43,955 nt of DNA from a virus. The notes below the pieces were generated by a model. It ran no database searches, was not told the DNA's origin, and saw only the letters and a list, made by a program, of their open reading frames with translations. Of the stretch, positions 1 to 43,955 are shown one piece after another (positions within the stretch are counted from its first letter, which is position 1; every line of letters starts with the position of its first letter). Position numbers and translations under genes: made by a program. The stretch is from IMG/VR virus record IMGVR_UViG_3300046001_004360, positions 1 to 43,955 of that record; one strand, written 5' to 3'.

Positions 1-320
1 GGGCCGACATTCTCAACCGAGCCGCCCGCGATCTTCAATCTGGGAGGCTGGACGCAGCAGAGTACCGCCGCGTCGTCCGGGACGTGGGGCAGGCCCAGAC
101 CGATGCCGCAGAAGGCAACGACTCGGCCACCTCCCCTCACCGCCGCACCCTCGACACCATCCTATCCGTACCGGAGCTGAGCACCCGCGCCCGCTCCGCA
201 GCGGTCGGTCGCTATCAGCGAGACGTCCGTGACGGCGTCGACCCCGCACTGGCTCTGGCCAACACCTTGGTCTCGGTCGGCGTCACGCCAGACCGCGCAG
301 CCCGCGCAGCAACCCGTTAA
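1..320 (+). CDS. Internal virion protein, gp15-like, C-terminal part (continues from 42576)
   Basis: This is the 3' part of the gene that starts at 42576. The reading frame is open from the first base, and because bases 3-120 equal 43836-43953 (offset 43,833, a multiple of three) the frame runs unbroken across the assembly join and stops at TAA 318-320. Joined, the protein is 525 aa, shorter than T7 gp15 (747 aa). No signal peptide or membrane segment is visible; the C-terminal part is Ala/Arg/Asp-rich and helical. It sits between the gp14-like and gp16-like genes, which is the T7 gp15 position, so it should belong to the core proteins ejected into the host to form a DNA conduit. The function comes mainly from gene order and not from a sequence motif. 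An ATG at 84 is internal and not the start. Confidence 0.75.
   Translation, partial: ADILNRAARDLQSGRLDAAEYRRVVRDVGQAQTDAAEGNDSATSPHRRTLDTILSVPELSTRARSAAVGRYQRDVRDGVDPALALANTLVSVGVTPDRAARAATR
3..120. repeat. Left copy of the 118-bp terminal overlap
   Basis: Bases 3-120 are identical to 43836-43953. Identity stops at both sides: base 2 differs from 43835, and bases 121-122 differ from 43954-43955. The repeat lies wholly inside one coding sequence that stays in frame across the join, so I read it as assembly overlap of a circular contig and not a biological terminal repeat. Confidence 0.9.
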
Positions 321-337
321 CACCCACAGGAGACAGT

Positions 338-3300
338 ATGTCTGACGACTATTTTTCGAGCCTTGACGACCTCCGCGCCGCCGCTGCTCCGCGTTCGCGT
401 ACTGCCTCCCCCGCCTCCCCCGCCCGTCCCCGCGCTGCCGCCCCCGCCGCCGCGCCCCGTCCCCAGCCAGCCCCTGACCGGGGTTCGGCCGGTGGAGGGG
501 ACTGGTGGACCAGAGGTCTCGCCGCAACCCGCCAGTGGGCCGCCGCCGCAGCCCCCGCATTTGCCAACAGCGCCTCGTCCGTCTCGACCTTGGCCTCTGG
601 GATCAATGCGGGCTTCGCAGCCGTCGACCATATGGCTGAGAGCAACCGCGCCCAGCGTGCCTCGATAGCCGCCGACCCTCAGGCCGCCGCCCGTCGCCTC
701 CGCGCCGTCACGCACGTCGAGGAGTCAGCCGGACAGCTCCTGCTCGGGATCGGCCGGGACGTAGTCCAAGGCACCGCAGACAGCCTCGACGACCTGAGCG
801 CCGCAGCGGACCAGTGGGTCTACAATCACACCGGCATCATGGCCGATCAGGCCTACCGGGACCGCACCCGGCTCAACCTCCCCGACGTGGCCGACGTCCC
901 CATCCAAGGGTCCGCCGTCGTCCGCGACATCGGTGAGTTCGCCGTCACCTACATGACCGCCCTCCGCGCCACCCGTGGCGTCACCGCCATGGGCACCGTC
1001 GCCCGCGTGTCCCCTCGGCTCGCCGCAGGTTCCCGCATCATCCCGCACGTCGCCCGCGCTACTCAGGCCACGGTCGCTGGTTCCGCCTCGGCCTTCGTCG
1101 ACCACGACCCCATGACCGGCAACCTGCTGAACATGGCGCAGGAGATGGGCATTGCAGCCCCCGCCGTCCTCGAAGCCCTCGCGGTGGACGAGAGCGACGG
1201 AGCCCTCGAAGCCCGCCTCAAGAACGCAGCCGCTGACGCGGTGTTCGGGGTGGCCTTCGACGCAGCCATCGGCACCTTCACGCAGATGGTCAAGGGCGTC
1301 CGCGCCTTCCGCCGCATCGACGCCGACCTCGATGAAATCCTCGGCGTCCCCGAGGCGGTCCAGCGGGTCACCCCGCCCCGCCCGACCCCAGCCGTCGCCA
1401 CCGCCGTTCCCGTCACGGCCAACCCCCGGGCCGCGCCAGCGGCTGCGGTGCGCACGGTGGACGAGGCGGCACCCGCCGTCGCCGCCGCCGACGACGCTGT
1501 GGAGGCCACCGACTTCATCACCACCCCGAACGTCGTCGCCAAGCGCGTCGCACGGATGAGTGAGGGAGACCTCGGCAAGCTGGCCGACGACATCTTCTCG
1601 GGCGACCCCGTCCGCACCGTTGGTGCCTCGGAGCGTCTCGGTCTCCACCCAGACCGCGTGGACCTGTCGGCAGCCCTGTCGTCCGCTGAGGGTCCCGAGG
1701 CAGTCCTCGACATCCTCGTCCGCACCGCAGACGCCATCGGTGACCTGAGCCAGTCCTACGGCTCCAAGCCCCGGACGTGGAAGCAGTCCGCCGCCCTCTC
1801 CAACATCCTCGGCGTTCACCCCTCGCGGGTCCTTGAGGTCTTCCAAGGCCGCACCAAGCACCTCGACGCCCTCGCCTTCCTCGCCACCCGGCAGGTGGCC
1901 GACGGCGCGGTGGACCTGATGCGTGCCTCCGAGAACGCCCGCAAGTACGTCGGGTCCCCGGAGAGCCCCGAGTGGATGGCCTTCGTGTCCACCCTCGACA
2001 GCCAGACCGTACTCCACGGGATGCTCAAGGGGTCGGCCTCTAACGTCGCCCGCGCCCTCGGCTCCTTCAAGGCGGTGACCAAGGCCTCATCCAGCGCCGC
2101 CCGCCGCAAGACCCTCCAAGGTCTCGTCGGTGCCCCGGAGACCCCCGAGGTCGACGAGGCGATGGAGGCGTTCCGCAAGATGGCGGAAACCACGAACCCC
2201 GCCGAGCGCCTCGCCCTGATCGACAAGATCAAGAAGTCAGGCGGGGACCTCCGCTCCCTGTCGGCCATCATCGACGCCGGGTCGTCCAATGCGGCTCTCC
2301 GTCGTGCCCTTCGGGAACACCTCGTCAACACCATCTGGTCCGTCGGCACCGCCAAGGCCCAGTTCATCGGCACCGTTCTCCATGGAGCAGCCAAGGCCGC
2401 CTCGCGCGGTGTCATGCATGGGTACGGCCTCGTGTTCGCTGGTGGACGTGGTCAGGAGTTCGCCATCGAGCGTGCGGCTGACGCCGCCTACTTGGTGGCT
2501 ATGTCCAAGAGCGTCGGCCCCGCCCTCGGCCGGGTCGTCCACCTCCTCGCGGACACCGCTCTCCACGAGGGTCGCCTCATCGTCGCCCCCACCTCCCGCA
2601 CCTTGGGACGCGGGGTCGACCAACTGCACAAGACCCTGAACGACCGCTTCGGCCCCTACTCGCCGTCCACCCAGCGGCCGGACTATGAGCGTTCGACACA
2701 CTTCGCCATCCAGCCAGAGACCATCGACGCGCTGGTGGCGAGCAAGGACCAGCTGCCCACCCTCCTGAGGATCGGGTTCCGGTCCATGCTTGAGCTGGCG
2801 GCCACATCCGTCAACGTCGTCGGGGCCACAGGCCGTATCGTCCGCGCTCTCACCATCGAGACGGGCGACGAGCTGTTCGGCTCCATCACGCTCAACGCGG
2901 GCCGCGCCGCCCACGCCAGCCGCAAGGCGATGGCCGAAGGCTACGGCCGTGGGCTCAAGGGCAAGGACTTGGAGGACTACGCCACCACCCGGTCGACGGA
3001 GTACTTCGAGAACACCTCTGAGGAGATGCTCTCCCAACTGGAGGCGCAGATCGCAGCCGGTGCCCTCAAGGATAGCCCCGAGGTGCTGGCCGCCGCACAG
3101 ACCGCGCTGGCCCGCATGGACATCGACCAGTCCGCCATGGCTGGCACCCAGTCCCTGCTCCTGCAAGACGGCCTAGAGACCGGCCTAGCCAAGGGCGTGT
3201 CCGGTGGCCTCCGCGCCGCCGACAAGTTCTTCGGTGACGTGGGCATCCTGTTCCCCATCGTGCACACCCCGCTCCGCTCCATCGAGGTCGCCCTCAAGGA

Positions 3301-4459
3301 GTACACACCGCTCGGTATGCTGGCCAAGGCAACACGCGAGCGCGTGATGTCCGGTGGTCCCGACAGCGCGGTGGTCCTCGCCCAGATGGCCGTGGGCTCC
3401 ACCGTCCTCGGATGGGCCGCCTCGCAGGCCATGGCCGGGAACATCGTCGGATATGACGGTGGACCCAAGTCCTCCACGCGCCTGACCCGTCCGCAGTACT
3501 CCATCAAGATCGGGGACACGTGGCACGAGTTCAGTCGCTACGATCCCGCCACCCTGCCTCTCGGCTTCGCCGCCGACTTGGTGGAGTACGAATGGCAGCT
3601 CGATCAAGAGAACGAAGATGGCACCAGCAGCCCCATGCTCATGCAGGCTGCCGAAGCCATGTTCCTCGCGATCAAGCGGAACATCCTGTCCCGCAACTTC
3701 ATGAGGACCGTGGCCGACTACGCCACCATCCTCTCGGATACCGAAGGTGCCCAAGGTGACGCCAAGCTGGAAAGCCTCGCAGCCCTCACCGCCGCCCGCC
3801 TCGTCCCCGCCATCGGCATGGGCAAGTGGTGGGAAGGAGAGGACTCCGAGGTCACCCACGAGGCCGTCACCATGTGGGAGAAGACCCTCAAGGGGTCCGG
3901 CTGGTTCGCCGGGTCCCTGCCGGAACGTGTCGATCCCCTGCTCGGCCGACCTGTCGGCTACAACCGGGACGGCGGCGTGAACACCACCAACGTCACCGCC
4001 GACCCGCTGTACGTGGCGCTTGAAGGCCTCGCCTTCGATCTCCCCGCCGACAGCAAGTCGTATCTCGGTGTCGACCTGTCCTCCCAACAGAGGATGCGCC
4101 TCAAGGTCATACGTGGTCAGGAGGCCATCGGGCCAACTGGCGTGAACCTTGAGACCCGACTGCGGGACCACATCGCCTCCTACGAGTGGGGGGAGATGAA
4201 CCGCGCCCAGAAGCTCGCCCTGATCCGCAGGGAACGAGCGATCTACCACCGGGAAGCCATCAACCTCCTCAAGGAGGAAGACCCGTCGTTCGGCCTCGCC
4301 GCCGACACCGTCAAGGAGCGCAAGCGCCTTGAAGAAACGGACGGCCTCACCGGCCCGTCGCTGGCGGCCGCAGTCACCGACTACCAGCGCGTCGAGCGGT
4401 TCTCGCGCGGCATCTCCGAACCGGAGACGTCCGACCTACGCGAGGCCCTCGGCCTCTAA
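338..4459 (+). CDS. Large internal virion protein, gp16-like (1373 aa)
   Basis: The start ATG follows CAGGAGACAGT, a good ribosome binding site, 17 bases after the gp15-like stop. The 1373-aa length is close to T7 gp16 (1318 aa), and the order gp14-, gp15-, gp16-like then tail fibre is that of T7. In T7 this protein is ejected with the DNA and helps carry it across the cell envelope. Residues about 15-50 are an Ala/Pro/Arg low-complexity stretch. I see no lytic transglycosylase signature (Glu-Ser motif followed by Gly-Leu-Met-Gln) in the N-terminal region, where T7 gp16 carries its murein-degrading domain. Residues about 330-390 form another Ala/Pro-rich linker. The C-terminal part is more globular, with Trp/Tyr-rich segments. 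The assignment rests on size, position and general character. Confidence 0.75.
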   Translation: MSDDYFSSLDDLRAAAAPRSRTASPASPARPRAAAPAAAPRPQPAPDRGSAGGGDWWTRGLAATRQWAAAAAPAFANSASSVSTLASGINAGFAAVDHMAESNRAQRASIAADPQAAARRLRAVTHVEESAGQLLLGIGRDVVQGTADSLDDLSAAADQWVYNHTGIMADQAYRDRTRLNLPDVADVPIQGSAVVRDIGEFAVTYMTALRATRGVTAMGTVARVSPRLAAGSRIIPHVARATQATVAGSASAFVDHDPMTGNLLNMAQEMGIAAPAVLEALAVDESDGALEARLKNAAADAVFGVAFDAAIGTFTQMVKGVRAFRRIDADLDEILGVPEAVQRVTPPRPTPAVATAVPVTANPRAAPAAAVRTVDEAAPAVAAADDAVEATDFITTPNVVAKRVARMSEGDLGKLADDIFSGDPVRTVGASERLGLHPDRVDLSAALSSAEGPEAVLDILVRTADAIGDLSQSYGSKPRTWKQSAALSNILGVHPSRVLEVFQGRTKHLDALAFLATRQVADGAVDLMRASENARKYVGSPESPEWMAFVSTLDSQTVLHGMLKGSASNVARALGSFKAVTKASSSAARRKTLQGLVGAPETPEVDEAMEAFRKMAETTNPAERLALIDKIKKSGGDLRSLSAIIDAGSSNAALRRALREHLVNTIWSVGTAKAQFIGTVLHGAAKAASRGVMHGYGLVFAGGRGQEFAIERAADAAYLVAMSKSVGPALGRVVHLLADTALHEGRLIVAPTSRTLGRGVDQLHKTLNDRFGPYSPSTQRPDYERSTHFAIQPETIDALVASKDQLPTLLRIGFRSMLELAATSVNVVGATGRIVRALTIETGDELFGSITLNAGRAAHASRKAMAEGYGRGLKGKDLEDYATTRSTEYFENTSEEMLSQLEAQIAAGALKDSPEVLAAAQTALARMDIDQSAMAGTQSLLLQDGLETGLAKGVSGGLRAADKFFGDVGILFPIVHTPLRSIEVALKEYTPLGMLAKATRERVMSGGPDSAVVLAQMAVGSTVLGWAASQAMAGNIVGYDGGPKSSTRLTRPQYSIKIGDTWHEFSRYDPATLPLGFAADLVEYEWQLDQENEDGTSSPMLMQAAEAMFLAIKRNILSRNFMRTVADYATILSDTEGAQGDAKLESLAALTAARLVPAIGMGKWWEGEDSEVTHEAVTMWEKTLKGSGWFAGSLPERVDPLLGRPVGYNRDGGVNTTNVTADPLYVALEGLAFDLPADSKSYLGVDLSSQQRMRLKVIRGQEAIGPTGVNLETRLRDHIASYEWGEMNRAQKLALIRRERAIYHREAINLLKEEDPSFGLAADTVKERKRLEETDGLTGPSLAAAVTDYQRVERFSRGISEPETSDLREALGL

Positions 4460-4460
4460 C

Positions 4461-4479
4461 CCCACCATATCACGGAGAG
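4461..4479 (+). promoter_or_regulatory. Putative phage RNA polymerase promoter before the tail fibre gene
   Basis: Core CACCATA at 4463-4469 is preceded by CC and followed by TCACGGAGAG, which also supplies the ribosome binding site for the fibre gene. It lies in the 26-base gap after the gp16-like gene, the place of T7 phi17. It is one of the best copies of the repeated promoter-plus-RBS unit in this genome. Confidence 0.7.
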
Positions 4480-4485
4480 CCCCTC

Positions 4486-7400
4486 ATGGCCCAGACCACT
4501 GTCACTTACGTGGCCGACGCCGGACAGCGTGAGTTCGACGTGACCTTCCCCTACCTTGACGCGGCCCACGTCCACGTCACGGTGCGGGACCTGCCCGTCA
4601 CCTTCACCTTCGCCTCCCCGTCGCGTCTGCGGCTGGGGGCGGGGGTGTCGGAGGGCAGCGCCGTCCGCGTCTATCGAAAGACGCCAGTCGACGAAGCCTT
4701 GGTCCAGTTCCAAGCCGGTGCCACGCTCACCGAGGCGGACCTCAACACCGCCATTCAGCAGACCCTATTCATCCAGCAAGAGCTGGGGGACCTCTACGAC
4801 GGTGCCCTCACCGACGCTCTGGTCCGCCTCGGGGACAACCTCGGGATCGTCACGGACCCATCCAGCCTCATCGATGAGATGGTGCAGATGACCCTCGGGT
4901 CGTCCGTTCTCAACGAGTTCCGCGAGCGCATCTTCGACATCGACCTGTCGGCCGAGACGCTCATCGAGGAGGCCCTCAGAAACTTCGCCAGCCGCGAACG
5001 TGCCACAGCCCTACAGGCACGGGTCAATCTGGCCGACGCCAACCTCACCATCACCCAAGACCGGGTCCTCGAAGCCGAGGGCCGCATCCTCTCCCTGACG
5101 GGGGTGGTCGACGGCCTCGTGAACATCGGTGACGGGGCGGGCATCGCCACCCTGATTGCCGCCGAGACCCTAGAGCGGATCACCGCCGACACGGCTCAGG
5201 TGTCCATGCTCGCCCTCATCGGCGCAGCCAACGGCTCCAACACCGCCTTCGACCTGAACCTGTCCACCGTCCGGGTCACCCCGACGGAGACCCTCGCCCA
5301 GCGACTGACCGCCCTCTCGGCGGCCACCGCCTCCGCACGCGCTCTCGTCATCGCTGAGACCACCGCCCGGGTCGACGCCGACACCGCCGCCGCTGGCCTC
5401 CTCACGGGGATCACGGCCCGCGTCGGTACCGCTGAGGCCACCGCCATCACCGACAGGGCCGCACGGGTCTCCGGGGACAGCGCCCTCACCACCAGCCTCG
5501 ACGCCCTCACGGCCCGCATGGGCACCAGTGAGGCACAGGTCGTCACCGACAGGGCCGCCCGGGTCTCCGGGGACAGCGCCCTCGCCACGTCCCTCGACGC
5601 CGCCACGGCCCGCATCGGTGCCTCAGAAGCCACCATCCTCACGGACAGGGCCGCCCGGGTCTCCGGTGACAGCGTCAACGCCACGGCCATCGACCTCGTC
5701 CGCGCCCGCACGGCAACCGCTGAGGCCACCCTGATCTCAGACAGGGCCGCTCGGGTCGCCGGGGATGAAGCCAGCGCCACCGCGCTCGACGTCGTCCGCA
5801 CCCGCACCGCGTCCTCCGAGGCGTCCATCATCTCCGACCGCGCCTCGCGCGTCTCCGGAGACACCGCCCTCGGGACCCGCATTGACGCCGTCACGGCCTC
5901 AGTCGGGGACACAGTCGCCCTCGTCGGCACCGAGACAACCGCACGGATCGCCGCCGACAACGCTGAGGCCGCCCTCCGGGTCGCCTTGGCCACCCGCTTG
6001 GGGACCGCCGAAGCCGCGATCCTGACCGAGACCACGACCCGTACCTCGGCCATCGCCGCCGAGGCCGCCCTACGCACCACCCTAGCAACCCGCGTGGGTG
6101 CGACGGAGGGCGCGATCCTCGCGGAGACCACCAACCGATCCAACGCCGACGGCGCGATCCTGTCCACCCTCTCCCTCCTCGGGGCGAGGAACGCAGGGGG
6201 CACCGCCTTCGTGGTCGATATGGCCACCGCTCAGGTCGGTGGTGGTGTGAGCCTCGGCACCCGGTTCTCCGGTCTCGACACCCGCGTGGGTCTCAATGAG
6301 GCCGCCGTGATCGCTGAGACGACCGCCCGCACCACCGCCTTGGCGGCCGAGACTGCCAGCCGGGTAGCCCTCGGGACCCGCGTGGGTCTCGCGGAGGCCG
6401 CAGCACTGACCGAGGCCACGGCCCGCTCAGACGCCGACGCCGCCGAGGCCGCCCTCCGGGTAGCCCTCGGGACCCGCATGGGTCTCGCGGAGGCCGCCAT
6501 CCTCACCGAGGCCAGCACGAGGTCCGACGCCATATCGGCCGAGGCCGCCCTGCGTACCACCCTCGCTTCCACCGTGGGGGGTCACACCTCCTCGATCACG
6601 AGCATCCTGTCGTCCGTCGACGGGCTCAGCGCCCGCGCTGGCCTCACGCTCGACGTCAACGGCTTCGTGACCGGCTGGTCCCTGAACAACGACGGGGACA
6701 CCGGGTCGTTCTCGATCCTCGCCAACCACTTCGCCATCATCGACCCCGGCGCTCCCGGGTCGGCCCCGCTCATCCCCTTCGAGATAAGCGGCGGCGTAGT
6801 CCGCATCCGCAACGCCCTGATCGACAACCTCGATCTCGTCCGTCTCGGGTCGGGCACGTTCAACGGGGATATGGCCGTCGGCACCGGGAAGATCATCTTC
6901 AACAACGGCACGACCATGATGGTCCACGGTGTGGGCTTCGGCACCACCAACCAGTTCCTTGAGTGGTCTGGTCCGTCCATGGACATCAGCCTCTGCTCAG
7001 AGGCCAACGGCGTGCGGTGGTTCAAGACCACCGGGGATGCCTACTTCGGTGGGTCACTCAGCATCGGCACCCTGACCTCCAAGGTCGCCACCTCGTCCCT
7101 CGCGGTCGCCCCCGAGGTCGAGACGGCATCCTTCGGTTCCAACGGGGACCAGATCAGCGTCGCCCTGAGCTACAACCGACAGATCGTCGGACGGTCGGCC
7201 ACGGCCCCCGCCACGGGAGCCATCACGGCCACCATCACCCTGTACCGCAGCATCGGCGGCGGGGCCTACGCGGGCGTTGCCACCCTCACCGCCACGGGGA
7301 CGCAGACGGCCACGTATGACGGCGAGTTCGGAAACTACATCGTCACCGCCAACATCAGCGGCAGCGCCACCTACTCCGACCCATCCCTCAGCGTCAGCAA

Positions 7401-7500
7401 CCGCCAGTTCAAGGCGGTCGTCTCCGCTCGCGGGGGCGTGACCACCCTAGGCAGCGCCACCGGCACCCAGAACCTCTCCATCATCGCCACGGAACAGTAA
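4486..7500 (+). CDS. Tail fibre: T7 gp17-type N-terminus, repeated stalk, gpJ/DUF1983-like C-terminal region
   Basis: 1004 aa; start ATG 7 bases after GGAGAG. Residues about 1-110 (starting MAQTTVTYVADAGQREFDV, with the downstream QFQAGATLTEADLN segment) match the T7 tail-fibre N-terminal domain that anchors the fibre to the tail. Residues about 285-690 are a stalk of roughly 30-residue repeats built on AEA-x-(I/L)-x-(S/T)DRAARVSGDSAL and later AETTARxxADAAEAALR, expected to form trimeric coiled coil. The C-terminal part (GLTLDVNGFVTGWSLNNDG, FAIIDPG, PFEISGGVVRIRNALID) resembles the DUF1983 region of siphovirus gpJ-like host-specificity proteins. The protein therefore looks like a chimera of podoviral anchor and siphoviral receptor-binding end. 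Its stop overlaps the next start (TAATG). Confidence 0.88.
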   Translation: MAQTTVTYVADAGQREFDVTFPYLDAAHVHVTVRDLPVTFTFASPSRLRLGAGVSEGSAVRVYRKTPVDEALVQFQAGATLTEADLNTAIQQTLFIQQELGDLYDGALTDALVRLGDNLGIVTDPSSLIDEMVQMTLGSSVLNEFRERIFDIDLSAETLIEEALRNFASRERATALQARVNLADANLTITQDRVLEAEGRILSLTGVVDGLVNIGDGAGIATLIAAETLERITADTAQVSMLALIGAANGSNTAFDLNLSTVRVTPTETLAQRLTALSAATASARALVIAETTARVDADTAAAGLLTGITARVGTAEATAITDRAARVSGDSALTTSLDALTARMGTSEAQVVTDRAARVSGDSALATSLDAATARIGASEATILTDRAARVSGDSVNATAIDLVRARTATAEATLISDRAARVAGDEASATALDVVRTRTASSEASIISDRASRVSGDTALGTRIDAVTASVGDTVALVGTETTARIAADNAEAALRVALATRLGTAEAAILTETTTRTSAIAAEAALRTTLATRVGATEGAILAETTNRSNADGAILSTLSLLGARNAGGTAFVVDMATAQVGGGVSLGTRFSGLDTRVGLNEAAVIAETTARTTALAAETASRVALGTRVGLAEAAALTEATARSDADAAEAALRVALGTRMGLAEAAILTEASTRSDAISAEAALRTTLASTVGGHTSSITSILSSVDGLSARAGLTLDVNGFVTGWSLNNDGDTGSFSILANHFAIIDPGAPGSAPLIPFEISGGVVRIRNALIDNLDLVRLGSGTFNGDMAVGTGKIIFNNGTTMMVHGVGFGTTNQFLEWSGPSMDISLCSEANGVRWFKTTGDAYFGGSLSIGTLTSKVATSSLAVAPEVETASFGSNGDQISVALSYNRQIVGRSATAPATGAITATITLYRSIGGGAYAGVATLTATGTQTATYDGEFGNYIVTANISGSATYSDPSLSVSNRQFKAVVSARGGVTTLGSATGTQNLSIIATEQ

Positions 7501-7712
7501 TGACCGACAGCCCCCACACGGCAGCGGCGCACACCATCGCGTCCCTGCTGGACCGGGAGAAGGCTCTCGTCGCGGAACGGGGCGCTCTTTTTGAGCGCCT
7601 CGACGTGACCGACCGCGCCCTCTCGCAACTCCGCGCCGCCATCGAGGGGGTCAATCTCGGCCGCCTCTCGGTGCCGCCGACCCCCGACCCTCAACTCACC
7701 CTCCCATTCTAA
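7500..7712 (+). CDS. Small protein between the two fibre genes (70 aa), unknown
   Basis: The ATG overlaps the fibre stop codon (TAATG), so translation is probably coupled. The protein is mostly helical: residues about 5-50 form a likely amphipathic coiled coil (TIASLLDREKALVAERGAL and following), then a Pro-rich tail ending TLPF. No membrane segment. Its place between two fibre genes suggests a fibre assembly chaperone or a connector between fibres, but that is inference from position only. Confidence 0.65.
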   Translation: MTDSPHTAAAHTIASLLDREKALVAERGALFERLDVTDRALSQLRAAIEGVNLGRLSVPPTPDPQLTLPF

Positions 7713-7720
7713 GGACCTCC

Positions 7721-9538
7721 ATGCTGACCAACGCACAACTCGCAAACCAGATCGCTGACCTCCTGTCCCTGCTGGCCACCCGTGGTGACCAGATGCAGGA
7801 CTGGCTGGGCGGCGCTGCCGACGGCGGCCCGAACGGCGACGGCTACTTCCCGCTGGAAGACGCCAACGGCGTGATCCAGTCCGTCCCGTCCCCCGCCAAG
7901 CTGGCCTCCGCCGCCACCGGCCCGGCCGCCGAAGCTGCTGCCGAACGCGCCTCCGCTGACATCGCCGCCGCTGCTGCGCTGGCTCAGGCCGACCGCGCCG
8001 AAGGTCTGGCCGTCCTCGTCGAGGCCGCCAAGGACACCACCATCGTCGCCCGCAACGCGGCGCAGCTCGCCCGCGACAACGCTCAGTCCGCTGAGGGCAA
8101 CGTCGCCGCCTACATCAGCCAGATCGAAGCCGCCGTCGACGCCGCCGAGGCGTGGGCCGAAGCCGCTGAGCTGAACGCCACCGTCGGTCCTCAGGGTCCC
8201 GCTGGCCCCACCGGCCCCACCGGCAACACCGGCCCCACGGGAGCCACCGGCCCGCAGGGCGTCATCGGCCTGACCGGCGCGGACAGCTCCGTCGTCGGCC
8301 CGCAGGGCATCCAAGGTGCCCAAGGCATCCAAGGCGCAACCGGCCTGACCGGAGCCACGGGCCTGACCGGGGCCACCGGCCTCACGGGCTCTCAAGGCCC
8401 CATCGGCAACACCGGCCCCCAAGGAGCCGCCGGTGCCAACAGCGTCGTCGCGGGTCCTCAGGGTCCTCAAGGCCTCGTCGGTGCAACCGGACCGGCTGGC
8501 GCACAGGGCATCCAAGGCCCGGCTGGGCTGGACGGTGAAGACGGCATCGATGGCATCGACGGCCTCGACGGAGCAGACAGCTTCGTGGCTGGCCCCGCTG
8601 GTTCGACCGGCGCTGCCGGTGCTGCTGGCCCGCAGGGCATCCAAGGCCTGACCGGCGCTGCCGGTGCTGCAAGCACCGTTGCCGGACCCACCGGCCCGAC
8701 CGGCCCTGTCGGTGCCGCAAGCACTGTCGCTGGACCCACGGGTCCCGCAGGTGCCCAAGGTGTCATCGGTCTGACTGGACCGGCTGGCGCTCAGGGCATC
8801 CAAGGTGTCGCTGGCGCTGCTGGCGCTGCGGGCGCTGCTGGCGCTCAGGGCATCCAAGGTGTCGCTGGCGCTGCCGGTGCTGCCGGTGCCCAAGGTGCCC
8901 AAGGTGCCGGAATGACTGACTACGTCGTCGGCCCGACCTCGGGGACCTTCGTCCCCACCGTGAACCATGGCCGCTACAAGGTGACCCCGGCCTCGGGCGC
9001 GACTGTTACTCTGTCGGGCTACCACGGGCCTACGTTCAGCTTCATCGCCAGCAACTTCACGCTCTACCATTCAGGCGACGGAGCCATCAACATCGCCGCC
9101 ATTGCCGTTGCCCCCGGCGGCATCGGTGCGGCGAACCTCACGTCCAAGGGTGTCTACGTCTTCTCCAAGCAGACCGACGGTGCCTACTCCGTCATCTACT
9201 CGCCGCTGCACCCTGCCCCCGCCGCTCTGGCAGCTGGGTCTGCCGGGATGCTGCCTTGGGTTCTGGGCAGCACGAACCCGTCGTCCCTGCCAAACGGGAC
9301 CCGCCTGTACGGGATGACCCCGACGTTGTTCATGTATCAGCCGGGGGTTCTCCCGGTCGGGGCGGAAATCTGGGTTGCCGATACCGGAACGTATGACGGC
9401 TCCTCCTACACCGGCCTGTCTCTCGATGACGATGGGAACAGCCACTTCCTTCGCGTCCTCAGCGGGGCGATGAACATGATGCACCACGTCGGTGGGGGCA
9501 CGTGGCGCACCGTCGCTACCCAACTGACGGTCTTCTAA
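7721..9538 (+). CDS. Collagen-like second tail fibre / appendage protein (605 aa)
   Basis: ATG follows AAGGACCTCC, a close ribosome binding site, 8 bases after the previous stop. Residues about 1-155 are an Ala-rich helical head (LLSLLATRGDQMQDWLGG, then AAxAxAE repeats). Residues about 156-400 are Gly-X-Y collagen-type repeats (GPQGPAGPTGPTG and GAQGIQG units), interrupted by short non-collagen spacers such as ADSSVV and AASTVA. The C-terminal ~200 residues are a globular, Gly/Ser/Tyr-rich domain, the likely tip. Collagen repeats in phage fibres form triple-helical stalks. The DNA coding the repeats is itself repetitive (GGCATCCAAGG recurs many times), so copy number may vary or be misassembled. 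Likely a receptor-binding appendage mounted on the first fibre or tail. Confidence 0.82.
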   Translation: MLTNAQLANQIADLLSLLATRGDQMQDWLGGAADGGPNGDGYFPLEDANGVIQSVPSPAKLASAATGPAAEAAAERASADIAAAAALAQADRAEGLAVLVEAAKDTTIVARNAAQLARDNAQSAEGNVAAYISQIEAAVDAAEAWAEAAELNATVGPQGPAGPTGPTGNTGPTGATGPQGVIGLTGADSSVVGPQGIQGAQGIQGATGLTGATGLTGATGLTGSQGPIGNTGPQGAAGANSVVAGPQGPQGLVGATGPAGAQGIQGPAGLDGEDGIDGIDGLDGADSFVAGPAGSTGAAGAAGPQGIQGLTGAAGAASTVAGPTGPTGPVGAASTVAGPTGPAGAQGVIGLTGPAGAQGIQGVAGAAGAAGAAGAQGIQGVAGAAGAAGAQGAQGAGMTDYVVGPTSGTFVPTVNHGRYKVTPASGATVTLSGYHGPTFSFIASNFTLYHSGDGAINIAAIAVAPGGIGAANLTSKGVYVFSKQTDGAYSVIYSPLHPAPAALAAGSAGMLPWVLGSTNPSSLPNGTRLYGMTPTLFMYQPGVLPVGAEIWVADTGTYDGSSYTGLSLDDDGNSHFLRVLSGAMNMMHHVGGGTWRTVATQLTVF

Positions 9539-9540
9539 AC

Positions 9541-9556
9541 CTCCACCATAAGCCGT
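9541..9556 (+). promoter_or_regulatory. Putative phage promoter after the collagen-like fibre gene
   Basis: Core CACCATA at 9544-9550 in context CTCCACCATAAGCCG. It begins within three bases of the fibre stop codon and would drive the holin and small terminase genes. A perfect hairpin follows immediately in the same transcript. Confidence 0.6.
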
Positions 9557-9557
9557 A

Positions 9558-9582
9558 GGTCCCTGCCTAACCCGCAGGGACC
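9558..9582 (+). terminator. Perfect 9-bp hairpin (terminator or RNA processing site)
   Basis: GGTCCCTGC (9558-9566) pairs fully with GCAGGGACC (9574-9582) around a 7-base loop. No T-run follows (CTCGGTCCCCCTCTCTC), so it may be a phage-polymerase terminator for the fibre transcript or an RNase III-type processing site just after the promoter, an arrangement known from T7. Confidence 0.6.
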
Positions 9583-9619
9583 CTCGGTCCCCCTCTCTCA
9601 CCCAAGGCTTCCCCCTGAA

Positions 9620-9880
9620 ATGCCCGTCCCTCCCCGCATCCCCCCGGGTGCCTCCGAATACCAGCTCGGCCTGATCTCGGGGAAGCTCGATATGCTTCTT
9701 CTGCAAGGTGCCGAGAAGGCCGTCCGCGATGACGCCCGCTTCGCCTCCTATGACCTCCAACTCTCCACGGTCGACAGCCGCCTCGACGTTATCGAGAACC
9801 AGCGGGCGTGGGTCATCGGTGGTGCCGCCACGATCACCACCCTCGTCGGTGGCTTCGCAACCTACCTCGGCCTCAAGTGA
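9620..9880 (+). CDS. Holin candidate in the T7 17.5 position (86 aa)
   Basis: The N-terminal two thirds are soluble and helical (SEYQLGLISGKLDMLLLQG and following, with a short coiled-coil stretch around DLQLSTVDSRLDVIENQ). The last ~22 residues form one clear membrane segment (WVIGGAATITTLVGGFATYLGL). A single C-terminal transmembrane helix after a coiled coil is seen in XhlA-like and some class III holins. Gene order fibre - this gene - small terminase - large terminase is that of T7 genes 17, 17.5, 18, 19, where 17.5 is the holin. No strong ribosome binding site is seen close to the ATG. A second holin candidate lies at 32301. Confidence 0.65.
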   Translation: MPVPPRIPPGASEYQLGLISGKLDMLLLQGAEKAVRDDARFASYDLQLSTVDSRLDVIENQRAWVIGGAATITTLVGGFATYLGLK

Positions 9881-10146
9881 GCGGCCGGGCTCTAGAAGCC
9901 GCAGTCGACGCCCTCCACGGGGTGGTCTGCGGTGCCCTCGGGGACGAGCTGAACCGGGCCATCGACCGTGCCCGCGCCAACCCCGAAGACCCTGACTGCG
10001 CCATCAACCCGCAGCTCATCGACAAGGTCCTCAAGTTCCTCGCCCAGAACGGTGTCAGCGCCCCGCGCTCCACCCCGAAGGTCGACGCCCTCGCGGGCCA
10101 GCTCGCGGACCTCGATCTCGATGAGGAAGCCCGCCTTCCCCACTAG
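9877..10146 (+). CDS. Terminase small subunit, gp18-like (89 aa)
   Basis: GTG start overlapping the holin stop (AAGTGA). The 89-aa product is the same length as T7 gp18 and lies directly upstream of the large terminase gene. It is helical, with a central INPQLIDKVLKFLAQNGVSAP segment followed by an acidic C-terminal tail (LADLDLDEEARLPH), as found in T7-like small terminases. It should recognise the concatemer and direct the large subunit during packaging. The GTG is preferred because the upstream part of the open frame overlaps the holin gene and has no protein-like composition. Confidence 0.78.
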   Translation: MSGRALEAAVDALHGVVCGALGDELNRAIDRARANPEDPDCAINPQLIDKVLKFLAQNGVSAPRSTPKVDALAGQLADLDLDEEARLPH

Positions 10147-10177
10147 CCCCTCAGAGGCCCCGTGGACGCCCAAGTCT

Positions 10178-10212
10178 CCCCCCGGTTCCCACCATATACC
10201 GGGGGGTTTCTT
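10178..10212 (+). terminator. Rho-independent-type terminator whose loop contains a phage promoter
   Basis: CCCCCCGG (10178-10185) pairs perfectly with CCGGGGGG (10199-10206), followed by TTTCTT. The 13-base loop (10186-10198) is TTCCCACCATATA and so contains the whole core of the repeated promoter element. Transcripts entering from upstream would terminate here, while the same bases would start a new transcript for the large terminase. Confidence 0.7.
10186..10203 (+). promoter_or_regulatory. Putative phage promoter for the large terminase gene
   Basis: Core CACCATA at 10190-10196 in context TTCCCACCATATACCGG, an excellent match to the genome consensus. It sits in the loop of the terminator hairpin described at 10178-10212 and 58 bases before the proposed terminase start. 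Confidence 0.65.
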
Positions 10213-10253
10213 AGCCGCCCAGCACCCCTCCCAGCCCCGAGTAGGAGTATCCT

Positions 10254-12017
10254 ATCGAACCCCCGCACCCCCTGACCTCCATTGAGATCCTCAAGGGCTC
10301 GTTCCCCAAGTTCCTCTGGTACGTCTTCACGGCCATCCTCGGCCTGCCTGCGCCCACCCGCATCCAGCAGGACATCGCCCGCTTCCTCAGCGACGGGGAC
10401 TGCAAGCTCCGCTTCATTCAGGCCTTCCGGGGGATCGGCAAGTCCTTCCTCACCTGCTGCTACGTCGTGTGGCGGCTCTGGAACAACCCCAACCTCAAGG
10501 TCCTCATCGTCTCCGCGAACGAGACGCTGGCCACGGAGAACGCCACCCTCATCAAGCTGCTGATCGAACACCACGTCGGTGACGCATTGTGGTCAGAGCT
10601 TCGCCCCCGTCCCGACCAACGCTCGTCCACCCTCGCCTTCGACGTCGGCCCGGCCGTCCCGGACAAGTCCCCCTCCGTCAAGGTCGTGGGGATCACCGGG
10701 CAGCTCACCGGCTCCCGCTCCGACATCCTCATCTCCGACGACGTCGAGGTCCCGAAGAACAGCCAGACCGAGACCCAGCGTGACAGGCTCCGCGAGCTGA
10801 CCGGCGAGTACACCGACATCGCCAAGACCGGCTCCGAGATCATCTACCTCGGGACCCCGCAGTCACAGGAGTCGATCTACAAGGCCCTCCCGGGCAAGGG
10901 CTACGCCACGCGCGTCTGGCCCGGTCGCTACCCGCTCCTCGCCAAACTCGCAGGTTACCTCGGGACCCTCGCGCCCCTCCTGCAAGCCGACATCGACGCT
11001 GACCCCGACCTGTGCAAGCCCATCGGCTCCACGCTCGCGGGTGCCCCGACGGACCCCAAGAGGTTCAACGAGCATGAGATGATGCTCCGCGAGGTCGGCC
11101 GAGGCCCCGCAGGCTTCATGCTCCAGTACCTGCTGGACACCAGCCTGTCCGACGCTGACCGCTACCCGCTCAAGACCCGGGACCTCATAGTCACCGATGT
11201 CGACACCAAGCTCGCCCCGATCCGTCTGGCGTGGGGCTCGGCCAAGGAGCAGGTCCACCTCGACCTCGACAACGTCGGCTTCACCGGCGACCGCTTCCAC
11301 CGGCCCATGTTCGCCTCGCCTGACTTCCAGCCCTTCACGGGGTCGGCCATGGTCATCGACCCCTCGGGCCGAGGCAAGGACGAGACCGCCTACTGCGTGA
11401 CGAAGTTCCTCAACGGCTTCGTCTACGTCCGCAAGTGGGGCGGCTTCCGCGATGGCTACTCCGAGGAAACCCTCAGGTCCCTCGTGGACATCGCCAAGGA
11501 CGAAGGGGTCACCCGCATCCTCTGTGAGGACACCTTCGGGGACGGTATGTTCCGCCAGCTCATGGAGCCCTACCTCCGTCGGCGTCACCCCAACTGCTCC
11601 CTTGAGGGGTACAAGAGGTTCACGCAGAAGGAGGTCCGCATCCTCGACGTGCTGCGTCCGGCCCTCGCCCAGCACCGCGTCGTCATCGACACCGCCGTCA
11701 TCCGCGCCGACCTCCTCCAGCCGGAGAACGTCAAGCGCGGGATGTACCAGCTCACCCACATCACCTCCCAACGTGGGTCGCTCAAGCACGACGACCGGGT
11801 CGAGGTCCTAGCCGAGGCAGTCAAGGTCTGGGCCGAGTACCTCAACGCCGACGCCCACAACGCTGAGGCCGCCTTCCGCAAGGCCGAGCAGGCCAAGTGG
11901 GACAAGGCCTTCTTCGCAGGCACCTTCGTAGGACAATCCCTTGAAGCCAAGGGACGCCCTCAGAGGGGTGCTGGACGCCCTCTAGCCCAGAAGGCACGCA
12001 AGGGTATCCGCTGGTGA
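10254..12017 (+). CDS. Terminase large subunit, gp19-like (587 aa), apparent ATC start
   Basis: Packaging ATPase-nuclease. The N-terminal ATPase has the Walker A segment QAFRGIGKSFLT, almost identical to T7 gp19 (QAFRGIGKSFIT), followed by VVWRLWNNPNLKVLIVSA. The C-terminal nuclease domain has DPSGRGKDETAYCVTKFLNG and EDTFGDGMF, again close to gp19. The open frame begins after TAG 10242-10244 and contains no ATG, GTG or TTG before the conserved LKGSFPKFLW segment. ATC at 10254 lies exactly six bases after AGGAG (10243-10247) and gives 587 aa, against 586 for T7 gp19, with the conserved LKG two residues from its T7 position. The first usual start (GTG 10467) would delete Walker A. Either ATC initiates or the base is a sequence error for ATG. 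Confidence 0.93.
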   Translation: MEPPHPLTSIEILKGSFPKFLWYVFTAILGLPAPTRIQQDIARFLSDGDCKLRFIQAFRGIGKSFLTCCYVVWRLWNNPNLKVLIVSANETLATENATLIKLLIEHHVGDALWSELRPRPDQRSSTLAFDVGPAVPDKSPSVKVVGITGQLTGSRSDILISDDVEVPKNSQTETQRDRLRELTGEYTDIAKTGSEIIYLGTPQSQESIYKALPGKGYATRVWPGRYPLLAKLAGYLGTLAPLLQADIDADPDLCKPIGSTLAGAPTDPKRFNEHEMMLREVGRGPAGFMLQYLLDTSLSDADRYPLKTRDLIVTDVDTKLAPIRLAWGSAKEQVHLDLDNVGFTGDRFHRPMFASPDFQPFTGSAMVIDPSGRGKDETAYCVTKFLNGFVYVRKWGGFRDGYSEETLRSLVDIAKDEGVTRILCEDTFGDGMFRQLMEPYLRRRHPNCSLEGYKRFTQKEVRILDVLRPALAQHRVVIDTAVIRADLLQPENVKRGMYQLTHITSQRGSLKHDDRVEVLAEAVKVWAEYLNADAHNAEAAFRKAEQAKWDKAFFAGTFVGQSLEAKGRPQRGAGRPLAQKARKGIRW

Positions 12018-12297
12018 CTTGAGTCCCCTGCCCCCCTCCCAGCCCACCGTAGGTACCATAGGCAACTGTGGTGTCCTCGGCTGGGCCGGGACGGGGATGA
12101 CCACCCGGTCGAGGAGACTATCTCCACCATACCCCTTGCATCTCCCCCCTGATCCGTGGTACCCTTCAAGACCAAAGGTACTAGAGGGGAACCTTGGGTC
12201 TCCTTCGGTCTCCTGTTCTCTCTTACCTCTGGTCTACACGTCGTCCCCGACTAGGTACCTATGGAGCCTCTGGTACCTCTGGTGACCAAAGGGTTCC
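12018..12297. other. Non-coding region after the large terminase, hairpins and repeated short words
   Basis: No protein-like frame is seen. TCCTCG (12074-12079) with CCGGG (12086-12090) can pair with CCCGG (12104-12108) and CGAGGA (12110-12115). Two weak promoter-like cores occur: CACCGTA 12045-12051 and CACCATA 12125-12131. From 12160 on, the words GACCAAAGG (12170, 12283), GGTACC and CCTCTGGT recur, and TCCTGTTCTCTC at 12211-12222 also occurs at 34233-34244. In T7 the concatemer junction lies just after the large terminase gene, so the physical genome end may be near. Confidence 0.5.
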
Positions 12298-12522
12298 TCA
12301 GGTGACCGAGGCTGCCCGCTCCTCCGGGGGCCTCTCCCCGTCCCACGTCGCCATCCACGCCTTGAGGATCGCCTCGGCGTCCTGACGGACCAGCAGGAGG
12401 CGCTCTTGGAGGACCGGGGTCGCCCCGAACATATTGATCGACCCCCCGGCCCTCAGCTCATCGAGGAACGCAAAGGCCTCCGCAAGCTCCTCACGGTCCA
12501 TCTCAGGCAGGGCGGTGGTCAT
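12298..12522 (-). CDS. Small minus-strand phage protein (74 aa), the only credible reverse-strand gene
   Basis: Read on the minus strand the ATG at 12522-12520 is preceded by GAGGAACCTGCC, a good ribosome binding site. The product has two helical segments and a central NMFGATPVLQERL motif followed by LLVRQDAEAILKAWMATW. The pattern FLDELR-(A/S)-G-x-x-NMFGA-x-P-x-L ... A-x-x-x-L-x-x-WM resembles a family of small conserved phage proteins of unknown function; I recognise the pattern but cannot name a role. A longer open frame up to 12684 has a Pro/Gly/Trp-rich upstream part that does not look like protein and runs through the candidate minus-strand promoter at 12617. T7-like phages normally encode all genes on one strand, so orientation and location at the likely genome end are unusual. 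Confidence 0.7.
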   Translation of the reverse strand: MTTALPEMDREELAEAFAFLDELRAGGSINMFGATPVLQERLLLVRQDAEAILKAWMATWDGERPPEERAASVT

Positions 12523-12886
12523 GGCAGGTTCCTCAGGTGCCTCGGGTCCCTGAGCATGGGACCACCACCGGGCAGGGGTCAATCGTTTTGGGGTCACCCA
12601 TACGAAGGGTGTTATATACGGTGGCCCGGCCGAGGTTCCCCCCCCTACCCCCCACCCGCCAAGGGGAGAGAGGGCCACCCCCACCCCACCCCGGCACCCC
12701 CTAGGCCCCCCATATCAAGGCACCCCCTACGCGCAATCAGGCCACCATTGCCTTTGCGTGGCCCTGTTAAGGCCAGTGGGTGCCATGCCCTGCCCTATCA
12801 GGGGACCAGAGGGCACCCTAAGCCCTGCCCTCCCACTGTCTGCCCTCTCCCTTGCCCTCCCCTGCTTTGTTTCGCCCTGCCCCGCC
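12523..12886. other. Intergenic stretch with a pyrimidine-rich tract
   Basis: Apart from the minus-strand promoter candidate, no gene is seen. An inverted repeat GGTCCC / GGGACC lies at about 12545-12562. From 12780 to 12880 the + strand is dominated by C and T with repeated GCCCT words, directly followed by the G-rich array, giving an abrupt strand-composition switch. Long + strand frames here (for example 12406-12927) lie antisense to the 74-aa gene or are Pro/Gly-rich artefacts. Confidence 0.5.
12612..12628 (-). promoter_or_regulatory. Putative minus-strand phage promoter for the 74-aa gene
   Basis: On the minus strand 12617-12623 reads CACCGTA in context GGCCACCGTATATAAC, matching the + strand variants at 14845 and 19664. 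It is intergenic and lies 95 bases upstream of the minus-strand ATG, giving an ordinary leader. Confidence 0.5.
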
Positions 12887-13020
12887 GGGGACCAGAGGGG
12901 ACGCTAGGGGACCAGAGGGGACGCTAGGGGACCAGAGGGGACGCTAGGGGACCAGAGGGGACCAGAGGGCAGGCCAAGGGACCAGAGGGGACCAGAGGGG
13001 ACGCTAGGGGACCAGAGGGG
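12887..13020. repeat. Decameric tandem array of GGGG-N6 units
   Basis: Two 10-bp modules alternate: A = ACCAGAGGGG and B = ACGCTAGGGG. From 12891 the order is A B A B A B A, then an imperfect A (12961, ending GGGC) and AGGCCAAGGG, then A A B A to 13020; a further lone A is at 13052. GGGG runs fall at exactly 10-base intervals from 12887 to 12960, with 6-base spacers. The strand fits the classic G-quadruplex pattern and the period equals one helical turn. T7 carries short-repeat arrays beside its terminal repeats, so a role at the genome end, or as iterons, is possible. It is not a CRISPR array: the units are far too short and directly abutting. Confidence 0.9.
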
Positions 13021-13145
13021 ACCACCGGACCACCACCCTACCCCACCGGGGACCAGAGGGGGCCATGTAAGGCTAGCCTGACAAATCGCCCAGGCACGTC
13101 ATCCGGCACCGAAGGGCACCGCAAGGCACCCCGTCGGGGACCGCA

Positions 13146-13162
13146 TCCCACCATAAGCCGGG
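13146..13162 (+). promoter_or_regulatory. Putative phage promoter in the early leader (1)
   Basis: Core CACCATA at 13149-13155, context ATCCCACCATAAGCCGG, a strong match including the downstream CCGG. No gene follows for about 790 bases, so it would transcribe the hairpin-rich non-coding stretch. Confidence 0.6.
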
Positions 13163-13428
13163 GACGGCACCGGGTAGGGGCAGGGAGGGGGGCAGGACCG
13201 GCGAGGCGGGGAGTTTGATACCGTCACGGCCCGGTCGAGACTTGGCCGCCTAGCACCCCTCAGAGGCCCTAATGGGGATATGGACCGCGTGACGCGCATC
13301 GCGCGGGTATAGAGGGTTCCCCGGTCATGGTGGGGGATTGGCCGTCGTCGTCCCTAGGCCGTGACGATTTATTCCCTTTGGTGGCCTGACCAGAGTGGAA
13401 AAGTGCACCGCCATGCGAAAATAGGTGT

Positions 13429-13446
13429 TGCCACCATAACCGGGAT
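13429..13446 (+). promoter_or_regulatory. Putative phage promoter in the early leader (2)
   Basis: Core CACCATA at 13432-13438, context TTGCCACCATAACCGGG. It lies about 130 bases upstream of the run of hairpins at 13561-13830 and about 510 bases upstream of the first early gene. Confidence 0.6.
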
Positions 13447-13560
13447 ATGACCTTTTGAAGGGGCGGGGCGGCCACGGCGGCCCGGCGAACCGGCCCTCAG
13501 GGGCCTAGGCCAACCGGGGCGAATACACCGGGATGACGGGGGGGTCTTAAACCTCCTGCC

Positions 13561-13830
13561 CTTGGCGGGGTAGCGGGAAGGCCGGGCGAGACAACCCCGG
13601 AAAGCCGGACTTGAGACTGAGGTGACAATCCTCAGGGCCGCTAGGGCAACCTAGGTGAAGGCCACAAAAGCAAGCCCCCACGTAAGCAGGGGCATCCAGC
13701 CGCCAACGGGTAACGCCGGGCCATGGGATGCAACGCTAGGCGAGAACGGGGCAAGGCGACCGTCCCCCGACGTAAGGGGCCGCGCCACAATCGGTGAGTA
13801 GCGCCCTGCGCACAACGAAACCCCCACGGC
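13561..13830 (+). ncRNA. Candidate structured non-coding RNA (class unknown)
   Basis: No convincing protein frame, but many compact stems in series: CTGAGG/CCTCAG (13617-13622 with 13630-13635); CTAGG-GCAA-CCTAG (13641-13654), a stem closed by a GNRA tetraloop and flanked by GGCC/GGCC (13636-13639, 13660-13663); GCCCC/GGGGC (13674-13678 with 13689-13693); ATCC/GGAT (13694-13697 with 13726-13729); CCCC/GGGG (13765-13768 with 13776-13779); and a longer-range CGCTA/TAGCG (13734-13738 with 13799-13803) enclosing the last hairpin. Linkers are A-rich (CACAAAAGCAA). Two loops share ACGTAAG. The closed long-range stem around a hairpin recalls P7/P8 of group I introns, but I cannot identify the conserved core, and it does not fit RNase P RNA, tmRNA or tRNA. 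Confidence 0.4.
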
Positions 13831-13896
13831 CTGACAAGCCACCTTGGGAGCGGAGTTTAAACAGGTGATAGCCCCGGCCGGTGAGGGGGAAGCGTA

Positions 13897-13914
13897 GGGG
13901 TCTATTCCGACCCC
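13897..13914 (+). terminator. Hairpin before the first early gene
   Basis: GGGGTC (13897-13902) pairs with GACCCC (13909-13914) around a 6-base loop. No T-run follows. It lies 31 bases before the first early start and could be a processing site or transcription pause. Confidence 0.4.
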
Positions 13915-13945
13915 CTGACGATGACCTTTGGAGGGTCGAAACGCC

Positions 13946-14167
13946 ATGACTGTGAAGCCTGAAAGCCTCGCCGCCGCCGCCGATATGGGATACGCCACCC
14001 TCAATCGGGATCGGCTTCTAGCCGCCGTCAACGCCGCCGCCGACGCGGCCCGGCTGGATATTGCTAACCCCGCCCTCCGCGCCGCCCATGTGGCCCTCGC
14101 CGCCCTTCACTCAGACGCCTGTGACGCCGCCAACGCCGCTCGCCGCGCCTTTGAAGCCACCCTGTGA
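13946..14167 (+). CDS. First early gene, Ala-rich helical protein (73 aa), unknown
   Basis: ATG preceded by TTGGAGGGTCGAAACGCC, with GGAGGG ten bases upstream. The product is Ala-rich and fully helical (LAAAADMGYATLNRDRLLAA then ANPALRAAHVALAALHSDA). It opens the early cluster, a position where T7-like phages place small host-takeover proteins, but nothing in the sequence shows a function. Its stop overlaps the next start (GTGA). Confidence 0.6.
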   Translation: MTVKPESLAAAADMGYATLNRDRLLAAVNAAADAARLDIANPALRAAHVALAALHSDACDAANAARRAFEATL

Positions 14168-14250
14168 CCGCCCTCGCAATCAACGCTGCGGTCATCCTTT
14201 GGACCGCCTTCGCCTTCGCCGCCTTCGCCTTTGGAAAGGTCCCCGCATGA
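14164..14250 (+). CDS. Micro-gene, hydrophobic 28-aa peptide
   Basis: GTG start overlapping the previous stop. The peptide is almost entirely hydrophobic (ALAINAAVILWTAFAFAAFAF), a likely single membrane helix, ending GKVPA. Its stop overlaps the next ATG (ATGA). It is in a chain of overlapping tiny frames, which suggests translational coupling. Very short, so only moderately supported. Confidence 0.4.
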   Translation: MTALAINAAVILWTAFAFAAFAFGKVPA

Positions 14251-14254
14251 ACCG
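14235..14254 (+). repeat. 20-bp direct repeat carrying an RBS-start cassette, copy 1
   Basis: Bases 14235-14254 are identical to 14330-14349. The repeat contains AAAGG, the overlapping stop/start ATGA and the first codons (Met-Asn-Arg) of the following gene. TCCGTCGCCCTCGC also occurs twice between the copies. Confidence 0.85.
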
Positions 14255-14345
14255 CCCTATTCGGCCGTCCGTCGCCCTCGCCTTCGCCGTCGCTGACCGC
14301 CTTCGCCAGTCCGTCGCCCTCGCATCCGTAAAGGTCCCCGCATGA
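14247..14345 (+). CDS. Micro-gene, basic 32-aa peptide
   Basis: ATG in ATGA overlap with the previous frame and with a GGAAAGG ribosome binding site. Product begins MNRPIRPSVALAFAVADRL and ends VKVPA, the same ending as the preceding micro-gene. The 20-bp start cassette of this gene is repeated at the next one, suggesting that one micro-gene arose by tandem duplication. Confidence 0.4.
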   Translation: MNRPIRPSVALAFAVADRLRQSVALASVKVPA

Positions 14346-14349
14346 ACCG
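14330..14349 (+). repeat. 20-bp direct repeat carrying an RBS-start cassette, copy 2
   Basis: Second perfect copy; it provides the ribosome binding site and start of the 44-aa gene at 14342. Confidence 0.85.
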
Positions 14350-14476
14350 TGAAACCACCGCTGAAAAGCGTTCCCGCATTGATCGGCAATATGCCGTTAT
14401 GATCGCCAACGAGGCCACCCGCCGCCACCCGCGCCCCGGTCCCTCAGACTTCGCCCTCCGCGTCTCAGCCCGCTAA
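14342..14476 (+). CDS. Small basic early protein (44 aa), unknown
   Basis: ATG within the repeated AAAGGTCCCCGCATGA cassette. Product MNRETTAEKRSRIDRQYAVM... is charged and basic, with a likely helix and a Pro-containing tail (RRHPRPGPSDFALRVSAR). No known motif. Followed at once by a phage promoter element. Confidence 0.5.
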   Translation: MNRETTAEKRSRIDRQYAVMIANEATRRHPRPGPSDFALRVSAR

Positions 14477-14493
14477 CCCCACCATATCGAGGT
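14477..14493 (+). promoter_or_regulatory. Putative phage promoter before the 49-aa early gene
   Basis: Core CACCATA at 14480-14486, context AACCCCACCATATCGAGG; the downstream GAGGT also serves as ribosome binding site. It starts right after the previous stop codon. Confidence 0.68.
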
Positions 14494-14501
14494 CACCTCC
14501 C

Positions 14502-14651
14502 ATGCGAACCTATCTCATATTCGATTGCACGGTTCTCGCGAGCCCTGCCGACCGGACGCTTTTCGGTCCCGCCCGCGCCGCCCGCGCCCTCGCCGCTTGG
14601 CGGTCATTCGTGACGGGCCGCCTTCATGACTTTTCGGCGGTGGTCAGATGA
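14502..14651 (+). CDS. Small early protein (49 aa), unknown
   Basis: ATG 10 bases after GAGGT of the promoter-RBS unit. Product starts MRTYLIFDCTVLASPADRT and continues FGPARAARALAAWRSFVTGR. Stop overlaps the next ATG (ATGA). No recognised motif. Confidence 0.55.
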   Translation: MRTYLIFDCTVLASPADRTLFGPARAARALAAWRSFVTGRLHDFSAVVR

Positions 14652-14812
14652 TCGCCTTCCGCGCCAACGTCCCCGACGCTCGCCGCCGCGCCACTCAGGA
14701 AGCGGTACGGCTCACCCGTGAGACGGGTACCCGCTACGGGGTGACGTTTGAGCCGGGCACCCTAGCCCCGCATCGCCGCGCCTCAGCCGCTTACGTCGTC
14801 GCCGCCCACTAG
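14648..14812 (+). CDS. Small basic early protein (54 aa), unknown
   Basis: ATG overlaps the preceding stop. Product begins MIAFRANVPDARRRATQEA, Arg-rich and helical at the N-terminus, with a short beta-like segment (TGTRYGVTFEPG). No recognised family. Confidence 0.55.
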   Translation: MIAFRANVPDARRRATQEAVRLTRETGTRYGVTFEPGTLAPHRRASAAYVVAAH

Positions 14813-14841
14813 CCCGCGCCACCCGTCCGCCTCCCACCAAT

Positions 14842-14858
14842 CCCCACCGTATCGAGGT
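14842..14858 (+). promoter_or_regulatory. Putative phage promoter (CACCGTA variant) before the Cys-rich protein gene
   Basis: Core CACCGTA at 14845-14851, context ATCCCCACCGTATCGAGGTCATCCCATG. Apart from A-to-G in the core it is nearly identical to the element at 14480, including the fused GAGGT ribosome binding site. Confidence 0.62.
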
Positions 14859-14864
14859 CATCCC

Positions 14865-16271
14865 ATGTTCGTCACCACCCGCGTCTTCTCCGACCAATCT
14901 GAGGTCACCTTGGGTCACCACCCGAGCCTCGAAAGTGCCGAAGCGTCCCTCGCCTACACTCAGGCTCACGGCTCTAGCTGGCGCGGCCCATACGTCGCCC
15001 TCGCCCGCGCCGCCGACTGGCGCGAGAAGATGCAGGGCAAGTTCAACGCTGGCCACTGGCGCGCCCCGGTGTGGGCCTCTGAGTCCTTTTGGACGGACGG
15101 CACGGCGGCCCGCGTCGATCACTACGCCCACGTCGCGATTGACGACCCCACGATGATCGCCTTCACGCCGGACGCCGCCAAGGGCGAGGCAAACCGCCAA
15201 ACCCGCATGAAGCCGGGCCGCTACCTCAACCGCTTTTATCCCGACCTTGGCGCTAAGCGCATCGCCTTCATGGCGGAATGGTGGGCGAAGGGCACCCGCC
15301 CGCCCGTTGACGCCGAAGGCGCTATGTCCCTCGCGACGACCGGCGGCGAAATGGTCGATGTTTACGCCACGGATCGCGTTGATAGCTGTATGCAAGGCTC
15401 GGATTGCGTCCGCGTCTATGCGGCGGGTGACCTCGCGGTTGCCTATTGGACCGACGGCGAGGGCGATGTCGTCGCCCGTGCCCTGTGCTGGCCTGAAAAG
15501 TCCATCTATGGCCGCGTCTACCCCGACCCGGATTGCGAAGATGAAGGCCACGAGCTGGCCTTCGGTACGGCCCTCCTGCAAGCCATGGAGGCCAAGGGCT
15601 GGGTCAGCTCGCGGCTCACAAGCAGCGGCTTCAACGGTGCCCGCATCGTTAAGGAAGACGCCTGCTACGGTGGGTACGTGATGCCCTATCTCGACCACGG
15701 GTACGGCGTCGATCACGCGGGCGACAGTTTCGTGATGTCGTCCTGTGCGGACATCTCCTGCGACAGCACGGACGGCGTCATCCAAGTCGAGCCGGAATAC
15801 GCCTACGAGTGCGACCGCTGCGACAACGGCTGCGACGACACGACTGAGGTTGTGACCCGCATCCAGCACGGCGAGGCCTACTCCCACCAATCGTGGTGCG
15901 AAAGCTGCACCAATGACAGCACGTTCTACTGCGAGGGCCTGAACGAAAGCGTCTCCGACCGCCTGTCTCAGGTCGAGGTTGACGGCGGCGACACCATGGC
16001 GGCCCTCTACGCCTCGCATGAAGCCGATGAAGGCCGGATGTGGATTGACGCCGACGGCGACTACACCACCGACGAGCCGGAAGCCGACGACGACGACGAC
16101 GACGACAGCGACGACACGACCGCCGATCCGAAGCGTGACCCTATCCCGGTCGCCGCCCTCGCCGCTCAGGTGATGGTTCGCACCTTGGGTGAGGCGCTAG
16201 GGGCCGCCTCCGTCCCCGCCACAATCGGCGCTCTCTGCGCCACCTTCCTGAACACCCGCGAGGCCGCCTAA
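14865..16271 (+). CDS. Cys-rich early protein (468 aa), conserved phage type, unknown function
   Basis: ATG follows the promoter-RBS unit. A central segment (SCMQGSDCVRVYAAGDLAVAY, then ALCWPEKSIYGRVYPD, then SGFNGARIVKED and YVMPYLDHG) resembles a family of phage hypotheticals whose role I do not know. Residues about 300-355 hold paired cysteines (SSCADISC; CDRCDNGC; WCESC; FYCEG) that look like one or two zinc ribbons. This is followed by a strongly acidic run near residue 408 (seven consecutive Asp) and an Ala-rich C-terminal helix. Acidic tail plus zinc-binding modules would suit a nucleic-acid-mimic or host-protein-binding role early in infection, but that is speculation. Its stop overlaps the next start (TAATG). 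Confidence 0.75.
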   Translation: MFVTTRVFSDQSEVTLGHHPSLESAEASLAYTQAHGSSWRGPYVALARAADWREKMQGKFNAGHWRAPVWASESFWTDGTAARVDHYAHVAIDDPTMIAFTPDAAKGEANRQTRMKPGRYLNRFYPDLGAKRIAFMAEWWAKGTRPPVDAEGAMSLATTGGEMVDVYATDRVDSCMQGSDCVRVYAAGDLAVAYWTDGEGDVVARALCWPEKSIYGRVYPDPDCEDEGHELAFGTALLQAMEAKGWVSSRLTSSGFNGARIVKEDACYGGYVMPYLDHGYGVDHAGDSFVMSSCADISCDSTDGVIQVEPEYAYECDRCDNGCDDTTEVVTRIQHGEAYSHQSWCESCTNDSTFYCEGLNESVSDRLSQVEVDGGDTMAALYASHEADEGRMWIDADGDYTTDEPEADDDDDDDSDDTTADPKRDPIPVAALAAQVMVRTLGEALGAASVPATIGALCATFLNTREAA

Positions 16272-17335
16272 TGACCACCATAACCCAGACTACGCCGCTC
16301 GCTGTGGGCCTGCCTGTCCTCATGGATATGCTGACCTATCGGCGGCCCGCGTGGGGACCTACGGAAACCCTGTTCATCGACAGGTTCCTCGCCCCACTCC
16401 CCGGCATCGCTGAGGACGCCTTCGGGAACCTCTGGCTGACCGTGGCGCAAGACGACGGCGACCAGCCGCGCGTCCTGTTCTCCTCGCACACCGACAGCGT
16501 GCACCACCTCGAAGGACGCCAGAACGTCGTCCGCGACGGCGCTATGGTCACCCTGCGTGACCCCGGCAAGGCCTCCAAGGGCAAGAGCAACTGCCTAGGC
16601 GCGGATTGCGCGGCTGGCGTCTGGATCATGCGCGAGATGATCCTAGCGGGCGTGCCCGGCGTCTACGTCTTCCACCGCGACGAGGAAAGCGGCGGGCGTG
16701 GGTCCGGCTGGATCGCTGACAATCACCCTGAGTACCTCGCCGGGATCGTCGCGGCCATCGCGTGGGACCGCAAGGGCTACAGCGATGTCATCACGCACCA
16801 AGGGTCCCGGACCTGCTCCAACGCCTTCGCTGACAGCCTCGCGGCTGCTCTGGGTGGCACGTTCGTCGCGGACGACACCGGCCTGTTCACGGACACGGCC
16901 ATGTACGCCGGGATCATCCCTGAGTGCACGAACCTCAGCGTCGGCTACTTTGGCCAGCATGGGCCGCTGGAAACGCAGGACACGGACTTCCTCGTGAGGC
17001 TCCGCGACAAGGCCCTGACCGTGGACTGGGACGCTCTGGTCATCGCGCGTGACCCTCTCGTGGATGACGAACGCCCCGCCGCGTACCGCTGGCCCGACGA
17101 CTACGCCCTCTCGACCACCTCATACGGCACCAACGATTACGACCGCTGGTTCCGCGAGCGTGACGACCCCAACGACGCCCCGCCGTTCATGGGCGGGCAG
17201 ACCTCTGGCGAACGCTACCGCGACACCGGGTTCGACAGCATGGCCGCGTTCGTCCGGGAGAACCCCGACCTCGTGGCCGACTACCTCGAAACCTGCGGGT
17301 TCACCCTCGAAGACCTCACCTCACACTGTAACTAG
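16271..17335 (+). CDS. M20/M28-family-like zinc metallopeptidase (354 aa)
   Basis: ATG overlaps the previous stop, so the two genes are probably translated together. The five metal ligands of co-catalytic di-zinc exopeptidases are in order: SSHTDS (His73, with Asp75), GADCAAGVW (Asp112), HRDEESGG (Glu138-Glu139), AWDRKG (Asp166) and SVGYFGQHGPLETQD (His230). The segment around His230 corresponds to the typical N-L-S-x-G-Y-x-x-x-H-x-x-x-E. The fold is therefore probably a complete M20/M28/M42-type aminopeptidase, deacylase or carboxypeptidase; the substrate cannot be told. No signal peptide, so it should act in the cytoplasm of the host. The C-terminal ~90 residues (WPDDYALSTTSYGTNDYDRW and following) are outside the catalytic core. 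Such an enzyme is unexpected in the early region of a T7-like phage. Confidence 0.78.
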   Translation: MTTITQTTPLAVGLPVLMDMLTYRRPAWGPTETLFIDRFLAPLPGIAEDAFGNLWLTVAQDDGDQPRVLFSSHTDSVHHLEGRQNVVRDGAMVTLRDPGKASKGKSNCLGADCAAGVWIMREMILAGVPGVYVFHRDEESGGRGSGWIADNHPEYLAGIVAAIAWDRKGYSDVITHQGSRTCSNAFADSLAAALGGTFVADDTGLFTDTAMYAGIIPECTNLSVGYFGQHGPLETQDTDFLVRLRDKALTVDWDALVIARDPLVDDERPAAYRWPDDYALSTTSYGTNDYDRWFRERDDPNDAPPFMGGQTSGERYRDTGFDSMAAFVRENPDLVADYLETCGFTLEDLTSHCN

Positions 17336-17345
17336 GACGACCACC

Positions 17346-17480
17346 ATGCACTCGATCTATTTCCGCGACCGCCCCATGGGCCTCACCTTCACTGGGAAGG
17401 GCGCTGAACGCGCCGCCCTTGCAACCGCGCGTGACCTCGGGGGTTCACGAGGCGGCTTCAGCGTGGTGCCCGGCTCATAA
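17346..17480 (+). CDS. Small early protein (44 aa), unknown
   Basis: ATG 10 bases after the peptidase stop codon, following TAGGACGACCACC (AGGA as ribosome binding site). Product MHSIYFRDRPMGLTFTGKG... then AALATARDLGGSRGGFSVVPGS. No recognised motif. Confidence 0.5.
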   Translation: MHSIYFRDRPMGLTFTGKGAERAALATARDLGGSRGGFSVVPGS

Positions 17481-17483
17481 CGG

Positions 17484-17517
17484 TTGACAACGAGTCTCAG
17501 CCTCCACCATAAGGCGG
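17484..17517 (+). promoter_or_regulatory. Overlapping host-type and phage-type promoter candidates before the regulator-integrase operon
   Basis: TTGACA (17484-17489) is a perfect sigma70 -35 box, with CATAAG 18 bases further on as a partial -10. The phage core CACCATA (17505-17511) overlaps that -10. CCACC (17504-17508) can also pair with GGTGG (17516-17520) around ATAAGGC. The stretch lies about 175-200 bases upstream of the winged-helix gene, so it could be a switch point for lysogeny genes. A host promoter here would let the regulator and integrase be made without the phage polymerase. Confidence 0.5.
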
Positions 17518-17686
17518 TGGGGCTGCAACAAGTGACACCAAGGACGCAACCAACACCGCCATTAAACGTAAGGCCAAGTTTTGATACCCCATACACTTCG
17601 GCCGCCCATCGTGCCTACCGACGCGATACAAACCCCTTGCACGGGGCTCGTCATCCCCTTCCCCACGGCCCTGAAAGGACCGGACC

Positions 17687-18085
17687 ATGACCGAAGCACC
17701 AAAAACAGCCGACCTTCTGTCGCGCTTGCCATCGAGATCGCTCGTCGAGTTAGACTCTCTGCTGAGGGCCTCTCTGGTACTTGCAGCGGAGAGCCACGAG
17801 AAGATGACCGTTCGTCAGACGTTGTTCTTCTACGCGGTCGCCTACCACTCGCTCATGGGCCAGTCGATCAACCTCGCCAAGCTGAGGGAGCTTTACTCCC
17901 CTCTGGGCCGGTCGATTGAGAAATCCATCGCTCAGTTTCTTGAGCCGACCGTGGCCACCCCTGACGCTCTGGGGTGGATCGCCCAGACCATCGATCCCCA
18001 CGACCGGCGCGTCCGCTACCTCTCCCTGACCACCGAAGGTGCCGACGTTGCCGGTGCCGTAATCGAAGCCATGAGGACCAAATAA
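17687..18085 (+). CDS. MarR-like winged-helix DNA-binding regulator (132 aa)
   Basis: ATG preceded by GAAAGGACCGGACC (AAAGGA). The centre reads like a winged-helix domain: TVRQTLFFYAVAYH as first helix, INLAKLRELY-x-x-LGRSIEKSI as the turn and recognition helix, then a wing ending in DPHDRRVRYLSLTTEGADV. The D-x-R-x-x-x-L-x-L-T-x-x-G ending is the hallmark of MarR-type wings. No metal or sensor domain is visible. It is directly upstream of the integrase, with stop and start overlapping (TAATG). It may therefore control integration or lysogeny, as a repressor or as a recombination directionality factor; which one cannot be decided from sequence. Confidence 0.75.
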   Translation: MTEAPKTADLLSRLPSRSLVELDSLLRASLVLAAESHEKMTVRQTLFFYAVAYHSLMGQSINLAKLRELYSPLGRSIEKSIAQFLEPTVATPDALGWIAQTIDPHDRRVRYLSLTTEGADVAGAVIEAMRTK

Positions 18086-19200
18086 TGCGACTGTTTCAGA
18101 AGGCCAACGGCATCTGGTCCGTTGACTTCGTCGACCCCGGTGGCACCCGCCGCCGCGTCTCGACTGGGGAGCGGGACTACGCCGCCGCCTTCAAGCAGGG
18201 CAAGCGGCTGGCGACGGGGAGGGTCGAGCCTATCGTCGACCGCGCCCCGGAGCCTACCACGGCCCCTCGGCCCCGTCCGGCCACCGCCACCACCGCGTGG
18301 ACCATGGACGCCCTGTGGACCCACTGTGAGCGCACTGTGTGGCATCCCCGCGAGTGCCGGTCGCAGGCCACGATCCTGAGCAACCTGAAAATCCTCCGCA
18401 CGGTCATCGTGACCCTGCCGGACAGCCCGAAGCCGGTGCGCTTCGCGGACCTGAACCCCACCATGGTTCGGAAGCTGACACTCGACGCCCTTTCCGCCGC
18501 CCTGTTCGACCGGGGCTACGCCTCGGCCACGGTGAAGCGGAAGGTGGATATGGTCGGCCGGTCGCTCGCCGTCGCCGTGGACCTTGAGATCATCACGGGC
18601 CGCCCCAAGATGCCGACGATCAACGGCGGGAAGCCCCGCGAGCGGGTCATCACCGAGGCTGAGGAGGCCGTGGTGTTCGCCGTCGTCGACTGCCGCACCG
18701 AGGACGAGCCGGGACGCCCGTGGCGGCGCTACGGTCACCTGCTGCGGTTCCTCATGGACACCGCCTGTCGCCTTGGGGAAGCCCTCGCGCTGCGCCGGAC
18801 GTGGATCGACGAGACCCCGCAGGGCTGGGTCCTGAACATCCCCGCCTCGACCACGAAGAACGGCAAGGGCCGCAGCATCCCGCTGACCCCGGCCATCGTC
18901 GAGAGCCTGCCCTTCCTAGAGGCCAACGCCTCGACCGACGGGCGGCTGTTCCCGCTCTCCGCAGGGACGGCGCAATACTTCTGGCGCGAGAACGTGGTGC
19001 CGGACTGCAAGCTGGCGGGCATCGACCTGTCAGACGCCGTCCTGCACACCTTCCGTCACACCAAGCTGACCCGGCTGGCCAAGCTGGCCGACTTCGGCAT
19101 CCACCGCGTCTCGACGTGGGCCGGACACTCGGACATCTCGATCACCGCCAAGGTCTATGCGAAGCTCGACGTGAACGACCTCTGGGGAGGCGTCGCGTGA
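18085..19200 (+). CDS. int: Tyrosine recombinase / phage integrase (371 aa)
   Basis: ATG overlaps the regulator stop. All catalytic residues of the family are present and properly spaced: Arg229 (DTACRLGEAL), Lys258 (TTKNGKG), His321 and Arg324 (HTFRHTKL), His348 (WAGHSDI) and the nucleophile Tyr358 (KVYAKL). The N-terminus has a short beta segment typical of arm-binding domains (NGIWSVDFVDPGGTRRRVSTG), a Pro-rich linker near residues 52-68, and a core-binding helical domain. The length is normal and I see no damage, so the enzyme should be active and could insert the genome in a host chromosome. An integrase upstream of the RNA polymerase gene is known from temperate T7-like pelagiphages. 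The attachment site is not identified with certainty; see 19401-19739. Confidence 0.95.
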   Translation: MRLFQKANGIWSVDFVDPGGTRRRVSTGERDYAAAFKQGKRLATGRVEPIVDRAPEPTTAPRPRPATATTAWTMDALWTHCERTVWHPRECRSQATILSNLKILRTVIVTLPDSPKPVRFADLNPTMVRKLTLDALSAALFDRGYASATVKRKVDMVGRSLAVAVDLEIITGRPKMPTINGGKPRERVITEAEEAVVFAVVDCRTEDEPGRPWRRYGHLLRFLMDTACRLGEALALRRTWIDETPQGWVLNIPASTTKNGKGRSIPLTPAIVESLPFLEANASTDGRLFPLSAGTAQYFWRENVVPDCKLAGIDLSDAVLHTFRHTKLTRLAKLADFGIHRVSTWAGHSDISITAKVYAKLDVNDLWGGVA

Positions 19201-19214
19201 TGAAAGGGAACCCC

Positions 19215-19400
19215 ATGACCGATCCGACGCCATTCTCGCCCGGCCTAACTGGCCCCGCTGGACTACAGGGGCCTGCCGGTCCCTCCCTGTCTCCCGAGGC
19301 TCACGCGGAGTGCCTAGAGGCCCTCCGTCTGGGCCGCATCGCGGACGACGAACGCCGGGCCAACGTCTGGTGGAGGAAGCTGCTTCGAGCCCTGAGATGA
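19215..19400 (+). CDS. Small protein with short collagen-like N-terminus (61 aa)
   Basis: ATG six bases after AAAGGGA; an upstream in-frame ATG at 19200 is less well placed. Residues 9-20 (GLTGPAGLQGPAG) are a short Gly-X-Y tract like that in the fibre at 7721; then a charged helical part (SPEAHAECLEALRLGRIA, DDERRANVWWRKLLRALR). Function unknown. Lies 14 bases after the integrase stop. Confidence 0.5.
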   Translation: MTDPTPFSPGLTGPAGLQGPAGPSLSPEAHAECLEALRLGRIADDERRANVWWRKLLRALR

Positions 19401-19415
19401 GGGTTCACGAACGAT

Positions 19416-19431
19416 CCCCACCATGTAGCGG
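19416..19431 (+). promoter_or_regulatory. Putative phage promoter (CACCATG variant)
   Basis: Core CACCATG at 19419-19425, context GATCCCCACCATGTAGCGG. Flanks match the consensus well, but the last core base is G. Confidence 0.45.
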
Positions 19432-19578
19432 CTTCCCTGTTAATGGGATGTCAGTGGGGAGGGGAGCCACCCCGGTTTCATGTGGCACCCTGACAGGTGC
19501 CTCTAAAACCCAGTGGTGGCGGGCTCCGGCTGGCAGTCCCTAGGGAAGTCAAACCCTTATTTATCAATGACTTCAATG

Positions 19579-19620
19579 CCCCTTCGCCGGGGTGCCATCT
19601 GGAATGGCACTTGGCGGGGC
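19579..19620 (+). terminator. Long interrupted hairpin
   Basis: Inner stem of 7 bp with a 5-base loop and outer CGCC/GGCG pairing. No T-run, so terminator, RNA processing site and recombination-arm structure are all possible. Confidence 0.45.
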
Positions 19621-19660
19621 CTGTTTGGCACCCCCTGAGTCACCCCTTCCGCTCTCTATA

Positions 19661-19677
19661 CCACACCGTATGCCGGA
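19661..19677 (+). promoter_or_regulatory. Putative phage promoter (CACCGTA variant) before the oxygenase-like gene
   Basis: Core CACCGTA at 19664-19670, context CCACACCGTATGCCGGAGG, 70 bases upstream of the ATG at 19740. Confidence 0.55.
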
Positions 19678-19739
19678 GGCTTTGGCACCCCCCCTCGTCG
19701 GGGCGTGGCACCCTTGGCACCCCCTTAGGAGTCTTCTCG

Positions 19740-20315
19740 ATGCTGCTTTCCAGTACCTTCACGCCCCTCACCTCGGTCGCCCTGCCCTACGCCGGACGCC
19801 AGCGTTATATGCACGGCTTCGACGTGGCCGCCCCTGACATGGGCGCAGGCTTCGAGGACTACCTCGCCCCGGTGGTCGCCCTTCTCCGCGCTGCCGGTGT
19901 CTACGCCGGGAAGGCGTGGATGACCGTGGACGAGAAGCTGGTCCTCGCCGGTTGCAGTCAGCGCCGCCCCGGCCCGCACGTCGACGGCAAGTTCAACATC
20001 AAGGCCACCAAGTGGGGCGGCGGCGGTGGCTGGAACCACTCTTGCAACCTCGTCCCCACGCACCGCACCCCGGTCATCGTCGCCGCCTCCGTGGCCGGTT
20101 GTCGGGCATGGGAAGGCCAGTTTCAGGCCACCCCGCGAGACGACGGTGACCTGTCACACATCGCTGACCAACTGGGCGAGGGCACGATCCTCCCCGCCAA
20201 CGTCGGCTACCTCCTCTCCGGTGACTGTGTCCACGAGAGCATGGCCTTCACCCATGACACGCAGCGGACTTTCCTTCGGATCGCCCTGCCTCAGCTCGAA
20301 GGAGCCGTCCATTGA
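19740..20315 (+). CDS. Possible 2-oxoglutarate/Fe(II)-dependent oxygenase (191 aa)
   Basis: ATG 8 bases after AGGAG; the frame is open further upstream but that part is non-coding in character. The motif pattern of the family is present: GPHVDGKF gives H-x-D (His80, Asp82), GDCVHESMAF gives the distal His165, and Arg176 (DTQRTFLRIAL) is 11 residues further on, the usual place of the 2-oxoglutarate-binding arginine. Between them lie beta-rich segments (WNHSCNLVPTHRTPVIVAA). If correct, it would hydroxylate a substrate, possibly DNA, a nucleotide or a protein; nothing shows which. The assignment is by motif spacing only. It overlaps the following gene and seems to head a small operon. Confidence 0.45.
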   Translation: MLLSSTFTPLTSVALPYAGRQRYMHGFDVAAPDMGAGFEDYLAPVVALLRAAGVYAGKAWMTVDEKLVLAGCSQRRPGPHVDGKFNIKATKWGGGGGWNHSCNLVPTHRTPVIVAASVAGCRAWEGQFQATPRDDGDLSHIADQLGEGTILPANVGYLLSGDCVHESMAFTHDTQRTFLRIALPQLEGAVH

Positions 20316-20566
20316 ACCTCTACCTCTCCCTCGGCCACATCTGGACCGGGACGCAGGCCGACGCCCGCGCCGCTCAGGGCGGCAAGGACTTCCTGTCCGT
20401 CGAGGTGCCCACCGACAAGGCCGGACTGCTGGAGTTCCTGAACAACAGGGACCGGATCAAGCCCGAGCCCACGCCGCCACCCTCGCTGGTGGCCGTGGGT
20501 CCCTACCGAAACGGCGACCCCACCCTCATCACCAACGGGTCCCGCGACCCCGGAGCCCGCGCATGA
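20312..20566 (+). CDS. Small protein (84 aa), unknown, TTG start
   Basis: TTG start overlapping the previous stop (ATTGA) and 8 bases after GAAGGAG, which lies inside the upstream gene. Product MNLYLSLGHIWTGTQADAR... then a Pro-rich middle (KPEPTPPPSL) and GDPTLITNGSRDPGARA. No known motif. Confidence 0.55.
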   Translation: MNLYLSLGHIWTGTQADARAAQGGKDFLSVEVPTDKAGLLEFLNNRDRIKPEPTPPPSLVAVGPYRNGDPTLITNGSRDPGARA

Positions 20567-20814
20567 CCCGGTACCGCATCCTCAACACCGAGCCCGACCA
20601 GTTCTTCGCTCAGTGGCGGCACTGTCTCAGATGGGAGGTCCTCAAGCCGTTCACCGGCTTCGACAACTACTTCTACACCGAGGCTGCCGCCCGCAACCGG
20701 ATCGAGGTGGACATCCACCAAGGCGTCGAGGCCGACGCCATCCGCGCCGCCCGCAAGGCCCTGCTCAAGGGCTTCCCCAAGATCATCGCCTACGTCCGAG
20801 ATACCGTGTCCTAA
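20563..20814 (+). CDS. Small protein (83 aa), unknown
   Basis: ATG overlaps the previous gene by four bases. Product MTRYRILNTEPDQFFAQWRH... has several aromatic residues (FTGFDNYFYTEAAARNRIEV) and a basic helical C-terminus (AIRAARKALLKGFPKIIAYV). No recognised family. Last gene before the structured leader upstream of the polymerase. Confidence 0.55.
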   Translation: MTRYRILNTEPDQFFAQWRHCLRWEVLKPFTGFDNYFYTEAAARNRIEVDIHQGVEADAIRAARKALLKGFPKIIAYVRDTVS

Positions 20815-20853
20815 CGGCAACAGTTTTCTCGGGACCATCCTTGGGCCGCATAA

Positions 20854-20911
20854 GACCAGAGCAGGAGACCTTTAGGTACCTTTGGTTACCTTTGGGACCC
20901 TCTGGTCTCCT
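20854..20911 (+). promoter_or_regulatory. Leader with two mutually exclusive hairpins (attenuator-like)
   Basis: GACCAGAG (20854-20861) can pair with CTCTGGTC (20900-20907), while AGGAGACC (20863-20870) can pair with GGTCTCCT (20904-20911). Both are perfect 8-bp stems that share 20904-20907 and so cannot form together. The loop has TACCTTTGG twice. The words also occur around 12160-12300. It lies ahead of the last small genes before the RNA polymerase. Confidence 0.45.
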
Positions 20912-20936
20912 CGGCTCCGACCACCACGGAGAGCCA

Positions 20937-21131
20937 TTGACCAAGCCCAGACTTCGCCTTCGCCGGTTCCCTTGGGGCTGGCGGTTCGCCCTCGTCCACG
21001 CTGACGGATGGGTACCGACCGCCTCCTGCCTCTGGTGCATCGGTCCACAGGCCGCCGTGAACATCGGCCCCCACTTACGGGGACGCTCCGTATCCACACC
21101 ATATCCCGCTCACCTGAAAGGACGACCATGA
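20937..21131 (+). CDS. Small basic protein (64 aa), TTG start
   Basis: TTG preceded by CACGGAGAGCCA, the same GGAGAG cassette used at 4486 and 23743 but without the CATA core. Product MTKPRLRLRRFPWGWRFALVH then ADGWVPTASCLWCIGPQAAV: basic, Trp-rich, with a C-x-x-x-x-C pair. The stop overlaps the next ATG (ATGA). A phage promoter core lies inside its 3' part. Confidence 0.5.
   Translation: MTKPRLRLRRFPWGWRFALVHADGWVPTASCLWCIGPQAAVNIGPHLRGRSVSTPYPAHLKGRP
21094..21110 (+). promoter_or_regulatory. Putative phage promoter upstream of the polymerase gene
   Basis: Core CACCATA at 21097-21103, context ATCCACACCATATCCCG, inside the end of the 64-aa gene and 25 bases before the next start. It would let the phage polymerase amplify its own transcript. 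Confidence 0.58.
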
Positions 21132-21286
21132 CCCATGCCGCCCGATGGGCGCGGTACGTCGCCGCGCGAGACAACATCGCCTCAGACCCCGCAGCCTTCC
21201 ACGCCGCAGCCTGCGACGTGCTGTGCGGCATGAACCTGACCCTCCCTCCCCGTAACTGCGAGTGTGCCCATGACGGATGTCACTAG
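21128..21286 (+). CDS. Small Cys-rich protein (52 aa) overlapping the polymerase start
   Basis: ATG after CTGAAAGGACGACC (AAAGGA). Product MTHAARWARYVAARDNIASD ... ending in a Cys/His cluster (PPRNCECAHDGCH), possibly a zinc knuckle. It overlaps the RNA polymerase gene by 17 bases, so translation may be coupled. Confidence 0.55.
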   Translation: MTHAARWARYVAARDNIASDPAAFHAAACDVLCGMNLTLPPRNCECAHDGCH

Positions 21287-23717
21287 AACGCTCGTCGCCC
21301 GCCAGCTTGAGCTGGAAGACGAGAGCCGGGGCCTTGGCTCCGAACGCTACCGCGCCGCTCGCCCGCTCCCTTGGCGCGAGGAGACGGCCTCTACCGAGGA
21401 GGAGAGCGAGATGCCTCCCGGTCGCCAGCTCCTGCGCTTGACGGTCATCCCCGTCGCCGCCGCGCTGGTCGACTACCTCAACCGGATGACGTCGGGCGGC
21501 TCCGGCCGCAAGCCTGAGAGCTTGGCCATCCTCACGGAGGTCGCCCCCGCTGAGGCCGCCTATCTGGCCTGCCGGGTCATCGTGAACAGCGCCGGGATCG
21601 GTCAGTCGCTACAGGCCACGGCCTTCGCCGTCTCGACCGCGCTCTGCCACCACATCGAGATGAACGGCCTCAAGAAAGCGAACAAGGCCGGGTACAAGGG
21701 CCTCGTCAAGGCTCAGGCCAAGTCGGGGTTCTCCTCGAAGAAGCAGGCCGCCGTCCGCGACATCATGGAGAAGGAGGGCACCAAGTTTGAGCCCTCCCAG
21801 TCTCAGCGGCTCCAAGCCGGGCTGCGGATGATCGAGATTGTCTGTGACAGCACCGGCCTGTTCGTGGTCGAGGCCGTCCCCATCGCTCGGGGCAACCAGT
21901 ACATGGTGCGCCCCACGGAGAGCTGCCGGGACTGGCTGGAACGCCAACACGCCCGCTGCGAGGTCCTAGAGCCCATCCACCTCCCCATGGTGGTCAGGCC
22001 GCGCCGCTGGCGCACCCCGTTCTGGGGTGGCTACCTCACGAAGCGTCCGGGGATGCGGCTGGTCAAGCAATGGACCGGCCCCTACCACGACGAGCTTCGG
22101 TGGGTGGAGATGGACCCGGTCTACGCCGCCGTGAACAGCGTCCAGTCCGTGCCGTGGAGGATCAACAAGCCGATCCTCGACGTGATGCGGGCGGTCTGGG
22201 ACGGCGGTGGCAACCTTGGCGGCCTTCCGCGCCGCGAGGACCTCCCCCTGCCCCCACGCCCGGCCACCATCGACGAGGACGACGCAGTCCTCAAGACGTG
22301 GAAGGCCGAGGCCGCCGCCATCTATCAGGTGAACGGCCAGCTCCTCTCCAAGCGCCTGTCGGTGTCTCAGCGTCTATGGGTCGCCGCCAAGTTCGCGGAC
22401 GAGGAGGCCATCTACTTCCCCCACGAGCTGGACTTCCGGGGGCGCATCTATCCGACCCCGACGGGCGGACCCCACCCGCAAGGTGAGGACACCGCCAAGG
22501 CCCTGCTCCACTTCTCGACGGGCGTGCCCCTCGGGGAGAGCGGAGGTGGCTGGCTGGCAATCCATCTGGCCAACCTGTTCGGAGTGGACAAGGTCCCCTT
22601 CGAGGAGCGGGTCGACTGGGTCATGGCCAACAGCGCCGCCATCGTCGACAGCGGTGAGAACCCGCTCGACGGCCAGCGGTTCTGGACCACCGCCGACAGC
22701 CCCTACTGCGCCCTCGCGGCGTGCATGGAGTGGGCTGGGTACTGCCGGGAGGGCGAGGCCTACGTGTCTCGCGTCCCGGTCGCCCTAGACGGCTCCAACT
22801 CGGGCCTTCAACACTTCTCGGCAATGCTCAGGGACCCCGTGGGTGCCCGGGCCGTGAACCTGATCCCCTCTGACCGGCCCCAAGATGTCTACCTTGAGGT
22901 CGCCGCGAAGGGACAGGCCATCGTGGACGCCGACGACAGTGAGGAGGCTGCGGTCTGGAAGGGTGGCAAGATCACCCGCAAGATCGCGAAGCGCCCCTGC
23001 ATGACCTACTGCTACTCGGCCACCCGGTTCGGGATGCAGGGCATGATCCTCGGGACGCTCCGCGAGATCGACACCGAGCTGGCTGCGGCCGGGAAGCCTC
23101 CCCACCTCAACGGGGCGGACAACTACAAGGCCGCGATGCACCTCAGCTACGTCCTCTGGGAGGCCATCTCCGAGATCGTCGCCGCCGCCGCCGCCGCCAT
23201 GACGTGGCTGCGGGAAGCTGCGAAGATCGCCGGGGACTACGGCACCCCTATCTGGTGGACCACCCCGCAGGGGCTCCCGGTCCTCCAAGGGTACCGTCTC
23301 GACACCGCCCAACGGATCAAGGTCCACTTCGGTGGCAAGAGCATCCGCGTGACGGTGGCGAACGACGGGGACGAGATCGACAAGAGGGCGCAGGCCAACG
23401 GCATCGCCCCCAACTTCGTCCACTCCCTCGACGCGGCCCATCTCATGGCCGTGGTCAACGCCTCCCATGCCGAGGGCCTCACGGACCTCGCGGTCATCCA
23501 CGACAGCTTCGGGTGTCACGCGGCCTACGCCGGTCGCCTGTCCGAAATCCTGCGGGAGACCTTCGTCACCCAGTACGAGCCGAACCAGCTTGAGATATTC
23601 CGCGACGCTCTGGTCGCGCAGCTCCCCCCGGAGCTGGCCGCAACGCTGCCCGAGCTTCCAACCCTCGGGACCTTCGACCTCCAAGAGGTACTGCAATCCC
23701 ACTACGTGTTCGCCTGA
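21270..23717 (+). CDS. Single-subunit DNA-directed RNA polymerase, T7 gp1-like (815 aa)
   Basis: Transcribes the middle and late phage genes. Catalytic motifs match T7: PHELDFRGRIYPTP; PVALDGSNSGLQHFSAML with metal-binding Asp507 (T7 D537); KRPCMTYCY with Lys574 and Tyr582 (T7 K631, Y639); IAPNFVHSLDAAHL; and VIHDSFG with Asp745 (T7 D812). The promoter-specificity loop can be aligned (QGYRLDTAQRIKVHFGG): Arg746 of T7 is kept but Asn748 is Lys and Gln758 is not conserved, which fits a changed promoter. It is shorter than T7 RNAP (883 aa), mainly at the N-terminus. ATG 21270 is chosen; GTG 21264 in frame is possible. All motifs are intact. Confidence 0.97.
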   Translation: MTDVTRTLVARQLELEDESRGLGSERYRAARPLPWREETASTEEESEMPPGRQLLRLTVIPVAAALVDYLNRMTSGGSGRKPESLAILTEVAPAEAAYLACRVIVNSAGIGQSLQATAFAVSTALCHHIEMNGLKKANKAGYKGLVKAQAKSGFSSKKQAAVRDIMEKEGTKFEPSQSQRLQAGLRMIEIVCDSTGLFVVEAVPIARGNQYMVRPTESCRDWLERQHARCEVLEPIHLPMVVRPRRWRTPFWGGYLTKRPGMRLVKQWTGPYHDELRWVEMDPVYAAVNSVQSVPWRINKPILDVMRAVWDGGGNLGGLPRREDLPLPPRPATIDEDDAVLKTWKAEAAAIYQVNGQLLSKRLSVSQRLWVAAKFADEEAIYFPHELDFRGRIYPTPTGGPHPQGEDTAKALLHFSTGVPLGESGGGWLAIHLANLFGVDKVPFEERVDWVMANSAAIVDSGENPLDGQRFWTTADSPYCALAACMEWAGYCREGEAYVSRVPVALDGSNSGLQHFSAMLRDPVGARAVNLIPSDRPQDVYLEVAAKGQAIVDADDSEEAAVWKGGKITRKIAKRPCMTYCYSATRFGMQGMILGTLREIDTELAAAGKPPHLNGADNYKAAMHLSYVLWEAISEIVAAAAAAMTWLREAAKIAGDYGTPIWWTTPQGLPVLQGYRLDTAQRIKVHFGGKSIRVTVANDGDEIDKRAQANGIAPNFVHSLDAAHLMAVVNASHAEGLTDLAVIHDSFGCHAAYAGRLSEILRETFVTQYEPNQLEIFRDALVAQLPPELAATLPELPTLGTFDLQEVLQSHYVFA

Positions 23718-23718
23718 T

Positions 23719-23735
23719 ACCCACCATATAACGGA
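23719..23735 (+). promoter_or_regulatory. Putative phage promoter after the polymerase gene
   Basis: Core CACCATA at 23722-23728 in ATACCCACCATATAACGGAGAG, the most complete promoter-RBS unit and closest to T7 CACTATAGGGAGA. GGAGAG also gives the ribosome binding site for 23743. Confidence 0.75.
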
Positions 23736-23742
23736 GAGACCC

Positions 23743-24177
23743 ATGACCAACCCCTTCAAGACCGGCGACAAGCTGATCGTCGTCGACGCCAACCAGAGCG
23801 CCAAGATGCTCACCTTTGGTCAGGAGGTGACCGTCGAACGGGTTGCCTACAACCGAGTGTTCCTCACCGGCTCACAGGCCAATGGCGCGGGCTGGGACAT
23901 CACCCGCTTCCAACCGGCCTCTGCCGTGTCCATGTCTCTAGCCCCGGTCACCACTCGCACCGTCCGCCACGTCACCGCCGTCCAGCCCATGGTCCCGCAG
24001 GTCACCATGACGCTCCGTCAGGATGCCAACGGCGTCACGCTGGTCGCGGAAGGTGGGGGCGACCGTCAGTCGATCCTGTCCATCGTGAACGGACGACTGA
24101 CCCGACACATCCTGTCTGACGCTCAGGCCGCCCGCCTCGGCTTCGTGACCATTCATGGCCGCATCGAGCAGGACTGA
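23743..24177 (+). CDS. Unknown protein, two possible beta domains (144 aa)
   Basis: ATG seven bases after GGAGAG. The N-terminal half (FKTGDKLIVVDANQSAKMLTF, then VTVERVAYNRVFLTG) has the look of a small beta-barrel; the C-terminal half (VTMTLRQDANGVTLVAEGGG, then QSILSIVNGRLTRH) is again beta-rich. No enzyme motif. First gene after the polymerase, under its own promoter. Confidence 0.65.
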   Translation: MTNPFKTGDKLIVVDANQSAKMLTFGQEVTVERVAYNRVFLTGSQANGAGWDITRFQPASAVSMSLAPVTTRTVRHVTAVQPMVPQVTMTLRQDANGVTLVAEGGGDRQSILSIVNGRLTRHILSDAQAARLGFVTIHGRIEQD

Positions 24178-24178
24178 T

Positions 24179-24195
24179 CCCCACCATACGCCACT
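24179..24195 (+). promoter_or_regulatory. Putative phage promoter
   Basis: Core CACCATA at 24182-24188, context ATCCCCACCATACGCC, starting right after the previous stop codon. Followed by GGGACCACCCTTGG (24205-24218), a word also found near 20831 and 34201. Confidence 0.62.
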
Positions 24196-24240
24196 GAGTT
24201 TCTAGGGACCACCCTTGGACCTCACACGCTGAAAGAACCC

Positions 24241-24552
24241 ATGACCCCACTCCACACAGTCAACAGCCGCGCCAATGCGGTGGCTGAGCGGGCTCGACAT
24301 TCCTCAGCGGTCGCTGAGCTTCGAGAGCCCGCCTTCCGCCTCTGCATCCGCATGGCAGACCTCCCGCCTCACCTCCAGTTCAATGCCCTCATGCTCGCCG
24401 CCGTGGTGAGTGCTGAGGCCCTTGGGCTGGACCCCCACGAGGAGATCGCCCGCGCCGCCCGCAAGGTCCGGCAAGCGGAAGGCCCCTTCACCATCGAGCT
24501 GCAAGCCCTCCGCGACTACGTGCGCGGCGAGCTGACCCACACCCATTCCTGA
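24241..24552 (+). CDS. Small helical protein (103 aa), unknown
   Basis: ATG after GAAAGAACCC. All-helical composition, with RANAVAERARHSSAVAELRE and AALGLDP-type turns (SAEALGLDPHEEIARAARKV). No recognised motif. Confidence 0.6.
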   Translation: MTPLHTVNSRANAVAERARHSSAVAELREPAFRLCIRMADLPPHLQFNALMLAAVVSAEALGLDPHEEIARAARKVRQAEGPFTIELQALRDYVRGELTHTHS

Positions 24553-24569
24553 ACAGAGAACAGACACCC

Positions 24570-24965
24570 ATGAAGATCATCGTCCCCACCGTCCGCCGCG
24601 CAGCCGTCGGCACCCGCTACAACTTCGGCACCGACATCGTCTACGACTGCCCGAACCGCGACAACGTCTACACCAGCATGGTCGAGACCCCGGTCTTCGA
24701 GCGCCGCCTCACGGCCCTGACGGTGTTCGACCGGGACCTCCGGGTCGCTGACCGCTTGGTCGGCGTCTGCCAACTGGCCCTGCTGGCCACCGGCATCTGC
24801 GTCATGATCCCGATGGCGGCCCTGTTCTTCACCCTCGAAGCAGCGACCAAGGTCGTCGACTACCTCGGGGACCGCGTTGGCGACCTGATGCGGTCCAGCG
24901 GCATCCCCCGCTACGCCACCTTCACGGGCACCTTCGCCGCCCTGTTCCGCAAGGTGTTCGCATGA
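24570..24965 (+). CDS. Membrane protein (131 aa), unknown
   Basis: ATG after GAACAGAGAACAGACACCC. The N-terminal half is polar; residues about 68-95 form a strong membrane segment (QLALLATGICVMIPMAALFF). The remainder is amphipathic and basic. It sits among DNA metabolism genes and may act at the inner membrane, for example in superinfection exclusion or anchoring; no direct evidence. Stop overlaps the next ATG (ATGA). Confidence 0.6.
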   Translation: MKIIVPTVRRAAVGTRYNFGTDIVYDCPNRDNVYTSMVETPVFERRLTALTVFDRDLRVADRLVGVCQLALLATGICVMIPMAALFFTLEAATKVVDYLGDRVGDLMRSSGIPRYATFTGTFAALFRKVFA

Positions 24966-25126
24966 CCCGCGCCATCCACGGGCTGCTCAGCCGCGCCGCC
25001 GATGCGGCCCTGTCCAACGACGGGGTCGTCCCCGCCGACATCGCGATGAAGCTGGCCGCCGAGGGCTACGACCTCGACAGCCTCGACCTCGACATCGAAC
25101 GCATCCTGTCCGCTCGCGGCCAGTAA
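24962..25126 (+). CDS. Small acidic protein (54 aa), unknown
   Basis: ATG overlaps the preceding stop. Product MTRAIHGLLSRAADAALSND... then VPADIAMKLAAEGYDLDSL and DLDIERILSARGQ; helical and acidic. No motif recognised. Confidence 0.55.
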   Translation: MTRAIHGLLSRAADAALSNDGVVPADIAMKLAAEGYDLDSLDLDIERILSARGQ

Positions 25127-25142
25127 TCCCTACCCACCCAAC

Positions 25143-25159
25143 CCCCACCATATAACGGA
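25143..25159 (+). promoter_or_regulatory. Putative phage promoter before the ssDNA-binding protein gene
   Basis: Core CACCATA at 25146-25152 in CCCCCACCATATAACGGATACCCATG, almost identical to the element at 23722. Position matches T7 phi2.5. Confidence 0.72.
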
Positions 25160-25164
25160 TACCC

Positions 25165-25830
25165 ATGGCTCAGAACCAAACCAAGATGAAGATGATCTCC
25201 CCGCGCGGCATCGCCCAGTGGCCCAAGCTCAACGAGCCGGACTACAAGTGGGACACGGCGGGCAAGTACACCGTCAAGCTCTCGCTCGACGCCGCCGACC
25301 CTGCCGTCATCGAGATGGTCTCCCAGTTCGAGAAGCTGCGTGACGACTTCCTCGCGGAGACCGTCGCAGCCCTCAAGGCCGACAAGAAAGCCGCGCTGGC
25401 GATGGAGCTGAAAGCGGGCGAGGTCATCAAGATCGAGCGCGACAACGAGACGGCCGAGCCGACCGGCAGGGTGATCCTGACCGCCTCGATGAAGGCGTCT
25501 GGCACCCGCAAGGACGGCTCGGCTTGGACCCAGAAGCCCGACCTGTTCGCGGCCAACGGCACCAAGCTGGTCAACCCGCCGACCATCTCGGGCGGCTCGG
25601 AGATGAAGGTCTCCTTCGAGGCCGATCCCTTCGTCAACATGACGAGCAAGCAGGTCGCCGTGTCGATCCGCCTCAAGGCCGTACAAATCCTCAAGCTCAG
25701 CTCGGGCGGCGTCCGCACGTTCTCGGAGCATGGCTTCGGTGCCGAGGAGGGTGACGACATCGACGACGCCCTGCCGTTCGCGCCGGACGCATCTGGCGAC
25801 ACCGTCAGCGGCGGCCATGACGACCTGTAA
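25165..25830 (+). CDS. Single-stranded DNA-binding protein, gp2.5-like (221 aa)
   Basis: Coats ssDNA and coordinates polymerase and primase-helicase at the fork. N-terminal SPRGIAQWPKLNEPDYKW is typical of T7-group SSBs; a beta-rich OB-fold body follows (KYTVKLSLDAADP, GRVILTASMKASGTRKDGS, MKVSFEADPFVN), then an acidic C-terminal tail (EEGDDIDDALPF and a final DDL) that in gp2.5 binds partner proteins. T7 gp2.5 is 232 aa. The 3' end overlaps the resolvase gene by 14 bases. Confidence 0.88.
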   Translation: MAQNQTKMKMISPRGIAQWPKLNEPDYKWDTAGKYTVKLSLDAADPAVIEMVSQFEKLRDDFLAETVAALKADKKAALAMELKAGEVIKIERDNETAEPTGRVILTASMKASGTRKDGSAWTQKPDLFAANGTKLVNPPTISGGSEMKVSFEADPFVNMTSKQVAVSIRLKAVQILKLSSGGVRTFSEHGFGAEEGDDIDDALPFAPDASGDTVSGGHDDL

Positions 25831-26236
25831 GGTCACCCACTCGTTCTTCCTGCCCTGCAAGCCCATGCCCACCCCGCGTCCACGTGCGACGACGCGGGGT
25901 GGCAAGTTTGCATCCGTGTACCACCCCGCCGACTACACCAAGTTCAAGGCGAACCTCACGGAAACGGTCAGGGCTCAGAATGACAGGCCCCCTGCCCCGC
26001 TCACCGGCCCGCTCACCGTCTCGGTGGTCGTGCTGGTCGAGAAGGCCCGCACCTCCAAGCTCGCCCACCCGACGCCCGACGTGGACAACTACGCCAAGGG
26101 CGTCCTCGACGCGATCACCGCCGCTGAGATTTACTGGGTCGACGACAAGCAGATCGTCGAGCTGAACATCATCAAGCGGTGGACCGACGACGGAGCCGCC
26201 CCCGGCTACCACGTCTCCCTGACCCAACGCATCTGA
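25817..26236 (+). CDS. RusA-family Holliday junction resolvase (139 aa)
   Basis: ATG chosen because the longer frame lies over the SSB gene in another frame. N-terminal KPMPTPRPRAT is the RusA-type substrate-binding segment; the catalytic part is PDVDNYAKGVLDAI ... YWVDDKQIVEL, with the D-x-D-N, K and D-D residues that bind the metal ion. RusA cuts four-way junctions. T7 uses the unrelated endonuclease I (gene 3) at this place, so this is a functional replacement needed to resolve branched replicating DNA before packaging. Confidence 0.9.
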   Translation: MTTCKVTHSFFLPCKPMPTPRPRATTRGGKFASVYHPADYTKFKANLTETVRAQNDRPPAPLTGPLTVSVVVLVEKARTSKLAHPTPDVDNYAKGVLDAITAAEIYWVDDKQIVELNIIKRWTDDGAAPGYHVSLTQRI

Positions 26237-26237
26237 A

Positions 26238-26254
26238 ACCCACCATACGCCGCC
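26238..26254 (+). promoter_or_regulatory. Putative phage promoter before the lysozyme gene
   Basis: Core CACCATA at 26241-26247, context AACCCACCATACGCCGCC. A near-perfect GCCGCCC-TTCC-GGGCAGC hairpin follows directly. Confidence 0.62.
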
Positions 26255-26292
26255 CTTCCGGGCAGCTAGGAACCCCATTGAGGATCACACCC

Positions 26293-26760
26293 ATGAAGCC
26301 ATCCGACATCAAGTATCTGGTCGTCCATTGCTCCGCGACCCGCGCCTCTGCCGACATCGGCGCTGCTGAGATCACCCAGTGGCACCGCAAGCAGGGCTGG
26401 CGGACCATCGGCTACCACTTCGTCATCCGTCGGAACGGAGAGGTCGAGCTGGGTCGCCCCCAGTCTGAGCCCGGCGCTCACGTCTCCGGCTTCAACGGTG
26501 TCTCCCTCGGCATCTGCATGGTCGGCGGCGTCGGCCTCGACGGCACGACTGGCGAGGACAACTTCACGTCCGCCCAGCGCCTCGCCCTCCACGCCCTCGT
26601 CTCCCGCCTCGCCAAGGACCACCCCGCCGCCACCGTCCTCGGCCACCGAGACCTCAGCCCCGACAAGAACAAGGACGGGCGCGTCACCAAGAACGAGTGG
26701 CTCAAGGTCTGCCCGAGCTTCGACGTCCCCGCGTGGTGGGCCGCCCACCGCACCGCCTAA
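26293..26760 (+). CDS. N-acetylmuramoyl-L-alanine amidase, T7 lysozyme (gp3.5)-like endolysin (155 aa)
   Basis: ATG after TTGAGGATCACACCC. Zinc ligands of the amidase_2 fold are seen: VVHCSATRA (first His), GHRDLSPDKN (second His) and the Cys in LKVCPSFDVP, as in T7 lysozyme (151 aa: H17, H122, C130). The YHFVIRRNGEVELGR segment carries the conserved Tyr. It hydrolyses the amide bond between peptide and glycan in peptidoglycan. In T7 it also binds and inhibits the phage RNA polymerase, so a regulatory role is likely but not shown here. No signal peptide, so a holin is needed for export. Confidence 0.93.
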   Translation: MKPSDIKYLVVHCSATRASADIGAAEITQWHRKQGWRTIGYHFVIRRNGEVELGRPQSEPGAHVSGFNGVSLGICMVGGVGLDGTTGEDNFTSAQRLALHALVSRLAKDHPAATVLGHRDLSPDKNKDGRVTKNEWLKVCPSFDVPAWWAAHRTA

Positions 26761-26761
26761 T

Positions 26762-26778
26762 CCCCACCATATCCCAGA
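26762..26778 (+). promoter_or_regulatory. Putative phage promoter before the HTH gene
   Basis: Core CACCATA at 26765-26771, context TCCCCACCATATCCCAGAGAG, with the fused GAGAG. Confidence 0.66.
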
Positions 26779-26788
26779 GAGAACAGCC

Positions 26789-27040
26789 ATGACCCAGACA
26801 ACCCGCCCGTCCCGACCGAGACAGGTCCTCCACCACCTGACCGCCCACGGGCGCATCACGGATGCGACCGCCCGGCACCAGTTCGGAGCCTTCCGGCTGG
26901 CCGACGCCGTCTACCGTCTCCGCACGGACCTCAAGGCCCTCATGCCCAAGGGCAAGGGCATCCTGACGGTCATGCGTGAGGACCTGAACGAGACCCCGTT
27001 CGCGGAGTACCGCTTGGTCCCGGCCAGCCAGCTTGGCTGA
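26789..27040 (+). CDS. Helix-turn-helix protein (83 aa)
   Basis: ATG follows GAGAGAACAGCC. RQVLHHLTAHGRITDATARHQ then FGAFRLADAVYRLRTDL is the pattern of the short phage HTH_39-type domain (helix, glycine turn, recognition helix with L-A-x-x-x-x-x-L). The C-terminal part is short (FAEYRLVP). Probably a DNA-binding regulator or replication helper. Overlaps the primase-helicase start by eight bases. Confidence 0.7.
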   Translation: MTQTTRPSRPRQVLHHLTAHGRITDATARHQFGAFRLADAVYRLRTDLKALMPKGKGILTVMREDLNETPFAEYRLVPASQLG

Positions 27041-28694
27041 GTACGACGACGACGAGAGCCGCTGCGTTGCCAAGGAGCCGTGCCCCAAGTGCGGCTCCCG
27101 CAACAACCTCGCCCGCTACGACGACGGCCACGCCTTCTGCTTCGGCTGCAAGCACCGTGAGCCCGCGACGGGCGAGGCGGGCACCCATTCACACCATAAA
27201 CCGAGGACCGGCATGGACAACATGATCCACGGGGAGATCGAAGCGATCCCCAATCGCGGTCTCTCGAAGGACACCTGCGAACGCTACGGCTACCGCGTCG
27301 GCACCTTCAAGGGCGGCAAGGCCCACATCGCCCCCTACTACGACCCCTCGGGTGCCCTCGTGGGACAGAAGGTCCGCTTCTCCGAGAACGGGGAAAAGGC
27401 CTTCATCTCCATCGGGGACCTCAAGACGGCTGGCCTGTTCGGCCACCGTCTTCTGGAAGCCCGAGGCGGCCGGATGGTGGTCATCACCGAGGGCGAGATC
27501 GACGCCCTGTCCTGCTCGCAGGCACTCGGGAATAGCTGGCCGGTCCTCTCGCTCCCCAAAGGTGCGATGAACGCAGCCCGCGCCATCGGCCCGTTCGTCA
27601 AGGAGCTGGAGAAGTACGACGCCGTCGTCCTCTGCTTCGATGCCGACGAGCCGGGCCGCGAAGCCGTGGCCTCCTGCGCCACCCTGTTCTCCCCCGGCAA
27701 GCTGCGGGTCGCCCAGCTCCCTGACGACGTCAAGGACGCCAACGACCTCGTCCGCACCAACCGCTCCAAGGCACTCTCGGACGCCCTGTTCGGTGCCTCT
27801 CCGTACCGCCTCGACGGCATCCGCTCCGTCGGTGACCTCCGCGAGGAGGCCCGCAAGCGGGTGGTCATGGGCCGCCCGTGGCCGTACCCCTCGCTGACCG
27901 CAGCTACCTATGGCATCCGCCGCAAGGAGATCTACGGTCTCGGCGCTGGCGTCGGCTGCGGCAAGACGGAGACCTTCAAGGAGTTCATCGTCGAGACCAT
28001 CGCCCCCGAGGGGGTGCTGGACGATGGCCTGCCGGTCGGCCTGCTGTTCCTTGAGGAGCCACCCGCACACACCCTCAAGGTGCTGGCGGGCAAGCTCGTC
28101 GGCAAGCTGTTCCACATCCCCGGCGTCGAGTACGAGCAGAAGGAGCTGGATGACGCCCTCGACCTGTTGGTCGACAAGGTGTTCGTCTACGACCACTTCG
28201 GGGCCAAGGGGTACGAGGACGTCAAGTCCCGCATCACCTACATGGTCTCGGTCCTCGGCATCCGCGACATCTACCTCGACCACCTGACCGCTCTGGTCGC
28301 TGGCGTGGACGATGAGCGCCGGTCGCTGGACTTCATCATGGCCGACCTCGCGGGGATGGCCGAGCGTCTCGACTTCACGCTCTACTACATCTCCCACCTC
28401 AGCACCCCCGACGGCAAGCCGCACGAGGAAGGTGGCCGCGTCTACGAGCGTCACTTCACCGGCTCTCGCGCCATCGCCCGATGGTCCCACTTCATGTTCG
28501 CTCTTGAGCGGGACAAGCAGGACCCCGACGGCGTCACAACCTTCCGCGTCCTCAAGGACCGCTACACGGGGCGGGCCACTGGCCTGACCTTCGGCCTTGC
28601 CTATGGCCGCGACACGGGGCGGCTCACCGAGTGCGACCTCCCCTCCTCCGACACCCCCTCATTCAAGGATGAACGCGCCCATGACGACATTTAA
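27033..28694 (+). CDS. Primase-helicase, gp4-like (553 aa), TTG start
   Basis: TTG start puts the zinc-finger cysteines at 17, 20, 36 and 39, exactly as in T7 gp4, which strongly supports it. After the zinc domain comes a TOPRIM primase core (VITEGEIDALS; LCFDADEPGREA), then the RecA-like helicase with Walker A GVGCGKT (Lys311), Walker B region IYLDHLTALVAG, and a late arginine finger region (GSRAIARWSHFMFALERDKQ). It unwinds DNA 5'-3' and makes primers at the phage fork. An internal ATG at codon 61 (27213) with GAGGA upstream and a promoter core at 27192 probably gives a short helicase-only form, as T7 gp4B (Met64). Confidence 0.95.
   Translation: MAEYDDDESRCVAKEPCPKCGSRNNLARYDDGHAFCFGCKHREPATGEAGTHSHHKPRTGMDNMIHGEIEAIPNRGLSKDTCERYGYRVGTFKGGKAHIAPYYDPSGALVGQKVRFSENGEKAFISIGDLKTAGLFGHRLLEARGGRMVVITEGEIDALSCSQALGNSWPVLSLPKGAMNAARAIGPFVKELEKYDAVVLCFDADEPGREAVASCATLFSPGKLRVAQLPDDVKDANDLVRTNRSKALSDALFGASPYRLDGIRSVGDLREEARKRVVMGRPWPYPSLTAATYGIRRKEIYGLGAGVGCGKTETFKEFIVETIAPEGVLDDGLPVGLLFLEEPPAHTLKVLAGKLVGKLFHIPGVEYEQKELDDALDLLVDKVFVYDHFGAKGYEDVKSRITYMVSVLGIRDIYLDHLTALVAGVDDERRSLDFIMADLAGMAERLDFTLYYISHLSTPDGKPHEEGGRVYERHFTGSRAIARWSHFMFALERDKQDPDGVTTFRVLKDRYTGRATGLTFGLAYGRDTGRLTECDLPSSDTPSFKDERAHDDI
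27189..27205 (+). promoter_or_regulatory. Putative phage promoter inside the primase-helicase gene, before the short-form start
   Basis: Core CACCATA at 27192-27198 in ATTCACACCATAAACCGAGGACC, with GAGGA as ribosome binding site and ATG at 27213 in frame. It falls in the linker right after the zinc-finger coding part. Confidence 0.62.
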
Positions 28695-29298
28695 GAACGG
28701 CGGCATGGCCGTCTGTGTGGAGCCCGGTCCCTTCGGCCTCGTCCGCAACGCGACGTATCGGATCGAGAGCTTCTACACCAACCTCGACGGAGGCTGGCTG
28801 GACCTCGGGTCCGACCTCGGAGCTTTCGACATCTGCCGCTTCCGCCCCGAGACTGTCACCGAGGCCATGGCCCGCATGGCCATCACCAACGACCCGCTCC
28901 GTGGCTCCCCGGCCGCGCCCCGGCCGACCGGCCTTCCCGACGACAACCCCAAGACCCGCTTCGGCGTGGCCAAGCCCTCGGTCACCCTGATCCCCGGCCC
29001 GGCCCTGATCCACTGTGCCCTCGCCTTCCGCGACGGCGCGACCAAGTACGGCCCGGCCAACTGGCGGGTCGATCCGGTCACGGCCTCGACCTACACCGAC
29101 GCGGCCTTCCGGCACCTGCTGGACTACTGGGACGGCGAGGACCGCGCTTCCGACAGCGGCGTCCTCCACCTCGCCCACGCCATGGCCTGCCTCGCCATCC
29201 TGATCGACGCCCAAGAGCAGGGCACCCTCAAGGACGACCGCCCCACCAAGGGCACGACCCCGCGAGTGATCGAGGAGAACACCCGACCCATCCTCTAA
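28681..29298 (+). CDS. dATP/dGTP diphosphohydrolase-like (DUF5664, MazG-type) protein (205 aa)
   Basis: ATG overlapping the helicase 3' end; in-frame ATG 28669 is an alternative. Residues about 1-60 are a small N-terminal domain (GPFGLVRNATYRIESFY). The C-terminal half has the DUF5664 signature: KTRFGVAKPSVTLIPG, then FRDGATKYGPANWR, then FRHLLDYWDGEDRASDSGVLHLAHAMACLAIL. This family includes phage nucleotide pyrophosphohydrolases that remove dATP or dGTP; the E-D and H-x-x-H-A residues would bind metal. It probably adjusts nucleotide pools during replication. No PurZ-type adenylosuccinate synthase is present, so this alone is not evidence for 2-aminoadenine DNA. Confidence 0.75.
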   Translation: MTTFKNGGMAVCVEPGPFGLVRNATYRIESFYTNLDGGWLDLGSDLGAFDICRFRPETVTEAMARMAITNDPLRGSPAAPRPTGLPDDNPKTRFGVAKPSVTLIPGPALIHCALAFRDGATKYGPANWRVDPVTASTYTDAAFRHLLDYWDGEDRASDSGVLHLAHAMACLAILIDAQEQGTLKDDRPTKGTTPRVIEENTRPIL

Positions 29299-29299
29299 T

Positions 29300-29316
29300 C
29301 CCCACCATAACCCGGA
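29300..29316 (+). promoter_or_regulatory. Putative phage promoter before the DNA polymerase gene
   Basis: Core CACCATA at 29303-29309, context ATCCCCACCATAACCCGGAAGG; the trailing GGAAGG acts as ribosome binding site. Confidence 0.68.
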
Positions 29317-29325
29317 AGGTTCCCC

Positions 29326-31341
29326 ATGCTGATATTCGACATCGAGACCGACGGGTTCGTGGACCAGATGACGGTCATCCACTGTCTCCACATCAAGGAC
29401 AAGGCCACCGGCAGGCGGATGCGGTTCTCGTCAGGCGTCTACGCCGACGGGACCCCCGCTCGCCGGGATGGCACCATTGAGGAGGGCATCGCCCTGCTCG
29501 AAGCCGCTGACGACATCGTCGGCCACAACATCCTCGGCTTCGACAACCGGGCCATCCGCAAGCTCTGGCCCAGCTTCAAGCCTCGCGGGACCCTGCACGA
29601 CACCCTCGTCTACGCCCGGCTCATCTGGACGAACATGATGGACATCGACGTGAAGGCCATGAAGGAGCGCCGCCGCTCCGCTGGCTTCACGCCGAAGATG
29701 ATGGGGACCCACTCGCTCGAAGCGTGGGGCCACCGACTCAACGTGTTCAAGGGCGACTACTCCATCGCCCGCAAGGCTGAGGCCCTCGTCCTCGGCCTCG
29801 ACGAAGAACAGACCCACGCCTACGTCTGGGGCTCCTTCAACAAGGAGATGGACGACTACTGCGAGCAGGACAACGAGGGCTGCGAAGCCCTCCTCGACCT
29901 GATCCTGTCCAAGGAATACTCCCCCGAGGCCCTGCGCCTTGAGATGGACACCGCCGAGATCATCGCGGCGCAGGAGGCCACGGGCTTCCTGTTCAACGAC
30001 AAGGCCGCCATGGCCCTCGTCGCTGAGCTGAGCGGCATCCGCGCGGGACTTGAGGACGACCTGCGGACCACCTTCGCCCCTTGGTATGAGCCCAAGCTCT
30101 ACAAGGGCGAGAACGTTGTCCTCAACCCGAAGGTCAACAACAAGTCCCTTGGCTACGTCCCCGGCCAGCCCCTCACCAAGATCGAGCTGACGGTCTTCAA
30201 CCCCGGCTCCCGGCACCACATCGCCAACCGGATGAAGGCCCTGTTCGGCTGGGTCCCCACCGAGATGACGCCCTCGGGTGAACCGAAGGTCGATGAGGAC
30301 ACCCTGAGTGGCCTCGTCTACCCAGAGGCCAAGCTGCTGGTCCGGTACCTCACCGTTCAGAAGCGCCTCGGCCAGATCGCTGAGGGCAAGGCGGCGTGGC
30401 TGAAACACCAGAAGCCCGACGGCCGCATCTATGGCCGCGTGAACCCGAACGGGACGCGCACCGGGCGGATGAGCCACTTCTCCCCTAATCTGGCTCAGGT
30501 TCCTAAGGTCGGCTCCCTATGGGGCGAGGAGTGCCGCTCGTTCTTCCGCGTCCCGGACGGCTACCGCCTCGTCGGCTGCGATGCCGAGGGTCTGGAGCTA
30601 CGCACCTTGGCCCACTACATGGCGAGGTTCGACCACGGCGCTTATGGCCGAGCGGTCGACAGCGGCGACAAGGCCCTCGGCACCGACGTCCACACCATCA
30701 ACATGAAGGTGATCGGCCTTAACAGCCGGGACAGCGCCAAGACGTGGATTTACGGATACCTGTATGGCGCAGGCAACCCCAAGCTCGGGTCGGTGATGTA
30801 CGATGACATGGACGAGGCCGCCAAGGCAGCGTTCAACGTCCGCATCCAACGGGCCGAAGCCAAGGCCCGCGCCTCCGGTCAGGACCCATCCGACGTCCGC
30901 ATCCACGCCCTACGCCGCCTCGGCCTCGCCGCAAGGAACAGGATCGAGACGGGCCTCCCCGCGCTCGGCAGCCTACAAGAGGTCGTGAGAGAGAAGGCCC
31001 GGCGTGGCTTCCTCAAGGGCATCGACGGGCGCACCCTCTATAACTACAGCGCCCACGCAGCCCTCAATACACTCCTTCAAGGCTGTGGGGCCATCGTGAT
31101 GAAGAAGGCGCTTGTCCTCTGCAAGCAGTCGTTCGACTCCATCGGGTGGACTCACGGCGTCGAGTACAGCTTCGTCGCCAACGTACACGACGAATGGCAG
31201 ATCGAAGTCATGGCCGAACACGCCGAGACATCTGGAATACTGTCCGCCGCCGCCATCCGCGACGCCGGTCTCCACTTCAACCTCATGTGCCCCCTCGCTG
31301 GGGCCTATCAGGTCGGCCTCAACTGGGCCGCCTCCCACTAG
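29326..31341 (+). CDS. Family A DNA polymerase with 3'-5' exonuclease, gp5-like (671 aa)
   Basis: Exonuclease motifs: LIFDIETDGF (Asp5, Glu7 as in T7), VGHNILGFDN and YCEQDNEGCEAL. Polymerase motif A is GCDAEGLELRTLAHYMARFD, motif B RDSAKTWIYGYLYGAGNPKLG (with the catalytic Lys and Tyr), motif C VANVHDEWQIEV. All active-site acids are in place, so both activities should work. T7 gp5 is 704 aa and uses host thioredoxin for processivity; I did not identify the thioredoxin-binding loop with confidence. Lies downstream of the primase-helicase as in T7. Confidence 0.97.
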   Translation: MLIFDIETDGFVDQMTVIHCLHIKDKATGRRMRFSSGVYADGTPARRDGTIEEGIALLEAADDIVGHNILGFDNRAIRKLWPSFKPRGTLHDTLVYARLIWTNMMDIDVKAMKERRRSAGFTPKMMGTHSLEAWGHRLNVFKGDYSIARKAEALVLGLDEEQTHAYVWGSFNKEMDDYCEQDNEGCEALLDLILSKEYSPEALRLEMDTAEIIAAQEATGFLFNDKAAMALVAELSGIRAGLEDDLRTTFAPWYEPKLYKGENVVLNPKVNNKSLGYVPGQPLTKIELTVFNPGSRHHIANRMKALFGWVPTEMTPSGEPKVDEDTLSGLVYPEAKLLVRYLTVQKRLGQIAEGKAAWLKHQKPDGRIYGRVNPNGTRTGRMSHFSPNLAQVPKVGSLWGEECRSFFRVPDGYRLVGCDAEGLELRTLAHYMARFDHGAYGRAVDSGDKALGTDVHTINMKVIGLNSRDSAKTWIYGYLYGAGNPKLGSVMYDDMDEAAKAAFNVRIQRAEAKARASGQDPSDVRIHALRRLGLAARNRIETGLPALGSLQEVVREKARRGFLKGIDGRTLYNYSAHAALNTLLQGCGAIVMKKALVLCKQSFDSIGWTHGVEYSFVANVHDEWQIEVMAEHAETSGILSAAAIRDAGLHFNLMCPLAGAYQVGLNWAASH

Positions 31342-31346
31342 GTAAT

Positions 31347-31362
31347 CTACACCATATGCCAG
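31347..31362 (+). promoter_or_regulatory. Putative phage promoter overlapping the HNH gene start
   Basis: Core CACCATA at 31350-31356, context ATCTACACCATATGCCAG. The last core base is the A of the HNH ATG, so a transcript starting after the core could not translate the HNH gene from that codon. It is the last clear intergenic element before the structural genes. Confidence 0.55.
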
Positions 31363-31904
31363 AAACACCCGCAATATCGGGGGCGACGAAGGTCTGTACG
31401 ACGTGTGGGGGGGCCAAGCCCCTTCACGACTACACACGGCAGAGCGGAAACGCCGATGGCCTCAGCTACGTCTGTCGCCCGTGCAGGTCCTCCGTAGCGC
31501 GTGACTACCGCCGCACCCACGGCACCCGGATAAACGCCCGACGACGCGATCTGCACCGGGCCGACCCCCGTACTAAAATGCTCAACTCCGCAGCGGAACG
31601 GGCTCGGCGTCTGGGTCTCCCCTTCGACCTCGTTAAGGTCGACATCGAAATCCCTGACGTCTGCCCAGCCCTCGGCATCCCGCTCCTCGTCGGGGGTCAG
31701 GGCGTACCGGATGACAACTCCCCCTCACTCGACCGCCTAGTCCCCTCACTGGGCTACGTGCGGGACAACGTGGTGGTCGTCTCTGTCCGTGCCAACCGCA
31801 TCAAGAACGACAGCACCATCGAGGAGCTGGAAGCGGTTGCGTCCTTCTTCGCCCGCCACATCGCCCCCGCCCCCTCCCCCCGCAAACGCAGGAACCCAGC
31901 ATGA
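31356..31904 (+). CDS. HNH-type homing endonuclease-like protein (182 aa)
   Basis: N-terminal zinc ribbon: CTTCGGAKPLHDY and CRPCRSS (two C-x-x-C). The C-terminal part has the HNH-like pattern CPALGIPL ... DNSPSLDRLVPSLGYVRDNVVVVSVRANRIKND, typical of free-standing phage HNH/endonuclease VII-like nucleases. It probably nicks DNA to promote its own spread or aids recombination. T7 also has an HNH gene (5.3) right after the polymerase gene. The start codon lies within a promoter core, so translation probably relies on read-through mRNA from upstream. Stop overlaps the next ATG. Confidence 0.82.
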   Translation: MPETPAISGATKVCTTCGGAKPLHDYTRQSGNADGLSYVCRPCRSSVARDYRRTHGTRINARRRDLHRADPRTKMLNSAAERARRLGLPFDLVKVDIEIPDVCPALGIPLLVGGQGVPDDNSPSLDRLVPSLGYVRDNVVVVSVRANRIKNDSTIEELEAVASFFARHIAPAPSPRKRRNPA

Positions 31905-32128
31905 CCCAGCCTGACCTGTTCCACGACGCCGTCCTGCTCTGCGGGCGGCTCGAAGGGGACTTCATCCACGACCGCATCAACGGCCGCATCTTCAAGGACA
32001 CCCTGACCACCGGGAACCACCCGTTCCCCGACGGATCGGTGATCCGCACCTCCCCCGCCGTCTCCTTCATCGACGGCATCCTGCTCACCAAGAGCGGTAC
32101 TCGATACCGCGTGGAGATCGACCAATGA
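31901..32128 (+). CDS. Small protein (75 aa), unknown
   Basis: ATG overlaps the HNH stop (ATGA). Product MTQPDLFHDAVLLCGRLEGD ... SPAVSFIDGILLTKSGTRYRV looks beta-rich and resembles small phage proteins of unknown role. Overlaps the next gene. Confidence 0.6.
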   Translation: MTQPDLFHDAVLLCGRLEGDFIHDRINGRIFKDTLTTGNHPFPDGSVIRTSPAVSFIDGILLTKSGTRYRVEIDQ

Positions 32129-32304
32129 AGCTCCCCTTCCTCCACTTCTACGCTGGCCGAGCATGGCACCGCCGTGAGGGCTACGTGGTCGGCTTCGCCG
32201 CCGTCCCGCGCCCCGACTGTCCCTTGGGCGATGTCGCCTATCGGTTCTCGGTGAACCTCTGGTTCTGCCTGCCCGCGCTCCGCATCACTGTGGTCCGCAA
32301 GTGA
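32125..32304 (+). CDS. Small aromatic protein (59 aa), unknown
   Basis: ATG overlaps the previous stop (ATGA). Product MKLPFLHFYAGRAWHRREGY ... VAYRFSVNLWFCLPALRITV is rich in aromatic residues and probably beta. Stop overlaps the next GTG (GTGA). Confidence 0.55.
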   Translation: MKLPFLHFYAGRAWHRREGYVVGFAAVPRPDCPLGDVAYRFSVNLWFCLPALRITVVRK

Positions 32305-32537
32305 AGCTCCCGTCATGGGCGCTCGACCTCGTCACCACCCGTGACGGCGTCTCGTGGGACCCCATCCGCGTCGGCGTGATCCTCGCCGGGGCGACCCTCA
32401 TCTTCCTCTCCGGCTGGGATGTCATCGTCAACAAGCAGGTCTTCAACGCCCTGACCTTCGGGTCCGGCGTCGGCTCCCTACTGGCTGGTGCTGGCATCGG
32501 CGTCGGTGCCAAACGCAAGGACGAACCCGAAGCATGA
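32301..32537 (+). CDS. Holin candidate upstream of the spanins (78 aa)
   Basis: GTG start in a GTGA overlap. Two predicted membrane helices (VGVILAGATLIFLSGW and LTFGSGVGSLLAGAGIGVGA) joined by a short polar loop, a polar N-terminus and a charged C-terminus (KRKDEPEA): the layout of a class II holin. It is directly followed by Rz- and Rz1-like genes, supporting a lysis role. A second holin candidate is at 9620; one of them may be an antiholin or have another role. Confidence 0.65.
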   Translation: MKLPSWALDLVTTRDGVSWDPIRVGVILAGATLIFLSGWDVIVNKQVFNALTFGSGVGSLLAGAGIGVGAKRKDEPEA

Positions 32538-32893
32538 ACAAGCTGTTCGACTACCTCATCGTCCGCCCTGTGCAGGCGATCCTCGCCGTGCTGGCGGTCC
32601 TGTTCGGCGGCCTCTACATCGACGCCCGGCTGGCCCTCGCCACCATGGAGACCCGAGCCATTACGGCTGAGGCCAAGGTGTCCCGCCAGTCGGACGCCGC
32701 CCTCGCCGTCGCGGCCCAAGCCGCCATCCGCGCCGACGCCGCCGCCAAGGCCCAAGCCGCTGCCTTCGAGTATGGCAGGGCCGACCGCGCCGCCGCCGCC
32801 GTCTACCTCACCCTCCCCACCCCACCGACTGAGCTGCAATGCGCCGCCGCCTCGGCGCTGGTGGATGCCGCCGTCGCGGAGAACGCCCGATGA
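32534..32893 (+). CDS. Inner-membrane spanin, Rz-like (119 aa)
   Basis: ATG overlaps the holin gene. Near the N-terminus a membrane anchor (VQAILAVLAVLFGGLYI), then an Ala-rich periplasmic helix likely to be a coiled coil (METRAITAEAKVSRQSDAAL and following). This is the i-spanin layout. The next gene encodes a lipoprotein that fits the o-spanin partner. In T7 the spanins (18.5/18.7) lie beside the terminase, so the pair has moved here. Confidence 0.72.
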   Translation: MNKLFDYLIVRPVQAILAVLAVLFGGLYIDARLALATMETRAITAEAKVSRQSDAALAVAAQAAIRADAAAKAQAAAFEYGRADRAAAAVYLTLPTPPTELQCAAASALVDAAVAENAR

Positions 32894-33162
32894 GACGCGC
32901 CTTTACCTACTGCCGCAACGCCCTCATCGGGCTGGTCCTGATGGTCTCCCTCGCCCTAGGCGGGTGTGCCTCGACAGCCCCGGTCTACATCCCGACCCCG
33001 GTGCCCTGCGTCGTGGTCCTCCCGGCCACGCCGGACTTCCCCTTCGACAAGCTCGCCGCCGGGGCGGACATCCACACCCAGACCAAGACCCTGCTGGCCG
33101 ACCGGCGCGTCCGTATCGACGACCGCCGCCAGCTCGTGGCCGCTGCGGGGTCCTGCTCGTGA
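32890..33162 (+). CDS. Outer-membrane spanin lipoprotein, Rz1-like (90 aa)
   Basis: ATG overlaps the Rz-like stop. Signal peptide with lipobox: basic MRRAFTYCR, hydrophobic LIGLVLMVSLA, then LGGC with the Cys at residue 26 as the acylation site. The mature part starts with a Pro-containing segment (APVYIPTPVP), as usual for o-spanins. It would bridge to the i-spanin and fuse the membranes at lysis. Confidence 0.75.
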   Translation: MRRAFTYCRNALIGLVLMVSLALGGCASTAPVYIPTPVPCVVVLPATPDFPFDKLAAGADIHTQTKTLLADRRVRIDDRRQLVAAAGSCS

Positions 33163-33344
33163 GGGTCATCCTGTACGCCCGGCCTGAGTGGCTCACGTCA
33201 GCGGCCTCGGTCGCCCGCACCGCCTCTGAGCGGACCACGTGGCCTGACGACAACCTCGTCCTCTACGAGAAGGGGGACCAGCAGTTCGCCGTCAAGCGCA
33301 ACCCAGCCAGCCTCACCGTGCGTCACATGGGGGACAGCTTTTGA
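33159..33344 (+). CDS. Small protein (61 aa), unknown, GTG start
   Basis: GTG in a GTGA overlap with the Rz1-like stop. Product MRVILYARPEWLTSAASVAR ... ends VKRNPASLTVRHMGDSF. No motif. The stop overlaps the exonuclease start (TTGA). Confidence 0.55.
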   Translation: MRVILYARPEWLTSAASVARTASERTTWPDDNLVLYEKGDQQFAVKRNPASLTVRHMGDSF

Positions 33345-34165
33345 TTACCCGCCTCCTGATCGACGCCGACCTCATGGCCTATATGGCCGCCGCAGGAAAC
33401 CAGCGGGACTACGACTGGGGCGACGGGGTGACCTCCACCGTCTCCGACCTTGAACCCGCCAAGGAGCGCCTCCGCTCCCAGATCGACGAGTGGATGGCGG
33501 CCTGCAAGGCTGACTGCTTCACCATCTGCCTGTCGGACGACTTCAACAACTTCCGCAAGGGGATCGACCCGACCTACAAGTCCAACCGTGGGACCACCGA
33601 GAGGCCTGAGCTGCTCTACGTCCTCAAGGACTGGCTGGCCGCCGCGTTCCCCTTCGACCGCCGCCACTACCTTGAGGCCGACGACGTCATGGGCATCCTC
33701 TCCACGGAGCCTCACGACGAGAAGCGGATCATCGTCTCGCAAGACAAGGATATGATAACGATCCCGGGCTGGCTCTACCGTCCCTTCGACGAGAAGCCGA
33801 TCCTGCGTCTGGTCTCCGTCGAGGAGGCCGAGCGGTTCCACCTGTACCAGACAGTGACCGGCGATATGGTCGACTTCTACCCGGGCTGCCCCGGCGCTGG
33901 CCCCATGGCCGCCGCCCGTGCCCTTGACGATCTGGAGGGCGTGGTCTCCCACGTCCACACGTTCACCCGAGGTCCCCGCAAGGGACTTGAGGAGACCCGC
34001 TGGGGACCGAAGGTCTACCCCACCCAGTGGCAGGCCATCGTCTCTCTCTACGAGAAGGCCGGGCTGACGGAGGCCCACGCCATTGTGCAGGGCCGACTGG
34101 CCCGCATCCTCCGTAACGAGGACTTCGACGGGTCCCGCGCGATCCTGTGGAACCCGCCAGTCTAA
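33341..34165 (+). CDS. 5'-3' exonuclease, gp6-like, FEN family (274 aa), TTG start
   Basis: TTG preceded by GGGGGACAGCTT. Acidic active-site motifs of the flap endonuclease family: LIDADLMAYM, NNFRKGIDPTYKSNR, EADDVMGIL, IIVSQDKDM and the helix-3-turn-helix-like TGDMVDFYPGCPGAGPMAA. In T7, gp6 removes RNA primers and degrades host DNA to nucleotides. T7 gp6 is 300 aa. Last gene before the structural block; two hairpins follow. Confidence 0.9.
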   Translation: MITRLLIDADLMAYMAAAGNQRDYDWGDGVTSTVSDLEPAKERLRSQIDEWMAACKADCFTICLSDDFNNFRKGIDPTYKSNRGTTERPELLYVLKDWLAAAFPFDRRHYLEADDVMGILSTEPHDEKRIIVSQDKDMITIPGWLYRPFDEKPILRLVSVEEAERFHLYQTVTGDMVDFYPGCPGAGPMAAARALDDLEGVVSHVHTFTRGPRKGLEETRWGPKVYPTQWQAIVSLYEKAGLTEAHAIVQGRLARILRNEDFDGSRAILWNPPV

Positions 34166-34212
34166 ACGCTTCCCCCTCCACTCAATACACCCAGAGATTG
34201 AGGACCACCCTT

Positions 34213-34228
34213 GGAGCCGAAAGGCTCC
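34213..34228 (+). terminator. 6-bp hairpin with GAAA tetraloop after the exonuclease gene
   Basis: GGAGCC (34213-34218) and GGCTCC (34223-34228) around GAAA. Followed by AGTGTCCTGTTCTCTCCC; TCCTGTTCTCTC also occurs at 12211-12222. CTGTT downstream of the stem recalls the T7 polymerase class II pause word ATCTGTT, so this may be a phage-polymerase signal. Confidence 0.5.
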
Positions 34229-34249
34229 AGTGTCCTGTTCTCTCCCTTG

Positions 34250-34291
34250 AAGGCCCTCCTCGGTTTCGACCGTCGGGGGCCTTTCTCGTTT
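34250..34291 (+). terminator. Compound terminator before the structural genes
   Basis: AAGGCCC (34250-34256) pairs with GGGCCTT (34277-34283), with an inner CGGT-TTCG-ACCG stem (34261-34272), followed by TCTCGTTT. It separates DNA metabolism from morphogenesis genes. Confidence 0.72.
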
Positions 34292-34304
34292 CCGAAGGAG
34301 CCTT

Positions 34305-34484
34305 ATGGCCGCCCGCATCCTACCCGAGACGGCGACCGGCTTCCTAGCCGAGCTGAACGTCCGCTTCCCCGAGCCCCGCCCGACATCCGGCCAGTCCCAC
34401 GAGGACTACATCTGGCAGTCGGCGCAGAGGGCCGTCTATCTCCAAATGAACGACGCATACGTTCAAGCCCGAAAGCGTGGCTGA
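34305..34484 (+). CDS. Small protein upstream of the portal (59 aa), unknown
   Basis: ATG six bases after GAAGGAG. Product MAARILPETATGFLAELNVR ... SHEDYIWQSAQRAVYLQMN ... ARKRG, helical. Genes of this size occur before the portal in many T7-like phages. No known function. Confidence 0.65.
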   Translation: MAARILPETATGFLAELNVRFPEPRPTSGQSHEDYIWQSAQRAVYLQMNDAYVQARKRG

Positions 34485-34486
34485 CC

Positions 34487-34822
34487 ATGTGCCTTGTAAA
34501 GACCGCCAAGCCGGTGGCCCCCACCGCAGGCCTTGAGAAGGAAGTGCAGGTTCTGCGCAACCCCTTCCTCGACGGCCTCGACCCACTGGTGCAGGCCAAA
34601 CGCACCGGGATGTCCTCGCTCCGCGTGGACCGTGCCCGAGCTGGCACACCGACCCTCCCGGGCCGCATCGTTCGCCCCGTCGTGGGTGGCCCCGGCCCAT
34701 CCCCCTCCACTCCGTCGCCCGGCTACACGCCCTCGCCCTCCACCGGAGGCAGGACCCTCCCGGCCCTCAGCGGCAACGGCTACGGCCGCATCACACGTAC
34801 ACCCCAAGCACAGGTCAACTAA
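34487..34822 (+). CDS. Virion-associated protein in the gp7.3 position (111 aa)
   Basis: ATG two bases after the previous stop. N-terminal MCLVKTAKPVAP, central RNPFLDGLDPLVQAKRTGMSSLRVDR, then a Pro/Ser/Thr-rich low-complexity tail (SPSTPSPGYTPSPSTGG). T7 gp7.3, a small tail-assembly/host-range protein, also has a basic region, an SLxVxR segment and low complexity and lies just before the portal gene. The match is weak and mostly positional. Confidence 0.55.
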   Translation: MCLVKTAKPVAPTAGLEKEVQVLRNPFLDGLDPLVQAKRTGMSSLRVDRARAGTPTLPGRIVRPVVGGPGPSPSTPSPGYTPSPSTGGRTLPALSGNGYGRITRTPQAQVN

Positions 34823-34825
34823 CCC

Positions 34826-36373
34826 ATGGCGACCACCCAAGCTCAGGGTGAGTCGGGGACTATCGGCAAGGCTGCGGAGCGTTTCACGCTCGGCACGCCC
34901 AACCGCCAGACGGTCCTAGAACGGGCACGTAAGGCCTCCTCGCTCACCATACCCGGCATGATCCCGATTGACGGGCAGAACGAACACTCGACGTTCAGCC
35001 AGCCCTATCAATCCCTCGGCTCACGCTGCGTCTCCCACCTTTCGTCGGCCCTGCTGCTGGCCCTGTTCCCGCCCAACCTCCCGTTCTTCCGCCTGAGTGT
35101 GGACGAGCTGACCATTCAAGGTCTCGGTGAGGGTGTTGGCGAGGTCGAGGGCAAGCTCGCCGTGCTGGCCCGCGTCGTCTACTCCCTCATGGAGAACGCC
35201 TCGCTCCGTCCGGCCATGATCGAGGTGATCCGTCACCTCATCGTCGCGGGCAACGTCCTCCTGTTCACCCCCGAGGGTCTCCCGGCCCGTCTGTTCCGCC
35301 TCGACCAATACGTGGTCCGGCGCGACCAGTTCGGCAGAGCCACCGAGATGGTGGTCAAGGAGAAGATTGCCGCCGCCCACCTCGACGAAGCCACCCGCGC
35401 CCTCGTCGGGATCACGGACCTCCTCTCCGACGAGGAGCTGGACGTGTTCACGATCATCGAGCGCATCGGTGAGAACATGGTCTGGCGTCAGGAGATCAAG
35501 GGCCTCACGATCCCCGAGAGTGAAGGCACGGCCCCGGTCGACGCCTCGCCGTGGATCGCCCTCCGCTGGCTCAACGTGCCCGGCTCCGACTACGGCCGCT
35601 CCCACGTCACCGAGTACATCGGGGACTTCATCTCCCTCGAAGACCTCTACAAGTCGATGGTGCAGTTCGCCGCCGAGGCGTCCCGCATCCTCCGCGTCGT
35701 CGATCCCAACTCCGGGATGGACGTTGAGGAGCTGGCCGCCGCCGAGAGTGGCGACTACATCACCGGCTACGGCGACAAGATCGTCACGCTCCAACTCGAC
35801 AAGAACCAAGACTGGTCCGTTATGGCCGCCTTGGCTGACCGCATCGAGCAGCGCCTGTCCGCAGCCTTCCTCCTCCGCGCCGGTATGACCCGGGACGCTG
35901 AGCGGGTCACCGCTGAGGAAGTCCGCCTCGTCGCCCAAGAGCTAGAGAACGTCCTCGGGGGGACCTACACGATCCTCTCGGCTGAGCTGCAACTGCCGCT
36001 CGTCCGTCGCTTCCTCCACATTGGCGTCCGCCTCCAGCGGGTGCCCGAGCTTCCGTCGACCGTCTCCCCGACCGTCGTCACCGGCTTCGACGCCCTCGGC
36101 CGTGCCCACGGCGTGAACCGCATCCGCGCGTTCATCGCCGACCTTCGCATGGCCCTCGGTGAGCCCGCCGCCAACGCCCTCATCAACGGACCCGAGATGG
36201 CTCGCCGCCTCGGTGACGGACACGGCGTCGACGGCCTCGAAACCCTCATCAAGTCGGCTGACCAACAAGCAGCCGAAGCCCAGTCCGCCCAAGCTGAACA
36301 GGCCATGGGCGCTGCTGTTCCCCACATCGCCAAAGCCGCAGGAGAAGCGGCCCTCCAACAGGAACCTGAATGA
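34826..36373 (+). CDS. Portal / head-tail connector, gp8-like (515 aa)
   Basis: Dodecameric ring through which DNA enters and leaves the capsid. Recognised by the T7-type N-terminus (PYQSLGSRCVSHLSSALLLALFPPNLPFFRL), the FRLDQYVVRRDQFGRA segment, and ALADRIEQRLSAAFLLRAG then DAERVTAEEVRLVAQELENVLGG, all typical of podoviral connectors. T7 gp8 is 536 aa. C-terminus Gln/Ala-rich. A CACCATA word at 34945 inside the gene may be chance. Confidence 0.93.
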   Translation: MATTQAQGESGTIGKAAERFTLGTPNRQTVLERARKASSLTIPGMIPIDGQNEHSTFSQPYQSLGSRCVSHLSSALLLALFPPNLPFFRLSVDELTIQGLGEGVGEVEGKLAVLARVVYSLMENASLRPAMIEVIRHLIVAGNVLLFTPEGLPARLFRLDQYVVRRDQFGRATEMVVKEKIAAAHLDEATRALVGITDLLSDEELDVFTIIERIGENMVWRQEIKGLTIPESEGTAPVDASPWIALRWLNVPGSDYGRSHVTEYIGDFISLEDLYKSMVQFAAEASRILRVVDPNSGMDVEELAAAESGDYITGYGDKIVTLQLDKNQDWSVMAALADRIEQRLSAAFLLRAGMTRDAERVTAEEVRLVAQELENVLGGTYTILSAELQLPLVRRFLHIGVRLQRVPELPSTVSPTVVTGFDALGRAHGVNRIRAFIADLRMALGEPAANALINGPEMARRLGDGHGVDGLETLIKSADQQAAEAQSAQAEQAMGAAVPHIAKAAGEAALQQEPE

Positions 36374-36660
36374 CCCAACCCATCCGCCCGTCGGCACCCG
36401 CCGCCAAGCCCGTCGCTCCCATCGCCGCCGTGGCCCCGCCCATCGTGGCCGCCCCGGTCGCCGCTGACGTCTCCTCGATTGAGGTCACGACCGGCATCCT
36501 GATCGAGAGCAACGACGTCGTCGGAGCCGCCGCCCCGGCCACGCTGGACAGCGTCGTCTCGAAGCACCCCGTCGGCATCCAAGTCGAGACCTTCCTCGGT
36601 CTCCAGCCGAACGTGGCGTGGGTCGATCCCAACGCCGTCGTCCCCGCTGAGGCACAATAA
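36370..36660 (+). CDS. Small protein between portal and scaffold (96 aa), unknown
   Basis: ATG overlaps the portal stop. Pro/Ala-rich N-terminus (SAPAAKPVAPIAAVAPPIVA), then a more structured part (SIEVTTGILIESNDVV, VETFLGLQPNVAWVDP). Not in T7; possibly a capsid-associated or decoration protein. No motif. Confidence 0.6.
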   Translation: MTQPIRPSAPAAKPVAPIAAVAPPIVAAPVAADVSSIEVTTGILIESNDVVGAAAPATLDSVVSKHPVGIQVETFLGLQPNVAWVDPNAVVPAEAQ

Positions 36661-37536
36661 GTGACGGACGTCGCCGCCTCAGAAGCCGCCGTCGCCGCCC
36701 TGCCTGTCGGCGCGGTGCCGGACGCTGCCTACGCCGCCCGTATGCTGGCCGCCTCCCATGGTGAGCCAGCCATCGCGCCGCTGGTCCCCCTGTCCACGAC
36801 CGCGCGTCCCGACCACATCCCGGAGCAGTTCTGGGATGCCGCCTCGGGCACCACCAAGACCGACGACCTCGCCAAGTCCTACGCGGAGCTGCGGGCGAAG
36901 ATGGACGGCAAGGCCCCCGCTGCGGCGGCTGCTGAACCCGTCATCGACCCCAACGCTCCCCCGGTGGACCCAACGAAGATCGCTCGTCCCGACGGTGAGC
37001 CGGTCGCGAACCCCCTGACCGACGCGGTCACCGCAATGTCCACGGCCTACGCCGCCGACGGCGCGGTCTCCGACGACCAGATCGCAGCGGTCGAGGCCCT
37101 CGGCCTGCCCCGCGCAATGATCGACACCTACTTCGCTGGCCTCAAGGCCTTGGAGGCCCAAGGGGCCGCCGAGGTCAACACGGTGGCCGGTGGTGCCGAC
37201 AAGCTCAACGCCGCCGTGACTTGGGCGGCCACCGCCCTCACCGACGCCGAGCTGGCCTACTACAACGACCACATCGACGTCGCCGCCTCTCGCACCCAAA
37301 CGGTCGAGTGGCTTATGGCCAAGCACTCCGCAGCTCGCCCCTCCGAGGGCAAGATGCTGGGGGCCAGCCCCGCGTCCGCCACTGGCGACGTGTTCCGCTC
37401 GCAAGATCAGGTCGTCGCCGCCATGGCCGACCCGCGCTACCGCACCGACCCCGCCTATCGTGAAGCCACCGCAGCCAAGCTCGGTCGCTCACGCCAGTCG
37501 GGCACCCTGAACAACACCGTTCAGCGGTACAAGTAA
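36661..37536 (+). CDS. Capsid assembly scaffold, gp9-like (291 aa), GTG start
   Basis: GTG directly after the preceding TAA. RPDHIPEQFWDAASGTTKTDDLAKSYAEL is the conserved segment of T7-group scaffolds; acidic and Ala-rich, with the helical C-terminus (DPRYRTDPAYREATAAKLGRS) that binds the coat protein. T7 gp9 is 307 aa. It shapes the procapsid and leaves before or during DNA packaging. Immediately upstream of the capsid gene as in T7. Confidence 0.88.
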   Translation: MTDVAASEAAVAALPVGAVPDAAYAARMLAASHGEPAIAPLVPLSTTARPDHIPEQFWDAASGTTKTDDLAKSYAELRAKMDGKAPAAAAAEPVIDPNAPPVDPTKIARPDGEPVANPLTDAVTAMSTAYAADGAVSDDQIAAVEALGLPRAMIDTYFAGLKALEAQGAAEVNTVAGGADKLNAAVTWAATALTDAELAYYNDHIDVAASRTQTVEWLMAKHSAARPSEGKMLGASPASATGDVFRSQDQVVAAMADPRYRTDPAYREATAAKLGRSRQSGTLNNTVQRYK

Positions 37537-37729
37537 GCCTACCCCTCACGGTCCATCCGTAGTGAGCGGCTCCCCGGTAGCTCCGGGGAGGGACCACCCC
37601 CTCCTCCCTCATCCAGAGAGAACCTGACCACTGGCCGCCTGCGGGCGACAACCTGTGTCTCCGGGAAGCTCGGACGCGGCTGGGTTTCACCCCCACCCCC
37701 ACCTCCTCCTTCCAGAAGAACCCACCACT
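37537..37729 (+). other. Leader of the capsid gene
   Basis: 193 bases without a gene. A perfect hairpin CTCCCCGG (37570-37577) / CCGGGGAG (37583-37590) lies in it. No CACCATA core is seen, although T7 has its strongest promoter (phi10) here; the nearest word is CCCACCACTATG overlapping the start codon. Confidence 0.55.
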
Positions 37730-38707
37730 ATGTCTACCTCGATCCCCAACTTCCCCGGCCAGAACCTCGAAGCCGGTGACACCCAAGCTCTGATGCTGGA
37801 GCTGTTCGGCGGCGAAGTCCTGACGGCCTTCCAGACCAAGGTCATGTTCCGTGACAAGCACCAAGTGAAGACGCTGGCCAACGGCAAGCTGTTCAAGTTC
37901 CCGGCCATCTGGCGCACGACCGTCGGCTACCACGTCCCGGGCACTGAAATCCTCGGCTCGAAAATCCCCCACACCGAGATCACGGTGTCGCCGGACGACA
38001 AGCTGGTGTCCTCGGTGTTCGTCGACGAGATCGACGAAATCCTCAACCACTTCGACCTGCGCTCGCCCTACTCCGAGGAGCTGGGTGCCGCTCTGGCCCG
38101 CGCCTACGACAAGAACGTCCAACGCACGATCATCCGGTCGGCTCGCGGCGGCGCTCTGTTCGCAGGCGACCAAGGTGGTTCCATCCTGACCGACGCCGGC
38201 TTCGCCAACGACGCTTCCAAGCTGTTCGACGGCATCTCGCTGGCCAAGGAAACGATGGACAGCAAGGACGTCGACGTCTCGGCCACCCCGGTGTTCGCCT
38301 CGTTCGGCACCGCCCTGTGGTACCTGATGGCCCGCTCGGACAAGAACCTGAACCGTGACACCAACGGTGGCGTGGCCTCGATCAAGTCGCACACGCTGAC
38401 GACCATCGACGACGTTCAGATCATGAAGTCGAACAACACCCCGTTCGGTGAGAACACGGTCGTCACCCCGCTCGACGCCGCCTCCGGCCTGACGATCCCG
38501 GCCAAGTACCGGATCAACGCCGCGAACACCAAGGGCATCGTCTGGACCCCGCACGCTGCGGCCACCGCCGAAGTGCAGGGCCTGTCCTCGCAGGTCGTCG
38601 ACCAGCCCGAGAAGCAGGGCACCCTGATGCTCGCTCGCCTGACGACCGGCTCGGACCCGCTGCGCACCAAGTGTGCCGTGGAGCTGCGCTCGGCCGCCAA
38701 CGCCTAA
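37730..38707 (+). CDS. Major capsid protein, gp10-like (325 aa)
   Basis: Forms the icosahedral shell. N-terminus SIPNFPGQNLEAGDTQALML, then FGGEVLTAFQTKVMFRDKHQVKTLANGKLFKFPAIWR, AVYHVPGTEI-type and DEIDEILNHFDLRSPYSEELGAALARAYD segments are typical of T7-group HK97-fold capsid proteins. T7 gp10A is 345 aa. No frameshifted longer form is evident before the terminator. Its codon choice leans to GCT/CTG/AAG more than the neighbours, in keeping with high expression. Confidence 0.95.
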   Translation: MSTSIPNFPGQNLEAGDTQALMLELFGGEVLTAFQTKVMFRDKHQVKTLANGKLFKFPAIWRTTVGYHVPGTEILGSKIPHTEITVSPDDKLVSSVFVDEIDEILNHFDLRSPYSEELGAALARAYDKNVQRTIIRSARGGALFAGDQGGSILTDAGFANDASKLFDGISLAKETMDSKDVDVSATPVFASFGTALWYLMARSDKNLNRDTNGGVASIKSHTLTTIDDVQIMKSNNTPFGENTVVTPLDAASGLTIPAKYRINAANTKGIVWTPHAAATAEVQGLSSQVVDQPEKQGTLMLARLTTGSDPLRTKCAVELRSAANA

Positions 38708-38725
38708 GCCACCCGCCTACCCCCA

Positions 38726-38766
38726 AGGGACCTCTCAGCACACCGCTGGGGGGTCCCTCTTTTTTT
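38726..38766 (+). terminator. Strong terminator after the capsid gene (T-phi counterpart)
   Basis: AGGGACC (38726-38732) pairs with GGTCCCT (38752-38758), with an inner CAGC/GCTG stem, followed by C and seven T. Same place as the T7 main terminator after gene 10. Confidence 0.88.
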
Positions 38767-38785
38767 CGCAGACGGACTTTTACCC

Positions 38786-39394
38786 ATGCCCGCCATCTTC
38801 CTTCCGCCGCTCGACGAGCTGGCCGCCGTGAACGAGCTGCTGCTAAGCATCGGTCAAAGCCCCGTGTCGACACTGGCCTCCACGGCAACCGTGGGCGACG
38901 TGCTTCTCGCTCAGTCGTTCATCCAGTCCATGGTCCGACAGGTCCAGCTCCACGGCTTCGCCTTCAACACGGACGAGGAATACCCCCTCTCCCCCGACAT
39001 CGACGGGTACCTCCGGGTCCCCTCGGGTGTCCTGAGGATCACCCCGGCGCAGGCCACCACGACCCTCATCCAGCGCCGCCACCCCGATGGCTTCTGGGCC
39101 ATCTGGGACCAGAGCGACCGCACGTGGACCTTCACGGACCCCGAGGACTTCACCGTCGTCTGGGCCTACCCCTTCGACGACCTCCCGGCCACCGCGCGTC
39201 ACTTCGTGACCCTGAGCGCCGCCCGCAAGTTCCAGATGAAGATCGTGGGGGCCAACAGCCTCGACGGCTTCGGAGCCGAGGACGAGGCCCGGGCGTGGGC
39301 GACCCTGCAACGGGACGAACGCTCCACCCGCAAGACCAACCTGTTCCGCCGCAACCTCACCATGGCCCAGCGCACCAACTCGCGCCGCTACTAA
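38786..39394 (+). CDS. Tail tubular protein A, gp11-like (202 aa)
   Basis: Forms the ring joining portal and tail nozzle. Sequence features of the family: LAAVNELLLSIGQSPVSTL, GDVLLAQSFIQSMVRQVQLHGFAFNTDEEY and LPATARHFVTLSAARKFQMK. T7 gp11 is 196 aa. Directly after the capsid terminator, as in T7. Confidence 0.92.
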   Translation: MPAIFLPPLDELAAVNELLLSIGQSPVSTLASTATVGDVLLAQSFIQSMVRQVQLHGFAFNTDEEYPLSPDIDGYLRVPSGVLRITPAQATTTLIQRRHPDGFWAIWDQSDRTWTFTDPEDFTVVWAYPFDDLPATARHFVTLSAARKFQMKIVGANSLDGFGAEDEARAWATLQRDERSTRKTNLFRRNLTMAQRTNSRRY

Positions 39395-39413
39395 CCCCCA
39401 ACCGGAGGCCTCC

Positions 39414-41588
39414 ATGGCTCTGACCAGCGGTTCCATCCCGTCGCTCCATAACGGGGTCTCCCAGCAGTCCGCCCTCGTCCGCTCCCCCGAGCAATGCGAA
39501 GCGGTGACGAACGGGTGGCTCTCCCTAGCGGACGGCACCGGCAAGCGTGCTCCGACCGAGATGGTCGCCAAGCTCATGGCCGTCGCCCCCACCAACGCCC
39601 TGATCCACGAGATCAACCGCGATGTGAACGAGCGTTTCATCGTGGTCGTGGCGGACGGAGCCCTGCGTGTCTTCGGGCTCGATGGCGTCGAAGCCTCCGT
39701 CGCCGCCCCCGGTGGCTGGGGGTACCTCGATGGTATCACCGACTACGCCGCCGACGCCGCCCTCTACACCGCCGCCGACTTCACCTTCGTGGTCAACCGG
39801 AAGGCCGTGTGCGGCCTCGCGGAGATCGGCTCCGACGTCGACCCCGACGGCCTGTTCTACGTCTGGCCCAACCCCGCCAACGGCTCGGATGCCAACGGGG
39901 ACACCTATGGTCCCGGGCAGGCCTACCAGTACCCGACGAACGCGGCGCAGGGCGGCCTCATGGGCACCCTCCAGAGCTTCACCAAGCTCCCGGCCACCGC
40001 CTCCAGCGGCGACGTCTACTGCATCGCCGGGACCGACGAGACGGCCTTCCGCACCTACTACGTCCAGCGCCAAGGCGCGGTCTGGAATGAGTGCCGCAAG
40101 CCCGGCCTCGTCAACGCCCTCGACGCCACCACCATGCCCCACGCTCTGGTCCGCCAGCCGAACGGCTCCTTCATCTTCGCGCCCTTCTCTTGGGCACCCC
40201 GCCGCGTCGGGGACGAGGACACGAACCCGGCCCCCCTATTCATCGGCCGGACGATCCGTCGCCTGTTCACCTACCAGAACCGCCTCGCCTTCCTCTCCGA
40301 CGAGAACACGATCCTCTCGGTCATCGGTGACCTCGGCAACTTCTGGCGCATGACGGTCCTCGACTACATCGCCTCCGACGTCATCTCGGTGTCCGCCACC
40401 TCGACCAAGGTCTCCATCCTCGTCGACGCGGTCGCCTTCAACGACGGCATCCTGCTCACGTCCGACCAGACCCAGTTCTCCCTCTCCAACGGCGAGGACG
40501 GGGCCAGCGCCTCCAACATGGCCATCCGCCCGGTCACCTCCTACGAGGTCAACCCCCGCGTCGGCATGGTCGCCATGGGCTCCGAGGTCTACTTCGCCTC
40601 TGAGCGCAACGGCTCCACGGTCATCCGCGAGTACGCCCGCTCCGGGGCCGACGACACCACGTCCGCCGCCGAGATCACGGCCCACGTCCCGACCTACATC
40701 CCCGGTGGAGCCAACAAGCTCATTCCTGCGGTGGACCTCGGGTGCCTGTTCACGCTCACCGACGGCGACCCCTCGGCCATCTACGTCTACCAAGTCTACT
40801 GGCTCAGCTCGACCCAGAAGGCCCAGACGGCCCACCACAGGTGGGAGATGGGTGCAGGGACCCGCGTGGTCTCCGCAGCGTACCTCTCTGGGTACCTCTA
40901 CGTCCTCATCGCCCGGGCCGACGGCCTGTTCCTTGAGCGCATGAACCTACAGAGCGGCGCTGTTGCCCCCGGCGTGGCCCACCAGTGCCTGCTGGACAGG
41001 CGATACACTGTCTCGGGCGTCTACGTCCCAGAGAGTGGAAGGACCGTCCTGAGCCTCCCCTACGCCCCCGTACAGGCATCCTTCCGCGCCGTGCGGACGA
41101 CCGCCTCGGGCAAGTCCCTCAGCATCGTGGACCCGACAAGCTACCAGTGGCTCAGCCCGACGACCCTCTCGGTCCCGGGCAACGAAGCCGCCCCTGTCCT
41201 CGTCGGTGAGAAGTACACCTTCCGCTACCGCTTCTCCGCGCTCTACGTGCGCCGGAACGACGGCACCGCCATCACCACCGGCCGCACCCAACTGCGGACG
41301 TTCACCGTCTCCTACCGCAACACCGGCTTCTTCCAGACCCTCGTGGCCCCCTATGGGACCGACGGGGTCCTTGAGGACGTGCTGCCCGCCAAGCTCTCCC
41401 AGTTCACCGGGAAGGTGCTGGGTGCAGGGGACCTCATCATCAACGCCCCCGCCTTCCATACCGGCGACTACTCGTTCTCCGTCCTCGGCCAAGCCGACGT
41501 CGCAGTCATCGAGCTGGTCAACGACACCCACGTCGCATCGACGTTCGTCTCGGCTGAGTGGGAGGCAATGTTCTGGAAGCGCAGCTAA
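39414..41588 (+). CDS. Tail tubular protein B (nozzle), gp12-like (724 aa)
   Basis: ATG after GGAGGCCTCC. N-terminus GSIPSLHNGVSQQSALVRSPEQ and ANGW-type LSLADGTGKRAPTEMVAKL match the gp12 family; DEDTNPAPLFIGRTIRRLFTYQNRLAFLSDENT is the typical central block. Beta-rich throughout. T7 gp12 is 794 aa. Forms the hexameric tail nozzle on which fibres sit. Confidence 0.93.
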   Translation: MALTSGSIPSLHNGVSQQSALVRSPEQCEAVTNGWLSLADGTGKRAPTEMVAKLMAVAPTNALIHEINRDVNERFIVVVADGALRVFGLDGVEASVAAPGGWGYLDGITDYAADAALYTAADFTFVVNRKAVCGLAEIGSDVDPDGLFYVWPNPANGSDANGDTYGPGQAYQYPTNAAQGGLMGTLQSFTKLPATASSGDVYCIAGTDETAFRTYYVQRQGAVWNECRKPGLVNALDATTMPHALVRQPNGSFIFAPFSWAPRRVGDEDTNPAPLFIGRTIRRLFTYQNRLAFLSDENTILSVIGDLGNFWRMTVLDYIASDVISVSATSTKVSILVDAVAFNDGILLTSDQTQFSLSNGEDGASASNMAIRPVTSYEVNPRVGMVAMGSEVYFASERNGSTVIREYARSGADDTTSAAEITAHVPTYIPGGANKLIPAVDLGCLFTLTDGDPSAIYVYQVYWLSSTQKAQTAHHRWEMGAGTRVVSAAYLSGYLYVLIARADGLFLERMNLQSGAVAPGVAHQCLLDRRYTVSGVYVPESGRTVLSLPYAPVQASFRAVRTTASGKSLSIVDPTSYQWLSPTTLSVPGNEAAPVLVGEKYTFRYRFSALYVRRNDGTAITTGRTQLRTFTVSYRNTGFFQTLVAPYGTDGVLEDVLPAKLSQFTGKVLGAGDLIINAPAFHTGDYSFSVLGQADVAVIELVNDTHVASTFVSAEWEAMFWKRS

Positions 41589-42080
41589 ATGATAACCGTC
41601 GTCGATCTGTCGACCGCGTCAAACGCTGACGCTGCCACGTGGCTGGTGGACCTCTCGGAGGACCTCCGGCCCGGTGACTACGACGAGATCAAGGCCCTGT
41701 CGGAGGAAACTCCTGCCGTGGTTCTGGTCTCGTCGGTCATGCTCTCATCTCAAGCGTGGATGATCCTCGACGGGGACGTCCCCATCGCCGCCTTCGGGGT
41801 CGCCCCCTCAGATGATCCCGCTCGCGGCATCGTCTGGATGCTGGGGTCCCCCAAGATGGATCTCCCCGCCAACGCCATCGGCATCCTGCGTCTCTCGCGC
41901 CACTACAAGGACGAGATGCACCGCACCTACGACACCCTCTACAACTACATCGACGCCCGCCACACCCGGTCGCTCAAGTGGCTGGAGTGGTGTGGCTACC
42001 GCCTCATCGAGGAGGAGCCCGAGTACGGGCTTCAAGCCCGCCCGTTCTTCCTCTTTGAAAGGCACCTCACCGATGTGTGA
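41589..42080 (+). CDS. Internal virion protein A, gp13-like, acetyltransferase-type fold (163 aa)
   Basis: Starts one base after the nozzle gene stop. The centre (DGDVPIAAFGVAPSDDPARGIVWMLGSP) and end (LYNYIDARHTRSLKWLEWCGYRLIEEEPEYG) resemble N-acetyltransferase-like proteins of podoviruses in the gene 13 position, where T7 gp13 (138 aa) is needed for virion morphogenesis. Whether it has enzymatic activity cannot be told. Overlaps the next gene by eight bases. Confidence 0.78.
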   Translation: MITVVDLSTASNADAATWLVDLSEDLRPGDYDEIKALSEETPAVVLVSSVMLSSQAWMILDGDVPIAAFGVAPSDDPARGIVWMLGSPKMDLPANAIGILRLSRHYKDEMHRTYDTLYNYIDARHTRSLKWLEWCGYRLIEEEPEYGLQARPFFLFERHLTDV

Positions 42081-42576
42081 ACCAGTCTCAATAATGATTG
42101 CTCTGTCGGTCGCCACCACCGCCGCGTCCATCGTGGGCGAGGTGCAGGCCGCCAAGAGCCAGACCGCCGCCATCCACGAGCAGCTCGCTGAGGTCACACA
42201 GCAAGTCGACCAGAAGGCTGGCGCAGAGATCAACGAGCGCCAACGCGCTGCCCGGCGTGAGCAGGGTCGCATGAAGGTCGCCGCTGGTGAAGCCGGGCTC
42301 CAGCTCGGTGGCTCCATCGACCTCCTCCTCAAGGACAGCGCCATGCAGGCGGGTCTCAGTGAGGAGCGCACGCTCGACAACCGAAACAACGACATCATCG
42401 CCGCCAACCGAGAAGCCACCTCGGCCCTGTCCAAGGTCGAGAGCCCCACCATCCTCGGTGCCGGGCTCCGGCTCGCCAGCTCCGCAGCCCAAGGGTACTC
42501 GGCGGGCAACTCTATGGTCATCAGTCGAAACGCCGCCGAGATAGCGGCGGGTCAACGCGCAGCTAGGAACGGATAA
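42073..42576 (+). CDS. Internal virion protein B, gp14-like (167 aa)
   Basis: Start MCEPVSIMIALSVATTAASIV gives an N-terminal hydrophobic segment, then a long Gln/Ala/Arg-rich helix (QVDQKAGAEINERQRAARRE) and GEAGLQLGGSIDLLLKDSAMQ, the pattern of gp14 (T7: 196 aa), which is ejected first and forms a pore in the outer membrane. Upstream in-frame sequence overlaps the gp13-like gene in another frame. Stop overlaps the next ATG (TAATG). Confidence 0.82.
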   Translation: MCEPVSIMIALSVATTAASIVGEVQAAKSQTAAIHEQLAEVTQQVDQKAGAEINERQRAARREQGRMKVAAGEAGLQLGGSIDLLLKDSAMQAGLSEERTLDNRNNDIIAANREATSALSKVESPTILGAGLRLASSAAQGYSAGNSMVISRNAAEIAAGQRAARNG

Positions 42577-43955
42577 TGGCCAACGACATCTCACAGGCCC
42601 CGGGCCGCACACTCTCTCAGCGCCGCATCACCCTCAACCGATCCGACGTCAGCGCCGGACGCCGGGAGACTGGCCTCGCCGGTCTGGACGTCAAGGCCGA
42701 CCTTCGCTCCGCATCTCGTGGAGACGGTGGAGCCGGGGACCTACAACGGACCCTCTCGGGTTTCCTGCAATCCGCTCAGGGTGTCTACGAGACCGAGACG
42801 GAACGCCGCAAGCCCATGTACGAGGCCGAGGCCGCCGCAGGCGCTGAGGCTCAAACCCTCGGCAACGTCGACCCCGCCGTCGCGGCCCGGTCCCTGTCGT
42901 ACCGCACGGCAGTCAACGGCACCCGTGCCCGCCAGACCGTGGTCACCACCGGGGCTGCCATCGACGAAGCCGTCACGGCCCTCATCGCCCGCAGCGAAGC
43001 CAACGATGATCCTCTGGACCCCTCGGATGACTTCGGCATCGAGGACGTCGAGGACGGTCTGAACCAGATCATCTCCAACGTCCTGTTCGACGAGGATGGC
43101 AAGGCCCTAGAGTGGGGCGACGCCGACAGCCACATGACTGTCATCCAAGGCATCGCACGCCTCAAGAACGAGGCCTTCATCCGCGCCGAGACCGCCATAC
43201 GCGGTCAGGTCCGCGAGAACCACGTCCGCACACTGGGTGTCGGCATCGCCCTCGACGTGACCCAGTATGATGGCTCCACGCCCATCAACTTCGAGGCCGG
43301 TGTCGCCGCCGCCCGCGAGGGTGGCTGGACCGCCGCCGAGTCCGTCCCCCGCCTCTTGGATGACGCTATCAGCGCCGCCCAGCAGCACGACAAGGCCGAC
43401 GCCCTCGACGCCCTCGCCCTGTCGGTACGTGCCGACGGCCAGCCGTCCTTCAACGCCGCCCAGATGACCCAGCTCCGAAACAACGCGGACAACATCCGCG
43501 ACCGCGTTGAGCGGGAGACCGATGAGAAGAACAAGGAGACGAGCGCCGCCACCCTGTCGTCCTATCTCATCACCGGCCGAGCGGTCCCTATGTCCACCAT
43601 CCAAGCCGACCACGCTGCTGGCAGGCTCGATGCCGACGGCGTCCGTATGGCCATCGCCCACAACGAACACGTGGACGACCGCGCATACATGATGCAGGGA
43701 CGCGCCAACGCCGCCGCCGACCGGGCCTACAGCCTCGCGCATCGGGGTGGTGGTGGTGGTGGTGGACGTCGCTCAGGCGGGTCAGCCGACACCGAAGACG
43801 AGCTGATCGGCGCTCTCCACAGTGGGGCGCGACCCGCCGACATTCTCAACCGAGCCGCCCGCGATCTTCAATCTGGGAGGCTGGACGCAGCAGAGTACCG
43901 CCGCGTCGTCCGGGACGTGGGGCAGGCCCAGACCGATGCCGCAGAAGGCAACGTT
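42576..43955 (+). CDS. Internal virion protein, gp15-like, N-terminal part (runs off the window, continues at base 3)
   Basis: ATG overlaps the gp14-like stop. The frame is open to the end of the window and continues in frame at bases 3-320 once the 118-bp overlap is merged, giving 525 aa. N-terminus APGRTLSQRRITLNRSDV is polar; residues about 60-370 are helical with many charged and Ala residues. Near codon 392 lies a run of seven glycines (HRGGGGGGGR), a flexible linker encoded by a GGT tandem repeat at 43745-43765. The final two codons of the window (AAC GTT) diverge from the left copy and are probably assembly-edge errors. Confidence 0.75.
   Translation, partial: MANDISQAPGRTLSQRRITLNRSDVSAGRRETGLAGLDVKADLRSASRGDGGAGDLQRTLSGFLQSAQGVYETETERRKPMYEAEAAAGAEAQTLGNVDPAVAARSLSYRTAVNGTRARQTVVTTGAAIDEAVTALIARSEANDDPLDPSDDFGIEDVEDGLNQIISNVLFDEDGKALEWGDADSHMTVIQGIARLKNEAFIRAETAIRGQVRENHVRTLGVGIALDVTQYDGSTPINFEAGVAAAREGGWTAAESVPRLLDDAISAAQQHDKADALDALALSVRADGQPSFNAAQMTQLRNNADNIRDRVERETDEKNKETSAATLSSYLITGRAVPMSTIQADHAAGRLDADGVRMAIAHNEHVDDRAYMMQGRANAAADRAYSLAHRGGGGGGGRRSGGSADTEDELIGALHSGARPADILNRAARDLQSGRLDAAEYRRVVRDVGQAQTDAAEGNV
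43836..43953. repeat. Right copy of the 118-bp terminal overlap
   Basis: Identical to bases 3-120; see the left copy. The last two bases of the window (TT) differ from 121-122 (AC). Confidence 0.9.

Follow-up and report, generated by a model that had tools for sequence, protein, structure and literature searches.

In the viral sequence of 43,955 nucleotides analysed here over its full length (the window), runs of four guanines follow one another at ten-base steps between the terminase genes and the early genes, which raises the question of what such an array is and what it might do at this place. The window is a complete genome in circularly permuted form, belonging to a T7-like phage that carries an integrase. 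Its ends share an identical overlap of 118 bp (3-120 = 43836-43953) by which the genome closes on itself within a tail gene, and any terminal repeat would therefore be collapsed inside the sequence. Coded in it are TerL, TerS, an integrase, a single-subunit RNA polymerase, primase/helicase, DNA polymerase, portal, capsid and tail proteins, of which the RNA polymerase (phrog_414, E 3e-238) and the T7-type TerL and TerS constitute a T7-like gene set. Among named phages, Mycobacterium phage jiawei and Caulobacter phage S2B come closest (RNA polymerase 63% and 61%).

Anatomy of the array and of the predicted terminal repeat

An earlier note on this DNA had described eight GGGG runs at exactly 10-bp spacing followed by four more, which their positions (12887, 12897, 12907, 12917, 12927, 12937, 12947 and 12957, then 12987, 12997, 13007 and 13017) and a comparison with shuffled sequence confirm: compared with the ladder of eight, the longest that 2,000 dinucleotide shuffles of 12601-13600 produced was 4. 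The two groups are separated by a degenerate pair of units (GGGCAGGCCAAGGG, 12967-12986), and beyond a gap GGGG appears again at 13048 and 13058. Only 0.02% of all 200-bp stretches of the window reach a self-match at 10-13 bp as high as that of the array. The array is indeed composed of two modules, ACCAGAGGGG and ACGCTAGGGG, but ACCAGAGGGG at times occurs twice running, so that the alternation ascribed to them is not strict. The C/T-rich tract to its left was correctly recognised (about 12816-12885), as was the location between terminase and early genes, TerL ending at 12017 and the first early ORF starting at 13946. A search of phage records with the nucleotide sequence of the array region gave no match. 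Rfam has no RNA family there; the array is therefore not a known structured RNA, and this candidate was rejected.

The ends of the terminal repeat were predicted by calibration with the records of T7, T3 and S2B, which carry exact direct terminal repeats of 160 bp, 231 bp and 259 bp, respectively, while the records of Lo5R7ANS and CRP-113, in which no exact end repeat was found, were unusable for this purpose. All three repeats stop 2 nt ahead of the CTG in a T-rich motif (ATCTGTT or CCTGCTTTTTTCG), with CCCT preceding ATCTGTT in T7 and T3 and GGCA preceding CCCTGCTTTTTTCG in S2B. Their left ends all lie 7 nt past C(T/C)GA, at aaaaatCTGAgtgacta in T7, aaaaatCTGAatgggta in T3 and aaatCCGAagcggca in S2B, the repeat then opening with T in each case. 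LUZ100, with a terminal repeat of 244 bp (PMC10134795), agrees with the calibration at the right end (TTG before CGCTTTTTC), its annotated left end lying further on.

In the window the calibration yields the predicted terminal repeat listed in Table 1, which contains one array unit (12801-12813) and has short tandem repeats on both flanks, at 12170-12312 and 12887-13062. The right array begins 28 bp to the right of this predicted repeat (12613-12859), and relatives have arrays in the equivalent position, which supports the suggestion that the array sits where T7 has short repeats next to its terminal repeat. The ladder of the left array at 12252-12312 consists of CCTATGG, CCTCTGG, CCTCTGG, CCAAAGG and CCTCAGG. 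Compared with the relative L006, the window has an insertion (about 12313-12575) that separates the left array from the left junction motif and has a small minus-strand ORF inside.

Table 1. Coordinates of terminase genes, arrays, junction motifs and predicted terminal repeat in the window.
Feature	Position	Strand	Basis
Small terminase subunit (TerS)	9883..10146	+	phrog_891, E 2e-8
Large terminase subunit (TerL), approximate start	10272..12017	+	phrog_38, E 1e-89; tblastn with S2B and jiawei TerL
Left array (proposed SRR equivalent), five 10-bp units at 12170-12219 and ladder at 12252-12312	12170..12312	+	
Conserved left junction motif TCGTTTTGGGGTCAnnnATACGAAGGGTGT, repeat start predicted 7 nt after CGA	12583..12612	+	Unique in window at ≤3 mismatches
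Predicted terminal repeat of 247 bp, present once in the circularly permuted assembly	12613..12859	.	Motif-calibrated ends
Right junction motif CCCTGCTTTGTTTCG, conserved, corresponding in position to ATCTGTT of T7 (class II pause site / concatemer junction)	12860..12874	+	
Right array (proposed SRL equivalent), about 14 ten-base units ACCAGAGGGG / ACGCTAGGGG	12887..13024	+	
Outlying unit copy GGGGACCAGAGGGGG	13048..13062	+	
Short third array of like unit class, ACCTTTAGGT ACCTTTGGTT ACCTTTGGGA CCCTCTGG, upstream of phage RNA polymerase gene	20868..20906	+	

Arrays and junction motifs in T7 and in relatives

Short repeats flanking the ends of T7 are known already; their names, SRL and SRR, and their interpretation as repeats beside the terminal repeat reportedly go back to Dunn and Studier in 1983. 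To our knowledge, the function of these end-flanking repeats is not settled. As in the window, where the terminal repeat is a predicted one, the arrays of T7 (NC_001604) directly adjoin the terminal repeat on both sides, on the right past a CTG-containing T-rich edge motif, and in both phages a short unit recurs about once per DNA turn, with units inside the terminal repeat too. In contrast, the T7 unit is CCTAAAG at 13 bp while the window has ACCAGAGGGG / ACGCTAGGGG at 10 bp, and the window unit CCAGAGG is unrelated to CCTAAAG beyond a common CC-N3-(G/A)G frame. Relatedness of the unit to CCTAAAG was not taken as defining a T7-type junction, since the unit varies even among close relatives. 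S2B (MN857473) and jiawei (OR464703), whose TerL proteins are 63% and 59% identical to that of the window, share with it the gene order, the junction motifs and the arrays on both sides; in contrast to the window, their unit is centred on CCGGGGG / CCCTAGG at 10-12 bp, and the arrays are unannotated in their records. Literature searches turned up no account of arrays like SRL/SRR in phages other than T7. The present analysis adds a distant lineage which combines the T7 layout and a common frame with a unit that differs, and it adds a calibrated prediction of the ends.

At ATCTGTT of T7, RNA polymerase makes a class II pause (PMC9624206, PMC9157156), and the repeat ends 2 nt before the CTG of this site just as it does in S2B before that of CCTGCTTTTTTCG. 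By analogy, which supports this reading, the right junction motif can be taken as a putative polymerase pause site. The motif of the relatives differs from ATCTGTT by a longer T run and by mostly having CTGC for CTGT; that of L049 (TATCTGTTTTTTT) is near the T7 form. Relative loci were fetched through TerL, and at about 55% identity or more the right motif is mostly present 430-1090 nt after this gene. Of the 35 loci retained, 31 have it downstream of TerL with at most 2 mismatches (shuffle mean 0.46) and 16 have it as an exact 12-mer (0 in 100 shuffles), counts that describe this set rather than an unbiased sample, as the loci were retained largely for showing the right motif. The layout of junction motif and arrays recurs in bacterial genome assemblies, namely Caulobacter D5 and two of Novosphingobium; when more distant TerL relatives in bacterial genomes (≤50% identity) were included, motif and array together were found in essentially only the three close ones.

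In most loci the 200 bp to the right of the motif match themselves at 10-13 bp or at double that lag, and in many the self-match of the array is near the top among all windows of the locus; the SRL of T7 shows a 13-bp period in the same analysis (z 8.9). Examples of right arrays are CCTGTGGTGC (L028), CACCCGGAGGAC (L007), TCCGCTGGGC (L035), ACCTGAGGCC (L049) and ACCACAGGGCC (L042). The lag analysis gave no significant period of 10-13 bp, or double, for L010, L013, L033, L045, L060 and T3, and the right array is weak or missing in LUZ100, T3, L010, L012-L014, L027 and L033, hence it is not indispensable.

For CC-N3-GG, a frame picked after inspecting the sequences of these mutually related loci, 211 occurrences were counted right of the junction where 102 are expected, and spacings of 10, 11 and 12 bp occur 28, 31 and 21 times, respectively, against about 2 each expected. 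On the left side the count is 146 against 84, with a spacing pattern that is alike but weaker. The middle of the unit is phage-specific, being AGA in the window, ACA in L006, GGA in L007, TGA in L009, TGT in L028 and GCT in L034. Within one phage, units are shared between the left and the right array beyond the permutation expectation (P 0.001 for CC-N3-GG, 5e-5 for 7-mers), a similarity for which base composition or recombination between the arrays may be partly responsible. In the near-identical contigs L006 and L002, four of the five substitutions over 2.45 kb fall in the array, which, judging from this sequence pair, indicates fast turnover.

Possible roles of the array

With the anatomy and position described above and with spacing and frame conserved, the array is best read as an element of packaging or maturation which sits at the concatemer junction, diverges fast and probably binds a phage protein. 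In terms of T7, we consider it quite likely that it is the right short-repeat block of a T7-like concatemer (packaging) junction, equivalent to SRL and matched by an SRR-like left block between TerL and the terminal repeat. An involvement in packaging or in the processing of concatemers is favoured because the array lies at the junction, because arrays stand on both flanks of the repeat and because they recur both in lytic T7 and in integrase-coding relatives. The order along the concatemer would be TerL, left array, terminal repeat, pause motif, right array and early genes. If events resemble those in T7, the phage RNA polymerase would pause at the T-rich motif on the right edge of the terminal repeat and recruit terminase, which would cut at the motif and at the left edge such that the terminal repeat is duplicated. 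The CC-N3-GG arrays would then most likely serve as a multivalent binding surface for a maturation protein, TerS or an accessory factor.

The G-runs themselves gave rise to the proposals that the array folds into G-quadruplexes or stalls polymerase and that it is helically phased on one DNA face. The array region of the window does contain 15 overlapping starts of a G3+ motif, with a G4Hunter maximum of 1.76, but such a motif also occurs in 62% of shuffles of the same region and in only 5 of 33 homologous regions, a set that includes T7, which has none; moreover, the arrays of L022, L023 and L027 lack GGGG altogether. A G-quadruplex or polymerase-stalling element is thus highly improbable, and it was dropped as a conserved function after testing against the relatives, in which the G-run pattern is not conserved. 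Strict phasing on one face fared no better, as periods of 10, 11, 12 or 13 bp are found across the relatives and those of 11-13 bp are common. Conservation in relatives, to which the earlier note had tied its proposals, thus holds for the equivalent place and the similar spacing, whereas the GGGG runs and the exact 10-bp period are not conserved. Going by the sequences compared, G-richness belongs to the unit of this phage and to relatives rich in GC, and does not characterise the element as a class. Position and spacing of the array, rather than its G-runs, appear to matter, because the arrays of relatives occupy the equivalent place with different spelling and similar spacing.

The arrays might instead serve as operators to which a phage transcription regulator, such as a lysogeny repressor, binds; some of these sites would then lie between the terminal repeat and the early promoters, and others ahead of the RNA polymerase. 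The phage carries an integrase, a MarR-type repressor of LUZ100 has been proposed to bind near the polymerase promoter (PMC10134795), and units of like class precede the RNA polymerase gene in the window, L002 (6936-6972), S2B and jiawei, although the third array of the window is weak by itself, with about one such ladder expected per shuffled genome. The presence of this third array in four phages would also fit a regulatory role. As an account of the arrays at the junction it seems unlikely, since strictly lytic T7 has a comparable array in the equivalent place, the left array follows TerL far from the early promoters, and no regulator family was found among the early ORFs tested. It is likewise unlikely that the array is a neutral tandem repeat which arose by slippage or recombination beside the junction and has no function. 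The rapid change of units seen between L006 and L002 and the weakness of arrays in several relatives would fit such an origin; against it, the 10-12 bp spacing and the CC-N3-GG frame recur in phages with different units, and arrays occupy both flanks of the repeat, in T7 as well.

For a packaging or maturation element, the regularly spaced near-dyad units suggest multivalent protein binding, and binding of a terminase or replication protein, as raised in the earlier note, is plausible. TerS would suggest itself as the candidate, since this genome encodes it and the packaging complex of T7 includes it. As a tentative and rather speculative extension, the arrays may be a platform that evolves quickly and is recognised by a phage protein co-evolving with it. 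This could be, for instance, a ring of small terminase that touches one CC-N3-GG unit at each DNA turn, and each phage would in this way package its own concatemers. Units would be homogenised inside a phage and exchanged from one phage to another, with the spacing kept. Differing units with a common frame and similar spacing in distant relatives make the question of the end-flanking repeats testable by unit-swap experiments, and the calibrated motifs offer a sequence-only route to predicting the physical ends of T7-like phages from metagenomes.

Further features of the genome

Homology to TerL extends from about 10272, yet no in-frame ATG, GTG or TTG precedes the GTG at 10467, and L006 is likewise; the gene may use a non-standard start codon, or may be reached by a frameshift from TerS. 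A structure-library match of TerS to VopV was disregarded as it spans 21 residues. Two genes further upstream carry repeats, imperfect 96-bp repeats at 5412-6551 in a gene of 1004 aa (4486-7500) and collagen-like 9-bp repeats at 8124-8908 in a gene of 605 aa (7721-9538), and both likely encode tail fibre proteins.

A conserved hammerhead-ribozyme candidate lies at 13892-13944, directly before the start codon of the first early ORF (13946), and S2B and jiawei likewise have a hammerhead-like RNA ahead of their first early gene. By sequence it has the CUGANGA and GAAA core, three stems and an NUH cleavage site, with cleavage predicted after 13896. Rfam gave no match to this candidate, and the pattern had 0 matches in 1.3 Mb of shuffled sequence. 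There are 18 non-duplicate examples, with varying base pairs in the stems and GUC, GUA or CUC sites, found in the window, L004, L005, L006 (two), L007, L008 (three), L009, L010, L013 (two), L026, L037 (three) and L058. In the candidate of the window, a GGAGG resembling a ribosome-binding site lies within the loop of stem II.
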